In this document: positions 1 through 64,000 of the stretch, piece after piece
How the letters are laid out: the number at the start of each line of letters is the position of its first letter
Numbering within the stretch: the stretch's first letter is position 1
Assembly: GCF_000733725.1 (NCBI RefSeq)
Contig: NZ_JMQM01000002.1
Span: 186,001-250,000 of the forward strand
Length of the DNA stretch: 64,000 bases
Source of the DNA: Nitratireductor basaltis
GTDB lineage: Bacteria; Pseudomonadota; Alphaproteobacteria; Rhizobiales; Rhizobiaceae
Direction of reading: 5' to 3'
The notes under the pieces: model-generated
What the model saw: only the letters and a program-made list of their open reading frames with translations
Database searches by the model: none
What the model was told of the DNA's origin: nothing
Made by a program: the position numbers and the translations under genes

Positions 1-20
1 TTCCGCAACACTCAATTCAA

Positions 21-54
21 GAAAGAGCGGACTGCCGGAAAGGGCAATCCGCTC
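21..54 (-). terminator. Rho-independent terminator of infC
   Basis: Reading the minus strand just past the infC stop, a 12 bp stem with one mismatch (arms GAGCGGA and TCCGCTC at 25-31 and 48-54, plus an inner GCC/GGC part) closes a short loop. It is followed by a TTTCTT tract. Confidence 0.75.
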
Positions 55-84
55 CTTCATGTTCTTGAAGATCGGGTGGCGCGA

Positions 85-621
85 TTAGCGCGGCGCCAGG
101 ACCATCATCATCTGACGGCCTTCGAGCTTTGGCTCGGCCTCGACCTTGGCAATCTCTTCCACCTCTTCGCGTACGCGATTGAGCAGCTTCATGCCCAGTT
201 CCATATGGGCCATCTCGCGGCCACGGAAGCGCAGGGTCACCTTGACCTTGTCGCCAGCCTCGAAGAAACGCCGCGCTGCCTTCAGCTTCACCTCATAGTC
301 ATGGGTGTCGATGTTCGGACGCATCTTGATCTCCTTGATCTCGACGGTCTTCTGCTTCTTGCGCGCTTCGGCTGCCTTTTTCTGGCTCTGGTATTTCAGC
401 TTGCCCAGATCGGTGATCTTGCACACCGGCGGTTCGGCATTCGGCGATACCTCCACGAGGTCGAGCCCGGCATCCTGTGCAATACGCAGGGCTTCGTCGG
501 TTGAGACGACGCCGCGATTGTTGCCTTCGTCGTCGATCAGCTGGACGCGCGGAACGCGGATATCGCGGTTGGCGCGCGGCCCTTCCTTGACCGTGGGAGG
601 CGCTTTGAATGGTCTGCGAAT
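85..621 (-). CDS. infC: Translation initiation factor IF-3
   Basis: IF-3 binds the 30S subunit, keeps it apart from the 50S, and proofreads start codon and initiator tRNA. The 178-residue product has the usual two-domain layout: N-domain about 15-80, a Lys/Arg-rich linker with the AEARKKQK segment, and C-domain about 90-175 ending in MMVLAPR. No ATG lies at the expected start. The frame continues upstream of the first ATG to an ATT codon at 621-619, giving MRRPFKAPP, preceded by a good GAGGAG ribosome site. An AUU start is characteristic of infC, where IF-3 discriminates against its own message. A hairpin terminator follows. The gene is divergent from the hydrolase gene. Confidence 0.95.
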
Positions 622-679
622 GGTCGTTGTCTCCTCAAATCATTGACGGATCATGTCTACCCGGCGCAGCAGGTTGTCG

Positions 680-709
680 CCTATGTGCGTTTTGCGGGAT
701 GGGTGTCAA
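680..709 (-). promoter_or_regulatory. Candidate sigma-70 promoter for infC
   Basis: On the minus strand a TTGACA (709-704) is followed after 17-18 nt by ACATAG/CATAGG (686-680), about 55 nt upstream of the AUU start. The -35 is consensus and the -10 is poor, so this is a suggestion only. Confidence 0.4.
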
Positions 710-798
710 TAGCATAAGCATAGGCAAGAATCACGCTGCAAGCGCTATGTAGTGCCTGATTTTGCGCGCAAAAGGGTTCAAATTTCGATTCAACAGTC

Positions 799-1596
799 AT
801 GGAGAGTGCCGTGTCGGGAAGCGAGTTGCGACAGATCGAGGTGGATGGAACGCGCATCGCGGTGCGCCATCGCACCGGCGGCAGCCCCGGTCTTGTCTGG
901 CTTGGCGGCTATCGATCAGACATGTGTGGCACGAAGGCCTTGGCGCTTGATGAATGGGCGGCATCGAAGCAACTCGCAATGACGCGCCACGACTATTCCG
1001 GCCATGGAGAATCCGGCGGTGCTTTCGAGGACGGCACGATCTCACGCTGGCTGGACGAGAGCCTTGTGGTCTTCCGTGAATTCACTTCCGGCCCCCAGAT
1101 CCTTGTGGGGTCGAGCATGGGCGCGTGGGTGGCGCTGCGCATGATCCAGGAGTTGCACAAGGCCGGAGAGGGTGACCGCGTGGGCGCGCTTCTGCTTCTT
1201 GCACCCGCTCCCGATTTCACCTTTGAACTGATGGAGCCCCAGCTGAGTGACGCCCAGCGCGAGATGCTGCAGGAGGAAGGCGTTCTGCGCGAGCCGTCCG
1301 AATATTCCGACGAGCCCAATATCTATACGCGCGCGCTTTTCGAGGATGGCGCGAAGAACCGTGTTCTCGACGGTATCATCGACACGCACTGCCCCGTGCA
1401 TATTCTCCAGGGCATGCAGGACCCGGATGTGCCCTATGCGCATGCGATGAAGCTGGTCGAGCATCTGCCGGCAGATGATGTCACGCTGTCGCTCATTCGC
1501 GACGGCGACCACAGACTTTCCCGCCCTCAGGATATCGAGATGATCCTGCGGGTGACGGAAGGACTGATCGAGCAGGTTCAGAAGCGGGTTGCGTAA
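799..1596 (+). CDS. Alpha/beta hydrolase (ABHD10-like esterase/thioesterase)
   Basis: This is a 265-residue serine hydrolase of the alpha/beta fold. The nucleophile elbow GSSMG is at 104-108 (Ser106), and the likely acid Asp208 (in GMQDPD) and base His238 (in DGDHRL) are in the correct order. An HDYSGHGESGG segment near 64-74 matches the strand and turn before the cap in this family. There is no signal peptide, so it is probably cytoplasmic. It resembles the mitochondrial ABHD10 type (GSSxG elbow), which suggests ester or thioester cleavage, but the substrate cannot be read from sequence. It is transcribed divergently from infC. Confidence 0.85.
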   Translation: MESAVSGSELRQIEVDGTRIAVRHRTGGSPGLVWLGGYRSDMCGTKALALDEWAASKQLAMTRHDYSGHGESGGAFEDGTISRWLDESLVVFREFTSGPQILVGSSMGAWVALRMIQELHKAGEGDRVGALLLLAPAPDFTFELMEPQLSDAQREMLQEEGVLREPSEYSDEPNIYTRALFEDGAKNRVLDGIIDTHCPVHILQGMQDPDVPYAHAMKLVEHLPADDVTLSLIRDGDHRLSRPQDIEMILRVTEGLIEQVQKRVA

Positions 1597-1701
1597 TCAG
1601 CGGCAGGCGATATGCGCCTGTTTATCTTGAAATCGCGCATTTCGCCCCCCATCTCATTCATGCGGCCGCGCCCGACTGAACGTGATTTGAGGAACCGTGA
1701 C

Positions 1702-2121
1702 ATGACCAATTCTGCACTTCTCCGTCCGGCGTGGACGCCGGCGACGATTGCCCTGATGGTGATCGGCTTCATGCTGTTCTGGCCGCTTGGCCTTGCGATG
1801 CTCGCCTATATTCTGTGGGGCGACCGCCTGAACGCATTCAAGAGCGATGTAAACCGCGCTACCGACGGCCTGTTCTCTAACTTCAAGGGCGCATCCCAGA
1901 CCTATGCGTCGACCGGCAATGTCGCGTTCGACGACTGGCGTTCAGCCGAGCTGGAGCGCCTTGAGGAAGAACGCCGCAAGCTGGATGCGATGCGCGACGA
2001 ATTTGACGAATATGTGCGCGAGCTGCGCCGTGCCCGCGATCGTGACGAGTTCGACCGTTTCATGAACGAGCGCAAGGCCGGGCGCGGAAACCCAGTTACC
2101 GAGGCCGGCGACGCGAACTAA
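1702..2121 (+). CDS. DUF2852 membrane protein
   Basis: A 139-residue protein of the alphaproteobacterial DUF2852 family, function unknown. It has one hydrophobic membrane segment at about 12-39, then a soluble charged C-terminal half. Residues 80-125 are rich in Glu/Arg heptads and probably form a coiled coil. In-frame ATGs exist upstream (1612, 1660). The start at 1702 is preferred because GAGGA lies about 9 nt before it and because homologues begin just before the membrane segment. It stands alone between the hydrolase gene and a strong terminator. Confidence 0.8.
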   Translation: MTNSALLRPAWTPATIALMVIGFMLFWPLGLAMLAYILWGDRLNAFKSDVNRATDGLFSNFKGASQTYASTGNVAFDDWRSAELERLEEERRKLDAMRDEFDEYVRELRRARDRDEFDRFMNERKAGRGNPVTEAGDAN

Positions 2122-2151
2122 TTTCGTATCAACCAGCCCAGTCAACTGATG

Positions 2152-2182
2152 AAACGGCGTCTTAGGGCGCCGTTTCTTTTTT
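2152..2182 (+). terminator. Rho-independent terminator after DUF2852 gene
   Basis: AAACGGCG (2152-2159) pairs perfectly with CGCCGTTT (2168-2175) over an 8-nt loop, followed by a run of T with one C. Confidence 0.85.
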
Positions 2183-2230
2183 GCCGCGCGAAGCTGTTCC
2201 TGCGGCGCCTTCCTGCATTATCATCACGAG

Positions 2231-2989
2231 ATGATTCCCCGGATGCTCAAGCGCACATCCAAGCCAGCCAGACCACCTGAAGACCGGCACATGGACGTGC
2301 TTGGGCGACAGGTGCCGTTGCGTGTGGTGGAAAATGCCCGCGCCAAGCGGCTGACCCTGAGAATCGCCGCCGGCGGGCAGTTGCGCGTAACCATTCCGCC
2401 AGGGATTTCGGAACGCCAAATCGATGATTTTCTGCAGCGTCATCGCGGCTGGCTGGAGGAACGGCTGAGGAAGCTGCCGGAACATCCGGTGGTGCGGCCC
2501 GGCGTGAAGATCCCAATCCGCGGCGTGCCGCATCTGATCTGCCACGAGCCGGGGAAACGGGGAACCGTCGCCCTGGGGGAGAAGGATGGCCAAAAGCTTC
2601 TGATCGTGCACGGCGATATTCAGCACCTGCCTCGGCGCATTGCCGACTTTCTCAAGAAGGAAGCGCGCAGGGAGATCGAGCCGCTGGTGCTGAAGCATAC
2701 GGCAAGCGTTGGCAGACCTGCCAAGGCCACGCGCTACAAGGATACATCAAGCCGCTGGGGCTCGTGTACTTCCGATGGCGTGCTTTCCTTTTCCTGGCGC
2801 ATCATGATGGCCCCACGTCCCGTCATAGACTATCTGGTTGCGCATGAAGTGGCGCATCTGCGCGAGATGAACCATGGCCCCAGATTCTGGAAGCTGTGCA
2901 GGGAGCTTTGCCCCGACACAGACCGCTGCAAGGACTGGCTCAAGCGAAACGGTACGGCGCTGCAGGCGATAAGGTTTCGAAGTGAGTAG
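2231..2989 (+). CDS. YgjP-type zinc metallopeptidase (DUF45)
   Basis: A 252-residue protein of the YgjP/M48-like family. It has the zinc-binding HEVAH at 205-209 with a third ligand candidate His215 (in MNHGPRFW), and the family-typical SRWGSC at 174-179. There is no signal or membrane segment, so it is probably a cytoplasmic protease. Physiological substrates of this family are poorly known. The TAG stop at 2987-2989 straddles the first and second units of the 10 x 7 bp repeat, so the last two or three codons come from repeat DNA. The product is of normal family length, so little if anything is lost. Confidence 0.85.
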   Translation: MIPRMLKRTSKPARPPEDRHMDVLGRQVPLRVVENARAKRLTLRIAAGGQLRVTIPPGISERQIDDFLQRHRGWLEERLRKLPEHPVVRPGVKIPIRGVPHLICHEPGKRGTVALGEKDGQKLLIVHGDIQHLPRRIADFLKKEARREIEPLVLKHTASVGRPAKATRYKDTSSRWGSCTSDGVLSFSWRIMMAPRPVIDYLVAHEVAHLREMNHGPRFWKLCRELCPDTDRCKDWLKRNGTALQAIRFRSE

Positions 2990-3050
2990 TGAGTAGTGAG
3001 TAGTGAGTAGTGAGTAGTGAGTAGTGAGTAGTGAGTAGTGAGTAGTGAGT
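2981..3050 (+). repeat. Exact 10 x 7 bp tandem repeat (AGTGAGT)
   Basis: Ten uninterrupted identical copies of AGTGAGT occupy exactly 70 bp between the metallopeptidase gene and trpF, overlapping the 3' end of the former. Because the unit is 7 bp, TAG and TGA appear in all three forward frames, while the reverse strand has none in any frame. It resembles the heptanucleotide short tandem repeats described in cyanobacteria, although I know of no function here. Confidence 0.98.
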
Positions 3051-3156
3051 AAGCTGCACTGCGGCGCGGGTGGCAGCGCAAGCGGGGTGCCCAACTTCGC
3101 ACTATTTTTCTGATTACTATTCACACCATAAGCGTTTCGTGCGAACTCCGGTGCCC

Positions 3157-3801
3157 ATGACACTCGACATCAAGATATGCGGATTGAAGAGCCGCGAGGC
3201 CATCGCCACGGCACTGGAGGAAGGTGCCAGCCATATCGGCTTCATCTTCTTCGAAAAAAGCCCGCGCCATCTGGAGCCTGCAGAGGCCGGGCTGCTGCGC
3301 GATGCGGCTTCGGGAAAGGCCAAGGTGGTAGCTGTGACGGTTGATGCCGATAATGCGGCATTGGACGAGATCGTCTCGGTTGTCAGGCCCGACATGCTGC
3401 AGCTTCATGGCAGGGAAACGCCCGAGCGCGTTGAAGAGGTGCGACAGCGCTACAATCTGCCGGTGATGAAAGCCTTCGCCGTTCGAGAGGCCGGCGACCT
3501 CGACAAGATCGAGCCCTACAAGGGCGTTGCCGATCGCTTCCTCTTCGACGCCAAGGCACCCAAGGGGTCTGAACTTCCTGGCGGTAATGGCGTTTCCTTC
3601 GATTGGACGCTTCTGGCTCGCCTTGACGAAAGCGTGGACTACATGCTTTCCGGTGGCCTCAATGCGGGCAACATCGCCGATGCACTTGCCGTGGCAAACC
3701 CGGCTGGTCTCGATATATCGTCTGGCGTGGAAGACGCGCCCGGCGTAAAGAGCCAGCAGAAGATACGCGAATTCTTCCGCGCCGTTCGCGCCGCGGTCTA
3801 A
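3157..3801 (+). CDS. trpF: Phosphoribosylanthranilate isomerase
   Basis: Catalyses the Amadori rearrangement of N-(5-phosphoribosyl)anthranilate to CdRP in tryptophan synthesis. The 214-residue protein is a TIM barrel of normal length with the catalytic cysteine motif ICGL at 7-10, the general-acid aspartate in LFDAKAP near 130, and phosphate-binding glycine loops (SGGLNAGN, DISSGVE) at the C-terminus. Homologues begin at this ATG, though a GTG 6 nt upstream is possible and no strong ribosome site is visible. It is the first gene of trpF-trpB-cutA-trpA-accD-folC, 18 nt before trpB. Confidence 0.95.
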   Translation: MTLDIKICGLKSREAIATALEEGASHIGFIFFEKSPRHLEPAEAGLLRDAASGKAKVVAVTVDADNAALDEIVSVVRPDMLQLHGRETPERVEEVRQRYNLPVMKAFAVREAGDLDKIEPYKGVADRFLFDAKAPKGSELPGGNGVSFDWTLLARLDESVDYMLSGGLNAGNIADALAVANPAGLDISSGVEDAPGVKSQQKIREFFRAVRAAV

Positions 3802-3819
3802 ACATCCAGGGAGGCGGGC

Positions 3820-5043
3820 ATGAACCAGCCGGCTCAGCCAAATTCATTTCGTACCGGTCCCGACGAGCAGGGCATGTTCGGCATTTTCGGCGGACGCTTT
3901 GTCGCCGAAACACTGATGCCGCTCATTCTCGACCTGCAGGAACACTGGGATGCGGCCAAGAAGGATCCGGAGTTCAAGACCGAGCTCGAGCATCTGAACA
4001 AGCATTATACCGGCCGCCCCTCGCCCGTATATTTCGCCGAGCGCCTGACGGAGCATCTTGGCGGCGCTAAGATCTATTTCAAGCGCGACGAGCTGAACCA
4101 TACGGGCAGCCACAAGATCAACAATTGCCTTGGCCAGATCCTTCTCGCCAAGCGCATGGGCAAGACCCGCATTATCGCGGAAACGGGTGCCGGCCAACAT
4201 GGTGTGGCATCGGCAACGGTTGCCGCACGTTTCGGCCTGCCATGCGTTGTCTATATGGGCGCCACTGATGTCGAGCGCCAGGCACCGAACGTCTTCCGCA
4301 TGCGCCTGCTGGGCGCGGAGGTGAAGCCCGTCTCCTCCGGTCACGGCACGCTGAAAGACGCCATGAACGAGGCGCTGCGCGACTGGGTCACCAATGTCGA
4401 AGACACCTATTACCTGATCGGAACGGCTGCAGGCCCCCATCCCTATCCGGAACTGGTACGCGAATTCCAGGCCGTGATCGGCAAGGAGACGAAGGAGCAA
4501 ATTCAGGAGATCGAAGGCCGCCTGCCGGATATGCTGGTGGCGGCAGTCGGTGGTGGCTCCAACGCCATCGGGCTCTTCCACCCCTTCCTTGACGACAAGG
4601 ATGTGCAGATCGTCGGCGTGGAGGCTGGCGGCAAAGGGCTTGAGGGCGAGGAGCATTGCGCCTCGCTGACGGCTGGCAGGCCCGGCGTTCTTCACGGCAA
4701 CCGCACCTATCTGCTTCAGAATGAGGACGGTCAGATCAAGGATGGCCATTCCATCTCTGCCGGTCTCGACTATCCGGGTATCGGGCCTGAGCACTCCTGG
4801 CTGCGCGAGACGGGCCGCGTCGAATATGTGCCGATCCGCGATGACGAGGCTTTGGAAGCCTTCCAGCTTCTCACCCGCCTTGAGGGCATCATTCCCGCGC
4901 TCGAACCCAGCCACGCCCTGGCCGAGGTCATCAAGCGGGCGCCGAAGATGGGCAAGGACCAGATCATCGTCATGAATCTGTGCGGCCGCGGCGACAAGGA
5001 CATCTTCTCCGTCTCCAAACATCTTGGCATGGATGTGAGCTGA
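3820..5043 (+). CDS. trpB: Tryptophan synthase beta chain
   Basis: Condenses indole with serine using PLP, in an alpha2-beta2 complex with TrpA. The 407-residue protein has the PLP lysine in HTGSHKIN (Lys99), the catalytic glutamate in ETGAGQ (Glu121), and the phosphate-binding GGGSN at 244-248. The GGGAGG-like site GGGAGGCGGGC lies directly before the ATG. The stop TGA shares one base with the cutA start (TGATG), implying translational coupling. Its alpha-chain partner trpA is displaced one gene downstream by cutA. Confidence 0.98.
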
Positions 5044-5369
5044 TGACCGGCTTCATCGACATATGGGTGACCTGTCCGGACCGGGACGTGGCCGGCAAGA
5101 TTGCCAAGGCCACGCTGTCGGAACGCATTGTGGCCTGTGCCAACATCTTCGGCACGGTCTCCAGCATCTATCACTGGAAGGGTGCGATCGAGAGCGAGGA
5201 AGAAGTGCCGCTTCTTCTGAAGACGCGGGCAGAGCACTTCGAGGCGGTGCGCAAGCTTGTGCGCGAGCACCATACCTATGATGTGCCAGCCATCGTTGCC
5301 ACGCCCATCACCGAAATCGACACCGACTATGCGGACTGGCTCCGCGACGAGACGAAAGACCCGGCATGA
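5043..5369 (+). CDS. cutA: CutA1 divalent-cation tolerance protein
   Basis: A 108-residue CutA1 protein, a small ferredoxin-like fold that forms very stable trimers. Family motifs visible are [10 protein letters not shown] (about 28-37), SIYHWKG (41-47) and EEVPLLLKT (54-62). It was linked genetically to copper tolerance in E. coli, but its molecular role is unsettled. It is tightly embedded between trpB (1 nt overlap) and trpA (4 nt overlap, ATGA), so it is co-translated with both tryptophan synthase subunits. This is an unusual place for it. The longer upstream frame inside trpB is ignored because the conserved sequence begins at MTGFIDIW. Confidence 0.92.
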
Positions 5370-6208
5370 GCGAGACCCGTATCGACCGCCGCATGGCGAA
5401 GCTTAAGGCGGAAAACCGCCCTGCCCTTGTCACCTATTTCATGGGCGGCGATCCAGACTACGAGACATCCCTGTCGGTCATGAAGGCGCTGCCGAAGGCG
5501 GGCAGCGACATCATCGAGCTTGGCATGCCCTTTTCCGACCCGATGGCCGATGGCCCGGCGATCCAGGCGGCAGGCCTGCGCGCGCTGAAGAACGGTCAGA
5601 CGCTGAAGCGCACGCTGGAAATGGCCCGCAGCTTCCGTGAGGAAGATGATGAAACGCCGATCGTCATGATGGGCTACTACAACCCCATCTATATCTATGG
5701 CGTGGACAAGTTCCTCACCGATGCGAAGGCGGCAGGCATCGACGGTCTGATCATCGTGGACCTACCGCCGGAAATGGACGAGGAGTTGTGCATCCCGGCA
5801 CTCAAGGCTGGCCTCAACTTCATTCGTCTGGCGACACCGACCACTGACGACAAGCGTTTGCCGAAGGTGCTCGAGAACACCTCGGGCTTCGTTTACTATG
5901 TCTCGATGACCGGCATCACCGGCTCGGCACTCACGAATGTGCAGAAGGTTGGCGGAGCAGTGAGCCGCATCAAGGCCCATACGCCTCTTCCCGTCTGCGT
6001 CGGTTTCGGCGTAAAGACAGCCGCTCAGGCGCGCGCCATTGGTGCGGAAGCGGATGGCGTCGTGGTGGGCACTGCCATCGTCAATGCAGTTGCAAATGTC
6101 ATCGGACCGGATGGAAAGACCACCGCCGACCCGGCAGAAGCGGTTGCAACCCTGGTGCGAGGTCTGGCAGATGGTGTTCGAGAAGCGCGGCTGACCGCAG
6201 CCGAGTAA
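5366..6208 (+). CDS. trpA: Tryptophan synthase alpha chain
   Basis: Cleaves indole-3-glycerol phosphate to indole, which is channelled to TrpB. The 280-residue TIM barrel has the catalytic pair in ELGMPFSDP (Glu51) and MADGP (Asp62), and the phosphate-binding GFGVK loop near 213. Length is slightly above the usual 268, from a longer C-terminal tail. Its start overlaps the cutA stop as ATGA. A 64 nt spacer with no clear terminator separates it from accD, so transcription probably continues. Confidence 0.97.
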
Positions 6209-6272
6209 AAATTAGAACGGTTTTCTGGGGAGCTTTGAGCTTCCCGCGGGATTGTGAAGGAAGGCGACGGCC

Positions 6273-7229
6273 ATGAACTGGATCACGAGCTATGTGCGGC
6301 CGAAAATCAACTCCATGCTGGGCCGGCGCGACATGCCGGAAAATCTCTGGATCAAGTGTCCGGAGACCGGCGAGATGGTCTTTCACAAGGACCTTGAGGA
6401 AAATCAGTGGGTCATCCCCGCATCCGGCCACCATATGCGCATCTCGGCCAAGGAGCGGCTTCGCTTCTTCTTTGACGAAGGCAAGTATGAGACGCTGGAC
6501 AACCCGAAGGTCACCGTCGATCCGCTGAAATTCCGTGACGAGCGCCGCTACACGGACCGCCTGCGCGATGCAAAGGCAAAGACCAACATGGAGGATGCGA
6601 TCCTCAATGCGGTCGGCGCCATTCATGGCCAGAAGATCGTCGCCACCGTGCAGGACTTCTCCTTCATGGGCGGCTCGCTCGGCATGGCTGCTGGCGAAGC
6701 CATCGTGAAGGCGTTTGAAACCGCTGCCGATCGCAAACTCCCCCTCGTCCTGTTCGCCGCATCGGGTGGCGCGCGCATGCAGGAAGGCATCCTTTCGCTG
6801 ATGCAGCTTCCACGCACCACCGTTGCGCTGGACCGCCTGAAGGAAGCGGGGCTGCCCTATATTGTGGTGCTGACCAATCCGACGACCGGTGGCGTGACGG
6901 CATCCTACGCAATGCTGGGCGACATCCATATCGCGGAACCGGGTGCGCTTATCGGCTTTGCCGGCCCCCGCGTCATCGAGCAGACGATCCGCGAAAAGCT
7001 TCCGGAAGGCTTCCAGCGCGCCGAATATCTCAAGGAACACGGCATGGTCGACATGGTCGTCTCCCGCCTCGAGATGAAGGCTACCGTGGCGCGCCTCATC
7101 AAGATCCTTCTGAAGGTCGAGGAAAAGGTGGAGCTTCTGCCGCCCGCCTCGGAAAGCTCTGAAGCAGTGAAGGTGGAAGCCGACGCGGTGCCAGCCGAGA
7201 AGACCAAGAACGAAAATCCCAGCGCTTGA
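6273..7229 (+). CDS. accD: Acetyl-CoA carboxylase carboxyltransferase subunit beta
   Basis: With AccA it transfers the carboxyl group from biotin to acetyl-CoA, giving malonyl-CoA for fatty acid synthesis. The 318-residue protein has the crotonase-like core ([33 protein letters not shown]). In E. coli the N-terminus holds a four-cysteine zinc ribbon. Here only Cys29 remains, and the other three positions read Thr32, Ile48 and Ser51, so the ribbon cannot bind zinc conventionally. I recall the same degeneration in other rhizobial AccD proteins. The last 35 residues are a charged, low-complexity tail. It is co-transcribed with trpA and folC, as in many proteobacteria. Confidence 0.96.
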
Positions 7230-7266
7230 CCCGCGATATTGAACCTGGGGCATCGGAGGCTTGCCC

Positions 7267-8589
7267 ATGAGCCGTGCGGCAGCGGCAATTGAAGAGTTGA
7301 TGAAGCTTCATCCGAAGGGTTTCGACCTTTCACTGGAGCGCATCAGCCGCCTTCTGGAGCGATTGGGCAATCCGCAGGACCGTATGCCGCCGGTAATCCA
7401 TATTGCCGGCACCAATGGTAAGGGCTCTGCCTCCGCCTTCGCGCGGGCGCTTCTTGAAGCTGGCGGCAAAACCGTACATGTCCACACATCTCCCCACCTC
7501 GTGAACTGGCACGAACGCTACAGGCTGGGCGATGAAGGTGGCGGCAAGCTCGTTCACGACGACATACTTGCAGATGCCGTGGAGCGTGTGGCGCAGGCCA
7601 ATGCCGGTGAAAGCATCACCGTTTTCGAGATCCTGACGGCAGCCATGTTCGTGCTCTTTTCCGAGCATCCAGCCGATGCTGCCATCGTCGAGGTCGGGCT
7701 TGGCGGTCGCTTCGATGCCACCAATGTCATCGCAGAACCGGCGGTCAGCCTCATAATGCCGGTATCACTCGATCATGAAGCCTATTTGGGCGACCGCGTG
7801 GAGTTGATCGCGGCAGAGAAGGCCGGTATTATCAAGACGGGTCATCCCGTGATCATCGGCCAACAGGAGTGGGATGCGGCTCGCGACGTGCTCGTTGCGA
7901 CCGCCGAACGACTTCGCTCACCGATGCGCGTCTATGCGCAGGATTTCCTTGCGATCGAGGAAAACGGGCGGATGGTCTATCAGGACGAGGAAGGGCTGTT
8001 CGACCTGCCCTTGCCGCGCCTGCCGGGACGGCATCAGCTCGCCAATGCCGCCGCTGCCATTGCGGCAGTGAAGGCCGCTGGTTTCAACGTTACTGCGGAG
8101 CAGGCGGAAAAGGCCATGGACAGTGTCAGCTGGCCTGGGCGTCTGCAGCGTCTGAACAGCGGCAAGCTTGTCGATATTGCACCGGCAGATGCAGAGATCT
8201 GGATTGATGGCGGGCACAATCCGGGTGCCGGATCGGTTATTGCCGAAGCGCTGGCTGGCGAAGAGGAACGACGCTCCATGCCGCTCTTCCTTATCGCCGG
8301 AATGCTGAACACCAAGGATCAGAGCGGCTATTTCCAGTCATTCGCCAGTATCGCACGCCATGTATACACGGTACCTGTGAACAACAGCGATGCAGGCGTT
8401 CCTGCAAGCGAGTTGGCGGTGCGTGCATCGGAAGCCGGACTTTCTGCCGAACCCGTCGCATCAGTGGAAAATGCGCTCAAATTGCTGCGTGATGCCGGAG
8501 AAACGGAGGGGCCTCCTCGCGTCCTCATCTGCGGATCGCTCTATCTGATGGGCGAGGTTCTGGCGGCGAACGGAACACCGCCCGAATGA
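7267..8589 (+). CDS. folC: Bifunctional dihydrofolate/folylpolyglutamate synthase
   Basis: Adds glutamate to dihydropteroate or tetrahydrofolate with ATP. The 440-residue Mur-ligase-fold protein has the P-loop GTNGKGS at 48-54, the VEVGLGGRFDATN segment near 140, and the C-terminal domain motif IDGGHNPG near 315. A TTG 6 nt upstream is possible, but the GGAGG at 7255-7259 lies 7 nt from this ATG and only 1 nt from the TTG. It is the last gene of the trp-acc operon, ended by a strong hairpin shared with the convergent trxA. Confidence 0.96.
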   Translation: MSRAAAAIEELMKLHPKGFDLSLERISRLLERLGNPQDRMPPVIHIAGTNGKGSASAFARALLEAGGKTVHVHTSPHLVNWHERYRLGDEGGGKLVHDDILADAVERVAQANAGESITVFEILTAAMFVLFSEHPADAAIVEVGLGGRFDATNVIAEPAVSLIMPVSLDHEAYLGDRVELIAAEKAGIIKTGHPVIIGQQEWDAARDVLVATAERLRSPMRVYAQDFLAIEENGRMVYQDEEGLFDLPLPRLPGRHQLANAAAAIAAVKAAGFNVTAEQAEKAMDSVSWPGRLQRLNSGKLVDIAPADAEIWIDGGHNPGAGSVIAEALAGEEERRSMPLFLIAGMLNTKDQSGYFQSFASIARHVYTVPVNNSDAGVPASELAVRASEAGLSAEPVASVENALKLLRDAGETEGPPRVLICGSLYLMGEVLAANGTPPE

Positions 8590-8618
8590 AAAAAGCCCGG
8601 CGCCAAGGCCGGGCTTTT
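8589..8618 (+). terminator. Bidirectional terminator between folC and trxA
   Basis: An 11 bp perfect stem, AAAAGCCCGGC (8591-8601) with GCCGGGCTTTT (8608-8618), has T tails on both strands. It lies just past the folC stop and before the trxA stop on the other strand. Confidence 0.9.
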
Positions 8619-8639
8619 CCGAAAATGTCGAGGGGCTTT

Positions 8640-8960
8640 CTACACCGCGCCGCTGACCCATGCGGAAAGGGCGGTCTTGGGAGCAGCCCCCACCTTCATG
8701 TCGGCCACTTCGCCATTCTTGAACATCAAAAGCGTGGGAATGGAGCGCACGCCGTACTGGGCGGCAAGCTCGGGGTTCTCGTCGATGTTCAGCTTGGCGA
8801 TCTTCACCTTGCCGTCGAGTTCGTTGGAGATCTCTTCCAGCGCGGGGGAGATCATCTTGCAAGGACCGCACCACTCGGCCCAGAAATCCACCACTACTGG
8901 CTCATTTGCCTGCAGCACGTCGGACTGGAAGTTGTTCTTGTCAACGGTGACGGTGGCCAT
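8640..8960 (-). CDS. trxA: Thioredoxin 1
   Basis: Cytoplasmic dithiol-disulfide oxidoreductase, electron donor for ribonucleotide reductase and others. The 106-residue protein has the canonical active site WCGPC at 30-34, the cis-proline loop SIPTLL and no signal peptide. An AAGGAGAGG ribosome site precedes the ATG. It lies 83 nt downstream of addA on the same strand. A short GGGGC-TGAT-GCCCC hairpin without a T tail lies between the two, so separate or joint transcription cannot be decided. Confidence 0.97.
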
Positions 8961-9043
8961 GAGCCTCTCCTTGTCGTCATCAATTAAGCTGGAAGCGGAT
9001 GTGGGGCATCAGCCCCGACTGTTCAAGTCCAGTTTTTTCACGC

Positions 9044-12000
9044 TCACGTGAGTCCCGCAAGGGCTTCTTCCATCGCTTCGGGGCCGACTTCGATCAGTCT
9101 GGGTGCTTCAGTGAAGAGAAGCGCTGCACAGATGCCGTGTTCCGGATAGAGCGGCTTCAGAAGGCGTGCATAGAGGGCCATCTGTGCAACATAGGCCTTT
9201 GGCACCTCTGCGATCGTTCGCGGGGGAGGGCGGTTGGTCTTGTAGTCCACGATAAGGACCTTCTTATCCTGAACCACCAGTCTGTCTATCTTGCCGGCGA
9301 CCGCACGCTGTCTCCCGGCAAGTCTGATCTCTCCCATGAGCGAGACTTCCGCGCGAGAGGCAGGCGAGAAAAGAGGTCTGAACGTCTCGTCTTCCAGAAT
9401 TGCAAGAACCGATTGCACCGCTGCCTTGCGCTCGGCTTCGCCCCAGGATGCCCCGGCGCGAGCGATGTGGCGCTCAGCTGCAGCCGTGCGCGCCTCATCC
9501 GGCAGGTCCGGCAGAAGCTGCAACAACCGATGCATGGCGGTGCCACGTTCCATGGCCCTGTTCGGCCCCTTTTCCGGGCCCAGAACAGGAGATGCCGGTG
9601 GCGGGGCGGAATCGGCATCCGGTTCGATCAAAGCGTATGCGCCGGAGGGGCTGAGGGGTCTTGGCAGTTCGGCTGGGCGCTCCAAAGTTTCATTGAAGTG
9701 TGCAGGAAGCTCATACGAGCCTTCATGCTCCACGATATCCTGCTTCAGCTCGAATGGTCCGGTGGGTGTCACGCGGTAACGCATCACCGGGGCGCAATCG
9801 GCAGGATCCGCCAGTTCTTCAACATGTCCGGATGCTGCGAAGGCATCGCGTACCATGTCGTGCCAGGTTGGATCGGAAGATGCTTGCTTCCCACGATAAC
9901 CGCAGACAATGAGGCGGTCCTCCGCGCGGGTCATGCCGACATATAGAAGCCGGCGGTATTCCTCCTGGGCCTTGCTCGCGAATTCGGTGTCGATTTCCCG
10001 CGAAAGGCTGTTTGAAAGGCTTGTATCCCCACGCCACAGATAGGCTGGCAACGGTTCCTCGTATCGCTTCTGCTTGAGCAGAAAAGGTATCAGTTCCGGA
10101 CGGTGGCTGTGGGTGAAGGCCTTGCTCCCCGGGTCGACAAGAAACACGACCGGCGCCTCCAGACCCTTGGCGGCATGGACCGTCATGATGCGCACTTCAT
10201 CGCGCGCCTGATCCATCTCACGCTTGATCTCGGGTGCAGCTCCGCCCAACACGGCGAGAAGCGCTTCCAGTCCCACGACACCGCTGCGCTCGCTCGCAAG
10301 GCAATAGGAGAGAAACTCATCGAGAATGTCGTTTGCCTCGTGACCGAGCCGCGCGACAAAGCGCTGGCGCATTCCCGGCTGTCGGTCTGTCCCGGTCAGA
10401 ATTTCACTGAAAAGCTCGAAGACCTGGCTGAAGCCTGCCCTGTTCTGCCAACGGTCAAGTGTCTCCACCACATTGGCCAGCCATGGTTCCTGCTGGGCGC
10501 GGCGGTGAAGGGCCTGATAGAGCGAGGTGGATTTCCCCCGCTTCCATCCGATGCGGAAAAGATCATCGTCATCCAGGCTGAAGATCGGGCTTTTGAGAAC
10601 CGCTGCAAGCGACAGGTCGTCATGCGGCTGCAGCAAGAACTTACCCAATGCCAACAGATCCTGCACAGCGATATGGGCAGTCAGACGGAGGCGGTCGGCA
10701 CCGGCCACCGAAACGTTGCGCTCCTTTAGGCTGCGCGAAAGAGCGTGAACGAAACGGTCGCGCTTTCGCACAAGCACCAGAATATCGCCAGGCTTGAGGC
10801 GACGCTTCTGTCCTTCGAGGGTTTCACCATCCTTCAGCCACTGGCAGATGCGGTCGGCCATGAGTTCGGCCAGTCGCGCGGCGGGCGCTGACGTGTGGTC
10901 GACGGCTTGGGTCCAGTCGTCCGGCTCCTCGACTGTTTCAGGCGTCAGAGACTGCCAAAGTTCGACATAGCCGGGTGCGTTGTCCCGCACGGCCTTGTGC
11001 TCAAGCGGCTCGGGGTCACGGGTCAGGCCACGGCGGGCCTCTTCCCGCGCGAAGACCGTGTCCACCGCGCTCAATACGTCATAGGTGGAGCGAAACGAAT
11101 GTGTCAGCCGCACGCGCTCGAATTGCGCACCGGCCTCGCCCACCTGCCGCTCGAACTCCATTCCGCTCTCGGCAAAAGCGGCCGGCTCTGCGCCCTGAAA
11201 CGAGTAGATCGACTGCTTCTCATCACCGACCGCGAAGATCGTGCGCTCGATGTCCTCGCGTGCGCCTTCGCCTGCGAAAAATTCCGATGTGAGCATGCGC
11301 ACGATCTGCCATTGCTCGGGGCTCGTATCCTGCGCTTCATCAATCAGGACGTGATCAATGCCGCGGTCGAGCTTGAACTGAACCCAGGGCCCCACATCCT
11401 GCCGCGCAAGCAGGTTGACGGTGCGCATGATGAGGTCGTTGAAGTCGAGAAAACCCCTTGCCTGCTTGAGCCGCTCGTAACGCGCGATCAGGGCGTCGGC
11501 GATGGTCAGTGCAGAACGCGTCGCCTGAAGCATCTCGAACTGGTTTAGCCGGTCAATGTCCTGCTGGATCTGTTCCGCCGCTGCACAGTAGCGCTCGTAG
11601 ATGCCCGGCAGAGCTGTGCGCATTGCCTTCTTGAAAGTCTTATCAGCATAAATCTCACCCTTTCCGGTCAACATCGCCCTGGCAAAAAGCTTTAGGCGCC
11701 GCGCAGGATCTTTTTCAGCATAGGCCGCAATAGCCGTTTCACCGATCTGCTTCAGGAATTGCTTCGCATCCGTCTCTTCGGCATGTGCCATGATTTCCCG
11801 GAAATCAGAATCGGCGAAACCGGGATAGGGCCAGTTGCCTGCCGCGATGGTCTCTGCGGTCTCTTCCGCGGAAAAACCGTGCGCCTCGAAGAGTTCGGCA
11901 TAGGGTTCAGGCGGCTGGCCAACCCTGTCTATGAAACGACGCAGCTTTTCGCGCTTGCTGACCACTTCCGCCAGAAGCTTGTCCAAGCCGGTCTCACCTG

Positions 12001-12568
12001 CCCTGTCGATGACTTCGGCGAATGCTTCCGCAAGGCGGCCATCTGCTCCCGAGGCGATGTTGCCAAGCAGGTCACGCCGCGCCTCTGCAACAAGCGCTTC
12101 CTCCATCTGCCCGTCGAGAAGCTCGAAATGGCCTGCGATATTCGCTTCCAGCGGGAACTGGTGGAGTATGGCTTCGCAGAATGCGTGAATGGTCTGGATC
12201 TTCAACCCGCCCGGGGTTTCCAGTGCTCGGGCAAAAAGCCTGCGTGCCTGAGCAATCGTGGCAGGCCCCGGCTTGCGGCGCTCTGTCGCTTCGATGTTCC
12301 TTGCCAGCTCCGCTTCGTCCATCAGGCTCCAGCGCGCCAGTGTGCCGAAGACGCGGTTTGCCATGTTGGCAGCCGCCGCGCGGGTATAGGTCAGGCAGAG
12401 GATGCGCGAGGGGTCGGTGCCCTGAAGCAGAAGCCGGATCACGCGCTGGGAGAGGACATGGGTCTTGCCCGAACCGGCGTGAGCGGCAACCCAGGCGGAA
12501 CGCGCCGGGTCCGACGCCATGGACTGCAGGCGCAGTGTTTCGGCTGGAATCTCAAGCTTGCCGCTCAT
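9044..12568 (-). CDS. addA: Double-strand break repair helicase-nuclease AddA
   Basis: Helicase and nuclease subunit of AddAB, which resects double-strand ends for RecA in organisms without RecBCD. The 1174-residue protein is a UvrD/Rep-type SF1A helicase. Visible are Walker A AGSGKT at 31-36, motif Ia-like TYTRAAAANM, Walker B LIDEAQD at 408-414, the motif around GDEKQSIYSFQGA, and MTVHAAKGLE. The C-terminal PD-(D/E)XK nuclease has VDYKTN at 1107-1112. The ATG at 12568 overlaps the addB stop as ATGA and fits the family start, so an ATG 42 nt upstream is disfavoured. Confidence 0.96.
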   Translation of the reverse strand: MSGKLEIPAETLRLQSMASDPARSAWVAAHAGSGKTHVLSQRVIRLLLQGTDPSRILCLTYTRAAAANMANRVFGTLARWSLMDEAELARNIEATERRKPGPATIAQARRLFARALETPGGLKIQTIHAFCEAILHQFPLEANIAGHFELLDGQMEEALVAEARRDLLGNIASGADGRLAEAFAEVIDRAGETGLDKLLAEVVSKREKLRRFIDRVGQPPEPYAELFEAHGFSAEETAETIAAGNWPYPGFADSDFREIMAHAEETDAKQFLKQIGETAIAAYAEKDPARRLKLFARAMLTGKGEIYADKTFKKAMRTALPGIYERYCAAAEQIQQDIDRLNQFEMLQATRSALTIADALIARYERLKQARGFLDFNDLIMRTVNLLARQDVGPWVQFKLDRGIDHVLIDEAQDTSPEQWQIVRMLTSEFFAGEGAREDIERTIFAVGDEKQSIYSFQGAEPAAFAESGMEFERQVGEAGAQFERVRLTHSFRSTYDVLSAVDTVFAREEARRGLTRDPEPLEHKAVRDNAPGYVELWQSLTPETVEEPDDWTQAVDHTSAPAARLAELMADRICQWLKDGETLEGQKRRLKPGDILVLVRKRDRFVHALSRSLKERNVSVAGADRLRLTAHIAVQDLLALGKFLLQPHDDLSLAAVLKSPIFSLDDDDLFRIGWKRGKSTSLYQALHRRAQQEPWLANVVETLDRWQNRAGFSQVFELFSEILTGTDRQPGMRQRFVARLGHEANDILDEFLSYCLASERSGVVGLEALLAVLGGAAPEIKREMDQARDEVRIMTVHAAKGLEAPVVFLVDPGSKAFTHSHRPELIPFLLKQKRYEEPLPAYLWRGDTSLSNSLSREIDTEFASKAQEEYRRLLYVGMTRAEDRLIVCGYRGKQASSDPTWHDMVRDAFAASGHVEELADPADCAPVMRYRVTPTGPFELKQDIVEHEGSYELPAHFNETLERPAELPRPLSPSGAYALIEPDADSAPPPASPVLGPEKGPNRAMERGTAMHRLLQLLPDLPDEARTAAAERHIARAGASWGEAERKAAVQSVLAILEDETFRPLFSPASRAEVSLMGEIRLAGRQRAVAGKIDRLVVQDKKVLIVDYKTNRPPPRTIAEVPKAYVAQMALYARLLKPLYPEHGICAALLFTEAPRLIEVGPEAMEEALAGLT

Positions 12569-15500
12569 TCGCCACCCTCGCCATTGGCACCATCGTCTCC
12601 GGCCGACCATTCGAGAACTCGCGCAAGATGGTCGTAGTAGCCTTCGGTGTCGCTTTCCTTGAAAGGTAGTGCTCTGGAGAGATAGCCGACATCCGGATTG
12701 TCGTAGTGAGCGAGCATTCGCTGGAGCCGCTGCCAGGACTCCTCGGCGAGATCGGCGGCCGATTTGTCTGCGCCCTTCACCGAAAGGACCGAGTCACCCT
12801 GCACCTCACCCTTGGCCTTCAGGCGCACATAAAGCAAATCCTGTGTTTCGGGCGAGCCAAGTTCTGCAAACGCGCCGCGTTCCAGAAGAGCCGCTTCGAG
12901 TGGAAGCTGCGGGGCCAATAGCCGGTAAGCCTGAGTGACGCTGGGATATGAGCCGGTCTTGTAGTCGATGATCTCCGCGCCTCCATCGGTGCGGATGTCG
13001 ATGCGGTCAGCCCTGCCTGAGAGCGTTTTTTCTCCCTGAACCACGACCTTGCCCGCCACGACCTCCACATGGCGTGCCGCGACAAGTCCTGCGCGCTCGC
13101 TCTCCCAGCGGATGAATTCTGCTGCCGTGCGCTCGAAGCGGGGCCACCATACCGCTTCCACATCGGCGGGAAGTGCCACCTCCGCAAACAGGTCACGACC
13201 GGCCTGCAGAAGCTCCCCGAGCGCTTCAGGCCCTGCCGGATCTCTGCTTGTGGCGATGAAATGCTCCAGAATATCGTGGAAGAGATTGCCGCGCTCCGCA
13301 GCACCGGGATCGCGTATTAGCGGGTCCAGAGGATGTAGCCCGAGGATACGGCGGGCATAGATTGCATAGGGATCGCGCCTGAGCGTCTCGACTTCCGTGA
13401 CAGAGAAATGCGTCGGTCGCGCTTCGATCGGCGGCTTGGGTTCGGGACGTCTGACAAATGGTTCGCGTCCCGCCGCCTCCAGCTGTCGGGTCCACGCGAT
13501 AAAGCGCGCGCCCCTGTGGCGCAATTGCTGCGATGCTTCTTCACCGATACAGGCCGTCAGCCGCTGGAGCCAACGCGATGCAACTGCCGGGGCTTCGCCT
13601 GCGCGCGATGCCCGCGAGAGAATGACTTCGGGCGCACCCATCGCCATCATGAAATCATGGGCGGAGAGACCGATGCGGCGCTCGGGCGGTTCAAGCTCAA
13701 GATCCGATTTCATGACCCGGGACAGAAAACGGTCTGACGCCGGTACCTGCGGCCATGAACCTTCGTTCAAGCCACCAAGAACCATGACGTCGACATGCTG
13801 CAGACGTGCCTCGAGCGTCCCCCATATGGCCACGCGCTGATCTGCCCCCGGTGAAGGCTTCACCGCCTGCCCGGCACTCAAAGCCGCGTAGATGTCCGGC
13901 CATTCGCTTGCTTCCAGCTCAAGTGGAGCTTCCGTGGAGACCAGCTGTGACAGGAAAGCAGCCAATGCGTCGCCGGCATCGCCGCCATAAACGGCATCGA
14001 GCTTGCCATCCGGCGAACAGCCCATCGCCTCCAGAGCCTGAACACTGATGCGTGCGATCTGCGCCAGAGGCAGTGTGCTTCCGCGCAGCGCGGCGAGAGG
14101 AGCAACGGCTTTGACAAGCCGTTTGAGTACATTGCGCGCCGCTTCCGCATCCGCTTCACTGAAACGCTCCATCCAGAACGGCTTCCTGGAAGCAGCCGCC
14201 CACATCTCCAGTCGTTCTTCGAACAACTGATCAAGGCTTGCCAGGTCGGGTCGGCCGGTGCCGCCTCTCAGCGATACCAGTTCCACCCATTCCACTGCGT
14301 GACGTGTCTGACTGCGCGGAAGAGACAAGTTGAGCAGCGGGTGTTTCAAGAGACTGATGATGGGGACCGGATCGCCCGGGCGCATAGACGCTTCCAGAAG
14401 GAGACGCAAAAGCGTCGCCGGTGGCGTTTCGGACAATGGCGTGCCGGCTGAATCGTCGGCTTCAATACCAAAGCGACGCAATTCTGCTGCCACGCGACGC
14501 GCAAGTGTGCGGTCAGGCGTCACAAGTGCAGCTGTGCGCCCTTCCGTGGCGATGGCATCTCGCAGGGCAACGGCAATGGCGAATGCTTCTTCACGCTGGC
14601 TGGCCGCTTCGATCAGGCTGACGCCATCAAGTGCTCCATCCGCGAGCGTCTTCGCGATGAAGGGGCGCATTTCCGACCAGCGATCTGTGGTCTCCGCCGG
14701 ACGCATCGCCTCTGCCATGAGCCTTCGTCGTGCTTCAAGCGCGGGTGTCGGTTCGGCCAGAACGGCGATATCCTGCCGCTGCATCCTGATCGAATTCACG
14801 AGCTTTTTCAGGCCGAATTGGGGGTGACCACATGATGCCGGTGATGTCGCCGCGTCCAGAGACGCCCAGGAAGTGTCATCAAGTGCGGTGTCGAATCCCG
14901 GCAGGACCACAGCACCTTGCGGCAGCCGGGCAATGGTGGCGAGGAGGCGGGCGGTTGCTGGTATGGAACCTGTTGACCCTGCTGCAATCACCGGTCCCCG
15001 ATGCAGGCCGTTGGCCAGCCGGCGGGCTTCCGCATCCAGCATGGCGTTGCGATGGGCGGCCGGGTTCGAGCGATCATAGGCTGCCAGCACATTTGGCCAA
15101 TGGCTGGTGACGATGGAGAGAAAATCGAGCGTGACCTGCCACCAGCCGGCAAGTTCACGAGGGACAAGATCGGACAGGCGCGACCAGTCCGCCTGCTCGG
15201 TTTCGATCTCGTCCATGAGATTGGCGAGATCGCGGGCGAGCCACAGGCCATCGGCGAGGGTGGCTGGAACCACCACACCTTCTGCAAATCGCTCGGCAAC
15301 ATGGGCCGGAACCCGGGCCTTCCATGCCTGCACGAGCGGTCCGAGCAGAAGAATGCGGTCGAGATTGGAAATGGGCGGCGCAAGGTCGAGCGCGGCCTGT
15401 GCACCGGTCGGGTCGAAATCCGCCAGATCACTCTCGAACTCACCCAGTGCCCTGATCACGGGCAGGATCGCGGACTGGCCGCCCAGCCGATCAAGAAATG

Positions 15501-15684
15501 CACTGCGCAAAGCACGCACGGCGCGCCGCGTTGGCAGATAGATCGTTACATCGGAAAGCGCGAGCGGCGAGCCATCGTGGCGAAAGCCGTCGACAAGCCT
15601 GCCCGACAAAAGCGCATCCACGAGCGTGGGCAGGAAGGACACGCCAGGCGGAATGGTGCGAACATTGGGGTTTTCGCGCAGCAT
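12565..15684 (-). CDS. addB: Double-strand break repair protein AddB
   Basis: Partner of AddA, with a degenerate helicase-like N-terminal part and a second nuclease domain. The 1039-residue protein shows the C-terminal nuclease signature GRADRID followed by IDYKTG at 906-911. Firmicute AddB has four cysteines around this domain that hold an iron-sulfur cluster. I see no cysteine in the last 250 residues here, consistent with the alphaproteobacterial subtype. Its ATG shares one base with the murU stop (TGATG), and its stop overlaps addA, so the three are translationally chained. Confidence 0.93.
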   Translation of the reverse strand: MLRENPNVRTIPPGVSFLPTLVDALLSGRLVDGFRHDGSPLALSDVTIYLPTRRAVRALRSAFLDRLGGQSAILPVIRALGEFESDLADFDPTGAQAALDLAPPISNLDRILLLGPLVQAWKARVPAHVAERFAEGVVVPATLADGLWLARDLANLMDEIETEQADWSRLSDLVPRELAGWWQVTLDFLSIVTSHWPNVLAAYDRSNPAAHRNAMLDAEARRLANGLHRGPVIAAGSTGSIPATARLLATIARLPQGAVVLPGFDTALDDTSWASLDAATSPASCGHPQFGLKKLVNSIRMQRQDIAVLAEPTPALEARRRLMAEAMRPAETTDRWSEMRPFIAKTLADGALDGVSLIEAASQREEAFAIAVALRDAIATEGRTAALVTPDRTLARRVAAELRRFGIEADDSAGTPLSETPPATLLRLLLEASMRPGDPVPIISLLKHPLLNLSLPRSQTRHAVEWVELVSLRGGTGRPDLASLDQLFEERLEMWAAASRKPFWMERFSEADAEAARNVLKRLVKAVAPLAALRGSTLPLAQIARISVQALEAMGCSPDGKLDAVYGGDAGDALAAFLSQLVSTEAPLELEASEWPDIYAALSAGQAVKPSPGADQRVAIWGTLEARLQHVDVMVLGGLNEGSWPQVPASDRFLSRVMKSDLELEPPERRIGLSAHDFMMAMGAPEVILSRASRAGEAPAVASRWLQRLTACIGEEASQQLRHRGARFIAWTRQLEAAGREPFVRRPEPKPPIEARPTHFSVTEVETLRRDPYAIYARRILGLHPLDPLIRDPGAAERGNLFHDILEHFIATSRDPAGPEALGELLQAGRDLFAEVALPADVEAVWWPRFERTAAEFIRWESERAGLVAARHVEVVAGKVVVQGEKTLSGRADRIDIRTDGGAEIIDYKTGSYPSVTQAYRLLAPQLPLEAALLERGAFAELGSPETQDLLYVRLKAKGEVQGDSVLSVKGADKSAADLAEESWQRLQRMLAHYDNPDVGYLSRALPFKESDTEGYYDHLARVLEWSAGDDGANGEGGE

Positions 15685-16421
15685 CAGCTGCCCCGTAACT
15701 GCCTGATGGCCTGCTCTGCCGGCGCGATGGCGTCTGGTGTGCCAACGGTGATCCAGTGGCCTTGAAGCGGCAGACCATAAAGCCTGCCGGCTTCGATGGC
15801 ACGATCGAAATAGATGTTCAGGGAATGCGGTTTGGCTGAAGCATCAGAAAAGACAGCCGGGTTAACGATGCCGGAGCCCGCATAAATATAGCCCTCGGCA
15901 CTTCCTTGAGCACGGCGGATGGCTCCCGCAGCCTCGCCAGCGGTTTCGTTCATGAGAAAGTCGATTTTGCCGCTGTGGCCGGTCGCATTTTCAGGTGCGA
16001 CCAGGAGAAGAAGCATGTCCATATGCGCTGGATCCCAGGCTTCAGCCAAGCGCCGGAGGTTGAGACCGTTGTCATCAAGCCAGAATGTATCTGCGTTCAG
16101 TATGAAACACGGATCGCTGCCCAGTTCAGGAAGCGCCTTGACCAGACCGCCAGCGGAATCCAGCAAAATTTCGCGCTCATCGGAGATCGTGACGGACGGC
16201 TTTCGGCGCTGCGCAAGATGCGCTTCCATCTGCTCGGCCAGGTGATGAACATTTACCACCGTGTGGGAGACGCCCGCGGCCTGCAGCGTGTCCAGCCCCC
16301 AGTCAATGAGCGGCTTGCCACCGACCTTGATGAGCGGCTTCGGTGTCGTCTCGGTCAGCGGGCGCATGCGCATTCCGAGGCCTGCAGACAGCACCATCGC
16401 CTTTTGCGGCACATCAGTCAT
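15684..16421 (-). CDS. murU: MurU-like sugar-1-phosphate nucleotidyltransferase
   Basis: A 245-residue nucleotidyltransferase. LSAGLGMRMRPLT at 11-23 is the nucleotide-binding signature, TPKPLI (26-31) follows, FILNADTFW carries the metal aspartate, and GHWITVGTPD is at the C-terminus. By sequence alone it could be called mannose-1-phosphate guanylyltransferase. The overlapping upstream gene is a kinase of the AmgK type, and AmgK plus MurU convert MurNAc to UDP-MurNAc in peptidoglycan recycling, so MurU is the better name. The ATG at 16421 overlaps the upstream stop by 8 nt. A longer frame (from 16553) would lie inside the neighbour and is not used. Confidence 0.85.
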   Translation of the reverse strand: MTDVPQKAMVLSAGLGMRMRPLTETTPKPLIKVGGKPLIDWGLDTLQAAGVSHTVVNVHHLAEQMEAHLAQRRKPSVTISDEREILLDSAGGLVKALPELGSDPCFILNADTFWLDDNGLNLRRLAEAWDPAHMDMLLLLVAPENATGHSGKIDFLMNETAGEAAGAIRRAQGSAEGYIYAGSGIVNPAVFSDASAKPHSLNIYFDRAIEAGRLYGLPLQGHWITVGTPDAIAPAEQAIRQLRGS

Positions 16422-17919
16422 GAACATCCTCATCCAGCAGGCGGTGCCTTGCATAAAATTCAGCGAGTTCGGCAAGTGCGGGATGCCGGATCGCTTCGCG
16501 CAGATATGCCCGGATGCGCGGCAGATGCGCAAGATAGCCTGACTTGCCGTCACGCTTGCACAACCTGACGAATGTGCCCAGAAGCTTCGTGTTGCGCTGG
16601 GCTGCGGTCAGCGCGAAGGCTTCTTCCAGAGCGTCCCGATCGAAAGCCGCATCCGTTCTTGCATCACAATAGGCCTGCAATATTCGCTGGCGCAGCGGGT
16701 TGGAAATGTCGATGCGCGCGTCGAAGGCCAGAGAGGAGAGATCATAGGCGGCAGGGCCGCGCAGTGCATCCTGCACATCGATGAGTCCGAGACGATCGTC
16801 GCCCTCGCATTCCTGCCGCCAAATAATGTTGGGTGAATGATAGTCGCGCAGAACGAGGCTTTGTTCGGCCTGTTCCAGACGCGAGAACAGCTTTTCCCAC
16901 AAGTCAAGAAACTGCTGCCGCTCCTGATCTGATGGATTTCGCCCGAACCGGTAAGGCAGGTACCAATCCAGGCACAGTTCGATCTCGATTCCCATCGCCT
17001 GACGGTCATACGGCTGTAGCTGGTGCTCCTGCCCTTCCGCCACGGGGAAGCGCGCCGGCCAGTCACGCTGGTGCAGGCGGGCAAGCAGTGCACCGGCAGC
17101 CTCGTAGCGTTCTGGAACGGGCAATCCGTTTTCGAGGAAGGCCCCGCTCCCGAGATGCTCGATAAGCAGGAGACCATCTTCCAGCGCCTGCGCATAAATC
17201 TTCGGTGCAGCGAAACCTTGTGCGCGCAACCCGTTGGCGATCCCGATGAAGGCACTCACCGACTGAGCCAGCCGCGCTATGTGGCTGTAAGGCCGACCGT
17301 CGCGCACCACAGGCTCGTCGCCACGTGCAGGAGCATCCATGAGGATGGCTGCCTTCCGCCCCTCCATATGCACCGTTTCATAGGCACGGATGGACGCGTC
17401 CCCCAGAAGAAAACGGCGACTTGCATCCTTGCAGCCTGCATCGACAAGAAAGCGCCGCACGGCGAAACTGTGTTCCAGGCGCCGGGCAGCCTCCTCGCCT
17501 GCTGAAACAGCCGCATCGCGTCCCTCGCCTGCCTCGGAAAGCCTGATCGTGATCGTGGCCTCCAGCGCTCCTTCAGCGCGCTCGGGCCATTCCACCAGAA
17601 GCGCACCTTCCGCGGCGACTTCTTCCACGCCGAGTTCGGCCAGTTCGCCGGGCTCGGAAAGCCGGTACAGGTCGAGATGATGAACGGGCAGGCGCAGCGG
17701 ATATTCCTGCATCAGCGTATAAGTCGGGCTTGGCACCTCGAGCGTGTCGTCACCGGCTATGGCGCGGATGATGGCGCGTGCCAGCGCGCTTTTGCCCATG
17801 CCAAGATCACCATGAAGAAAAACGACATCGCCCGGACGCAGTGCTGCAGCTATGTCGTCTCCCAGACGAGCGGTGGCTTCGTCGTTTTCAAGATGACGGA
17901 TAAATTCGCGGCCCCGCAT
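16414..17919 (-). CDS. TsaE-AmgK fusion: tRNA t6A ATPase joined to an amino-sugar kinase
   Basis: A 501-residue protein with two unrelated domains. Residues 1 to about 150 are TsaE, the ATPase needed for the t6A37 modification of ANN-decoding tRNAs: P-loop GDLGMGKS at 37-44, SPTYTL at 64-69, and the HLDLYRL and VEWPER segments. Residues about 155-501 are an aminoglycoside-phosphotransferase fold kinase with the catalytic loop RDYHSPNIIW (358-367; Asp359, Asn364) and the metal aspartate in IDVQDA (Asp381), matching AmgK (anomeric MurNAc/GlcNAc kinase). There is no stop or frameshift between the parts. The gene lies between divL (6 nt gap) and murU (8 nt overlap). Fusion is seen directly; the AmgK role is inferred from the fold and from murU. 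Confidence 0.88.
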   Translation of the reverse strand: MRGREFIRHLENDEATARLGDDIAAALRPGDVVFLHGDLGMGKSALARAIIRAIAGDDTLEVPSPTYTLMQEYPLRLPVHHLDLYRLSEPGELAELGVEEVAAEGALLVEWPERAEGALEATITIRLSEAGEGRDAAVSAGEEAARRLEHSFAVRRFLVDAGCKDASRRFLLGDASIRAYETVHMEGRKAAILMDAPARGDEPVVRDGRPYSHIARLAQSVSAFIGIANGLRAQGFAAPKIYAQALEDGLLLIEHLGSGAFLENGLPVPERYEAAGALLARLHQRDWPARFPVAEGQEHQLQPYDRQAMGIEIELCLDWYLPYRFGRNPSDQERQQFLDLWEKLFSRLEQAEQSLVLRDYHSPNIIWRQECEGDDRLGLIDVQDALRGPAAYDLSSLAFDARIDISNPLRQRILQAYCDARTDAAFDRDALEEAFALTAAQRNTKLLGTFVRLCKRDGKSGYLAHLPRIRAYLREAIRHPALAELAEFYARHRLLDEDVHD

Positions 17920-17925
17920 CCGGCG

Positions 17926-20451
17926 CTATTCCGCAGCTTCGCGAACGCCCTTGGGCATCAGGGGAAAGCGGCAGGTGACCGTGGTTCCGCGCCCTTCACC
18001 CGTGTCGATCTTCACTGTCCCGCCGTGCAGTTCGACGAAGCTTTTCACGATTGAGAGGCCCAGCCCTGCGCCGCGTTTGCGCCCGCCATTGCTGCGAGGC
18101 TCGAACCGGCGGAAGATCGTTTGCAGAACCTCGGCGGACATGCCGGGGCCCTCATCGTGAACGGCAAAGGCCACCCCGTTGCCGGTGTTGCTGGCCGTCA
18201 TGGTTATTCGGCTGCCTTCAGGAGCGTGATTGGCGGCATTGGAGAGTAGATTATAGAGGATCTGGCGCAGGCGATTTTCGTCGGCGTGGAAAACTGCAGG
18301 TGCATTTTCGGCGTGCAGGTCAAGCATGATGCCGTGCTCGCGCAAGCGTTCCGATATCAGTTCGGCCGCCGACTGCATGGTTTCACGAACCGGGACCTCG
18401 CCGATCTCGAGTTCCATTATGCCGGCATCGACCGTCGCAAGATCAAGGATGTCATTGACGACCGTCAGAAGCATCGATGAAGACGAACCGATATGATCGA
18501 CATATTCCTTCTGCTTCTGGTTCAATGACCCGGTCGTCCCCAAGGCCAGCAACTCGGTGAAGCCAATGATGTTGGTCAGCGGCGAGCGCAGCTCGTAGGA
18601 GACGTGCTGGACGAAATCGTTCTTCAGCTTGTCTGCGCGCTCCAGCGCCTCGTTCTTTTCCTTCAGGGCACGCTCGACATTCACACTGTCCGTGACATCG
18701 ACAAAGGTCATCATCACCTGCCCATTGGGTAGATGTATGATCGCGTAGGACAGGATCGTGCCGTCATGCAATTCGGTGCGTCCGTGGCTGTCACGACGCT
18801 CATCGTCGAAGCCGGTGGCGGCGGCGACGAAATTGTCCCAGGGACTGTCATCGGCCACCCCGTCACAGGCGGCTTTCAGGATGGAGATGTGGACATCGCC
18901 CTCCACCAGCCGCTCGGGTATGTTCCACAGTGTGCGGAACGCGGGGTTCGAGAGGCGCAGTCGCCCGTCAGGTCCGAAGACAGCGACACCTTCGGCAAGA
19001 TTGTCGAGGGTCTCGCTCTGCACACGGACCACGGTGTTGTAGCGCGTCTCCAGATCTATCTTCTCGGTGAGGTTCTCGAAGATCCAGGTCACGCCACCCT
19101 TGGGCTGCGGATTGGCGATGACGCGGATCGTGCGCCCGTCGGGCAGATGCCACCAATGCTCTTCCGGCTCGACCGCGCGGTAGGCGCCGAGCAGTTGTTC
19201 CTTCCAGCGGCGCCACTCAGGCTGTTCCGCCAGCTTGCCCTCGGAACGGAGACGGTCGAGGACCAACGCGTTCTCGGGCGAATTGTCGAGGAAGCCCGCG
19301 TCCATGTCCCAGAGTTTCTGAAATGCCTGATTGTAGAAGCGCAGCTTCTGACCCTGGTCGAAGATCGCGACGGCGGTGGTCAGCTGATCAAGGGTGTCGG
19401 CGTGATTGCGGACCGTGCTCTCATATTCGCGCTCAAGCGTCTCGATGGCGCTTGTATCAAAGGCGATACCGGCACTGCCCTTCTCGCTCGCGACATCGGT
19501 GACGGTGAAGGCACGGCGGTCACCGCCAACCACGGTGGCCAGGCGGGCGGAGAAGGAGGGCTGTACCGCATGGACCTTGGCAATTTCATCACGCGCGGTG
19601 GCGGGCAGGAATTCGCGCTGCTGTGCCACGACCTCACCTTCCGTGGTCATGTCGACAGCACGGGCATAGGCATTGTTGACCCATTTCAGGGCACCCGTCT
19701 CATCACGCAGCCACATGGGCGTGTCGAGATGATCGGCCAGGTCCAGAAGATTCCGGTGATCCTCCAGGATACGTTGGTGCTCCAGCTTGAGCCGCGCATT
19801 CTGGCGCTGTGTTTCACTGAGAGAAAGGAAGCGAACAACAGCATGGAGCGCCGATTTGCGCCCTTGCGCCTCCAGCAGAAGACCTTCGCGGGTTTCGAGA
19901 ACGAGTTCGAAGGGCTCTCCGCGTTCGCGCAGTTCCCTGACGGCCCTGTCGAGACTTGCCGCTGACTTGGCTGTCAGCCATCTGCCGAACGCCAGGAAGG
20001 TGCTGCGTTCAAGAGGCGCACCGCTTTCCGCCGACAGTTCTCCGACCACTGAAGGTCGTGCGCCCTCTCCCGGCCAAAGGACGATGCGCTGATCCTTCAG
20101 ATTGAGCAGCGTTTCGGAGCGAGCCAATGCATTGGTCAGTTCGGCCACACGGGATTGAAGCGCGACATTTTCGGCGGCAGTGCGCTGGCGCAGGCGGATG
20201 AGCGCGATCGCGGACAGCAATGCTGCCCCCAGCACGCCTGTGACGATGGAGAAGTGTATGACTTCGACAGCACCGACAGAGATTTTTCCCAGACCCGGGA
20301 CGACCACCGCATTCTGGGCACCTGCAACCACAGGTGTGAACATGCTGCCGCCGAGCGCCAGCGAAAGCGCCCGAGCAAAACCGCTGCCCCGTTTGCGTTT
20401 ATGGCCTTGAAGCCCTGCGCCCCCGCATTGTTGCGGGTCCAGCCCCGGCAT
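17926..20451 (-). CDS. divL: DivL-type cell-cycle sensor (tyrosine in H-box)
   Basis: An 841-residue membrane-anchored histidine-kinase-like protein. Hydrophobic segments lie at about 26-46 and 58-85, a coiled region follows, then several PAS-like modules, a DHp helix pair and an HATPase_c domain (N-box LYNLLSNAANHAPEG, G1 DEGPGMS, G2 GAGLGLSIVKSF). The H-box reads HVSYELRSPLT: Tyr619 occupies the phospho-accepting histidine position. This is the hallmark of DivL, the essential Caulobacter pseudokinase that links DivK to CckA and CtrA. The ATG at 20451 has AGAGG 8 nt upstream, while an upstream TTG frame (20502) lacks this. The TsaE-AmgK gene follows 6 nt after the stop. Confidence 0.92.
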   Translation of the reverse strand: MPGLDPQQCGGAGLQGHKRKRGSGFARALSLALGGSMFTPVVAGAQNAVVVPGLGKISVGAVEVIHFSIVTGVLGAALLSAIALIRLRQRTAAENVALQSRVAELTNALARSETLLNLKDQRIVLWPGEGARPSVVGELSAESGAPLERSTFLAFGRWLTAKSAASLDRAVRELRERGEPFELVLETREGLLLEAQGRKSALHAVVRFLSLSETQRQNARLKLEHQRILEDHRNLLDLADHLDTPMWLRDETGALKWVNNAYARAVDMTTEGEVVAQQREFLPATARDEIAKVHAVQPSFSARLATVVGGDRRAFTVTDVASEKGSAGIAFDTSAIETLEREYESTVRNHADTLDQLTTAVAIFDQGQKLRFYNQAFQKLWDMDAGFLDNSPENALVLDRLRSEGKLAEQPEWRRWKEQLLGAYRAVEPEEHWWHLPDGRTIRVIANPQPKGGVTWIFENLTEKIDLETRYNTVVRVQSETLDNLAEGVAVFGPDGRLRLSNPAFRTLWNIPERLVEGDVHISILKAACDGVADDSPWDNFVAAATGFDDERRDSHGRTELHDGTILSYAIIHLPNGQVMMTFVDVTDSVNVERALKEKNEALERADKLKNDFVQHVSYELRSPLTNIIGFTELLALGTTGSLNQKQKEYVDHIGSSSSMLLTVVNDILDLATVDAGIMELEIGEVPVRETMQSAAELISERLREHGIMLDLHAENAPAVFHADENRLRQILYNLLSNAANHAPEGSRITMTASNTGNGVAFAVHDEGPGMSAEVLQTIFRRFEPRSNGGRKRGAGLGLSIVKSFVELHGGTVKIDTGEGRGTTVTCRFPLMPKGVREAAE

Positions 20452-20566
20452 GTGGTCTACCTCTCCGCCGCACGATTTTCCGGCCACCCCTTTCACGCCC
20501 AACCGCTACTTACCGTGGCACCCCTCGAATCACCGCACTGTACCGTTATGAAGATTCCTCGTGAAG

Positions 20567-20596
20567 AAGGGCGCGCGACAAAAATCGCACGCCCTT
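20567..20596 (-). terminator. Possible terminator after ahcY
   Basis: An 11 bp stem with one G-T pair (AAGGGCGTGCG / CGCGCGCCCTT on the minus strand) closes an ATTTTTGT loop between ahcY and divL. The tail is only CTTC, so it may be weak or serve as an attenuator. Confidence 0.5.
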
Positions 20597-20645
20597 GCAG
20601 CAGCGTCATCCGACACTCAAGATATAGGGGTCAGCCTGCGCAGGC

Positions 20646-22043
20646 TCAGTATCTGTAGTGATCCGGCTTGAATGGTCCTTCGGTGCTCACGCCGATATAG
20701 GCGGCCTGCTCAGCGGAAAGCGTGCTCAGTTTCGCGCCGAGCTTGTCGAGATGGAGACGGGCCACCTTCTCGTCGAGATGTTTGGGCAGGACATAGACCT
20801 TGTTTTCGTAGTTCTGCGGACGGGTCCAGAGTTCGATCTGCGCGAGAACCTGGTTCGTGAAGGAAGCTGACATAACGAAGCTTGGATGACCGGTCGCATT
20901 GCCCAGATTGAGCAAACGGCCTTCCGAAAGAAGCAGGATACGCTTGCCATCGGGGAAGGTGATCATGTCGACCTGGGGCTTCACATTCGTCCATTGCAGG
21001 TTCCGCAAGGCAGAGACCTGAATCTCGTTGTCGAAGTGACCGATATTGCCGACGATCGCCATGTCCTTGAACTTGCGCATATGGTCGAGCGTGATGACGT
21101 CCTTGTTGCCTGTCGTCGTCACAACGATATCCGCATCCGGACCGGCGTCATCAAGCGTCACGACCTCGAAGCCATCCATGGCGGCCTGAAGGGCACAGAT
21201 CGGGTCAACTTCGGTCACCTTCACGCGCGCACCGGCACCGACCAGCGACTGCGCGCAGCCCTTGCCGACATCGCCATAGCCACACACGATGGCCACCTTG
21301 CCGGCCATCATGACATCCGTGGCGCGACGAATGCCATCGACCAGCGATTCCTTGCAGCCATATTTGTTGTCGAATTTCGACTTGGTGACCGAGTCATTCA
21401 CATTGATTGCAGGGAAGGGAAGCAGCCCCTTGTTCTGCAGCTGATAGAGGCGGTTCACACCGGTGGTCGTCTCCTCCGTGACGCCACGGATGGCGTCTCG
21501 CTGACGCTTGAAGAAGCCCGGCGTTTCGGCCATGCGCTTCTTGATCTGCGCGAAGAGGATCTCCTCTTCCTCATTGCCAGGATTTGACAATACGTCCTCG
21601 CCTTCCTCGGCGCGCGCGCCAAGAAGGATATACATGGTGGCGTCGCCGCCATCGTCGAGGATCATGTTGGTGGGTTCGCCGTCCTCCCACTGGAAGATCT
21701 GGTCAGTGTAGGTCCAGTATTCCTCGAGCGTCTCACCCTTGACCGCGAAGACCGGGATGCCGGTTTCAGCGATCGCGGCTGCGGCATGGTCCTGCGTGGA
21801 GAAGATGTTGCAGGACGCCCAGCGCAGTTCCGCGCCCAGCTCGCGCAGTGTCTCGATAAGAACCGCGGTCTGAATGGTCATGTGGAGTGAACCGGAAATG
21901 CGCGCGCCTTTCAGCGGCTTCTCTTCGCCGAACTCCGCGCGGCAAGCCATGAGGCCCGGCATTTCGGTTTCAGCGATTTCGATTTCCTTGCGGCCCCATG
22001 GGGCGAGCGAGATATCTGCGATGATAGAAGATCCGTGGGCCAT
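20646..22043 (-). CDS. ahcY: S-adenosylhomocysteine hydrolase
   Basis: Splits S-adenosylhomocysteine into adenosine and homocysteine using a bound NAD, which relieves product inhibition of methyltransferases. The 465-residue protein has the NAD-binding GYGDVGKG near 261, the catalytic-domain [13 protein letters not shown] segment with the lysine and aspartate, [10 protein letters not shown], and the C-terminal KPDHYRY with the lysine and tyrosine that reach the neighbouring subunit. Length includes the insertion usual in proteobacterial enzymes. GGAG lies about 8 nt before the ATG. A perfect palindrome 88 nt upstream suggests control by SahR. Confidence 0.98.
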
Positions 22044-22130
22044 TCAGCGCTCCAGTTCAGCAATTGCAGCAGCAAAGCCGCCATAAAGGTGAGCGCTGAT
22101 TAGCAGAAAGCCATTCAGTCGACAACGGAC

Positions 22131-22146
22131 ATAAAGAAATCTTTAT
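22131..22146. promoter_or_regulatory. Palindromic operator upstream of ahcY (SahR-like)
   Basis: ATAAAGA-AA-TCTTTAT is a perfect 7-2-7 inverted repeat, ending 88 nt before the ahcY start. SahR is an ArsR-family regulator of the SAM cycle known to control ahcY in many proteobacteria. Assignment to SahR is inference from position and symmetry. Confidence 0.6.
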
Positions 22147-22182
22147 TCGTGCATGTCCACGGAAGGGGCGCAGAGGCAGTGC

Positions 22183-22485
22183 CTAGACCTCTTCGCCGAA
22201 ACGCTCGGCTATAAGGACGCCCAGTGCATCCAGGACAGCTTCCGCTTCCGGCCCCTCAGCCTTCACATTGATGCTGCATCCGGGGCTCGCCGCAAGCATC
22301 ATCAGCCCCATGATCGAAGTTCCGCCGACGGTGATGCCGTCCTTTTCGACCGAGACCTTCGCGTCATGTGCCTCCACCAGCTGCACGAATTTAGCCGAAG
22401 CGCGCGCGTGAAGGCCGCGCTGATTCACGATGGAAAAATTGCGCTCCTGGACTGCCGTTGCCGCGGTGTTCGGGTTGGCGCTCAT
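22183..22485 (-). CDS. ptsH: HPr phosphocarrier of the nitrogen-type PTS
   Basis: A 100-residue HPr protein. The phosphohistidine His26 lies in NQRGLHARAS, and Ser57 in GGTSIMGL corresponds to the HprK-phosphorylated serine. Having both sites fits the incomplete regulatory PTS of alphaproteobacteria, which lacks sugar permeases and whose phosphorylation reports carbon and nitrogen status. The ATG overlaps the stop of the EIIA gene (ATGA). The kinase gene hprK is two genes upstream. Confidence 0.95.
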   Translation of the reverse strand: MSANPNTAATAVQERNFSIVNQRGLHARASAKFVQLVEAHDAKVSVEKDGITVGGTSIMGLMMLAASPGCSINVKAEGPEAEAVLDALGVLIAERFGEEV

Positions 22486-22883
22486 TTTCCGTTCAGGACC
22501 TGGCTTGCAACATTGATGTATTTCCGGCCCGCAGACTGTGCCTCCTCGAGCGACTGCTTCATGTCATTGCCCGCACGTACGCTTGCGAGCTTGATGAGCA
22601 TGGGCAGGTTCATGCCGGCAACCACCTCGACCCGCCCGGGCGCCATGACGGAGATCGCAAGGTTGGAAGGCGTACCACCGAACATGTCGGTCAGGATGAT
22701 CACGCCGGAACCGGTATCGGCACGTGCAACAGCGTCGACAATGTCACGCCTGCGCTGCTCCATGTCGTCTTCGGCACCGATGGAAACGGTTTCCAGATTC
22801 TCCTGTCGTCCGACAACATGTTCTACGGCGTGGCGGAATTCCTCTGCCAGCTTTCCGTGGGTCACGAGAACGAGGCCTATCAT
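22482..22883 (-). CDS. manX: PTS EIIA, mannose family (regulatory)
   Basis: A 133-residue EIIA-Man domain without fused EIIB. The phosphohistidine is His9 in LVLVTHGKLA, and TDMFGGTPSN near 66-75 is the family signature. With no EIIB or EIIC nearby it is probably a terminal phosphoacceptor used for regulation. The ATG at 22883 has AAGG about 8 nt before it and gives normal family length, so upstream starts to 23024 are rejected. A 219 nt spacer to hprK contains no gene I can support. A TTGACA occurs there on the minus strand without a convincing -10. Confidence 0.93.
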   Translation of the reverse strand: MIGLVLVTHGKLAEEFRHAVEHVVGRQENLETVSIGAEDDMEQRRRDIVDAVARADTGSGVIILTDMFGGTPSNLAISVMAPGRVEVVAGMNLPMLIKLASVRAGNDMKQSLEEAQSAGRKYINVASQVLNGK

Positions 22884-23102
22884 ATGCCGGTCACCTTCAT
22901 CGCGTAACAAGCGCCAATCAAAGGTGATGATAGCGCATTCCCAGCACGGGAAATGATGCACAAGGCTGCCACGTTTATCTGCTCCACGAGTTCGCGTCCC
23001 GCAACAAATGCAAGACTGCATCATCCTGCCTCACGACAAGAGCGCTATCATGTCAACGCACAAGTCGTTGACAAGCCCCTAACTGCTGCAATTTGTCCGA
23101 GT

Positions 23103-23582
23103 TCAGCGCTGGCCTGAAGACCGATCGGACCAGACCGTTCGGCCCAGATGCGCCAAAATGGCTAAAGCGCTACCGGCGGCGTCTTTTCGCGGGAGCAGGA
23201 ATTTGGACATTGTGACGCCACCGATCCGGCAGAGGACATCATGATCCGGCATGCGTGGAGCCTGCTCGTCCGCAACGAGTTCGATCACCAGGTCCATCAC
23301 GGCTGCTTCGAGGTGTGGAGCCCTGGCAATGCCAAAGCCGCGGATCTCCATGAGGCCGGCGATCTCGCCGGGTGCATGGACCAGGAGCCGGTTTCCGGCG
23401 TTCTGAAGGAAAACCTGATCGTCGGACACCAGAAGGCAGGGAATATGCAGTCGCTGACACTGGATCCTCAGCGCATGGGCCAGGCGAGATTTTCCTGATC
23501 CTGGTTCACCGGTGATCAAAACACCCTTTTCGCCGATAACCAGCGCTGTGGCGTGAAGGTTCGGAAAAGCTTCAGTGCTCAT
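23103..23582 (-). CDS. hprK: HPr kinase/phosphorylase, short alphaproteobacterial form
   Basis: A 159-residue protein matching only the C-terminal catalytic domain of HprK. Walker A GEPGSGKS is at 25-32 and the EIRGFGIA signature near 91-98. Firmicute HprK has an additional N-terminal domain of about 130 residues that is absent here. The short form is normal in alphaproteobacteria. It is expected to phosphorylate HPr on Ser57. The ATG at 23582 overlaps the end of chvG by 11 nt, coupling the kinase to the ChvG-ChvI system. Confidence 0.92.
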   Translation of the reverse strand: MSTEAFPNLHATALVIGEKGVLITGEPGSGKSRLAHALRIQCQRLHIPCLLVSDDQVFLQNAGNRLLVHAPGEIAGLMEIRGFGIARAPHLEAAVMDLVIELVADEQAPRMPDHDVLCRIGGVTMSKFLLPRKDAAGSALAILAHLGRTVWSDRSSGQR

Positions 23583-25377
23583 TTTCAGCAGGCAACGACA
23601 CGATGAAGCGCGCGCCGGCATATTCGCCGGCTTCGCTTCCCGGAATGTTCTCGGCAGTCAGGGTCCCGCCATGGGCTTCGACGATCTGACGGCTGATTGA
23701 GAGGCCGAGCCCGGAATTTTGCCCGAAAGCCTCGCCTGCAGGCCTGTCAGTGTAGAAACGCTCGAAAATTCGCTCGATATTCTCGACGCGGATACCCGGT
23801 CCGTTATCTTCCACTTTCAGGATGATCCGGCTCGATGAGCGGGAAAGATGGAGCTCGATCCGTCCGCCTTCATCTGGAACGAAGGAGCGTGCATTCTCGA
23901 TCAGATTGGTGATCACCTGCCCAAGCCGCAGGTCATGGCCGGAGACATAGCACTTCTTGTTTCGCAGCTTCGGATCTGCCGAGAAGGTGATATCGACCTT
24001 CTTCTTCTTGCTGCCGCTCAGATCGCGTGAGGTACGTACAAGATCGTCCACGAATTGCTTGAAATCGAAGCGTTCCGCATCTTCGCGAACCAGCTCGGCA
24101 TCGAGACGGGAGGCATCTGATATATCGCTGATCAACCGATCCAGCCTTCGCACGTCATGCATGATGATCTCGAGAAGGCGCTGGCGGGAGGCTTCGTTGC
24201 GGGCGAGGGGAAGTGTTTCTACGGCGCTGCCCAACGAGGTGAGCGGGTTCTTCAACTCGTGTGCCACATCGGCCGCGAAGCTTTCGATGGCATCAATGCG
24301 GGCATAGAGGGCCTTGGTCATGTCTCCCAGGGCGATGGACAAATTTCCGATCTCATCCTGGCGGTGGGAGAAGTCCGGTATCTCCTCACGGGTACGCACG
24401 CCACGGCGCACGCGGATTGCCGCTGCCGAAAGACGACGCAGCGGATTTGCAATCGTGGAGGCCAGCAGAAGCGAAAGTATGGCGGTAACGACTGCTGCCA
24501 CACCAAACACACCAAGGATCGCACGCCGTTCCTCGGCGACAATTTCATCATAGTCGCCCTGACGTGAAAGCTGGACGGCTCCGAACACGGCCCTGAACCG
24601 CTGAATGGGAACTGCCACCGAAATAATGGTTTCCCCGTTTTCCGCCTGCCATTCCTGATAGGCCGGCGTGCCGGTTGTCAGAGCCGTGATGACCTCCGGA
24701 TAGGCGGTGCCGCTGCCACCTGGCACTTCCTTGTAGATCGGGAAATTGTTGAACCGAAAAAGACGCGAAAGCCACTGGCGTGCCTGGCGAAGAAAGTCCA
24801 GCGGCTCGTCTTCGACGGAAGGCAGGTCGTAGCGGAAGACCTGGCCACTGGAGGAATTCACCTTCGAATCGCTCAGCAGGTTTCCATCAGGATCATAGAT
24901 GCGTGCGCGGGTGCGCGGCGATGGGATCAGGCGTTGAAGCAGCGGCGCAGCCTGTTCCGGATTGATCGTGAAATCAAGGCTGGAAAGGTCATTGCTGCCC
25001 GGCCTCATGCTTTCGCCGGCCTGAAGCTCGAGCAGCTTCTCCGGATTGATCATGACCGTATCCGGCTCGACAGTTGCCGCGCTGGCGATAGCACTTGCGA
25101 CAATCGCACCCTGGGTGCGCAAGCTTTCAATCTGCGCCTCGATCAGACCGGTTCGGTACTGGTTGATATATAGAACACCGACAACCAGCACGCCGATCGC
25201 CGCGAAATTGAGCGTGAGGATACGGCGCGTCAGGCTGGAAAAGAGGTAGTGCCCCAGCATACGCCGCAGCGGAACCGCGACCCAGCTCGACAGCCAGGAA
25301 GACTGGCGTCGCGTACCGGCTTCGCCTGCCCGCTTGTCGCGGGAGCGCGTCTCACCCTGTCGCTCCATAACTGTCAT
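23572..25377 (-). CDS. chvG: Sensor histidine kinase ChvG/ExoS
   Basis: A 601-residue membrane sensor kinase with transmembrane segments at about 53-71 and 287-308 enclosing a periplasmic domain of about 210 residues. A HAMP-like stretch follows, then H-box FAADVAHELKNPLTS (His373) and a complete HATPase domain (NLIENARSFVPDE, DNGPGI, GQNSGLGLSI). In rhizobia and Agrobacterium ChvG responds to acidity and the envelope and is held inactive by ExoR; exoR is not in this window. It follows chvI by 10 nt, and hprK overlaps its end. Confidence 0.96.
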   Translation of the reverse strand: MTVMERQGETRSRDKRAGEAGTRRQSSWLSSWVAVPLRRMLGHYLFSSLTRRILTLNFAAIGVLVVGVLYINQYRTGLIEAQIESLRTQGAIVASAIASAATVEPDTVMINPEKLLELQAGESMRPGSNDLSSLDFTINPEQAAPLLQRLIPSPRTRARIYDPDGNLLSDSKVNSSSGQVFRYDLPSVEDEPLDFLRQARQWLSRLFRFNNFPIYKEVPGGSGTAYPEVITALTTGTPAYQEWQAENGETIISVAVPIQRFRAVFGAVQLSRQGDYDEIVAEERRAILGVFGVAAVVTAILSLLLASTIANPLRRLSAAAIRVRRGVRTREEIPDFSHRQDEIGNLSIALGDMTKALYARIDAIESFAADVAHELKNPLTSLGSAVETLPLARNEASRQRLLEIIMHDVRRLDRLISDISDASRLDAELVREDAERFDFKQFVDDLVRTSRDLSGSKKKKVDITFSADPKLRNKKCYVSGHDLRLGQVITNLIENARSFVPDEGGRIELHLSRSSSRIILKVEDNGPGIRVENIERIFERFYTDRPAGEAFGQNSGLGLSISRQIVEAHGGTLTAENIPGSEAGEYAGARFIVSLPAENEH

Positions 25378-25387
25378 TAGCCGCTAA

Positions 25388-26089
25388 TCAAGCCTCGCGG
25401 AAGCGGTAGCCAACACCGTAGAGGGTTTCGATCATGTCGAAATCGCCATCAACGGCCTTGAATTTCTTGCGCAGGCGCTTGATGTGACTGTCGATGGTGC
25501 GGTCATCCACATAGACCTGCTCGTCATAGGCCGAATCCATCAGCGCATCGCGGCTCTTGACGACGCCGGGGCGCTGAGCGAGCGAATGCAGGATGAGGAA
25601 CTCGGTCACGGTCAGCGTAACGGGCTCGCCTTTCCATGTGCAGGTGTGCCGTTCCTGATCCATGACGAGATGTCCGCGCTCCAGTGAACGGCTCTGCTTC
25701 TCAGCCTGCTTGGATGCGACCTCGCGGGTGGCGCCGCGGCGCAGAACAGCACGGACGCGCTCCGCAAGAAGGCGTTGCGAGAAGGGTTTGCGCACGAAAT
25801 CATCGGCACCCATCTTCAGGCCGAACAGTTCGTCGATCTCGTCATCCTTGGATGTCAGGAAGATAACTGGAATATCGCTTTTCTGACGGAGGCGACGCAG
25901 AAGCTCCATGCCGTCCATGCGCGGCATCTTGATGTCAAGGATGGCCAGGTTCGGCGGACGCGTGGTCAGCCCCTCAAGTGCCGATGCGCCATCGGTGTAT
26001 GTCTCGACGCGATAACCTTCCGACTCCAGCGCGATGGAGACTGAGGTCAGGATGTTGCGATCGTCGTCAACAAGCGCAATCGTTGCCAT
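25388..26089 (-). CDS. chvI: Response regulator ChvI
   Basis: A 233-residue OmpR-type regulator. The receiver domain (1-120) has the acidic pair DDD at 8-10, the phospho-accepting Asp52 in AILDIKMP, and the conserved Lys in RKPFS. The winged-helix DNA-binding domain (about 140-230) has the recognition segment [15 protein letters not shown]. It acts with ChvG on acid response, exopolysaccharide and motility genes in relatives. The ATG at 26089 matches the N-terminus of known ChvI. An in-frame ATG at 26107 is an alternative. It is divergent from pckA across a 335 bp control region. Confidence 0.96.
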
Positions 26090-26275
26090 ATCATTTGGCT
26101 CCCTCATGAGCATATGTCCCTTGCGTGCTTCGGTGCACCGCAGATGCAGGACAAATTGGGTACAAAATGTGGCACATTCTCCCGACCAAGTCACTCATAT
26201 GCTCGAGGTCGGGCATGCGGCAGCTCAAACCCACAGATGGTGTAGCCTCTTAACTATAACAGGCCTGACTTTCCG

Positions 26276-26292
26276 ATCTAAACGATTTAGAT
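26276..26292. promoter_or_regulatory. Upstream palindromic operator of pckA
   Basis: ATCTAAA-CGA-TTTAGAT is a perfect 7-3-7 inverted repeat centred 141 bp before the pckA ATG. The symmetric AT arms around CG resemble LacI-family operators such as those of PckR, the pckA regulator of Sinorhizobium. Confidence 0.5.
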
Positions 26293-26305
26293 GTTTTTGA
26301 ATTTT

Positions 26306-26321
26306 TTTAAATCGATTAAAC
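26306..26321. promoter_or_regulatory. Second palindromic operator of pckA
   Basis: TTTAAATCGATTAAAC has a perfect AATCGATT core with partly symmetric flanks. Its centre is about 30 bp, three helical turns, from the upstream palindrome, so both would face the same side of the helix. Confidence 0.45.
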
Positions 26322-26424
26322 ATTTGATATCACTATGCTTTTCTGTTTCTGACCAAAGGGCAGAGCGACGCAATTTCTGCAATCTCCCGTGCAGCGACCC
26401 GGTAACCCCTTGATTGGAAAGACT

Positions 26425-28032
26425 ATGAACGAGTTCGGCCAGCGCAATCCCGACAACGGGATAGAAAAACAGCTCCTGAAGACGACGGGCGGCGTTTTCT
26501 ACAACCTGACCGAGGGTCAGCTCTATCAGGAAGCCATCGAGCGTGGCGAAGCACGCATTTCGGCGCATGGGGCCCTTGTTGCCGAAACCGGGCAGCACAC
26601 CGGCCGCTCGCCGAAGGACAAGTTCATCATCCGGGATGCGGATACGGAAGATGCGGTCTGGTGGGATAACAACAAGCCGATCACCCGCGAGCAATTCGAT
26701 ACACTTCTCGCCGACTTCCAAGCGCATGCCGCAGGCCGCGACTTGTTCGTGCAGGATCTGATCGGTGGTGCAGACAGTGAAAATGCTCTTCCCACCCGTG
26801 TGGTAACGGAATATGCGTGGCATTCGCTGTTTATCCGTAACCTGCTGATCCGACCCGAACGCGCAGCACTGGCAGATTTCGTGCCGAGCATGACCGTCAT
26901 TGATCTGCCCTCCTTCAAGGCTGTTCCTGCGCGTCATGGCTGCCGCACGGAAACAGTCATCGCGATGGATCTGACCCGCATGATCGTTCTCATTGGCGGT
27001 ACGTCCTATGCAGGCGAGATGAAGAAGTCGGTCTTCACAGCGCTCAACTACCTGTTGCCCAAGCGTGGCGTGATGCCGATGCACTGCTCGGCGAATATGG
27101 GCGATGAAGGTGATGTGGCGGTCTTCTTCGGCCTCTCGGGCACAGGCAAGACCACGTTGTCGGCGGATGCCAGCCGTACGCTGATCGGCGACGACGAGCA
27201 TGGCTGGGGCGAAGACGGCATCTTCAATTTCGAGGGCGGCTGCTACGCCAAGACGATCCGACTGTCCGAGGAGGCAGAACCGGAAATCTTCGCCACGACG
27301 CGCCGCTTCGGCACGGTTCTCGAAAACGTCATACTGGACGAGAACGGGATGCCGGACTTCAACGACGACCGCCGGACCGAGAACACGCGCTGTGCTTACC
27401 CGTTGAACTTCATTCCGAACGCCAGCGAGACGGGCAGGGCAGGGCAGCCCAAAAACATTGTCATGCTGACGGCCGATGCGTTCGGCGTGATGCCGCCCAT
27501 CGCAAGGCTTACGCCCGCACAGGCAATGTACCACTTCCTTTCCGGTTACACGGCGAAGGTTGCCGGCACCGAAAAGGGGGTGACTGAACCCGAGGCGACC
27601 TTCTCCACCTGCTTCGGCGCACCATTCATGCCGCGGCACCCGTCCGAATACGGAAATCTGCTGCGCGACCTGATCGCACGGCACAATGTGGATTGCTGGC
27701 TGGTCAATACCGGGTGGACCGGCGGTGCATATGGTACGGGCAACCGCATGCCGATCCGAGTGACGAGGACGCTGCTGGGCGCCGCGCTCGACGGCTCTCT
27801 CAATGACGCCAAATTCCGTCTCGATCAAAATTTCGGCTTCGAGGTACCGGTCTCCGTCCCGGGCGTGGAATCAAATATTCTGGATCCGCGTTCCACCTGG
27901 GCAGATCCGGCTGCATATGATGCGCAGGCCCAGCGCCTCGTCAGCATGTTTGTCGAGAATTTCGAGCGCTTTGAAGCGCATGTGGACGCAGAGGTTCTTC
28001 AGGCGTCACCAGGGCTGCGCGAGGCAGCCTGA
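26425..28032 (+). CDS. pckA: Phosphoenolpyruvate carboxykinase (ATP)
   Basis: Converts oxaloacetate and ATP to phosphoenolpyruvate, the entry step of gluconeogenesis from dicarboxylates. The 535-residue protein has the kinase-1a P-loop GLSGTGKT at 236-243, the metal and substrate loop [12 protein letters not shown] (254-265), [12 protein letters not shown], and the N-terminal RSPKDKF substrate-binding segment. The ATG at 26425 gives the length usual for rhizobial enzymes and has GGAAAG upstream. An upstream in-frame start at 26389 is less likely. Two palindromes in the leader suggest repressor control. A hairpin terminator follows the stop. Confidence 0.97.
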
Positions 28033-28052
28033 ACTTTGACCATAATTGATGA

Positions 28053-28085
28053 GAAGCCCGGCAAACTCCGTGCCGGGCTTTTCTT
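28053..28085 (+). terminator. Rho-independent terminator of pckA
   Basis: AAGCCCGGCA (28054-28063) pairs with TGCCGGGCTT (28071-28080), followed by TTCTTTT. Confidence 0.88.
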
Positions 28086-28113
28086 TTCCTGACAGCCCAC
28101 CCATGTTGCGACC

Positions 28114-28545
28114 ATGGCAGAACGGCTTGAAATTCGTCCCAACATCACGATCAAACCCGAAGAACTCGAAGAGAGCTTTATTCGTGCATCGGGTCCGGGA
28201 GGACAGAACGTCAACAAGGTGGCGACGGCGGTCCAGTTGCGCTACCGCCTTTGCGACGCATACCACCTTCCTGAGCGCGTCCGCGAACGTGCGCTGAAAC
28301 TTGCCGGCAGCAAGGCCACGAAGGAAGGCGAGATCATCATCGAGGCCGGTCGCTATCGCACCCGCGAGCAGAATCGTGCAGATGCGCGGGGCCGCCTCGT
28401 TGATCTGATGAAGCGCGCGTCCGAGCCACCCCCGAAACTACGCAAGAAGACAAGACCCACCAAGGGATCGGTCGAGCGCCGGTTGAAAGCGAAAACGGGT
28501 CGCGGGAACGTGAAGAAGCTGCGCGGCAAGGTACGGCTGGATTAG
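28114..28545 (+). CDS. arfB: Ribosome rescue hydrolase ArfB (YaeJ)
   Basis: A 143-residue class-I release-factor-like protein. It has the catalytic GGQ at 29-31 in SGPGGQNVNK but lacks the codon-recognition domains of RF1 and RF2. The C-terminal 35 residues are strongly basic (KLRKKTRP, RRLKAKTGRGNVKK), the tail that enters the empty mRNA channel of stalled ribosomes. It releases peptides from non-stop ribosomes as a backup to tmRNA. It appears monocistronic after the pckA terminator. Confidence 0.94.
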   Translation: MAERLEIRPNITIKPEELEESFIRASGPGGQNVNKVATAVQLRYRLCDAYHLPERVRERALKLAGSKATKEGEIIIEAGRYRTREQNRADARGRLVDLMKRASEPPPKLRKKTRPTKGSVERRLKAKTGRGNVKKLRGKVRLD

Positions 28546-28692
28546 CCGGACGGCAGTGCAACGCGGCGAGAGGCTGCGCGCTAAACGCGGTTGAGAAGTT
28601 TCAGCGCGCGCAATAGAGTTCGTTTTGCGGTTGAAACAATTCTTGGCTACACGTCAGATGCATCCCCCGCGATTCATATCAGGAGATATTCA

Positions 28693-29151
28693 ATGGGCAT
28701 TTTCGATTTCGTCAAATCCGTCGGCAAGAAGATCGGTGTGGTCGATGACGAGGCTCCAGAGCCGGAAGCGCTGAAGAAGGAACTCGACTCCCACAAACTC
28801 GGCACGGACAAGGTTGAAGTGGAAGTACAGGGCGACAAGGTTGTTCTGAAGGGCGAGGTCGCTGACCAGTCTGCCTTCGAGAAAGCCGTTGTTGCAGTCG
28901 GCAACACGCTCGGCGTGTCCAAGGTGGAAGCGGGTGAGCTGAAGGTTTCCGAAGCTGCCTCGGCGACCAAGGAGCCGGTGTTCTACACGGTTCAGAAGGG
29001 CGACAATCTCTGGAAGATCGCCGAAGCGCAGTACGGCAAGGGCCATGGTGCGAAATACACGAAGATCTTCGAGGCCAACCAGCCGATGCTGGATCATCCC
29101 GACAAGATCTATCCCGGTCAGGTCCTGCGCATTCCCGAGCTCGACGCCTGA
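28693..29151 (+). CDS. BON-LysM protein (Kbp/YgaU-like)
   Basis: A 152-residue protein with a BON-like domain at about 30-85 (VEVEVQGDKVVLKGEV) and a C-terminal LysM domain at about 95-150 (FYTVQKGDNLWKIAEAQYG, then PGQVLRIP). Architecture and length match E. coli Kbp (YgaU), a cytoplasmic potassium-binding protein. There is no signal peptide despite the LysM domain, which supports a Kbp-type role rather than cell-wall binding. AGGAG at 28681-28685 fixes the ATG at 28693. Longer upstream starts lack it. Confidence 0.88.
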   Translation: MGIFDFVKSVGKKIGVVDDEAPEPEALKKELDSHKLGTDKVEVEVQGDKVVLKGEVADQSAFEKAVVAVGNTLGVSKVEAGELKVSEAASATKEPVFYTVQKGDNLWKIAEAQYGKGHGAKYTKIFEANQPMLDHPDKIYPGQVLRIPELDA

Positions 29152-29172
29152 AGGTGAAGCACTAGGTTCTAC

Positions 29173-29198
29173 GGGTGCGGGCGAAATCGCCTGCACCC
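29173..29198 (+). other. Hairpin without T tail between LysM gene and alkB
   Basis: GGGTGCGGGCG pairs with CGCCTGCACCC (one G-T pair). No T run follows on either strand, so it is not a standard terminator. It may protect the 3' end of the LysM message. Confidence 0.35.
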
Positions 29199-29238
29199 GA
29201 TGCCACCGGGCACCGTGGCTTCAGACATGAGGTGACCC

Positions 29239-29868
29239 ATGCTCGTCCTGCCCAAGGGCGTGAGGCATATCCCCCGTTTTCTCGACATTGATGAACAGCG
29301 TGCACTCGTGGCTGAAATCCGCGATGTCGTGCGGGCTGCACCACTTTATGTGCCCGTGATGCCGCGCTCGGGGAAGCCGATGAGTGTTCGCATGACAAAC
29401 TGCGGCACGCTCGGCTGGGTTACGGACAAGGAGCAGGGCTACCGTTATCAGGACGTTCATCCGGTGACGGGTGAGCCGTGGCCAGCGATGCCAGGACGGC
29501 TCTCACGTCTGTGGGAGGAAGTGGCGGGCTATCCCCATCCGCCGGAAGCCTGCCTTGTTAATTTCTATGAACCGGAAGCGAAGATGGGTCTGCATCAAGA
29601 TCGCGATGAGGCAGATTTCGATGCGCCTGTCGTCTCGATCTCGCTGGGCGATTCCTGTCTGTTCAGGATCGGGGAACGCACCCGGGGAGGGCGCACCGTG
29701 TCGCTTCGGCTCGATAGCGGTGACGTCGTCATTCTCGGTGGGGAGGGGCGACTCTGCTATCATGGGGTAGACCGGATCTACCCCGACACTTCGCCACTGC
29801 TGAAGAAACCCGGGCGCATCAATCTGACATTGCGGCGTGTCACGCTTCCTGCCGATAGCAGCGCCTGA
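29239..29868 (+). CDS. alkB: Alkylated DNA repair dioxygenase AlkB
   Basis: Fe(II)/2-oxoglutarate dioxygenase that removes methyl groups from 1-methyladenine and 3-methylcytosine. The 209-residue protein has the iron triad His119, Asp121 (LHQDRDEADF) and His175 (CYHGVDRI), and the 2-oxoglutarate-binding RINLTLR at 193-199. Length is close to E. coli AlkB (216). Its end lies 9 nt from the convergent coaA end with no terminator between. Confidence 0.95.
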   Translation: MLVLPKGVRHIPRFLDIDEQRALVAEIRDVVRAAPLYVPVMPRSGKPMSVRMTNCGTLGWVTDKEQGYRYQDVHPVTGEPWPAMPGRLSRLWEEVAGYPHPPEACLVNFYEPEAKMGLHQDRDEADFDAPVVSISLGDSCLFRIGERTRGGRTVSLRLDSGDVVILGGEGRLCYHGVDRIYPDTSPLLKKPGRINLTLRRVTLPADSSA

Positions 29869-29877
29869 GGAAAGAGT

Positions 29878-30837
29878 TCAGAGTTTGCGCAGGGCGACTT
29901 CCTCGATCAGGTGATCGGCACCCTTGCGCAGGATCAGGTCCGCGCGCGGCCTGGTGGGCAGTATGTTCTCGCGCAGATTCTTCAGGTTGATGTTCTTCCA
30001 AAGCTGTTCGGCAATCGCCAGCGCGCTTTCCGACGACAGCTCGGCATAGCGGTGGAAGAAGGAGCGGGGATCGCGGAACGCGGTTTCGCGAAGACGCATG
30101 AAGCGGTCAACGTACCAGTTATGCACGAGTTCTTCGGGCGCATCGATGTAGATGGAGAAATCAAAGAAGTCCGAGACCACCGGGATAGCCTTGCCGTCGG
30201 CAGGCAACTCGCGGGTCTGCAGAACGTTGATGCCCTCGAAAATGAGAATGTCGGGCCTGTCGATGGTGACGAATTCGCCTTCCAGCACGTCGTATGTGAG
30301 ATGCGAGTAGAGCGGTGCGCGCACATTGGACATGCCCGCCTTGATCTCCGACAGGAATTTCAGGACCGCGCCCTGGTCATAGCTTTCGGGAAAGCCCTTG
30401 CGGTCCATCAGATTGTTTTCGCGAAGGACAGCGTTCGGGTAGAGGAACCCGTCGGTCGTGACGAGGTCCACCTTGGGGCTGGAGGGCCAGCGTGCCAGAA
30501 GCTCCTTCAGCACGCGTGCGGTGGTTGACTTGCCGACGGCCACCGAACCCGCAATGCCGATGATGAAAGGCGATTTCTGCGCATCGTCCGTGGAGAAGAA
30601 CTGCTTGCGCTGCTGAAACAGTAGCTGGCTTGCCTCGACATGCGCGGAAAGCAACCTGGAGAGCGAGAGATAGATGCGCCGCACCTCTTCCAGGTCAACC
30701 GGATCGTTCAGCGAGCGAAGGCGGCGAACTTCATCTTCAGTCAGGGTGAGAGGAGTATCCGCCCGAAACTTCGCCCAGCGTTCGGCGGAAAAGAAACGGT
30801 AGGGCGAATAGCGTTCGCCGGGTGCAAGCTGGTCCAT
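29878..30837 (-). CDS. coaA: Pantothenate kinase type I
   Basis: Phosphorylates pantothenate, the first and feedback-controlled step of CoA synthesis. The 319-residue protein has the P-loop GSVAVGKST at 97-105, the YSPYRFF segment near the N-terminus and [14 protein letters not shown] at the C-terminus. A longer frame starts at 30930 but would overlap hisE by 65 bp. The ATG at 30837 ([13 protein letters not shown]) fits the family start, though its ribosome site is weak. It follows hisE by 28 nt, so it is probably the last gene of the histidine operon. Confidence 0.93.
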
Positions 30838-30865
30838 AAGCGTCTCTTTTGCCGCGCTGGCGGCT

Positions 30866-31189
30866 TCAGTCCCCTTGCCGCGCGGCCTTTTCTTCAATAC
30901 CGGAACGACCGGTGCGCCGTGCGAGTTCATCCAGAACTTCCTCGAGGCTGACCCCTGAAAGCGCGAGCACTACCATCCAATGATACAGGAGATCGGCGCT
31001 TTCCGAAATCACGCCGTCCCTGTCACCACCCACAGCCGCGATGACTGTTTCAACTGCTTCCTCGCCCAGCTTCTGCGCCGCCTTGGGCGTGCCAGCCCTG
31101 AAAAGCTTCGCGGTCCAGGAACCGACATCTTGCGAATTGCCTCTCTCGGCAATTATGCGCTCAAGTTCCTTCAGGTCGAAATCTGCCAT
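30866..31189 (-). CDS. hisE: Phosphoribosyl-ATP pyrophosphatase
   Basis: Hydrolyses phosphoribosyl-ATP to phosphoribosyl-AMP, the second step of histidine synthesis. The 107-residue all-alpha MazG-like protein has the metal-binding GEEAVET motif and the ESADLLYHW helix. Here hisE is a free gene, not fused to hisI; hisI is not in the window. The ATG at 31189 sits right after AGGTGA, which also contains the hisF stop. A GTG 6 nt upstream is an alternative. Confidence 0.95.
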
Positions 31190-31191
31190 GG

Positions 31192-31986
31192 TCACCTGGT
31201 CTCTTTCGTGGGGTCGAGGCGCATCGGGATGCCGGCATCGGCCATGTAACGCTTGGCCTCACCAATCGTATAGGTGCCGAAATGGAAGATCGAGGCTGCA
31301 AGTACCGCCGACGCCCCGCCATCGCGCACACCTTCAACAAGGTGGTCCAGCGTACCGACGCCGCCCGAGGCAATGACCGGGGCGCGGACAGCGCTGGAAA
31401 TGGCCCGGGTCAGTTCAAGATCATAGCCCGCCTTGCTGCCGTCGCGGTCCATGGAAGTGAGAAGCAGTTCGCCTGCTCCAAGATCAACAACGCGCTGCGC
31501 GAACTCGATGGCGTCGATGCCGGTCGCATTGCGTCCGCCATGGGTGAAAATCTCCCAGCGCGGCTCCTCACCCTCGGCTGAAACGCGCTTGGCGTCGATG
31601 GCCACGACAATGCACTGATTGCCGAATTTGTCAGCGCCGCGCGCGACGAAATCCGGGTCCTTGACGGCAGCCGTGTTGATGGAAACCTTATCGGCACCAG
31701 CCAGGAGCAACTTGCGAATATCGCCGACCTCGCGCACGCCACCGCCGACGGTCACGGGCATGAAGCATTGATCGGCAGTGCGTGCCACGACATCGAATAT
31801 CGTTTCACGATTGTCGCTGCTTGCGGTGATGTCGAGAAAGCAGAGTTCGTCGGCGCCTGCAGCGTCATAGGCACGCGCTGCCTCGACAGGATCGCCGGCA
31901 TCGACCAGATCAACGAAGTTCACGCCCTTGACGACACGACCGTCCTTGACGTCCAGACAGGGGATGACACGCGCCTTGAGAGACAT
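31192..31986 (-). CDS. hisF: Imidazole glycerol phosphate synthase cyclase subunit
   Basis: Cyclises PRFAR with ammonia supplied by HisH, giving IGP and AICAR. The 264-residue TIM barrel has the general acid/base Asp12 in [10 protein letters not shown], the second catalytic aspartate in VVAIDAKR near 132, and the phosphate loops GGVREVGD and ASGGVG. The ATG at 31986 matches the family start [12 protein letters not shown], and the upstream frame is disregarded. It is followed by hisE with 2 nt between, and preceded by hisA with a 46 nt gap. Confidence 0.97.
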
Positions 31987-32032
31987 GTCGGTTTCCAAGC
32001 CTTTCTCCTGCAGGTTCTGCGGCATGAACCCG

Positions 32033-32767
32033 TCAGCCTTTCGCATTCTTCAGTATCGCCAGTGCTTCGGCGGGATCGATGCGCCCGTCATAAAGCGCGC
32101 GGCCCGAGATTGCACCTTCCAGACCTGCTGCATCGGCTTGTGTCATTCGGCGGATGTCGTCGAGAGAGGCAAGCCCACCTGACGCGATGACAGGAATGGA
32201 GACGGCAGCGGCAAGTTCGATCGTGGAGTCCCAGTTGATGCCGGTGAGGATCCCGTCGCGATCAATGTCGGTGTAGATGATAGCGGATACGCCCGCACCT
32301 TCGAAGCGCCGTGCAAGCTCGATTGCGGACAGGTCGGAAGTTTCCGCCCAGCCCTCGACAGCGACCTTGCCGCCGCGCGCGTCTATGCCGACCGCGATCT
32401 TGCCGGGGAATTTTCGGCAGGCTTCGCGGACAAGTTCCGGGTCCCGCACTGCGACCGTGCCGAGAATGACGCGGGCAAGGCCCTTCTCAAGCCAGTTCTC
32501 GATATGGGCAAGCGTCCTGATGCCGCCGCCAAGCTGGACAGGGTTTCTGGTCGCGGAGAGGATCGCCTCGACAGCGGATGAATTCACGCTCTCGCCGGCA
32601 AAGGCGCCGTTGAGATCAACAACATGCAGCCATTCGAAACCCTGCCGCTCGAAAGCAAGGGCCTGGTCGGCGGGATCAGCGTTATAGACTGTGGCCTGGC
32701 TCATCTCGCCGAGCTTTAGGCGCACGCACTGGCCGTCTTTCAGATCGATGGCGGGAAATAGGATCAT
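32033..32767 (-). CDS. hisA: ProFAR isomerase
   Basis: Isomerises ProFAR to PRFAR in histidine synthesis. The 244-residue TIM barrel has the catalytic Asp8 in [10 protein letters not shown], a second aspartate in [10 protein letters not shown], and phosphate-binding loops QLGGGIR and ASGGLAS. Its sequence and fold parallel hisF. The ATG at 32767 overlaps the hisH stop as ATGA. A GTG 9 nt upstream is possible but would lie deeper in hisH. Confidence 0.97.
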
Positions 32768-33414
32768 GGCTTCCACTTCAGGAAATTTGCGATAAGCGCA
32801 AGACCAAGTGTCTGGCTCTTTTCGGGGTGGAACTGGGTGCCGACGAGGTTGTCCCGGGCTACCGCTGCGGTAACGGGCCCGCCATAGTTGGTGGTCGCCA
32901 GAATCTGCTCAGGCTGCTTTGCGGCGAGGTGATAGGAGTGCACGAAATAGGCGTGCAGTCCGTCCGGGCCTGTGGGAATGTCATTAAACAGTGGATGGGA
33001 ATGTTTCACGTGAATCGTGTTCCATCCGATTTGCGGAATCTTAAGATTTGGATCCGCGGGCTGCATCTCCTGAACATCGCCTGCGATCCAGCCGAAGCCT
33101 TCGGTGACTTCCTTTTCAAGGCCGCGTTCGGACATCAACTGCATGCCGACGCAGATACCGAGAAAAGGCCGGGCCTTGGCAATGACCGCTTCATTGAGCG
33201 CTTCTTCCATGCCGGAGACCGAGGCCAGGCCGCGGCGGCAATCGGCATAGGCGCCGACACCTGGTAGAACCACGCGGTCTGCTGAAGCGACGGCGGACGG
33301 ATCGGCGGTCAGGTCGATCGTGGCATCAAGGCCGGATTCACGGGCAGCACGTTCAAAAGCCTTGGTCGCCGAACGCAGATTTCCCGAACCATAGTCGATT
33401 ATGGCAACGCGCAT
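32764..33414 (-). CDS. hisH: Imidazole glycerol phosphate synthase glutaminase subunit
   Basis: Class-I glutamine amidotransferase that feeds ammonia to HisF. The 216-residue protein carries the triad Cys88 (GICVGMQ), His196 and Glu198 (QFHPEKS). It is followed by hisA with a 4 nt overlap. A parS-like 16-mer (33002-33017) is embedded in its coding sequence in the stretch encoding HVKHSHP, so this gene doubles as a candidate ParB-binding site 13 kb from the predicted origin. Confidence 0.97.
33002..33017. promoter_or_regulatory. parS-like ParB site inside hisH
   Basis: TGTTTCACGTGAATCG matches the consensus TGTTTCACGTGAAACA at 14 of 16 positions, with an intact TTCACGTGAA core. It is isolated from the other sites. 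Confidence 0.7.
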
Positions 33415-33420
33415 CTCGCA

Positions 33421-33903
33421 TCAGCCCTTTCTTGGATAGTCTAACAGTCCGAATGCCGCAGATCCCGCCTCGGGAGCGCGGTAGCCTGCCACGGTACCGG
33501 CCGGCCGGAACACCGCCGGCGGAGCATGCTCACTTTCACTCTTCTGCGCGACATATCGCAGCTCTGCCTCGGAAGCATTGGCTGCATCGACCACACTTAC
33601 GAGCCTCCATCCGCGGCGGCGCAGATTCAGCACCCGCAGATTTCGTGCCTCAAGCCCTATGAGGAGAGAGACGAGGAGCGAGAACAGCGTGCCCAATATG
33701 GGCAAGCCAGTGAAGGTTCCAAGCGCCGTGGCCGCCAGCGCCACAACCAATGCCGCCAGCGCTTCGAGCCACATGCGATGCCAAAGAAACCAGAATATGG
33801 TCAGCAGGAAGGCCGCGAGGGAGAAGCCATCGCGCAGCACGATTGCCTCTTCTCCCCGCTGGGAGGCCGGAGCATCGGGCTCCAGAACGAGATAGCTGGC
33901 CAT
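33421..33903 (-). CDS. DUF2628 membrane protein
   Basis: A 160-residue DUF2628 protein. A hydrophilic N-terminus leads to two or three hydrophobic segments at about 27-42, 45-65 and 67-85 (AFLLTIFWFLWHRMW is the family hallmark), then a basic stretch (NLRRRGWRL) and a hydrophilic tail. Function is unknown. It sits in the histidine operon between hisB (8 nt) and hisH (6 nt). I recall the same placement in other Hyphomicrobiales, so co-expression is likely, but no catalytic motif ties it to histidine synthesis. Confidence 0.85.
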   Translation of the reverse strand: MASYLVLEPDAPASQRGEEAIVLRDGFSLAAFLLTIFWFLWHRMWLEALAALVVALAATALGTFTGLPILGTLFSLLVSLLIGLEARNLRVLNLRRRGWRLVSVVDAANASEAELRYVAQKSESEHAPPAVFRPAGTVAGYRAPEAGSAAFGLLDYPRKG

Positions 33904-33911
33904 TCCTGCTC

Positions 33912-34520
33912 CTAGCTGTTGAGCGTGCCCTTGGTGGACGGCACGGCATCGGGCTGACGTGGATCAGGTTCCATCGCAGCGCGAAGCACCCGCGCCACTG
34001 CCTTGAAGCAGGTTTCCGCAATATGGTGACTGTTGGCGCCATAGAGATTGGTGATGTGAAGCGTAATGCCGGCATGCTGTGCCAGCGCCTGGAAGAATTC
34101 ACGCACCAGTTGGGTGTCGAATGTACCGATCTTTTCCGTCGGAAAATCTGCGTCAAAGACCAGAAAGGGGCGACCTGAGACGTCGACGGCGGCGCGCGTG
34201 AGGCACTCGTCCATCGCCAGATCCAGCGAGGCATAGCGCATGATGCCCCGACGATCGCCCAGGGCTTGCGCCAGAGCGCGACCAAGCGCGATGCCGCAAT
34301 CTTCGACTGTGTGGTGATCATCGATATGCAGATCACCGTCTGCCTTGACGGTCATGTCAATCAGGCTGTGGCGGGAGAGCTGGTCGAGCATGTGATCGAA
34401 GAAACCGACGCCGGTGGCGATTTCCGCCTTGCCGGTGCCATCAAGCGCTACCTTGACTTCGATGGAAGTCTCGTTGGTCTTGCGGCTGACTGATGCCTCG
34501 CGTGCCGGATTGCTGGCCAT
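33912..34520 (-). CDS. hisB: Imidazoleglycerol-phosphate dehydratase
   Basis: Dehydrates IGP to imidazole acetol phosphate. The 202-residue monofunctional enzyme has metal-binding [10 protein letters not shown] and the second repeat NSHHIAE, plus GFFDHML. It lacks the phosphatase domain found in enterobacterial HisB. The ATG at 34520 has AAGGGGAA about 8 nt upstream, and starts further upstream would lie in the divergent promoter region shared with hslV. It is the first gene of hisB-DUF2628-hisH-hisA-hisF-hisE-coaA. Confidence 0.96.
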
Positions 34521-34686
34521 GGCTATTCCCCTTGCCTGAGAAGGCCAGCCTTCTAGCAGCATGTTATCCCATTGACCAGATGAACGATTACAGGACCTTG
34601 ATGCGGATGTACTTTGCAATCCGGACCGTCAAACATACATAAGCCCCTCAGCGGTAGCCGACCGCGGTGCAAAGGAGCAGAACCCG

Positions 34687-35238
34687 ATGAGCGAAAACAA
34701 TTCCATGCACGCAACGACAATCGTCACCGTGCGCAAGGGCGGGAAGGTCGTCATTGCGGGCGATGGCCAGGTAAGCCTTGGCCAGACGGTGATGAAAGGC
34801 AATGCGCGCAAGGTGCGCCGTATCGGCAAGGGCAATGTGATCGCGGGATTTGCCGGAGCGACCGCAGATGCCTTCACACTGCTCGAGCGGCTCGAGGCAA
34901 AGCTTGAACAATATCCCGATCAGCTCATGCGCGCCTGCGTGGAACTTGCAAAGGACTGGCGCACAGACCGTTATCTGCGTCGGCTTGAAGCCATGATGCT
35001 GGTTGCCAACAAGGACATCACGCTCGCACTGACCGGCAATGGCGATGTTCTGGAACCGGAACAGGGCGTGATGGCCATCGGTTCTGGCGGGAATTTCGCG
35101 CTGGCGGCGGCAAAGGCGCTGATCGATACGGACAAGGACGCGGAAGAGATCGCCCGCAAGTCCATGGAGATCGCCGCTTCCATCTGCATCTATACCAATG
35201 ACAATCTGGTGGTGGAAACGCTGGATGTCGAAGGCTGA
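34687..35238 (+). CDS. hslV: ATP-dependent protease subunit HslV
   Basis: Proteolytic dodecamer of the HslUV (ClpQY) protease. The 183-residue precursor has an N-terminal leader of nine residues before the threonine nucleophile (Thr10 in HATTIVTV), which must be exposed by self-processing. The rest shows the proteasome-beta fold with [17 protein letters not shown] and GSGGNFAL. The AAAGGAGC site precedes the ATG. Its stop lies 14 nt inside the next gene, a GNAT acetyltransferase, which in turn overlaps hslU. Confidence 0.96.
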
Positions 35239-35761
35239 CGCCATAGGCCTGAAGCCTGTTGGGCCGGAGCACTACGCACTTCTGCGGGAATGGCTTGCGC
35301 GTACCCATGTGCGGGAATGGTGGGGTGAAGCGGACGAGGAACTCGGCTTCATCAAGGACATGGTCGAAGGACGTGACACGACGCGGCCCTTCATCCTTGA
35401 ATTTGAGGGCAGGGAAATCGGCTACATGCAATACTGGTTCGTGGCCGACAACCGTACCCCGGCACTGGTGGCTGAACATCCATGGCTGCTCAAGGTGCCT
35501 CATGATGCGGTCGGCGTTGATATTACCATTGGTGAAGAGCAGCTTGTCTCGAAGGGCATAGGCACTGCCGCAGTAAAGAAGATGGTCGCCCGTCTGCGTG
35601 CGCATGGCCATCGAGCGATCATCATCGATCCGGACCGCGGCAATGCACGCGCCATCAGAGCCTATGAGAAAGCCGGGTTCAGACCCATCCCACATCTGGA
35701 AGGACGCAGCGGAGATGTCCTTCTCATGCAGCATCACGAAGAAAACGAGATCCATTCATGA
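35225..35761 (+). CDS. GNAT acetyltransferase, AAC(6')-like
   Basis: A 178-residue GCN5-type acetyltransferase. The AAC(6')-like hallmarks are [17 protein letters not shown], the acetyl-CoA-binding [12 protein letters not shown] and [18 protein letters not shown]. Chromosomal members are not evidence of aminoglycoside resistance, and the substrate could be a small amine or a protein. It is inserted between hslV (14 nt overlap) and hslU (4 nt overlap), so its expression is tied to the HslUV protease. The ATG at 35225 starts the conserved part, and the longer frame runs into hslV. Confidence 0.88.
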
Positions 35762-37068
35762 CCAATTTCTCTCCTCGCGAGATCGTTTCTGAACTCGACC
35801 GCTTCATCATCGGCCAGAATGACGCCAAGCGCGCCGTTGCCATCGCACTTCGCAATCGCTGGCGGCGTCAGCAGCTGCCCGACCAGCTGCGCGACGAGGT
35901 GATGCCGAAGAACATACTGATGATCGGGCCGACAGGCGTGGGCAAGACGGAGATCTCACGGCGTCTGGCCAAGCTTGCAGGTGCGCCCTTCATCAAGGTC
36001 GAAGCGACGAAGTTCACGGAAGTGGGCTATGTCGGTCGCGATGTCGAGCAGATCATCCGCGATCTCGTGGAAGTGGCAATCGGCCTGACGCGCGAGAAGA
36101 TGCGAGAAAGCGTGAAGGCGAGGGCGCATGTGAATGCCGAGGAACGCGTGCTTGAAGCTCTCGTGGGCAAGACCGCAAGCCCGGCAACGAAGGACAGCTT
36201 CCGCAAGAAGCTGCGCGACGGGCTGCTGGATGACAAGGAAATAGAAATCGAAGTTTCCGATACCGGTGGCGGCATGGGCGGCTTCGACATACCGGGCATG
36301 CCAGGGGCCAATATCGGCGTGCTCAACATCAATGACATGCTGCAGAAGGCCATGGGCGGCGGGCGCACACGCACGCGCAAGACCACGGTGAAGGAATCCT
36401 ACAAGTTCCTGATCGACGACGAATCCGACAAGCTGCTTGACGAGGAGGAAGTCGTGGCCAGGGCGCTGGAAAGCGCTCAGAACGACGGCATTGTTTTCCT
36501 CGACGAAATCGACAAGATCGCGGCGCGCGAAGGCGGAATGGGTGCAGGCGTTTCGCGCGAAGGCGTTCAGCGTGACCTGTTGCCCCTGGTCGAGGGCACG
36601 ACCGTTGCCACCAAGTATGGGCCGGTCAAGACCGATCACATTCTCTTCATTGCCTCGGGCGCGTTTCACGTTTCAAAGCCATCCGACCTTCTGCCGGAGC
36701 TTCAGGGTCGACTTCCGATCAGGGTGGAACTCCGAGCACTGGAGAAGGAGGATTTCCGTCGCATCCTCACGGAAACCGAAGCCAGCCTGATCAAGCAATA
36801 TGTGGCGCTCATGGAGACCGAGGGCGTCAGCCTCAACTTCACCGAAGACGCGATCGACCGGCTGGCCGAGATTGCAGTCGACCTCAATGCGAGCGTGGAG
36901 AATATCGGCGCCAGACGGCTGCAGACGGTCATGGAGCGTGTGCTGGACGACATTTCCTACAATGCGCCCGACCGTTCCGGCAGCGAGGTGGAAATCGACG
37001 GGCCCTATGTGGACGAGAATGTAGGGGACATGGCCAAGAACACCGATCTGTCCCGTTTCATTCTGTAA
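35758..37068 (+). CDS. hslU: ATP-dependent protease ATPase subunit HslU
   Basis: AAA+ unfoldase that feeds HslV. The 436-residue protein has Walker A GPTGVGKT at 57-64, Walker [10 protein letters not shown] near 243, an arginine finger region, the inserted I-domain (about 105-235), and the C-terminal DLSRFIL tail that docks into HslV. The ATG overlaps the GNAT stop (ATGA). A hairpin follows, so hslV-GNAT-hslU is a closed operon. Confidence 0.97.
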
Positions 37069-37085
37069 GCGCATAGCGTCGCAGC

Positions 37086-37121
37086 GGGGGAATCTTCTCG
37101 ACTCCGATTCCCCCTTCCCTT
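37086..37121 (+). terminator. Likely terminator after hslU
   Basis: GGGGGAATC (37086-37094) pairs perfectly with GATTCCCCC (37106-37114) over an 11-nt loop. The tail TTCCCTT is only moderately T-rich. Confidence 0.55.
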
Positions 37122-37161
37122 AAAAGCGGGGCTCCCCAAGGTCACAGAGCGGATAAACAGG

Positions 37162-38127
37162 TTGCGACACAGCATTGTCCTGAGCGCCCTAATTGCCATA
37201 GGTCTCGTCTTTCAGGCGAGCGCTGCCACACATGTGCCGCCCGGAAACCGGAATGAGGCACAGCCTCCCATACCGCGCGGCTCGGCCGTTCGCACCAACG
37301 CGAACAAGACGACCTATGATCGCAAGTTCGAGAAGGTTCGTACGCTGCTCGAGACTGACCGCAGACTGCAGCAAAAGATCAAGTCGACGGCGAAAGCCTA
37401 TGGAGTTGACCCGATACACATCGTCGGCGCCATCGTGGGCGAGCATACCTACAATGTTGACGCCTATGACCACCTGCAGACCTATTACGTGAAAGCCGTC
37501 TCTTATCTGAAGAGCAGTTTCACCTTCTCCCACAATGGGGAACTGGTCCATGACTTCATCAGCCGACCGGAATTTTCCGCGTGTGAGGATCTGAATGGCA
37601 GCTATGCTGTCTGGTCCTGCCGCGAGCAGGTGTGGAACCAGAAATTCCGTGGCAAGAGTGTCGGCGGCACGGGCTATCCCGATGAACGCTTCAGTGCCGT
37701 CTTCTTTCAGCCGTTCTATGCCGGGCAGACTTTCGGCATCGGCCAGCTCAATCCGCTGACGGCGCTGCAGCTGACGGATACGGTGAACAAGGTTTCAGGC
37801 TATCCGAAGCTCAGCCACACGGATCCGCAAGGCGTTTACAAGGCTATCATGGATCCGGACGTGTCGCTTGCCTATGTGGCCGCAACCCTGAAGCATGCTA
37901 TCCAGGCCTACAGGCGTATCGCGGGATTCGACATCAGCAGCAATCCCGGTGTCACCGCGACGCTCTACAATCTTGGCGATCCCGAGATGCGAGCCCGAAA
38001 ACTGGCGAGTGAAAACGCTGAGCGCAAGCGCCGTGGCGAGCCGCAGAAGCTGCCCGAAGAGAATTATTACGGCTGGCTCGTAAACGATCGCATGGACGAG
38101 CTTCAACAGCTGGTAGCCAGGTTCTGA
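37162..38127 (+). CDS. DUF1402 exported protein, possible lytic-transglycosylase-like
   Basis: A 321-residue protein with an N-terminal signal peptide (hydrophobic core about 5-17, cleavage probably after QASA near 22), so periplasmic. It belongs to DUF1402, known mainly from Hyphomicrobiales. IVGEHTYNVD (Glu near 93) followed much later by TFGIGQLNPLTALQ resembles the catalytic glutamate and the GxMQIMPxTA motif of SLT/goose-lysozyme folds. That reading is inference. The start is TTG at 37162, because no in-frame ATG or GTG lies between the preceding stretch and the signal sequence, and the ribosome site is weak. It is convergent with the XRE gene. Confidence 0.78.
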   Translation: MRHSIVLSALIAIGLVFQASAATHVPPGNRNEAQPPIPRGSAVRTNANKTTYDRKFEKVRTLLETDRRLQQKIKSTAKAYGVDPIHIVGAIVGEHTYNVDAYDHLQTYYVKAVSYLKSSFTFSHNGELVHDFISRPEFSACEDLNGSYAVWSCREQVWNQKFRGKSVGGTGYPDERFSAVFFQPFYAGQTFGIGQLNPLTALQLTDTVNKVSGYPKLSHTDPQGVYKAIMDPDVSLAYVAATLKHAIQAYRRIAGFDISSNPGVTATLYNLGDPEMRARKLASENAERKRRGEPQKLPEENYYGWLVNDRMDELQQLVARF

Positions 38128-38133
38128 CCCTTT

Positions 38134-38502
38134 TCAGATCCGGGTCTTCAGCATCCTGTTGAGGGCGGAATAGAGATCATCAAGTTCCTCGCGCGACAAC
38201 CGGCCTATATTATGCGCCAGCAAATTCGCCAGTGCCGTTGCCTTCTGCGGCATTCCCGCCGTATCCACTGTCACGCGCGGATGTGAAAGCGCAGCCAGTT
38301 GCTGCAGTTCGTCGGCCTCATCCCAGATGATGTTGAAGTAGCCGATTATCTTCTGAACCATCGGCCAGGTCGGTGGACTGCGTCTGCCATGCTCGAGCGC
38401 GGACAGATATGCGGCGCTCACGCCAATATCCTCGGCCATTTTCTTCTGGCTGATGCCACGCTCGCGGCGCAATTCGCGCAAGCGCTCTCCGAAGGGTGTC
38501 AT
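38134..38502 (-). CDS. XRE-family DNA-binding regulator
   Basis: A 122-residue protein with a Cro/C1-type helix-turn-helix at about 6-60 (FGERLRELRRERGISQKKMA, then SAAYLSALEHGRRSPP) and a C-terminal part that may form the dimer interface. Target genes are unknown. Its start overlaps the end of the Smr gene (ATGA), so it belongs to the minus-strand operon Tim44-mltA-smr-xre, as in relatives as far as I recall. Confidence 0.88.
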   Translation of the reverse strand: MTPFGERLRELRRERGISQKKMAEDIGVSAAYLSALEHGRRSPPTWPMVQKIIGYFNIIWDEADELQQLAALSHPRVTVDTAGMPQKATALANLLAHNIGRLSREELDDLYSALNRMLKTRI

Positions 38503-39044
38503 TTCCGCGGCCCCCGCCTGCGAAGCCTCACATAAAGCGCGCCGGCGCCTCCGTGAGTTCGCGCAGCCTCCTCATAACCGCCGACAATCTCACGAAACGG
38601 GCTGGTGGCGAACCAGCGCGGTACCGAACGACGTAAGATGCCTTCGCCGCGAGAGGATGTTCCCTTGCCCGTGATGACGAGAACATATCGGCGATCTGCC
38701 TCGTAAGCCCGACGCAGAAAGGAGATGAGCAGCATATGCGCTTCTTCCTGGGTCATGCCGTGCAGGTCCACGCGGCCAGCGATTTCCAGCCGGCCACGCG
38801 CGAGCTTTGCATGGGTGGGACGGTCGATGTGGCGCGGGTCCTGCAGGGCGGGAGCAGGCGCGCGCCGGGTCTTTTGTGGCGGTTCTGTTCTATGGGGCTC
38901 GGCGGGCTTGTTGGTTGGTTGAACTTCCTCCATGGCCTCGGGCCACTGCGGATAGTCCTTCCCCTTGATCGGCGTTGCCGTGCGCGCGACCCGTCCCCAC
39001 AGTACCCGGTCCTCTTCGCTCAACCGCCCCTTCTTTCGTGTCAC
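38499..39044 (-). CDS. Smr-domain protein
   Basis: A 181-residue protein with a disordered, proline-rich N-terminus (about 30-80) and a C-terminal Smr domain (about 90-175) carrying DLHGMTQEEA (DLHG 93-96) and the ITGKG loop (TGKG 125-128). Smr domains are found in MutS2 and stand-alone proteins. Several are endonucleases that cut DNA or mRNA near collided ribosomes. The signature histidine is intact, so nuclease activity is plausible. It overlaps mltA by 4 nt and the regulator gene by 4 nt. Confidence 0.9.
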   Translation of the reverse strand: MTRKKGRLSEEDRVLWGRVARTATPIKGKDYPQWPEAMEEVQPTNKPAEPHRTEPPQKTRRAPAPALQDPRHIDRPTHAKLARGRLEIAGRVDLHGMTQEEAHMLLISFLRRAYEADRRYVLVITGKGTSSRGEGILRRSVPRWFATSPFREIVGGYEEAARTHGGAGALYVRLRRRGPRK

Positions 39045-40174
39045 CGGTACTGCTCCCCGATCAGTGAAGCGGGCAGCAATGCGATGAATTCCGCTTCATG
39101 CTTGATCGAACCCGCAATCGCACCTGCCGCGTTGCCGCTGCCGATGAAGAGGTCCGCGCGCGCGGGGCCGATAATGGCTGACCCCGTGTCCTGTGCGATC
39201 ATCAGTTTCTGAAACGGGCTTCCAGTCACATGCGTCAGCTGTGGCGCATTGATGAAGAAAGGAGTGGGATATGTGTGCAGGAAGCGATCCACCGCGATGG
39301 AGCGACCGGGTGTCAATTGCACCTTGGCTGCGCCTATCGGCCCAAGTTGCGCATCGGGGCCTGGCATCTCCTGAAAGAAGATGAAGCTGCGATTGCGCCA
39401 CATGATTTCCTGCTGACGATCCGGATTGGCTGCGAGCCAGTCGCGAATGCTCTGCATCGTCACGCCATCCGCGGGCAGCTCTCCAAGCTCTGCCAATGCG
39501 CGCCCTATGCCGGTAAAGGGGTGTCCGGATTTGGCTGCGTAACCCACGCGCATCACCTGGCCGTCGGGCAGCTTCAGGCGCGCCGACCCCTGAACATGGA
39601 TGAAAAAAGCGTCGATCGGGTCCCTCAGCCAGCATATCTCGAGGCCTCGCCCTGAAAGCGCACCTTGCTCGATCGCCTGCCGATCGAAATAGGGCCCGAG
39701 CACGCCCCCCTGGCTGCGCGCGAATGCATAGCCCTGCTCGACACCTGGCGGTGGCGCGTCGGGATCGATCTTCACCAGATCGTCAGGTTTGCGGTAGAGC
39801 GGGACACTGAACTCGTCTGTCCTTTCGAGCGAGGCATCCACCTCCGGCTCGAAATAACCGGTGACGAAACCGTCGTGCCCTACGATCCGGTATGGCCGGA
39901 ACCAGTCCTCGAAAAATTCCCGCGCCGCGCCGGACGAAACAACTTCACCCATCGCTCGTGCTGCGGCAAATGCTGTGAGAAAGGCTGATTGGGAAACACC
40001 CAGACTGCCCGTCTTGTAGGGCTTCTGCGCTGCCTTGATGGCGCTGAGCCGGAAGGCGGAAAACGCCTGAGCGTGTTGATCGTGCGCCCAGCCGGGGATG
40101 TCCTCAAAGCTCAGGCGTTTGAAAATCGGGGAAAGCGGCTGTGTCACCTGCGGGACTGGCGTGCCGGCGTCCAC
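39041..40174 (-). CDS. mltA: Lytic murein transglycosylase MltA
   Basis: Cleaves the MurNAc-GlcNAc bond of peptidoglycan, forming anhydro-MurNAc. The 377-residue protein has the MltA domain (GYFEPEV, GSARLKLPDG) and the C-terminal 3D region with DTGSAIIGPARADLFIGSG, which includes the catalytic aspartate. No lipobox or signal peptide is seen, unlike the E. coli lipoprotein. The GTG at 40174 has AGAGGA about 5 nt before it and follows the Tim44 stop directly, whereas the first ATG (40252) lies 77 bp inside the neighbour. Anhydro-MurNAc produced here could feed the AmgK-MurU recycling route encoded at 16-18 kb. Confidence 0.9.
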   Translation of the reverse strand: MDAGTPVPQVTQPLSPIFKRLSFEDIPGWAHDQHAQAFSAFRLSAIKAAQKPYKTGSLGVSQSAFLTAFAAARAMGEVVSSGAAREFFEDWFRPYRIVGHDGFVTGYFEPEVDASLERTDEFSVPLYRKPDDLVKIDPDAPPPGVEQGYAFARSQGGVLGPYFDRQAIEQGALSGRGLEICWLRDPIDAFFIHVQGSARLKLPDGQVMRVGYAAKSGHPFTGIGRALAELGELPADGVTMQSIRDWLAANPDRQQEIMWRNRSFIFFQEMPGPDAQLGPIGAAKVQLTPGRSIAVDRFLHTYPTPFFINAPQLTHVTGSPFQKLMIAQDTGSAIIGPARADLFIGSGNAAGAIAGSIKHEAEFIALLPASLIGEQYR

Positions 40175-40175
40175 A

Positions 40176-40901
40176 TCAATCCTCTGCTTCGGTAGCCACC
40201 AACTTCCAGTTCGGGTCGCGGGCGCGGGTATCGCGCGCGAATGTCCACACATCCTTCACTTCAGCGACCGTCTCGGGATCACCGTCGACGATCTCGCCTC
40301 CACTGTCACGCGTGGCAGAAATCAGTTCGCTGACAATGCGAAGCGTAATGTGGGCCTCGGTTCCCTTCAGCTCGGCGGCAATGATGTTCGCCTTATCGAT
40401 ACCCACGAAGGAAGACTCGATCTTCTGACCATTGCGCTCGCGCTCGTCTATCGCGGCCACGAATCCTTCATAGACATCCTTCGAAAGAAGCGTTTTCAAT
40501 GTACGGCGATCACCATCTGCGAAAGACATGACGATCATCTCGTAGGCCATCTTCGCGCCTTCGAGGAACTTTTTGACGTCGAACTGCTGATCGGCCTTGG
40601 TGATGGCCTTCAAGCCTTCATTGACCGGGGTGCCCGGCTTCGTGAGTGCGTCGATGGCCGCAAAGCTCTCTTCGATGTCGCGCACAGGCTGCGGTGCAGT
40701 GGCAGCACCCTTGCGATTTGGCAGGGAGACGACATTGTCATTGGTATCGGAAGGCGCCGAGCGAGAACGTGAACGTGTGGAATAGGGATCGAACGGAGGC
40801 CGTTCATTGCCGGTACGTCGGCCCAGGACATTGCGCAGCTGGAAGAAGATCACGACCGCCGCGACCAGAAAGAAAATCGTGCCAAAATCAAAAAATTGCA
40901 T
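40176..40901 (-). CDS. Tim44/TimA-like membrane-associated protein
   Basis: A 241-residue protein with an N-terminal membrane anchor (about 4-22, FGTIFFLVAAVVIFF), a proline/serine-rich linker, and a C-terminal Tim44-like domain (about 100-240). The domain is homologous to the mitochondrial TIM23 motor subunit. Bacterial members are thought to help membrane protein assembly. The ATG at 40901 starts at the membrane segment. It is the first gene of Tim44-mltA-smr-xre and is divergent from fxsA. Confidence 0.88.
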   Translation of the reverse strand: MQFFDFGTIFFLVAAVVIFFQLRNVLGRRTGNERPPFDPYSTRSRSRSAPSDTNDNVVSLPNRKGAATAPQPVRDIEESFAAIDALTKPGTPVNEGLKAITKADQQFDVKKFLEGAKMAYEMIVMSFADGDRRTLKTLLSKDVYEGFVAAIDERERNGQKIESSFVGIDKANIIAAELKGTEAHITLRIVSELISATRDSGGEIVDGDPETVAEVKDVWTFARDTRARDPNWKLVATEAED

Positions 40902-41082
40902 ATCGCTCAGCCAAACAAGTCGCTCTGTCCTGAGAAGCCGGCACATTCTCGGCTTCAGACGGGGAGGTCCACATCAATTCCATATAGAACGCGCCATCGA
41001 ATCATTCAAATCGATTGCCACAGTTCCTATGTGGTTACGTAGCAGCCATTGAGGCAGCATTAGCGCGAGGTTCGTAAAGAAA

Positions 41083-41574
41083 GTGCCGTTCTCCATCATA
41101 CCCTTCATGCTTCTGGCCATTCCATTGCTGGAAATCGCCGTTTTTGTGGTCGTCGGCGGCGAAATCGGCGTCCTCGCGACAATGGCCCTGATCTTCGCAA
41201 CTGCCGTGGCCGGCACCATCCTCTTGCGCTCTCAAGGGCTGGGCGTGGCCCGACGCATCCGCGCCACCATGGAGCAGGGGCAGGTGCCGGGCCGTGACTT
41301 GGTTCACGGCATGATGATCATGGTGGCCGGCGTTCTTCTGCTCACACCCGGATTTGTCACGGACACGCTTGGCTTCCTGCTGTTTGTGCCACAATTCAGG
41401 GATATGGGCTGGCGCTTTCTTCGAAGCCGCATCACCATCATCACCCCGGGCGGCGAGGCGAGGTCACGGCCGCGAGACCCCGACATCATCGATTTGGAGA
41501 GCGAGGACTATACGACATCACCGCGCGAAGATACGCCATGGCGCGATGATCGCGGACTCGACAAACCGCGCTGA
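41083..41574 (+). CDS. fxsA: FxsA-family membrane protein
   Basis: A 163-residue FxsA protein with hydrophobic helices at about 6-22, 26-46 and 75-95 and the family motifs PLLEIAVFV, GTILLRSQG and LLLTPGFVTD. The tail is acidic and hydrophilic. E. coli FxsA alleviates exclusion of phage T7 by F plasmid; the normal function is unclear. A GTG start at 41083 is used because an in-frame ATG downstream (41107) would cut the first helix. It lies between the divergent Tim44 gene and secB. Confidence 0.88.
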   Translation: MPFSIIPFMLLAIPLLEIAVFVVVGGEIGVLATMALIFATAVAGTILLRSQGLGVARRIRATMEQGQVPGRDLVHGMMIMVAGVLLLTPGFVTDTLGFLLFVPQFRDMGWRFLRSRITIITPGGEARSRPRDPDIIDLESEDYTTSPREDTPWRDDRGLDKPR

Positions 41575-41674
41575 GGCTTCGCAAACTTGTCTTGCCGATA
41601 GGCTCGTGCTAGCCAACGCGACAGATTTCAAGTGGCTTAGAGCCGCGTAACGCGTGGATGAGGACTTTAGGCGG

Positions 41675-42190
41675 ATGGCCAAGAACCCGCAGGAAAACGA
41701 CCAGAACAAGGAAGCCGGACAGCAGGCGGCAGGAAATGGCGCGCAGCCGAGCCTCAATGTGCTGACGCAGTATGTGAAGGATCTGTCCTTCGAGAGCCCC
41801 GGCGCCCCGCAGTCCCTTCGCAATCGTGGCGAAAAGGCTCCAGCGATCAACATCAATGTCAATGTGAACGCCAATCCGCTTGGCGGCTCTGATTACGATG
41901 TTCTGCTGACGCTCAATGCGCGCGCTGAATCCGACAAGAACGTGATGTTCAATGTGGAGCTGCTTTACGGCGGTATTTTCCGCATCGAAGGTTTCCCCCA
42001 GGAGCACATGCTGCCGCTGCTCTTCATCGAGTGCCCGCGTCTGCTCTTCCCGTTCGCACGTCAGATCATCGCCGACGCGACCCGCAATGGTGGCTTCCCG
42101 CCGCTGATGATCGACCCGATCGACTTTGCCCGCATGTTCCAGCAGCGCATGGCTGAAGAACAGGCCAAGGCGAAGGTTCAGGCCTCCTGA
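41675..42190 (+). CDS. secB: Protein-export chaperone SecB
   Basis: Tetrameric cytosolic chaperone that keeps preproteins unfolded and delivers them to SecA. The 171-residue protein has the family core ([56 protein letters not shown]). An N-terminal extension of about 30 residues is Gln/Asn-rich and disordered. The ATG at 41675 is taken over an upstream GTG (41654). A strong terminator follows. Confidence 0.96.
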
Positions 42191-42218
42191 TCACGCACCA
42201 GATTGTCGAAATGCACCG

Positions 42219-42245
42219 AGCCGGGCATCTTGCCCGGCTTTTTTC
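42219..42245 (+). terminator. Rho-independent terminator of secB
   Basis: AGCCGGGCA (42219-42227) pairs with TGCCCGGCT (42231-42239) over a 3-nt loop, followed by six or more T. It also lies just past the dnaQ stop on the other strand. Confidence 0.9.
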
Positions 42246-42965
42246 TTATTCGGCTGCTTCCAGGGTAGGACGGATCTTGTTCCACAAGGCGTTCTCCCCC
42301 ATGCCCTCTACCATTGCTGCGTGCGCTTCACGTTCCGACGCGGTCAGGCGTGAAGGAAGAGGGGCGGGACGAGGATCGATTTTTACCTGTACCTGTCGGT
42401 CCCGGGTTTGGCTCGAATCATCGCCGTTGGATATTTCCAACCCGAATGCGGCCTGTTTGCCGCCAACAAGCTCGATATAGACCTCGGCCAGAAGTTCGGC
42501 GTCCAGCAACGCGCCGTGCTTGGTGCGCCTGGAATTGTCGATGCCATAGCGCCGACAGAGCGCATCCAGCGAGTTGGGGCCCATCGGATGCTTTCGGCGT
42601 GCTATCGCAAGCGTATCCACCACCAGTGACGGGTCCACCACCGGGCGATCGAGGCGCGCAAATTCGGCATTGATGAAGCCGATATCGAAATTGGCATTGT
42701 GGGCAACGAGCTTCGCGCCGTCGATGAAAGCCAGAAACTCGTCAAGTATTTCCGCGAAAACCGGCTTGTCCGCCAGATCCGCATCGGAGATCCCGTGAAT
42801 GGCCTGCGCGTCCGGATGGACGGACCGTCCCTGCGCATTGATGAAGAAGTGCAGCGTTCGCCCGGTCGGGAAGCGGTTATCCAGTTCGACACAGCCAAGC
42901 TCGATGATGCGGTCTTCCCGCGGATCGAGGCCTGTGGTTTCGGTATCGAAGATGATTTCGCGCAT
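42246..42965 (-). CDS. dnaQ: DNA polymerase III epsilon subunit
   Basis: The 3'-5' proofreading exonuclease of the replicase. The 239-residue protein has the DEDDh residues in FDTETTG (Asp7, Glu9), HNANFDIGF, and KHGALLDAELL. A C-terminal tail of about 60 residues would bind the alpha subunit. The ATG at 42965 is preferred to a TTG immediately before it. It is followed by the secB terminator region and preceded by coaE with a 77 nt gap. Confidence 0.96.
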   Translation of the reverse strand: MREIIFDTETTGLDPREDRIIELGCVELDNRFPTGRTLHFFINAQGRSVHPDAQAIHGISDADLADKPVFAEILDEFLAFIDGAKLVAHNANFDIGFINAEFARLDRPVVDPSLVVDTLAIARRKHPMGPNSLDALCRRYGIDNSRRTKHGALLDAELLAEVYIELVGGKQAAFGLEISNGDDSSQTRDRQVQVKIDPRPAPLPSRLTASEREAHAAMVEGMGENALWNKIRPTLEAAE

Positions 42966-43042
42966 CAATTCACTCTCTGTCCTGCTGCGGACAATGGGGG
43001 CGTTCGACCATCCAAGGCAAGAGCGGTTGTGGCCCGCCGGCC

Positions 43043-43627
43043 TTAAATCTGTGAAAGCTCCTGCACGATCTCGCGCACCTGCTTGCGGGCATGGTCCAGG
43101 CCCCGGCTGGAATCGATAACGTAATCCGCGCGCCGCCGCTTCTCCTCGTCAGGCACCTGCTTGGACAGGATGGCTGCGAATTTTTCTTCCGTCATTCCAT
43201 CCCGTGAAAGCACTCTTTGTCGCTGCACCTCCGCGGGGGCCGACACGACCGCAATCCGGTCCACACGGTCCGTACCACCGGTTTCAAAGAGGAGCGGAAT
43301 ATCCAGCACGACGAGAGCCGTGCCCGCCTCTTCATGCCGTTTCACAAAAGCATCGGCATCCGCGCGCACCCGCGGATGGATATACTCTTCCAGCTTCTTC
43401 AAGGCTTCGGCGTTGCCGATGACCCGGGCACCGAGCTTCGTGCGGTCCACCACGCCCTCGACCACCGTTCCGGGATACAGTCGGTCGATACCGGCCGCGG
43501 CCTCCCCCTCGTAGAGCTTGTGAACGGCGGCGTCGGAATCATGAACGGGAACGCCTTCCTCGGCAAACATACGCGCGGTGGTCGATTTCCCCATGCCGAT
43601 CGAGCCCGTGAGCCCGAGAATGATCAC
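43043..43627 (-). CDS. coaE: Dephospho-CoA kinase
   Basis: Last step of CoA synthesis. The 194-residue P-loop kinase has GSIGMGKST at 8-16, the [10 protein letters not shown] segment, [11 protein letters not shown] and the lid region [10 protein letters not shown]. It overlaps the aroE stop (ATGA) and is part of the leftward chain PPSR-maf-aroE-coaE-dnaQ on one side of the predicted origin. coaA lies 12 kb away, so the CoA genes are not clustered. Confidence 0.96.
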
Positions 43628-44466
43628 TTCGCGCCCCCCAGATCATGGACGATGCGCTGGCGCAGTTCGTCGGTGACTTCCGGCTTGACCTCAAACCAGC
43701 GCTCGAAAGCTGCGACTGCCTGATGAAGAAGCATGCCAAGACCTTCCGCCGTGCGCAGGTTTCGCGCTTCTGCATCTTTCAGTAGCCGCGTTTTCAGCGG
43801 CACATAAACGATATCCGAGACGATCGCGTGATCCGGGAGGCCGTCCAGAGAGATATCAAGCAATGCCGATCCTGCCATTCCCAGAGATGTCGTGTTGACA
43901 AGGAGATCGGTGCTGGGAAGCAGCTTTTCGATTTCATCCCAACCGTGGGAACTGGTTGATCCGCCGAAACGCATCTGAAGATCGCGGGCACGCGCTTGCG
44001 TTCTGTTGACGATCCGGACCTCGTCGAAACCACGCTCCTGCAACGCATGAACAACGGCACGTGCAGCTCCGCCCGCACCCAGCACCATAGCTGTCCTGGC
44101 GCTGTCCCAGCCTGGCAGTTGCTGGTCGAGATTTGCGGCGAAGCCATAAGCATCCGTATTGGATCCGCACAAATGTCCGCCTTCGAGCCACAAGGTGTTC
44201 ACGGCACCAATCCGCTCAGCCGCTCCATCCAGTTTTTCGGCATGGCGAAAGGCTGCCTCCTTGTGCGGAAGCGTTACGTTCCCACCGGCGTAGCCAAGCT
44301 CTTCCAGGGACCGGAGAAAGGAAGGGAAGTCGACCGGAGCAATGTCGACGGCCTCATAGGAGCCCTGAAGTCCGTGCTTTTCGAGCCAGTAACCATGGAT
44401 GAGTGGTGACCTTGAGTGCTTGATCGGGTGCCCGCAGACAAATGCCTTGATCGGCGCTTCAGCCAT
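43624..44466 (-). CDS. aroE: Shikimate dehydrogenase
   Basis: NADPH-dependent reduction of 3-dehydroshikimate to shikimate. The 280-residue protein has the substrate-binding SRSPLIHG at 19-26, the catalytic Lys69 in [15 protein letters not shown], and the nucleotide-binding GAGGAARA followed by NRT. The ATG at 44466 overlaps the maf end by 8 nt, and a TTG directly upstream is an alternative. Coupled to maf and coaE. Confidence 0.96.
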
Positions 44467-45067
44467 CAATCAGTTTCCTTTCACGCAATGCTTCGAGTAG
44501 TGGCAGAAGCGGCATGCCGATAATCGTGAAGTGATCCCCTTCGATCTTCCTGAAGAGGTGGTTTCCGGCACCTTCCACCTGGTAGCTGCCGACGCTTTTC
44601 AATGCAGCATCACCGATTTCAGCGAGATACCGGCCGATGAAGCCCGGGTCCAGGTCGCGCAGGGTGATGTGTGCAATGGCGGTGTGACGCCATTCGACAC
44701 GCCCCTGATGGGCCAAGACTATGCCGCTGTTGAGCTGGTGCGTGCGGCCGGAGAGCGCAAGCAGGTTTCGTCTTGCCTCTTCCATGTCCTTGGGCTTGTG
44801 AAACAACCTCTCCTCGAGCGAGAGCGTCTGATCCGCACCAATAACCCAGGCATTCGGATGACGCTCGGAAACGTCGAGCGCCTTGGCTTCGGCCAGGATG
44901 GCAGCAACATCTTCTGCCGTTGCGCCACTTTCCTGCAGCGGTGCTTCCACTGAACGTTCGTCGATGTCAGGTGCTTGAGTGGCGATGTCGAGACCCACGT
45001 CTTCCAACATCTTGCGGCGGAACGGACTGGTCGAGGCCAGAATGATCGTTTCTGAATTAAAAGCCAT
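44459..45067 (-). CDS. Maf-like nucleotide pyrophosphatase
   Basis: A 202-residue Maf/YceF-type pyrophosphatase thought to cleave non-canonical or modified nucleoside triphosphates. Motifs are [13 protein letters not shown] near the N-terminus, [16 protein letters not shown], and the [12 protein letters not shown] segment. By the RRKML and GADQ pattern it is closer to YceF (m7GTP-type) than to YhdE, though subfamily assignment is tentative. The ATG at 45067 overlaps the PPSR stop by 11 nt. Confidence 0.9.
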
Positions 45068-45902
45068 CTTCTTCTCCGCTTGAACGTGTCTCCGCACGCA
45101 ACGCCATTATGGCAGCAGCGGTTTCCTCTATCGAACGGCGGGTCACATCGATCAGTGGCCAGCCATGGCGCGTGCTAAGCTGACGTGCATAGGACAGTTC
45201 GCGTCCGATGGTCGCCCGGTCCGTATATATGTCGAAACTGTCGTCAGCATGCGTGCCCAGCACCCGGTTCTGCCGGACCAGGGAGATCCGTTCGGCCGAA
45301 GCCACCAGACAAACAATGAGCGGATGCCGTGCAGTCAAAAGGGCGGGGGGCGGGGGCACGTCCAGCACAATCGGTACATTGGCTGTCTTCACTCCACGAT
45401 TGGCCAGGTAGATGCTTGTCGGTGTCTTGGAGGTGCGCGAGACGCCTACAAGGACCACATCCGCTTCCTCGACATCATGGGGAAGTTGACCGTCGTCATG
45501 CTCCATCGTGAAATTCAACGCGTCGATGCGCTGGAAATAACCGGCATCAAGCACATGCTGCGCTCCGACCCGCCGTCCTGCCGGGGTGCCGAGATAGGAC
45601 TGGAACACGCCAAGAACCGGTTCGAGTACCGAGACGACCGGCAGACCCATAGTCTGGCAGCGCTCATCAATCTGGCGCGCCAGTGCCTGATCGACGATGG
45701 TGTAGAGTACGATGCCCGGCTGACGATCTATTTCCTCGAAAACCCGCGCCAGCTGCTTTTCGGTCCGGATCAACGGATAGATATGTTCGATCGCCCGCGC
45801 ATTCTTGTACTGCGCAGCCGCAGCGCGACCGGCTGCAAGCAGCGTTTCGCCGGTCGCATCCGAAATGAGGTGCAGATGAAAGAAGCTCTGAGGCTTTTGC
45901 AC
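45057..45902 (-). CDS. PEP synthase regulatory protein (bifunctional kinase/pyrophosphorylase, DUF299)
   Basis: A 281-residue member of the family that switches PEP synthase or PPDK off by ADP-dependent phosphorylation and on by phosphate-dependent dephosphorylation. The P-loop-like GVSRTSKT is at 153-160, with [15 protein letters not shown] at the N-terminus as in all members. The start is the GTG at 45902, which gives the standard N-terminus. The longer open frame to 46151 runs through the predicted origin and is rejected. It is the first leftward gene from the origin. Confidence 0.93.
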
Positions 45903-45929
45903 ACGCCCTGTTCCCTGATTGTGGAGCAC

Positions 45930-45938
45930 TGTTGATAA
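45930..45938 (-). promoter_or_regulatory. DnaA-box-like site 1
   Basis: TGTTGATAA differs at one position from the reverse-strand E. coli consensus TGTGNATAA. Confidence 0.45.
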
Positions 45939-45988
45939 CGCCGGCAGCACGAATTGGCGAGGGAGCCTGTGGGGGAAAAGGTAGCATT

Positions 45989-45997
45989 TCATCCACA
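45989..45997 (+). promoter_or_regulatory. DnaA-box-like site 2
   Basis: TCATCCACA differs at position 2 from both TTATCCACA and the Caulobacter TGATCCACA box. Confidence 0.6.
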
Positions 45998-46143
45998 ATT
46001 GGCGTCGCCGTGCAGACAAGATTGCCCATGTGGGAATCTTTGTGGACGCCAATCGCCCGTACACAGAAAGAGAACCTTGGCGACGAGGGGAACCTTCGAA
46101 CAAGTTCAGGGATTCATGGAGTGAATCCGAACGATTCAGAATC

Positions 46144-46152
46144 TTCTCCACA
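46144..46152 (+). promoter_or_regulatory. DnaA-box-like site 3
   Basis: TTCTCCACA differs from TTATCCACA at position 3. It directly follows four closely spaced GANTC sites. Confidence 0.55.
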
Positions 46153-46217
46153 TGCCGTAGTCGCGGTGCGACGCGTTGGGGACTTGTGTTTTCAAGTCAG
46201 ACATCGTGGAAAGGAAA

Positions 46218-46226
46218 TAATCCACA
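46218..46226 (+). promoter_or_regulatory. DnaA-box-like site 4
   Basis: TAATCCACA differs at position 2 from TTATCCACA. It is the box nearest the AT-rich segment, about 45 bp away. Confidence 0.6.
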
Positions 46227-46302
46227 TTTCGAACAGACTCTAAGAAACAGAAAGAGTCTTCTTCGAAGAATCTTTTTTATTATCTATTCGGAGAGACCCG
46301 AA

Positions 46303-47334
46303 GTGGCGGCAACGAAATTCATGGAAGTGATGGACGGCAAGACCGTCTTCCCTCCACCGATCTGGATGATGCGCCAGGCAGGACGCTATCTGCCCGAATA
46401 CCGGGAACTCAGGGCCAAGGCGGGAAGCTTCCTCGACCTATGCTACAATCCGGACTTCGCAGTTGAGGTAACGCTGCAGCCGATCAGGCGGTTCCACTTT
46501 GACGCAGCGATCCTGTTTTCCGACATTCTGGTTGTGCCGCACGCGCTCGGACGGGATCTACGCTTCGAGGAAGGTCGCGGACCGGTTCTTACGCCCATAA
46601 AGGCGGATGAGGTTGACGCTCTCGGGCGGGTCGACACCTTTCACGAAAGGCTTGCGCCGGTCTACGAGACCGTGCGGCGTTTGAAAGATGAATTGCCCGA
46701 TGATGTGTCACTGATCGGCTTTTGCGGCGCACCCTGGACCGTTGCCACCTACATGATCGCCGGACATGGCACGCCTGATCAGGCACCTGGCCGACTGTTT
46801 GGCTATAGCGATCCGCACTTGATGGATGCGCTTCTGGATGTACTGGCGGTGCGTTCGGCCGACTATCTTATCCGCCAGATTGAAGCTGGTGCGGATGCCG
46901 TACAGATTTTCGATTCCTGGTCCGGCGTTCTGGATGAAGCCTGTTTCGAGCGCTGGTGCGTGGCGCCAGTGGCCAAGATGGTGAAGATTGTCCGCGAGCG
47001 CTGCGGCAACATTCCGATTATCGGCTTTCCGAAGGGTGCCGGCTGTTTCGCCGATAGCTACCGGGCCAAGACGGGCATCACGGCGCAAGGCCTTGACTGG
47101 ACCGTGCCAATGACCAAGGCACGAACCTTGCAGGAAGCGGGCCCCGTTCAGGGCAATCTTGATCCGATGCGATTGCGGGCAGGCGGCAAGGCTTTGGAAG
47201 AGGGTGTCGATCGGATCCTCGAAGAACTCGGGAGAGGGCCGCTGGTTTTCAATCTTGGCCACGGCATCACACCGCAGGTGCCCGTGAGCCATGTTGAGGC
47301 GCTGGTCAAACGGGTCAGACAGGCTGAGGGGTGA
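46303..47334 (+). CDS. hemE: Uroporphyrinogen decarboxylase
   Basis: Decarboxylates uroporphyrinogen III to coproporphyrinogen III in heme synthesis. The 343-residue protein has the signature [16 protein letters not shown] near 12-27, the substrate-binding [20 protein letters not shown] and the C-terminal NLGHGI. The start is the GTG at 46303 with GGAGAG 7 nt before it, giving the usual family N-terminus. A longer frame (to 46030) passes through the predicted origin and is rejected. hemJ follows after 5 nt. Confidence 0.96.
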
Positions 47335-47339
47335 GCAAC

Positions 47340-47840
47340 ATGCCTATGAACAAGATTCTTTTACCGATTGTCGCACTGGTGGGTGCGGTGGGCCTGTTTC
47401 TGCTTGCCTCGGATGCCGCCTATGACTGGGTGAAGGCATTTCACATCATCGCGGTAATCGCCTGGATGGCGGGAATGCTCTACCTGCCGCGGCTTTTCGT
47501 CTATCACAGCGATGCAACTGCCGGATCAGACAAGAGCGAAACCTTCAAGATCATGGAACGGCGGCTGTACAGTGCAATCATCATGCCCGCCATGCTTGCA
47601 ACATGGATTCTGGGACTGTGGCTTGCCTGGAAGGGCTTCGGCTTCTCCGGAGGCTGGCTGCATGCGAAGATCGCGCTTGTCGTGGCACTGAGCGGTGTAC
47701 ATGGCTTTCTCGGAGGTTCGCTGCGCAAGTTCGAACGGGATGCCAATACCCGGAGCGCGCGGTTCTGGCGCATAATGAACGAAGTGCCGACCGTCCTGCT
47801 GCTGCTGATTGTCATTCTTGTGGCCGTAAAGCCCTTCTGA
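47340..47840 (+). CDS. hemJ: Protoporphyrinogen oxidase HemJ
   Basis: Membrane enzyme oxidising protoporphyrinogen IX, the route used by most alphaproteobacteria in place of HemG or HemY. The 166-residue protein has four hydrophobic helices (about 8-24, 33-53, 78-100, 143-164) and the conserved heme-ligand candidate His35 in [17 protein letters not shown], plus LPRLFVYH (His56). The ATG at 47340 sits 5 nt after AGGGGTGA. A GTG at 47331 is a weaker alternative. It couples two consecutive enzyme steps of the pathway with hemE. Confidence 0.93.
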
Positions 47841-48057
47841 GAGCGCTCACGGCTTTTCATCCAACGATTGCGCCCCGGCAGCAGAAACGAAGGCTGGCGG
47901 GGCTGGAACCAATTACGGCCCTTGCTCTTTGTTCATGAGAACTGTAAAAGGGCGCTTCCTTCCTTTTCACGTCCGGCTCGGTCTTTACCCGCAGCAAGAG
48001 ACGCGTCGCGCCACAGGCGCCCTTATTCTCCATTCCTATCCATCCAGAGTCCGCACC

Positions 48058-49323
48058 ATGCAGGAAATGAAACTCCAAGAGCTGAAAAGCAAAACGCCAA
48101 CCGACCTCATTGCGTTTGCTGAGTCTCTCGAAGTTGAGAATGCAAGCATCATGCGCAAGCAAGAGCTTATGTTTGCAATTCTCAAGAAACTCTCCACCCA
48201 AGACTTCGAAATCATTGGCGAAGGTGTGGTGGAAGTTCTTCAGGATGGTTTCGGATTCCTTCGCTCTGCTTCAGCGAACTATCTTCCGGGCCCGGATGAT
48301 ATCTACATTTCACCATCTCAGATCCGGCGCTTTTCGCTGAAAACCGGTGATACTGTTGAAGGTCCGATCCGCAGCCCGAAGGAAGGTGAACGTTATTTCG
48401 CCCTTCTGAAGGTCAACACGATCAACTTCGAAGATCCCGAGAAGATTCGTCACAAGATCCACTTCGACAATCTCACGCCGCTTTATCCGGACGAGCGGCT
48501 CAGGATGGAGCTGGAGAATCCGACATCCAAGGATCTCTCCGCCCGTGTGATCGATCTGGTTGCGCCTCTGGGCAAAGGCCAGCGCGGCTTGATCGTTGCG
48601 CCGCCGCGCACCGGCAAGACGGTTCTGCTGCAGAATATCGCCCATTCCATCACGTCAAACCATCCGGAATGCTATCTCATCGTTCTCCTGATTGATGAGC
48701 GTCCCGAAGAAGTGACCGACATGCAGCGGTCCGTGAAGGGTGAGGTGGTTTCCTCGACCTTCGACGAACCAGCATCGCGCCACGTGCAGGTCGCCGAGAT
48801 GGTGATCGAGAAGGCGAAACGGCTGGTCGAGCATGGGCGTGACGTTGTCATTCTTCTCGATTCGATCACGCGTCTTGGCCGCGCCTACAACACCGTGGTG
48901 CCTTCCTCCGGCAAGGTTCTGACCGGTGGTGTGGATGCCAATGCGTTGCAGAGGCCCAAACGCTTCTTCGGTGCTGCCCGAAATATCGAGGAAGGCGGTT
49001 CGCTTACCATCATTGCAACGGCACTGATCGACACCGGCAGCCGTATGGATGAAGTCATCTTCGAAGAGTTCAAGGGCACGGGCAACTCCGAAATCGTCCT
49101 CGATCGCAAGGTTGCAGACAAGCGTATCTTCCCGTCCATCGATATCCTCAAGTCCGGTACTCGTAAGGAAGACCTTCTCGTTGCACGGCAGGATCTGCAA
49201 AAGATCTTTGTCCTGCGCCGCATCCTTGCGCCGATGGGTACGACCGATGCCATCGAGTTTCTCAGCGACAAGCTCAAGCAGACGAAGAGCAATGGCGAGT
49301 TCTTCGATTCCATGAATACCTGA
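48058..49323 (+). CDS. rho: Transcription termination factor Rho
   Basis: Hexameric RNA helicase that ends Rho-dependent transcription. The 421-residue protein has the N-terminal helical part, an RNA-binding cold-shock-like domain (about 50-125, DGFGFLRS), Walker A APPRTGKT at 181-188, [12 protein letters not shown], and the R-loop region around [10 protein letters not shown] 217 nt leader after hemJ has no gene and no clear hairpin. Rho often autoregulates through its leader, but I see no direct evidence. The in-frame ATG at 47929 would add 43 residues with no family match. The terminator after the gene is strong. Confidence 0.97.
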
Positions 49324-49349
49324 GCCGCTAGCCTAAACGAGCTCAAGTG

Positions 49350-49381
49350 AAGCGCATCTGGGAAACCAGGTGCGCTTTTTT
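49350..49381 (+). terminator. Rho-independent terminator of rho
   Basis: AAGCGCATCTGG (49350-49361) pairs with CCAGGTGCGCTT (49366-49377), one T-G pair, with a GAAA tetraloop, followed by TTTTTT. It is convergent with the DUF255 gene. Confidence 0.92.
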
Positions 49382-49387
49382 CGTCGG

Positions 49388-51385
49388 CTAATTAACCCGA
49401 ATGGCATCGCGAAGCTTGGTTTCGAGCGCTTCGGGACCCCGGAGAGGGGGCAGGCATCGCGTTGGCTGGCACAGATAAGCGGTCTCGCTGTCTGCGATTA
49501 GCTCCATACCGGCCGCCATGGTTGCTGTTCCGGGTGCAACACGAACATCAATCCTCCGCAGATCCGGAAGCCTTGCCGCCAATCCTCGCATGGTTGTGTT
49601 CTGGGCGGGAAGCAGCAGCTTGTACTGAGTGCGCGCCATCGTTGCCGCAAAAATGATGCCGGCCCGACCATAGGCTTGCTCACGGCTCCTGCTCAACGCC
49701 TCCACGGCGACAGCGTCAACATGCTCCTGCACGTCCAAATTGCCCGTAACGGCAGCCAATTGCGACAACGCCAATATTATCTGGGCTGTGGCAGACAGCA
49801 CCGCCTCGTCAGCATCCCCACGGATGCGCAGGGGTATGTCTTTCCGGTCCTTCGCCTGCAGAAAATAGCCGGTCCCTTGCTCATCAAGAAAGTCTTCCCG
49901 CAGCACCGCGGCAAATCTTGTCGCGTCGTGAAGATAGGTCTCTTCAGCCGTACTGCTATAGAAAGCCAGAGCGGCGCTCATCATGGAAGCGAAGTCGGAG
50001 GAAAGTCCCTGCCTGACCCTGCCGTCCTGGAGGATCACGTGAGGCAGACGATGATCGTCCGATTTCGCCAAAATCGCGGCATAAGCGCGTTCTGCGGCTT
50101 TCACCCATTCGGAATTCCCGAAAACGGTTCCTGCACGGGCAAGCGAAGCTATCGCCATTCCATTCCAGTCGACCAATATCTTGTCATCGCGACCGGGTGG
50201 CGTACGCAAAGAGCGCCTCGCCAAAAGCTGCTTGCGAAGTTTCCCGAGTGTTTCATCTTCAACACTGTCCGCCTTGCGCAACAATATCGGATCACCTTCC
50301 CAGCCCGTTGGGGCAGCAAGATCGAAGTAGCTGCCGAAGGCGTCCCGTTCTTCCGCCAAGGCTTCTTCGATCTCATCTTGGGTCCAGGTATAGTAAGAGC
50401 CTTCGCCACCTTCGGAATCAGCGTCCATGCTTGCGGCAAATGCGCCGTCTTTCGTGGTCATGTCTCTGACAAGCCACTGAACCGTCTCCTCGCAGCGGCT
50501 TTTGAAAAATTGATCACCCGTTGCGGTGTAGCAATGCGTCATGAAGTCGATCAGATAGCTGTTGTCGTAGAGCATCTTCTCGAAATGGGGCACCATCCAG
50601 AGTGCATCGGTGGAGTAGCGGGCCATCCCTCCGGCAACGTGATCGTATATTCCGCCACGCAGCATCCTACTCCATGTCTGCAGGACATGGTCGCGGCTGG
50701 TGACGTCTCCATGCTCAAGCCAGTGCATCCACTGCATGTAGAGGAATGGAGCGTTGGGAAATTTGGGCGCTCCCTTCAGACCCCCGTTAATTGTATCGCT
50801 CATTCCTTTGATGCGTTCAGCCATTGCGATCAGCAGCTCATCTGGATCCTGATCGTCGTTCCAGCCGGACTGAGGTGCAAGCGTGCTGCGGACATAGTCG
50901 TGCAGTTTGGCAGCTGCGTTTACGAGCTTGTCCCTTTCATTGCTCCAGGCACGATTTACGGCCTGCAAAACGTCCATGAAGCCGGGTCGGCCATATCTTG
51001 CGTGCTTGGGAAAATAGGTTCCGCCCCAAAACGGTTTCGCATCCGGCGTCAGAAACATTGTCAGCGGCCAGCCGCCCTGTTCGCCCATGGCGCCAAGTGC
51101 GGCCATGTATGTCTGGTCGATGTCCCCGCGTTCCTCGCGATCAACCTTCACATTGATGAAATTGGCATTCATCAGCGCAGCGACTTCGGCGTCCTCGAAG
51201 CATTCATGCGCCATCACGTGGCACCAATGGCAGGCAGAATATCCAACTGAAAGAAGGATGGGCTTGTTCAGCTCCCTGGCTTCCTCTAATGCCTGCTCAC
51301 CCCAGGGCCGCCAATGGACCGGGTTATCCTTGTGTTGGCGAAGATATAAACTACCTTCGCGATCGAGAAGGTTCTCGTTTTCCAT
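49388..51385 (-). CDS. DUF255 thioredoxin-domain protein (YyaL/SPATA20-like)
   Basis: A 665-residue protein. The N-terminal thioredoxin-like DUF255 domain (about 1-165) has GYSACHWCHVM with CxxC at Cys52 and Cys55 and the HKDNPVHW motif. A long alpha/alpha-barrel part (about 220-660), as in glycoside hydrolase and epimerase folds, follows, with DWNGMAIASLARAG visible. Function is unproven. It is widely conserved, including mammalian SPATA20. There is no signal peptide. The ATG at 51385 begins the conserved part. It is the only leftward gene between the origin and parB and is divergent from mnmE. Confidence 0.9.
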   Translation of the reverse strand: MENENLLDREGSLYLRQHKDNPVHWRPWGEQALEEARELNKPILLSVGYSACHWCHVMAHECFEDAEVAALMNANFINVKVDREERGDIDQTYMAALGAMGEQGGWPLTMFLTPDAKPFWGGTYFPKHARYGRPGFMDVLQAVNRAWSNERDKLVNAAAKLHDYVRSTLAPQSGWNDDQDPDELLIAMAERIKGMSDTINGGLKGAPKFPNAPFLYMQWMHWLEHGDVTSRDHVLQTWSRMLRGGIYDHVAGGMARYSTDALWMVPHFEKMLYDNSYLIDFMTHCYTATGDQFFKSRCEETVQWLVRDMTTKDGAFAASMDADSEGGEGSYYTWTQDEIEEALAEERDAFGSYFDLAAPTGWEGDPILLRKADSVEDETLGKLRKQLLARRSLRTPPGRDDKILVDWNGMAIASLARAGTVFGNSEWVKAAERAYAAILAKSDDHRLPHVILQDGRVRQGLSSDFASMMSAALAFYSSTAEETYLHDATRFAAVLREDFLDEQGTGYFLQAKDRKDIPLRIRGDADEAVLSATAQIILALSQLAAVTGNLDVQEHVDAVAVEALSRSREQAYGRAGIIFAATMARTQYKLLLPAQNTTMRGLAARLPDLRRIDVRVAPGTATMAAGMELIADSETAYLCQPTRCLPPLRGPEALETKLRDAIRVN

Positions 51386-51425
51386 TTGATCAGCCCATCT
51401 ATGTCTATTCGAAAGGTAGCGCGCT

Positions 51426-52745
51426 TTGCTTCCGAGACAAAATGCGAGCGACACAATCTTTGCGCTTTCGACGGGTCAGCTTCCGTCAGGGGTCGCGGTC
51501 ATACGCATTTCCGGGAATGGAGCCTTCAACGCGATCCAGAAGCTTTGCGGGGTTGTCCCCGAGGCCCGCGTCGCGCGATTGGTCACTATCCGGGATGAGG
51601 TCGGCGAAGTTGTCGATCAGGGACTTTGCCTTACCTTCCCTGCCCCTCGAAGCTTCACCGGGGAAAACTGCGCGGAATTGCAGGTTCATGGCGGACGGGC
51701 TGTCGTGAACAAGCTTCTGCAATGTCTTGCTGCGCTTCCCGATCTACGGATTGCAGAGGCCGGCGAGTTTTCCAAGCGAGCCTATCTGAACGGCAAGCTT
51801 AATCTGACCGAGGCTGAAGCGCTCGCCGACCTGATTGACGCGGAAACAGAGGCGCAGCGCCAATTCGCTCTGAGCAACCAGACCATGGCCCACGAAAGGC
51901 TATATGATCAGTGGCGTGAGAAGCTTTTGCATATCCGCGCCTATATGGAAGCCGAACTCGATTTCGCTGATGAAACAGATGTGCCGGATGATGCAGCATC
52001 CTGGATATGGAACGACCTTGAGGATCTGCACTCCGCCATTCGAGCTCATATTGAAAGTTATAGAAGTGCAGAGATCATCCGCGAAGGGTTTCGGGTAGCC
52101 TTGATAGGCGCACCCAATGCAGGAAAGTCGACGCTCCTGAATCATCTGGCCAAACGGGAAGCAGCGATTGTTTCAGAAATCCCAGGTACTACGAGAGATG
52201 TGATCGAGGTCCAACTGGAGCTCGATGGCTTCAAGGTGATTCTGACCGATACTGCAGGCATCAGGGAGGATGCCGACGAAGTGGAGGCGATCGGTATCGA
52301 ACGCAGCCTCAAGGCTGCGGAAGATGCACACCTAATCCTGCATCTCATTGATGGCTCCAACCCGAGAAAGGTTCGGGAACATGGGGATGCCGACCAGATC
52401 GATGTCTATACCAAGGCAGACATCGCCACTCCGGATGATGGCTGCATCGCGATTTCCACCCACCGCAATATCGGGATTCAAACACTACTGGATGCCATGG
52501 TGGCGGCCTGCCGCCGTTCCACTTCCAGTTTGAACAGTGTCAGTCCTTTCCGTCTCAGGCATGTCAGGGAATTGGAAAAGGGTGCGGCAGCTATCAATCG
52601 TGCGCTGAACCAGCCGAGGGACCTGCTGGAACTTTCGGCTGAGGAGATGCGCGAAGCGTCGGATGCCCTCGCCCGGATATGTGGCAGGTCGGACGTCGAA
52701 GAAATTCTCGGAGCTATCTTTTCGAGTTTCTGCGTTGGCAAGTGA
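51426..52745 (+). CDS. mnmE: tRNA modification GTPase MnmE
   Basis: With MnmG it installs the (c)mnm5 group on U34 of tRNAs. The 439-residue protein has the N-terminal tetrahydrofolate-binding domain (1-120, IFALSTGQLPSGVAVIRISG), a helical domain, the inserted G domain (GAPNAGKS 228-235, DTAG, TKAD), and the catalytic C-terminus FCVGK with Cys436. The start is TTG at 51426, the only start codon after an in-frame TAG at 51417, with AAAGG 9 nt upstream. The spacer to mnmG contains four parS-like sites. Confidence 0.95.
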   Translation: MLPRQNASDTIFALSTGQLPSGVAVIRISGNGAFNAIQKLCGVVPEARVARLVTIRDEVGEVVDQGLCLTFPAPRSFTGENCAELQVHGGRAVVNKLLQCLAALPDLRIAEAGEFSKRAYLNGKLNLTEAEALADLIDAETEAQRQFALSNQTMAHERLYDQWREKLLHIRAYMEAELDFADETDVPDDAASWIWNDLEDLHSAIRAHIESYRSAEIIREGFRVALIGAPNAGKSTLLNHLAKREAAIVSEIPGTTRDVIEVQLELDGFKVILTDTAGIREDADEVEAIGIERSLKAAEDAHLILHLIDGSNPRKVREHGDADQIDVYTKADIATPDDGCIAISTHRNIGIQTLLDAMVAACRRSTSSLNSVSPFRLRHVRELEKGAAAINRALNQPRDLLELSAEEMREASDALARICGRSDVEEILGAIFSSFCVGK

Positions 52746-52761
52746 GGATTCACGTGAAACA
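52746..52761. promoter_or_regulatory. parS: parS-like site
   Basis: GGATTCACGTGAAACA matches TGTTTCACGTGAAACA at 14 of 16 positions. It begins one base after the mnmE stop. Confidence 0.8.
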
Positions 52762-52781
52762 CCAACCTCAATCATCTTTGC

Positions 52782-52797
52782 TGACTCACGTGAAACA
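52782..52797. promoter_or_regulatory. parS: parS-like site
   Basis: TGACTCACGTGAAACA, 14 of 16 positions. The left half-site carries GACTC, which is also a GANTC methylation target. Confidence 0.8.
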
Positions 52798-52815
52798 CAT
52801 GCAGTGAACTTTCGC

Positions 52816-52831
52816 TGACTCACGTGAAACA
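52816..52831. promoter_or_regulatory. parS: parS-like site
   Basis: TGACTCACGTGAAACA, identical to the site 34 bp upstream, again with a GACTC in the left half. Confidence 0.8.
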
Positions 52832-52850
52832 TTTCCGGCAGCTAATCCTC

Positions 52851-52866
52851 CGTTTCACGTGAAACG
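52851..52866. promoter_or_regulatory. parS: parS-like site, fully symmetric
   Basis: CGTTTCACGTGAAACG is a perfect 16 bp palindrome, 14 of 16 to consensus, with mismatches only in the outermost bases. Confidence 0.82.
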
Positions 52867-52924
52867 CCTGTCTTGACCGCGCCGTATTCGCAGGCCAAAA
52901 CGTGGCGAGTTTCTGGAGATCCCA

Positions 52925-54787
52925 ATGGATAGAACTTTCGACGTCATCGTGATCGGCGGTGGTCATGCGGGATGTGAAGCCGCTGCTGCATCCGCCCGTT
53001 CCGGGGCGAAGACCGCGCTGCTGACCCTGAGCGCCGCTACAATCGGCGTCATGTCGTGCAATCCCGCGATCGGCGGAATCGGCAAGGGCCAACTTGTGCG
53101 AGAAGTCGACGCCCTGGATGGGCTAATGGGACGCGTGGCTGATCAGGCGGGAATTCAGTTCAGGCTCTTGAACCGCCGTAAGGGACCTGCCGTGCGCGGT
53201 CCGCGTACTCAAGCCGATCGTCGTCTATACAGGGAAGCGATGCAGGCCGCGCTCGCGGAACAATCGGGTCTTGAGATCGTCGAAGGCGAAGCGCGCGCGC
53301 TTCTCTTTGAGGGCGGCCGCATTTCGGGCGTCGAAACCGCAGAAGGCGCGCTGAGTGCCGGGGCTATTGTACTCACGACAGGAACTTTTCTTCGTGGGCT
53401 CATACATATCGGCGACCGCAATTTCGAAGCGGGTCGTATGAACGAGCCGGCAGCGAAACAACTTTCCGCTTCGCTGGAACGATTTGGTTTGCGTCTGGGT
53501 CGTTTGAAAACAGGCACCCCACCACGGTTGGACGGGAAGACGATCAACTGGGATATCCTGGAGAAGCAGGAAGCCGATCCCGACCCGGTACCGTTCTCGC
53601 TGTTGACCGAAAAAATTTCAGTTCCTCAGATAGCTTGCGGGATAACTCGTACTACCGCACGGACGCACGATATCATCCGAGAGAACATGCATCGATCGGC
53701 GATGTATTCGGGAGCTATCGAGGGTGTGGGCCCGCGTTACTGCCCTTCCATCGAGGACAAGATCATGAAATTTGGTGACCGCGACGGTCATCAGATCTTT
53801 CTCGAACCAGAGGGTCTGGACGACAACACGGTCTATCCAAATGGTATCTCGACTTCACTTCCGGAAGACGTCCAGAACGCATTGCTAAAAACCATTCCCG
53901 GCTTGGAGGAGGCTGTTGTCATTCAGCCTGGCTATGCGATCGAGTATGATCATGTGGATCCCCGCGAGCTTTCCCACTCTCTTGAATGTCTTAAGGCAGA
54001 AGGTCTGTTCCTGGCGGGTCAGATAAACGGTACGACCGGCTACGAAGAGGCTGCTGCTCAGGGCATTCTTGCCGGTATCAATGCAGCGCGGCGAGCAAGC
54101 GGTGCCGATCCAGTCGCGCTTAATCGCGCTGAAGCCTATATAGGCGTGATGGTTGACGATCTTGTTCGGCGTGGTGTGTCCGAACCCTATCGAATGTTCA
54201 CTTCGCGTGCAGAATTTCGGCTGACTTTGCGTGCCGACAATGCCGATCTGAGGCTCACACCATTGGCACAACAATGGGGTTTGTTGGGCAGTGAGCGCTC
54301 AGAACGTTTTGCCACGCTTTTACGTGACCTGTCGGCTGCGCGCGAGATTGCAAAAGCTCATAGCCTGACACCAAATGAAGCCGAGAGCCACGGCATAAAG
54401 CTGAACAAGGACGGGGTTAGAAGAACCGCGGTTGATCTGCTTGCACAGGTTGATCTGGATGTGTCGCGGCTGGCGCAGATATGGCCGGCTTTTCGGGAGA
54501 TTGATCCTCATATTGCGGAACTTTTGGAGACGGAAGCCCGCTACTCGGTCTATCTCGAACGGCAACAGGCGCAGGCGGCTGAGTTGCGCAGGAACGAGAA
54601 CGCTGCTCTGCCTTCCGGTCTCGACTACAACCAGATTGTCGGTCTTTCTAATGAGCTGAAGTTCAAACTGGAGAGGAATCCTCCGAAATCCGTGGCAGAG
54701 GCAGAAGCGATTGAAGGTATGACACCAGCAGCGCTAGGCCTCATCATTGCAGCCGCGCGAAAGGCTTCCCTGGAGAGAGTTGCTTGA
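52925..54787 (+). CDS. mnmG: tRNA uridine-34 modification enzyme MnmG (GidA)
   Basis: FAD-dependent partner of MnmE. The 620-residue protein has the dinucleotide fold GGGHAGCE at 11-18, the conserved [11 protein letters not shown] loop with a catalytic cysteine, [16 protein letters not shown]-like substrate loop, GYEEAAAQG, and the helical C-terminal domain that contacts MnmE. GGAG lies 7 nt before the ATG. The last codon overlaps the rsmG start (TTGA). Confidence 0.97.
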
Positions 54788-55425
54788 ACAGTCGGTACGA
54801 AGCCCTTGTCAAGATAGCCGGACCAGTTTCACGTGAAACATTTGACAGGCTGCTGGCTTTTGAACAGAAATTCTTGCACTGGTCGAAAAGCATAAATTTG
54901 GCTGCGCCGTCTACGCTCCCTCACATCTGGGAGCGGCATATTCTGGACAGCTCTCAACTCGTGACTCACGTGAAACATGCCGATAGTCTTGTAGACATAG
55001 GTTCCGGCGGAGGATTTCCGGGTGCCATTCTGGCGATCATGCTGGCCGACAGAACCCAGGTGCACCTGGTCGAGAGCAACCGCAAGAAAGCATCGTTCCT
55101 GAACACGGTTCTCCATGAACTGGGAACGCCGGCACAGGTGCATGCCAAGCGGATTGAAGACAGTTATGATCTGGTTGGGCGGGCCGATGTGGTAACTGCG
55201 CGCGCTCTGGCTCCGCTCAAACTCCTGTTGGAGCTTGCATCGCCCTGGATCTCAGGTGGAGCTTCCGCATATTTCCATAAAGGACGGGATTACCAACAGG
55301 AAATCGCAGAAAGCGATACCTTGGACAGCTACGATCTGTTAATACATCAGGACCTGGTTACGAAAGAAGGCGTGATTCTACAGCTTTCAAAGAAGCAGCA
55401 GCCAGCTGCGCCGGGCGGTGAATAG
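54784..55425 (+). CDS. rsmG: 16S rRNA m7G527 methyltransferase RsmG (GidB)
   Basis: Methylates G527 of 16S rRNA with SAM. The 213-residue protein has the SAM-binding [10 protein letters not shown] at 71-80, [11 protein letters not shown] and TARALAPL. The start is TTG at 54784 overlapping the mnmG stop by 4 nt, with GGAGAG 6 nt upstream. No ATG or GTG gives a complete protein. Two parS-like sites are embedded in the coding sequence, encoding VSRETF (15-20) and VTHVKH (60-65). Confidence 0.94.
54825..54840. promoter_or_regulatory. parS: parS-like site inside rsmG (best match)
   Basis: AGTTTCACGTGAAACA matches the consensus at 15 of 16 positions, the best in the window. Confidence 0.88.
54962..54977. 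promoter_or_regulatory. parS: parS-like site inside rsmG
   Basis: TGACTCACGTGAAACA, 14 of 16 positions, the same variant as two sites in the mnmE-mnmG spacer. Confidence 0.8.
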
Positions 55426-55446
55426 ACGAGCAGGTGTTGCTGATCT

Positions 55447-56238
55447 ATGGATAAGTCCACACGCATAATCACGGTTGCCAACCAGAAGGGTGGAGTGGGA
55501 AAGACCACCACCGCCATCAATCTGGCCACTGCATTGGCCGCAATTGGCGAGCGCGTGCTCGTCGTTGACCTGGATCCGCAGGGTAATGCCAGTACGGGGC
55601 TCGGGATTGATCGTCAGGCGCGCCAGCTTTCGTCCTATGATGTTCTTACGGGCGGTGCCGACATCCCCGCAGCGGCCATGGAGACGGCAGTTCCGGGTTT
55701 GTCCATCGTTCCGTCCACCCTTGATCTTCTCGGCATCGAGATGGAGATTTCCGAGGCTCCCGACCGCGTGCTGAAGCTGCGCAACGCGCTGCGGAATTCA
55801 GGTCCCTTGGAATTCAGCTATGTGCTGATCGATTGTCCGCCATCCTTGAACCTCCTGACACTCAATGCAATGGCAGCGGCAGATTCAGTCCTTGTTCCGC
55901 TCCAGTGTGAATTCTTTGCGCTGGAAGGTCTGAGCCAGCTTCTGGAAACGGTCGAGCAGATCCGTGGGTCAATCAACCGACAGCTTGGCATCCAGGGCAT
56001 CGTCCTGACAATGTATGACCGACGGAACAATCTCGCCAACCAGGTCGTAGAAGATGTCCGCGCCTATATGGGAGAGGCTGTCTACGAGACCGTTATCCCG
56101 CGCAATGTGCGCGTTTCGGAAGCTCCGTCATATGGAAAGCCCGCTATCCTGTATGACCTGAAATGCTCCGGCAGCCAGGCCTATCTCCAGCTGGCTTCTG
56201 AAGTTATCCGTCGTGAACGCCGCCTGCAGGCTGCATGA
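55447..56238 (+). CDS. parA: Chromosome partitioning ATPase ParA
   Basis: Deviant Walker-type ATPase that moves ParB-parS complexes apart. The 263-residue protein has the signature ANQKGGVGKTTT (11-22, with the ParA-specific Lys14 and Lys19), DLDPQGNAS, and DCPPSLN. Length and lack of an N-terminal DNA-binding domain mark it as a chromosomal type (Soj). It follows rsmG by 21 nt and is followed by parB after 27 nt. Confidence 0.97.
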   Translation: MDKSTRIITVANQKGGVGKTTTAINLATALAAIGERVLVVDLDPQGNASTGLGIDRQARQLSSYDVLTGGADIPAAAMETAVPGLSIVPSTLDLLGIEMEISEAPDRVLKLRNALRNSGPLEFSYVLIDCPPSLNLLTLNAMAAADSVLVPLQCEFFALEGLSQLLETVEQIRGSINRQLGIQGIVLTMYDRRNNLANQVVEDVRAYMGEAVYETVIPRNVRVSEAPSYGKPAILYDLKCSGSQAYLQLASEVIRRERRLQAA

Positions 56239-56265
56239 TTTTTGTATTGAGGCAAGTGACAAGCA

Positions 56266-57132
56266 ATGAATGAAGATCCCTCACGCAAACGTCTTGGTCG
56301 CGGGCTAGCAGCGCTGATCGGCGAAATGGACAAACCCGATGCGCCGGAACAGGCACCGGTACGGGCCGATCGCTCGGCACCGATCGAATTCGTCTCGCCC
56401 AATCCACGCAATCCGCGGCGTCATTTTGCTGAAGAAGATCTGGAAGATCTGGCGCAGTCCATTCGTGAACACGGAATAGTCCAACCGGTCGTCGTGCGCA
56501 CGGCCGCACAGGGACGTTACGAGATCATCGCAGGTGAACGCCGTTGGCGTGCAGCTCAGAAAGCGGGCCTGAACGAGGTCCCGGTGATCATCCGCGACGT
56601 GGATGACAAGGCTGCCCTGGAACTCGCGATAATCGAGAATGTTCAGCGGTCCGACCTCAATCCGTTGGAAGAAGCCCGCGGCTACCAACAGCTGATGGAC
56701 GAGCATCATTATACGCAGGCGGATCTCGGTCAGGTCATTGGCAAGAGCCGTAGCCATGTCGCGAACACGCTGCGGCTGCTCAAGCTGCCAGAAGCGGTAA
56801 CGGATATGATCCTTGACGGGCTTCTGACGGCGGGACACGCGCGCACGCTCGTCAATGCCGAAGACCCAGCAGGTCTTGCCAAGCGCATTGTCGAGGAGGG
56901 CCTGTCCGTGCGTCAGGCCGAGGCCTTGATGAACGAACCGGATATGTCCGTCGCGCCCAAGGAAAAGACGAAACGGGAAAAAGACGCGGACACGGTGTCG
57001 CTCGAGAAACTCCTGACGGATACGACCGGTCTGAAAGTTGCAATCAATCACAAGGCCAAAGGCGGTGAAGTTCGCATCGCCTATAAGAGTCTTGAGCAGC
57101 TGGATGAGCTTTGCAGGCTTCTGCAGCGCTGA
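56266..57132 (+). CDS. parB: Chromosome partitioning protein ParB
   Basis: CTP-dependent clamp that loads at parS and spreads. The 288-residue protein has the N-terminal ParA-stimulating basic stretch (KRLGRGLAALIG), CTP-binding GERRWRA at 90-96, ENVQRSDLNPLEEA (124-137), a helix-turn-helix with SRSHVANTLRLL, and the C-terminal dimerisation helix. Its cognate parS sites are candidates at 52.7-55.0 kb and 33.0 kb. No terminator is obvious in the 210 bp to the convergent holA end. Confidence 0.97.
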   Translation: MNEDPSRKRLGRGLAALIGEMDKPDAPEQAPVRADRSAPIEFVSPNPRNPRRHFAEEDLEDLAQSIREHGIVQPVVVRTAAQGRYEIIAGERRWRAAQKAGLNEVPVIIRDVDDKAALELAIIENVQRSDLNPLEEARGYQQLMDEHHYTQADLGQVIGKSRSHVANTLRLLKLPEAVTDMILDGLLTAGHARTLVNAEDPAGLAKRIVEEGLSVRQAEALMNEPDMSVAPKEKTKREKDADTVSLEKLLTDTTGLKVAINHKAKGGEVRIAYKSLEQLDELCRLLQR

Positions 57133-57342
57133 TCTTCCTTCCGGAGGTCAACGACAGCAACGGGCTGACGATCGTTTGTGCAAACAGCGAGGAGCTTTGG
57201 CGCGACCTGGACAATCCGCGCTGGCTTGCGACCGGGTTCTTCTCCGAGCAGGACTGCAGGTGAAGATGCCAGAGGCGCGTTGGAGTCTGGCCGGCGCAGC
57301 TCTTTCGTCGACTAATTAACTTCGCTGCCCGACCATAATCGA

Positions 57343-58380
57343 TCAGCGCGCTCTGCGGGCTTCCACGGCCAGAGCCAGCAACGTTTGTCGGCTAATTGCA
57401 TCTGACAATGCCTGGTTCTGTCTGCTTTTCAGGATACCGGCCTGAAGGCGTGCAGCCGCTTGGTGAAGCCGATCCAGACTCCATTTGGAAAGTGACGCTT
57501 CCACCGCCGCTTTTCGTGCAAAAAAGACCGGCGGGCGCGCGGAAGCAATTGCTGCACTTGCTGACTTGCCTTCATTCTCGACCTGGCCGCGCAAGAGCAG
57601 AAGAAGGTGAACCTGCCTCAATGCGGCCGACAGGAGCAGAAAGGCGGGGCTGCCGGACGATATGTGTCTTGCATAAAAGCGGTCGAACCGCTCCATCTGG
57701 CCGGTGAGGACGGCATCGACGGCCTCGTCTGCAGGGCTTGCAGCGACATCTCCGATCACGGCTTCGATATCCTCGGCAAGTACCTCCGTATTGCCATGGC
57801 AATAGAGCGCCAGTTTCTCCAGCTCGCTGCGCGATGCCATCCGATCGCCCCCAAGGCTCGCCTTGAGCAGCTGGCGCGCATCCGTGGAAAGCCGTAGGCC
57901 GGCTGATGACATCACTTCCTCGATGAGCCCATCGAGGTCTCGTCCACCATCGGCATAGCAGGGCAGCGCCATACCGGCGCCTGACCGTTCGACGGCACCG
58001 CGAAGGGGAGCGGTCTTCTTGAGATCGCCACCCTCTATCAGGACCAGGCAGTCCTTCGGCGGCTCGTCGAGCAGCGCCTTGACCTCTGCGACAAAAGATA
58101 CGCTGTTCCCCGCGTTGCGCACCCATACCAGCCGCTTGTCAGCGAACATCGGCACCGTGCGCACTTCATCACCTAGTCGCCCTTCCTGCTTGTCGGTTTC
58201 GCTGCCATCCAGCTTGATGACCGTGAACGGGTCGTCGAGCGGCAAACCCGTAGCCAGCGCGAATTTTTTCGCGCGCTCGCTCACGAGACCTCGGTCCGGC
58301 CCATAGACCAGGACAATCACCGCCGCGGCGTCCGGGCGGGTCAACCAACGGTCTACTTCATGCGCTTTCTTCTGTGCCAT
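57343..58380 (-). CDS. holA: DNA polymerase III delta subunit
   Basis: The clamp-opening wrench of the clamp loader. The 345-residue protein has the three-domain delta layout with VYGPDRGLVSERA near the N-terminus, LDEPPKDCLVLIEGG in the AAA-like domain, and the C-terminal collar helices. In many rhizobia holA follows lptE and leuS. Those genes are not here: upstream lies a divergent small membrane-protein gene, so synteny breaks at this point. Confidence 0.92.
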   Translation of the reverse strand: MAQKKAHEVDRWLTRPDAAAVIVLVYGPDRGLVSERAKKFALATGLPLDDPFTVIKLDGSETDKQEGRLGDEVRTVPMFADKRLVWVRNAGNSVSFVAEVKALLDEPPKDCLVLIEGGDLKKTAPLRGAVERSGAGMALPCYADGGRDLDGLIEEVMSSAGLRLSTDARQLLKASLGGDRMASRSELEKLALYCHGNTEVLAEDIEAVIGDVAASPADEAVDAVLTGQMERFDRFYARHISSGSPAFLLLSAALRQVHLLLLLRGQVENEGKSASAAIASARPPVFFARKAAVEASLSKWSLDRLHQAAARLQAGILKSRQNQALSDAISRQTLLALAVEARRAR

Positions 58381-58578
58381 GGAGCTTGCTTAGCCCAGCC
58401 ATTCGCGTGGTGGAAGTGCGGGCGATCCATTATCTGACCAGCTCCTTGGCCAAGCATTCTCGATGCCTGGCGCTTGATCAGGCCGTCCCGTACGGTTATC
58501 TGCAATCGAGACAAGTCAATGACAGCGGCGAAACCACCGTCTGGAGGTGCCAGAGGCCGGTCGGAACAGGGAACTCGT

Positions 58579-58938
58579 ATGAACAAGCGGAAGATGCGGG
58601 AATTCTCCCGCCGCCACTGGTTCCCCGTCAGCGGCTTTTTTCTCTCGGTCTTTCTAGCTGTCTGGTTCAGCTTCACCTTCCTGGCAGAGGCGATCTATTT
58701 CAACGATGATCGTCACCAGGACGTCGTGCTGAAGCCATGGATGACACCACGCTATGTGGCGTTGTCCTACGATCTGCCACGCGAGGTGGTTTTTCGGGCC
58801 TTGGAACTGGATCCGCAGGGGCCACCTCAGCGGCTTAGGCTCGGTCAGATCGCACGAATGAACGGCATGACAATAGACGAACTGACGCTGCGTCTGCGTG
58901 AAGAGGCTGCAGAGTATCGGGAGAATGCAAGTGACTGA
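58579..58938 (+). CDS. Small single-pass membrane protein, unknown family
   Basis: A 119-residue protein I do not recognise. The basic N-terminus (KRKMREFSRRHW) precedes one hydrophobic segment at about 15-36, so the N-terminus is probably cytoplasmic. The soluble part begins with acidic NDDRHQD and the rest looks like a small helical domain (about 50-115) with a PREVVFRALEL helix and a GMTIDELTLRLREEA helix. AGGGA about 7 nt before the ATG at 58579 supports this start, and two upstream in-frame ATGs (58474, 58519) lack it. The stop lies 8 nt inside the DedA gene, so a joint role at the membrane is likely. Confidence 0.72.
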   Translation: MNKRKMREFSRRHWFPVSGFFLSVFLAVWFSFTFLAEAIYFNDDRHQDVVLKPWMTPRYVALSYDLPREVVFRALELDPQGPPQRLRLGQIARMNGMTIDELTLRLREEAAEYRENASD

Positions 58939-59569
58939 GATCGTTCTCGGGCTGATCCCGGTCTATGGCCTCTTCGTGATTTTCGTCATCGTGTTTCTGG
59001 CATGCACCGGCATCCCGATGCCATCCTCCATCGTCGTCTTGACTGCCGGCGCTCTGGCTGCAGCAGGCGACCTCGTCTTGTGGCGGGTTTTGCTCGTGGT
59101 GATCTGCGCCTACCTGCTTGGGGATCAGATCACATACAATGCGGGACGCATCTGGGGGCCGGGACTGATTGCGCGGCTTCGGCGAGTGAAGAGACTGCGT
59201 CCTGCGATCGAGCGAAGCGAGACCCTCCTCCAGAAGCATGGCCTGCTGGCGATCTTCATCAGCCGCACGATCCTGAGCCAGGCGGGCCCGTATGTGGGCT
59301 ATGTGAGTGGATCGCTTGAGATGGGTTGGCGCACTTTCACCGCCATAGCTGTGCCGGCAGCCATATTGTGGACGCTGGCCTATGCGCTGCTTGGCTACAT
59401 TTTCGCAGGCGAACTGCCGCAGGTATCGGACCTTGTTGCGGCAATGCTGCTTGTCGGCGCCGCTTCGTTGTCGGCACTTGCTTTCGCTGTCTGGATCGCC
59501 TTGCTGTGGCGGCGGTTCGAACCAAGTTCGGATGAAGAGGCAATCTCGACCGGCATAGCGCAGGAATAG
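58931..59569 (+). CDS. DedA-family membrane protein
   Basis: A 212-residue DedA/SNARE-associated protein with about five hydrophobic segments. It has the reentrant-loop element ACTGIPMPSSIVVLTAGAL, GDQITYNAGRIWG, the amphipathic stretch HGLLAIFISRT with one conserved arginine, and AGPYVGYVSGSLEM. The second arginine usual in DedA flippase-type proteins is replaced in the PxxR position. Family members act in undecaprenyl-phosphate or phospholipid translocation. A GTG at 58931 has GGGAG 7 nt upstream, and the ATG at 58925 is an alternative. It overlaps the small membrane-protein gene. Confidence 0.85.
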   Translation: MTEIVLGLIPVYGLFVIFVIVFLACTGIPMPSSIVVLTAGALAAAGDLVLWRVLLVVICAYLLGDQITYNAGRIWGPGLIARLRRVKRLRPAIERSETLLQKHGLLAIFISRTILSQAGPYVGYVSGSLEMGWRTFTAIAVPAAILWTLAYALLGYIFAGELPQVSDLVAAMLLVGAASLSALAFAVWIALLWRRFEPSSDEEAISTGIAQE

Positions 59570-59594
59570 CTCTCAAAATCACCCGCAAAAACAC

Positions 59595-59620
59595 AAAAGC
59601 CGCGGCGAACCGCGGCTTTT
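59595..59620. terminator. Bidirectional terminator between DedA gene and tRNA-Gly
   Basis: AAAAGCCGCGG (59595-59605) pairs perfectly with CCGCGGCTTTT (59610-59620) over a CGAA loop. Both strands have T runs, so it can end the DedA transcript and the opposing tRNA transcript. Confidence 0.9.
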
Positions 59621-59633
59621 TGCGTTTGGAAAC

Positions 59634-59708
59634 TGGAGCGGGCGATGGGATTCGAACCCACGACCCCAACCTTGGCAAGGTTGTGCTCTACCCCTGAGCT
59701 ACACCCGC
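59634..59708 (-). tRNA. tRNA-Gly (GCC)
   Basis: A 75 nt tRNA read on the minus strand, with encoded CCA at the 3' end. The acceptor stem GCGGGTG pairs with the 3' part CGCCCGC allowing one G-T, the D-arm AGCTCAGGGGTAGAGC is present, the anticodon loop TTGCCAA gives GCC, and the T-arm has GTTCGAATC. It is transcribed toward the bidirectional hairpin. Confidence 0.97.
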
Positions 59709-59738
59709 TCGCCAGCGGTGAATACCGCGAGCGGCGCC

Positions 59739-59767
59739 TATATGGCTGAACTCGGAGGGGAATGCAA
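59739..59767 (-). promoter_or_regulatory. Candidate promoter of tRNA-Gly
   Basis: On the minus strand TTGCAT (59767-59762) and CATATA (59744-59739) are spaced by 17 nt, placing the start about 20-25 nt before the tRNA 5' end. The rest of 59709-59903 has no feature I can support. Confidence 0.4.
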
Positions 59768-59903
59768 CAGGGAAATTCATGCGAATTTCACATTGGTTCA
59801 AATTTCACGCGGGCATCCAGCTTTCCACTTGTAGCACATCGCCTGCGCAGGCTTGAATTTCAGGCAGTTCTGGCTGAACTAGGAGTTCAAGAGGGATAGG
59901 AAA

Positions 59904-60401
59904 ATGTCTGACAGAAGCGCGCTGCTCTTCGAAAAGCTCAAAGAGCTCTCCATCGAGGTGAAAACCTACGTGCATCCACCGCTGCACACGGTCGAGGAAT
60001 CACAGGCACTGCGTGGAACGATACCGGGTGCGCACACGAAGAATCTTTTCCTGCGTGACCGGAAAGACCGGCATTTTCTGGTTACTGCTCTTGAAGACGC
60101 CGAGATCGATCTGAAGAGCATCCACACCTTGATCGGTGGTTCCGGCCGTGTGTCTTTCGGCAAGGCTGATACCATGGAAGCATGGTTGGGTGTGCGGCCG
60201 GGCGCTGTCACACCGTTCGGTGCGATCAATGACCGCGACGGTCATGTGAAGGTGATATTGGATGAAGATCTGGTGAAGCATGACATGGTCAACGCGCATC
60301 CGCTGCATAATGAGGCAACCACCAGCCTGAAGACGCAGGACCTGATTCGGTTTCTGGAAGCTGTGAACCATCCTCCCGCAATCTTGAAAGTCTCGCTTTG
60401 A
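59904..60401 (+). CDS. ProX/YbaK-type aminoacyl-tRNA deacylase
   Basis: A 165-residue single-domain protein of the prolyl-tRNA-editing family. The conserved lysine Lys46 lies in GAHTKNLFLRDRK, with GSGRVSFG and GVRPGAVTPFG further on. By this pattern it is closest to ProXp-ala, which hydrolyses Ala-tRNAPro made in error, but other family members clear different mischarged tRNAs. It is a free-standing protein, as expected where ProRS lacks the inserted editing domain. It stands just upstream of the CnoX-like gene with a 63 nt gap. Confidence 0.88.
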   Translation: MSDRSALLFEKLKELSIEVKTYVHPPLHTVEESQALRGTIPGAHTKNLFLRDRKDRHFLVTALEDAEIDLKSIHTLIGGSGRVSFGKADTMEAWLGVRPGAVTPFGAINDRDGHVKVILDEDLVKHDMVNAHPLHNEATTSLKTQDLIRFLEAVNHPPAILKVSL

Positions 60402-60464
60402 TCGCCACTTCTGCCTACAAGACAAGCTGTCGCGGCGGCGTATATACAAATCGAAGGTCAGGCT

Positions 60465-61448
60465 ATGAGCACTCCAGGAAATCCTTTCGGCAATTCGTCC
60501 GGCAATGCACCACAGGGCCGTTTCCAGGACGAGATGACATCCCCGCAAACTCTCAATCTTGCTCCCGGCGGCGAAACGGCGGACACCCTGGTGAAAGACA
60601 CGACCACTGCGGCATTCACCGCCGATGTGATCGAGGAATCACGCCGTCAGCCTGTGCTTGTCGACTTCTGGGCACCCTGGTGCGGGCCCTGCAAGCAATT
60701 GGCACCAATAATCGAGAAGGTCGTCGGGGAGGCGCGTGGCAAGGTCAAGCTTGTCAAACTCAATATTGACGACCATCCGGCCATTCCCGGGCAGTTGGGC
60801 ATTCAGTCCATTCCCGCTGTCATCGCCTTCGTTGATGGCCAACCCGTCGACGGTTTCATGGGCGCTGTTCCCGAATCGCAGATACGTCAATTCATCGAGA
60901 AGCTGGGCAAGGGCCAGGCCGATCCGGTCCAGGATGCTCTCGAAGCAGCCCGACAGGCGCTTGCCGAAGGGCAGAACGATCATGCAGCGCAGATTTATTC
61001 CGCCATACTCCAGCAGCAACCGGACCAGGCGGATGCGCTCGCAGCCATCGCCGAAATGCTCTACGAGGCCGGTGAGAGGGACAAGGCAGAAGAACTTCTC
61101 GGGCGGATTCCCGCAGACAAGCAGGACCTTCCGGCTGCAGCCAGCCTGAAGACCCGCATGGCGCTGGATGCACAGGTTGCCGAGCTTGGCGATCCGATTG
61201 CGCTTGAACAGCGGGTCGCGTCCGATCCCTCCGATCATGATGCAAGATTCAATCTGGCACTGGTGCGCAATGCGCAGGGGCGCCGCGAGGAAGCAGCGGA
61301 ACATCTGCTGACCATCATCAAGAACGATCGGCAATGGAATGATGATGCTGCCCGCTCCAAGCTTCTGGAATTGTTTGAAGCCTGGGGCATGACCGATCCC
61401 GCAACCCTGGCTGCCCGCCGCAGGCTCTCATCGCTCCTGTTCTCCTGA
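60465..61448 (+). CDS. cnoX: Thioredoxin-TPR chaperone (CnoX-like)
   Basis: A 327-residue protein with a disordered N-terminus (1-40), a thioredoxin domain (about 45-150) carrying the full WCGPC at 72-76 and cis-proline SIPAVIAF, and a C-terminal TPR-like helical half (about 160-320). This is the CnoX (YbbN) architecture. E. coli CnoX has lost the active cysteines, while alphaproteobacterial forms keep them and could reduce or hold oxidised clients for GroEL. There is no signal peptide, so cytoplasmic. Confidence 0.9.
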   Translation: MSTPGNPFGNSSGNAPQGRFQDEMTSPQTLNLAPGGETADTLVKDTTTAAFTADVIEESRRQPVLVDFWAPWCGPCKQLAPIIEKVVGEARGKVKLVKLNIDDHPAIPGQLGIQSIPAVIAFVDGQPVDGFMGAVPESQIRQFIEKLGKGQADPVQDALEAARQALAEGQNDHAAQIYSAILQQQPDQADALAAIAEMLYEAGERDKAEELLGRIPADKQDLPAAASLKTRMALDAQVAELGDPIALEQRVASDPSDHDARFNLALVRNAQGRREEAAEHLLTIIKNDRQWNDDAARSKLLELFEAWGMTDPATLAARRRLSSLLFS

Positions 61449-61535
61449 ACCGGCAAAAGCTCGTGCACTTGGAATTTGCCCGAGGCGCCCCAGATTAGTG
61501 CACTGGGCGAGCACGCTTAACATCTGGAGTATGGC

Positions 61536-62195
61536 TTGAAGGCTGGAAACCGTCTCTACCGTTCGCCGGCAGATTTGCCGGACGTCATTCCCGTCTTTCC
61601 GCTGGCAGGCGCCCTTCTTCTGCCGGAGGGGCTTCTGCCGCTGCAGATATTCGAGCCGCGTTATGTCGAGATGCTTGATTTCGTTCTCGCCACACACCGC
61701 CTGATCGGCATGGTACAACCTCAGATCACCGATGATCAGGATGAGGTTCCACTGCGTCAGGTTGGGTGTGTTGGCAGAGTGACCACTTTTTCCGAAACCG
61801 GGGATGGGCGGTACAGGATCACTCTGGAAGGCATAAGCCGGTTCACAATCCTGGAAGAAATACTGACGGACAGGCCATTCCGGCAGTGCCGCATCGAAGC
61901 CTTTCCGGCCGACTTCACCGCTGATGATACGGCTGGCAGTGTGGACCGCGACGGGCTGATGCAGGCATTCCAGGATTATCTGGAAGCACATGATCTCGAG
62001 GCGGACTGGGATGGGGTGCAGCGCGCGGAGAACGCGGCGCTGGTCAATGCACTATCGATGATGGCCCCCTACGGACCCGAGGAGAAACAGGCACTTCTGG
62101 AAGCTCCCGATATCCGCCAGCGTGCCGATACGCTTGTTGCAATTACCGAGGTCATGCTGGCGCGTGAGAGCGGTGACGGGAACAAGCTGCAATAG
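61536..62195 (+). CDS. LON-substrate-binding domain protein
   Basis: A 219-residue protein consisting only of the N-terminal LON domain, with no AAA+ or protease part. VIPVFPLAGALLLPEGLLPLQIFEPRY near 17-43 is the signature. Stand-alone LON proteins are common in alphaproteobacteria and their role is unsettled. The start is TTG at 61536 with GGAG about 7 nt upstream, and the nearby ATG at 61531 is out of frame and runs into TGA. It follows the CnoX-like gene by 87 nt and precedes the Trm112-like gene by 27 nt. Confidence 0.88.
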   Translation: MKAGNRLYRSPADLPDVIPVFPLAGALLLPEGLLPLQIFEPRYVEMLDFVLATHRLIGMVQPQITDDQDEVPLRQVGCVGRVTTFSETGDGRYRITLEGISRFTILEEILTDRPFRQCRIEAFPADFTADDTAGSVDRDGLMQAFQDYLEAHDLEADWDGVQRAENAALVNALSMMAPYGPEEKQALLEAPDIRQRADTLVAITEVMLARESGDGNKLQ

Positions 62196-62222
62196 AATTC
62201 GAACGCTAGGACTGGTTAAGGG

Positions 62223-62426
62223 ATGACGGAAGAGAAGGGAGAGGCTGCACCAGGCATGGACCGCAAGATGCTTGAGCTTCTTGTATGCCCATTGACCCGT
62301 GCACCGCTCAAATGGGATCCGCAGGCTGGCGAATTGATTTCGCGGCATGCCGGGCTTGCCTATCCGGTTCGCGATGGCGTTCCCATTCTTCTTGTTTCGG
62401 AAGCCCGCAAGCTGGATGACGCCTAA
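62223..62426 (+). CDS. Trm112-like small protein (YcaR family)
   Basis: A 67-residue protein of the UPF0434/Trm112 family. [16 protein letters not shown] and [11 protein letters not shown] match the family, but only one of the usual zinc cysteines is present (Cys22; the CPxC partner is Thr). A zinc site is therefore unlikely. Eukaryotic Trm112 activates methyltransferases; the bacterial role is not known. An alternative ATG at 62256 would begin at MDRKMLELL. The ribosome site is poor for both. Confidence 0.82.
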
Positions 62427-62427
62427 C

Positions 62428-62447
62428 GACGGTAGTTGCCGTCTTTT
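62428..62447 (+). terminator. Short terminator after Trm112-like gene
   Basis: GACGG (62428-62432) pairs with CCGTC (62439-62443) with TTTT following. The stem is short, so it is weak. Confidence 0.5.
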
Positions 62448-62474
62448 GACCGCGCAGCATGTGCAGCGGCTGCC

Positions 62475-64000
62475 TCAGTGAAAATTTCTACCCTTCGGCA
62501 TCACGCCAGCGGCCGATCTTGCAGCAGCCTGTTTGATCTCGGTTTCCTGCCTTGCTTTCTCCATGATGATGCGGCGGGTGCGTTGGGTGGGTCTTGCGCG
62601 ATGATCTTCTGCCACGGGCCGTTTCACCTCGTCGGTCTGCATCAGCGTGTCGATGTCTTCTCCGTTCTTCACGAGCGTGCTTAGGCGGATGCTCAAATCC
62701 TCCACTTTATCGGCGACGACATGAATCACGCCCGATGCTTTTTGCAGTTTCCCCGTGACCTTGATGAAGCGCGCGCCGAGAATTTGAGGGCGGAACAACT
62801 CGAAGGTCTTCGGCCAGACGATGAGATTGGCTGAGCCGGTTTCATCCTCGATCGTGATGAAAATCACACCCTTGGCCGAGCCGGGGCGCTGTCGGATAAG
62901 CACCAGCCCACTGACGGCCACCCTGCGTCCGGGGGGCGTGTTCTCGAGTTCCGATGTCGGCAGAACCCGCTCTTTGTGCAGTTCGGCGCGCAGGAAGGAG
63001 ACAGGATGCGCCTTCAGGGATAGCCCAAATGCCCTGTAATCATGAACGACATGTTCGCCCAGCGGCATGGTCGGCAGGCGCATTTCGGGCTCATGGTCGC
63101 GCAAGGGGCGGTTATCCTGCTGGAAGAGCGGAAGACCCTCTGCTGCAGCTTTCGGATCGAGCGCCTGAACTGCCCACAGCGCCGAGCGTCTGTCGAGGCC
63201 CAGGGAGCGGAACGTGTCCGCTTCTGCAAGGCGCGCCAGGACGCTGCGGGTGAGGCCCGAGCGAAGCCAGAGATCGCGTACAGAATCATAACCGCCTCCG
63301 CGTCGTGCCACGAGCTTTTCCATATCAGCCCGGCTCAAGCCCTTGATCTGACGAAAGCCGAGCCGCACCGCATGGCGGCAGCGGATTGTGGCTCTCATTT
63401 CCGCATGTTTGCGCGCGATGTCTTGATGGCGATGGTCCGCTTCCTCCAGAAGGCAGTCCCAGTCCGAGTGGTTGATATCCACCTCTCTTACCTCCACCCC
63501 ATGTTCCCGCGCATCGCGCACGAGCTGCGCGGGCGCGTAAAAACCCATGGGTTGGGAGTTGAGGATCGCGGCGCAGAATATGTCTGGATAATAGGCCTTG
63601 AACCAGCAAGAGGCATAGACCAGCAGGGCGAAGGAGGCGGCGTGGCTTTCGGGGAAGCCGTATTCGCCAAAACCCTCGATCTGGCGAAAGCAGCGCTCGG
63701 CAAAATCGCGCGGATAGCCGCGTGAAACCATTCCGTCGATCATCTTCTGCCGCATGGCGCCGATCGTACCAACGCGCCGGAATGTCGCCATGGCACGCCG
63801 CAGCTTGTCGGCTTCGCCAGGAGAAAATCCACCCGCCTCCACGGCGATGCGCATGGCCTGTTCCTGAAACAGGGGGACACCCAGTGTCTTGCCCAGGATG
63901 TTGCGCATTTCATCCGTCAGATATTCAGGCTGCTCCTTGCCTTCGCGCCTTCGCAGATAGGGATGCACCATGTCACCCTGGATGGGGCCGGGACGCACGA
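62475..64000 (-). CDS. dnaE2: Error-prone DNA polymerase DnaE2 (C-terminal part, cut by window edge)
   Basis: The visible 508 codons are the C-terminal half of DnaE2. The frame is open at the window end, with an internal GTG, so the start lies outside. Visible are [18 protein letters not shown] and [30 protein letters not shown] of the polymerase fingers and thumb region, then helix-hairpin-helix ([11 protein letters not shown]) and an OB-fold domain ([21 protein letters not shown]). The beta-clamp and tau interaction parts of the essential DnaE1 are missing at the C-terminus. DnaE2 works with ImuA and ImuB in SOS mutagenesis, and those would be expected beyond the edge. Confidence 0.95.

Follow-up and report, generated by a model that had tools for sequence, protein, structure and literature searches.

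The question raised by this locus is whether a short gene-free interval between the genes for PPSR (PEP synthase/PPDK regulator) and hemE is the origin of replication (oriC) of the main chromosome, as an earlier note on the same DNA had proposed. Our results indicate that this is almost certainly the case, i.e. the best explanation of the interval is the main-chromosome oriC of an alphaproteobacterium of the family Rhizobiaceae (in the GTDB sense). The window, i.e. the whole stretch of 64,000 nucleotides that was analysed, covers C2:186001-250000 of a 3.55-Mb draft genome in five contigs, and the interval (the gap) lies at C2:231.9-232.3 kb. The gap and its neighbours are as follows:

45057-45902, minus strand: PPSR, left neighbour
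45903-46302, no strand: intergenic PPSR/hemE gap, assigned with high confidence as oriC
46303-47334, plus strand: hemE, right neighbour

The gap is bounded by the starts of PPSR and hemE, and its size of 400 bp, which agrees with the gene-free interval described earlier, depends on both start codons (GTG at 45902 for PPSR and GTG at 46303 for hemE). Its GC content is 49.5%, versus roughly 59% across the window. The divergence of genes around the gap, also claimed in the earlier note, was found as well: all genes to the left run leftward except secB (41654-42190), and those to the right run rightward up to parB, ending at 57132, with a sole exception at 49388-51454. This leftward gene, which separates rho from mnmE and runs counter to the general direction, encodes a 688-aa DUF255/thioredoxin (DsbH-type) protein. 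An Rfam search of 45300-46700 matched no known RNA family up to E = 1.

Within the gap there are seven CCACA/TGTGG cores, the number previously counted, versus 0.8 expected from their density in the window. A 9-mer with at most one mismatch to TTATCCACA was regarded as DnaA-box-like, and four such 9-mers are present, versus 0.04 expected from the window. The cluster noticed earlier is therefore real, but its count of three has to be raised to four, as the minus-strand box TTATCAACA, devoid of a CCACA core, had been overlooked. The boxes, with their state in an alignment of 67 sequences (see below), are:

45920-45928, minus strand: weak DnaA box TGCTCCACA, 2 mismatches
45930-45938, minus strand: DnaA box TTATCAACA, 1 mismatch; at the aligned place, 35/67 sequences have a box within 1 mismatch
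45989-45997, plus strand: DnaA box TCATCCACA, 1 mismatch; at the aligned place, 61/67 sequences have a box within 1 mismatch and 66/67 within 2
46057-46065, plus strand: degenerate box CCGTACACA; DnaA box within 1 mismatch at the aligned place in 28/67
46144-46152, plus strand: DnaA box TTCTCCACA, 1 mismatch; conserved in 3/67, i.e. not conserved
46218-46226, plus strand: DnaA box TAATCCACA, 1 mismatch; relatives commonly share AATCC/AACC only

As the divergent PPSR and hemE genes need promoters in the gap, it might be argued that it is a mere double promoter with DnaA boxes present by chance, the true origin being located nearby, e.g. where parS sites cluster between mnmE and mnmG. We consider this very improbable. 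In the 1.22 Mb of the genome sampled, no other 400-bp stretch exceeds two boxes (at most one mismatch), which makes this intergenic region the densest cluster; further evidence against a double promoter is provided by a conserved block described below.

The conservation of the locus was analysed using 80 hemE loci from related species, 70 of which have PPSR adjoining. In the alignment (n = 67, window included), counting from the first PPSR residue that aligns, the gap is 405-447 bp long in 63 sequences (Rhizobiaceae), e.g. 430 bp in an Ensifer locus of the same layout. The adjacency to hemE is conserved in relatives. Among the boxes with a CCACA core only that at 45989 is conserved; relatives do not share the other two, 46144 and 46218, at the corresponding position. 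The lack of conservation of two of the four boxes counts against the origin reading. At aligned places other than 45989, 45930 and ~46058 the median number of sequences with a box is 0. One of the related loci comes from a record titled Bacillus subtilis SK6B4, which carries a Rhizobiaceae-type hemE/PPSR origin region and is probably mislabelled or contaminated.

Genes and sites of chromosome partitioning were found close to the gap:

33002-33017: parS site, left side
52746-52866: four parS sites within 120 bp between mnmE and mnmG (52746, 52782, 52816, 52851)
54825-54840 and 54962-54977: two parS sites in rsmG
55447-56238, plus strand: parA, chromosome partition ATPase
56266-57132, plus strand: parB

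All eight parS matches of the whole genome (at most 2 mismatches) are located at C2:219.0-260.4 kb, within 29 kb of the gap, and parAB (55.4-57.1 kb) lies 9 kb from it, as would be expected near an oriC. The sites are densest at 52.7-55.0 kb, which is the point in favour of an origin at the mnmE/mnmG cluster.

The dnaA gene is far from the gap, on C1 (C1:2.405 Mb). Contig C3 (258 kb), with its repC, is a separate repABC replicon, and C1 and C2 were therefore taken as the main chromosome. In many bacteria the origin lies beside dnaA, and the two DnaA boxes (at most one mismatch) upstream of this gene, at about C1:2406118 and 2406319, could suggest the same here, with the gap as a relic. Two boxes in this position, however, fit autoregulation, C1 is devoid of a good parS match, and neither GC skew nor the polarity of the motif described below switches at dnaA, so that an origin at this site is hardly credible.

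Strand asymmetry was examined by computing GC skew on the contiguous C2:1-450 kb and on spaced 20-kb samples. Almost all samples from the right of the gap through the rest of C2 and as far as C1:1.06 Mb have a positive skew. From C1:1.12 Mb onwards, over the remainder of C1, the values are negative or close to zero, and on C2 left of the gap they fluctuate around zero. The two arms thus differ, the left one (C2:1-230 kb and C1:1.12-2.56 Mb) being almost without GC skew and the right one having a clear skew of about 0.03. The best change point was placed at C2:262.5 kb (interval C2:236-334 kb, i.e. 4-100 kb right of the gap). Among the 8-mers of the C1 training samples, GGGCAGGG had the strongest leading-strand bias. 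The polar motif GGGNAGGG is distributed 76:10 in the right arm and 18:82 in the left arm, and its change point lies at C2:191-195 kb, left of the gap. Seven consecutive motifs at 9223-35412 of the window, left of the origin, have the wrong orientation (plus), as if this stretch had been recently inverted, and this pulls the motif change point leftward.

A second switch of GGGNAGGG is sharp and coincides with that of GC skew at C1:1.06-1.12 Mb, which marks the terminus. A dif pattern of the gammaproteobacterial type gave no match at 3 mismatches, a point against the origin reading; the terminus was placed by strand asymmetry only. C1 and C2 are separate contigs of the assembly, which also counts against this reading; with the right end of C2 joined to the left end of C1, the two arms would measure about 1.55-1.60 and 1.68-1.73 Mb.

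The asymmetry switch expected at an oriC was located within tens of kb of the gap, with low resolution. The positions of the change points, one to the right and one to the left of the gap, count against the origin reading, and they bracket the gap without pinpointing it, their local resolution being poor. The earlier note had expected the cumulative skew minimum to fall in the gap. We found no skew minimum that would place the origin elsewhere, but skew alone proved a blunt tool: with a left arm that is nearly flat, the minimum on C2 carries no information.

The hemE end of the gap is rich in AT and in methylation sites:

46034-46272: eight GANTC (CcrM) sites (46034, 46111, 46123, 46133, 46139, 46236, 46254, 46268)
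46233-46254, plus strand: family-conserved block ACAGACTCTAAGAAACAGAAAG, with GANTC at 46236-46240 and a single-copy 17-bp core at 46233-46249
46239-46288, no strand: AT-rich, least stable segment, candidate DNA-unwinding element, overlapping the conserved block

The GC content of 50-mers falls to 26% at 46239, and the 45-mers with start positions 46241-46245 belong to the 0.05% of the window with the lowest stability. A low-stability element of the kind expected at an oriC thus lies beside the boxes, where an AT-rich segment had been reported.

Eight GANTC sites per 400 bp were found in the gap versus 0.5 expected, although this density is not unique to it. Dense clusters of 8-9 sites per 400 bp outside the origin occur on C1 near 2548866 (L140:5966) and on C4 (L142:192). 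The genome encodes one N6/N4 methyltransferase with a RAMA domain, which corresponds to the layout of CcrM. The clustering of methylation sites at the origin resembles the GATC/Dam/SeqA control of E. coli oriC, but the methyltransferase here is of the CcrM type, and no SeqA-like reader is known. GANTC richness is already known for repABC origins (PMC6090056).

Origins adjacent to hemE have been described in Caulobacter and Hyphomonas, and in Hyphomonas neptunium a coverage peak was observed at hemE, with parAB about 7 kb away (PMC6650430). The gap resembles Cori of Caulobacter crescentus in its adjacency to hemE, in its DnaA boxes and in the location of parS/parAB a few kb off. It differs from Cori in the absence of CtrA sites: no TTAA-N7-TTAA sequence, which would point to a CtrA-controlled origin, was found in 45903-46302 at one mismatch or fewer. 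No IHF-like pattern was detected in the gap within one mismatch either. A closer likeness is offered by oriC of Sinorhizobium meliloti and other Rhizobiaceae, which share the adjacency to hemE, the DnaA boxes and the absence of CtrA sites. The S. meliloti oriC beside hemE has been experimentally shown to replicate autonomously. In the predicted origin described here, two of the four boxes are off the positions that the family conserves. The origin of S. meliloti lacks a CtrA motif, and CtrA does not bind it (PMC4433202).

The proposal that the gap is the main-chromosome oriC is supported by the parS sites and parAB, the switches of skew and GGGNAGGG, the near-equal replichores, the densest box cluster, and the conserved gap and best box. 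We therefore regard it, as a well-supported conclusion, as a hemE-type oriC of an ordinary and known kind that lacks the CtrA sites of Caulobacter.

The strongest conserved stretch of the alignment has the consensus ACAGACTCTAAGAATCAGAAGA and corresponds to the block at 46233-46254. The pattern ACMGASTCWWAGAAWYA derived from this block has a single match in its own genome. Across the order it was found in 8/249 genomes, all 8 being among the 10 genomes of the same family (0/239 in other families), and across the family in 204/298 genomes and 86/109 genera, with one match per genome among the matching genomes listed. A reversed control pattern gave no match in the family-genome search. All 30 family matches that were fetched adjoin hemE and maf, and most adjoin PPSR too. 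In 73 distinct sequences the block bases G5, A6, T8 and C9 are conserved at 97-100%, and the base between A6 and T8 varies (84% C, 15% G); GANTC is kept in 71 of them. Positions 12, 15, 18 and 21, which come after GANTC, are always A, and this spacing by threes resembles that of DnaA-trios. In 66 loci an AT-rich tract follows the block, with a GC fraction of 0.18 at 30-45 bases from the block start. In a literature search that covered few subscription journals we found no published description of the block, which may be new.

Is the block bound to the origin or to a gene? In Pseudaminobacter soli (L006/L155), where hemE is gone from the origin, the block, with one mismatch, lies between PPSR and hemJ-rho, and hemE is located on another contig without it. 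In two further genomes (L019/L157 and L054/L158) the block accompanies the hemE copy at the locus and is missing from a second copy elsewhere; in each pair the origin element stays. In Aurantimonas-like genomes, where PPSR is absent (L048, L053, L057, L070), the block is found between maf and hemE. It is thus tied to the locus and not to hemE or PPSR, which argues for an origin function and against a gene-specific promoter, as the promoter of a single gene would travel along with it. These cases also speak against the double promoter discussed above.

On the other hand, the region may well be oriC and the block still a site of another factor, or a promoter of the following gene (hemE or hemJ), e.g. 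one dependent on GcrA and CcrM. This is a serious contender, to which we give somewhat less than an even chance. The block lies about 77 bp (median) ahead of the downstream start codon, and GcrA is known to bind promoters with methylated GANTC (PMC3667746, PMC8116508). Moreover, the A at every third base is on the plus strand, opposite to canonical DnaA-trios for a plus-strand box on the left. Against this, the block remains at the origin instead of following hemE, and in 66 loci the least stable DNA lies immediately next to it.

We also considered whether the block could be read as canonical DnaA-trios, as in the basal unwinding system (BUS). In published cases the trios are carried by the strand opposite that of the box and extend from it in the 3'-to-5' direction (PMC8235120, PMC6669920), and the NAN rule used to search for them asks for an A in each third place (PMC8287927). 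As a BUS we counted a DnaA box, a spacer of 0-16 bp and at least three NAN triplets in the correct polarity. Here, the box at 46218-46226 is followed by a 15-bp spacer and by AAG AAA CAG AAA on the plus strand, a polarity opposite to the published 3'-GAT-5' geometry, and on the hemE side of the block no DnaA box with 2 mismatches or fewer was found in the window. Because of this polarity, the canonical reading is not claimed. Like the BUS of Bacillus subtilis and others, the block lies beside AT-rich DNA and has an invariant A per triplet over four triplets, but its polarity relative to the nearest plus-strand box appears reversed; it is therefore BUS-like at most.

From the features observed directly, i.e. 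the position, boxes, strand-asymmetry switches, parS/parAB cluster, conservation and low duplex stability, we infer DnaA binding, a melting site and bidirectional initiation at the gap. DnaA would bind the box cluster in the left and middle parts of the gap and open the AT-rich DNA at the hemE end, from or beside the block at 46233-46254, which is probably the start of the DNA-unwinding element. The helicase would be loaded at the opened DNA, and forks would leave both ways. ParB on the parS sites up to 29 kb away, together with ParA, would then segregate the new origins. With less weight, we suggest that the block may mark where DnaA meets single strands, and that its GANTC may let CcrM methylation influence re-initiation.

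A more specific form of this suggestion, which we put forward as a speculation rather unlikely to hold in full, is that ACMGASTCWWAGAAWYA is a dedicated single-copy origin element of Rhizobiaceae at the edge of the unwinding zone, fusing a CcrM methylation site with a DnaA single-strand site, and that hemimethylation after initiation would directly hinder a second opening of the origin until the late action of CcrM in the cycle.

Several independent lines fix the position of the origin in this genome. The less expected element at this origin of an otherwise known type is the family-wide block with a methylation site beside the melting zone. Being single-copy and family-wide, it constitutes a simple DNA mark for locating oriC in draft genomes of Rhizobiaceae. 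If the GANTC in the block matters, it would offer a testable answer to how initiation is coupled to the cell cycle without CtrA binding at the origin, as in S. meliloti, and a fused CcrM/DnaA element, if true, would be a once-per-cycle switch in origins devoid of CtrA sites.
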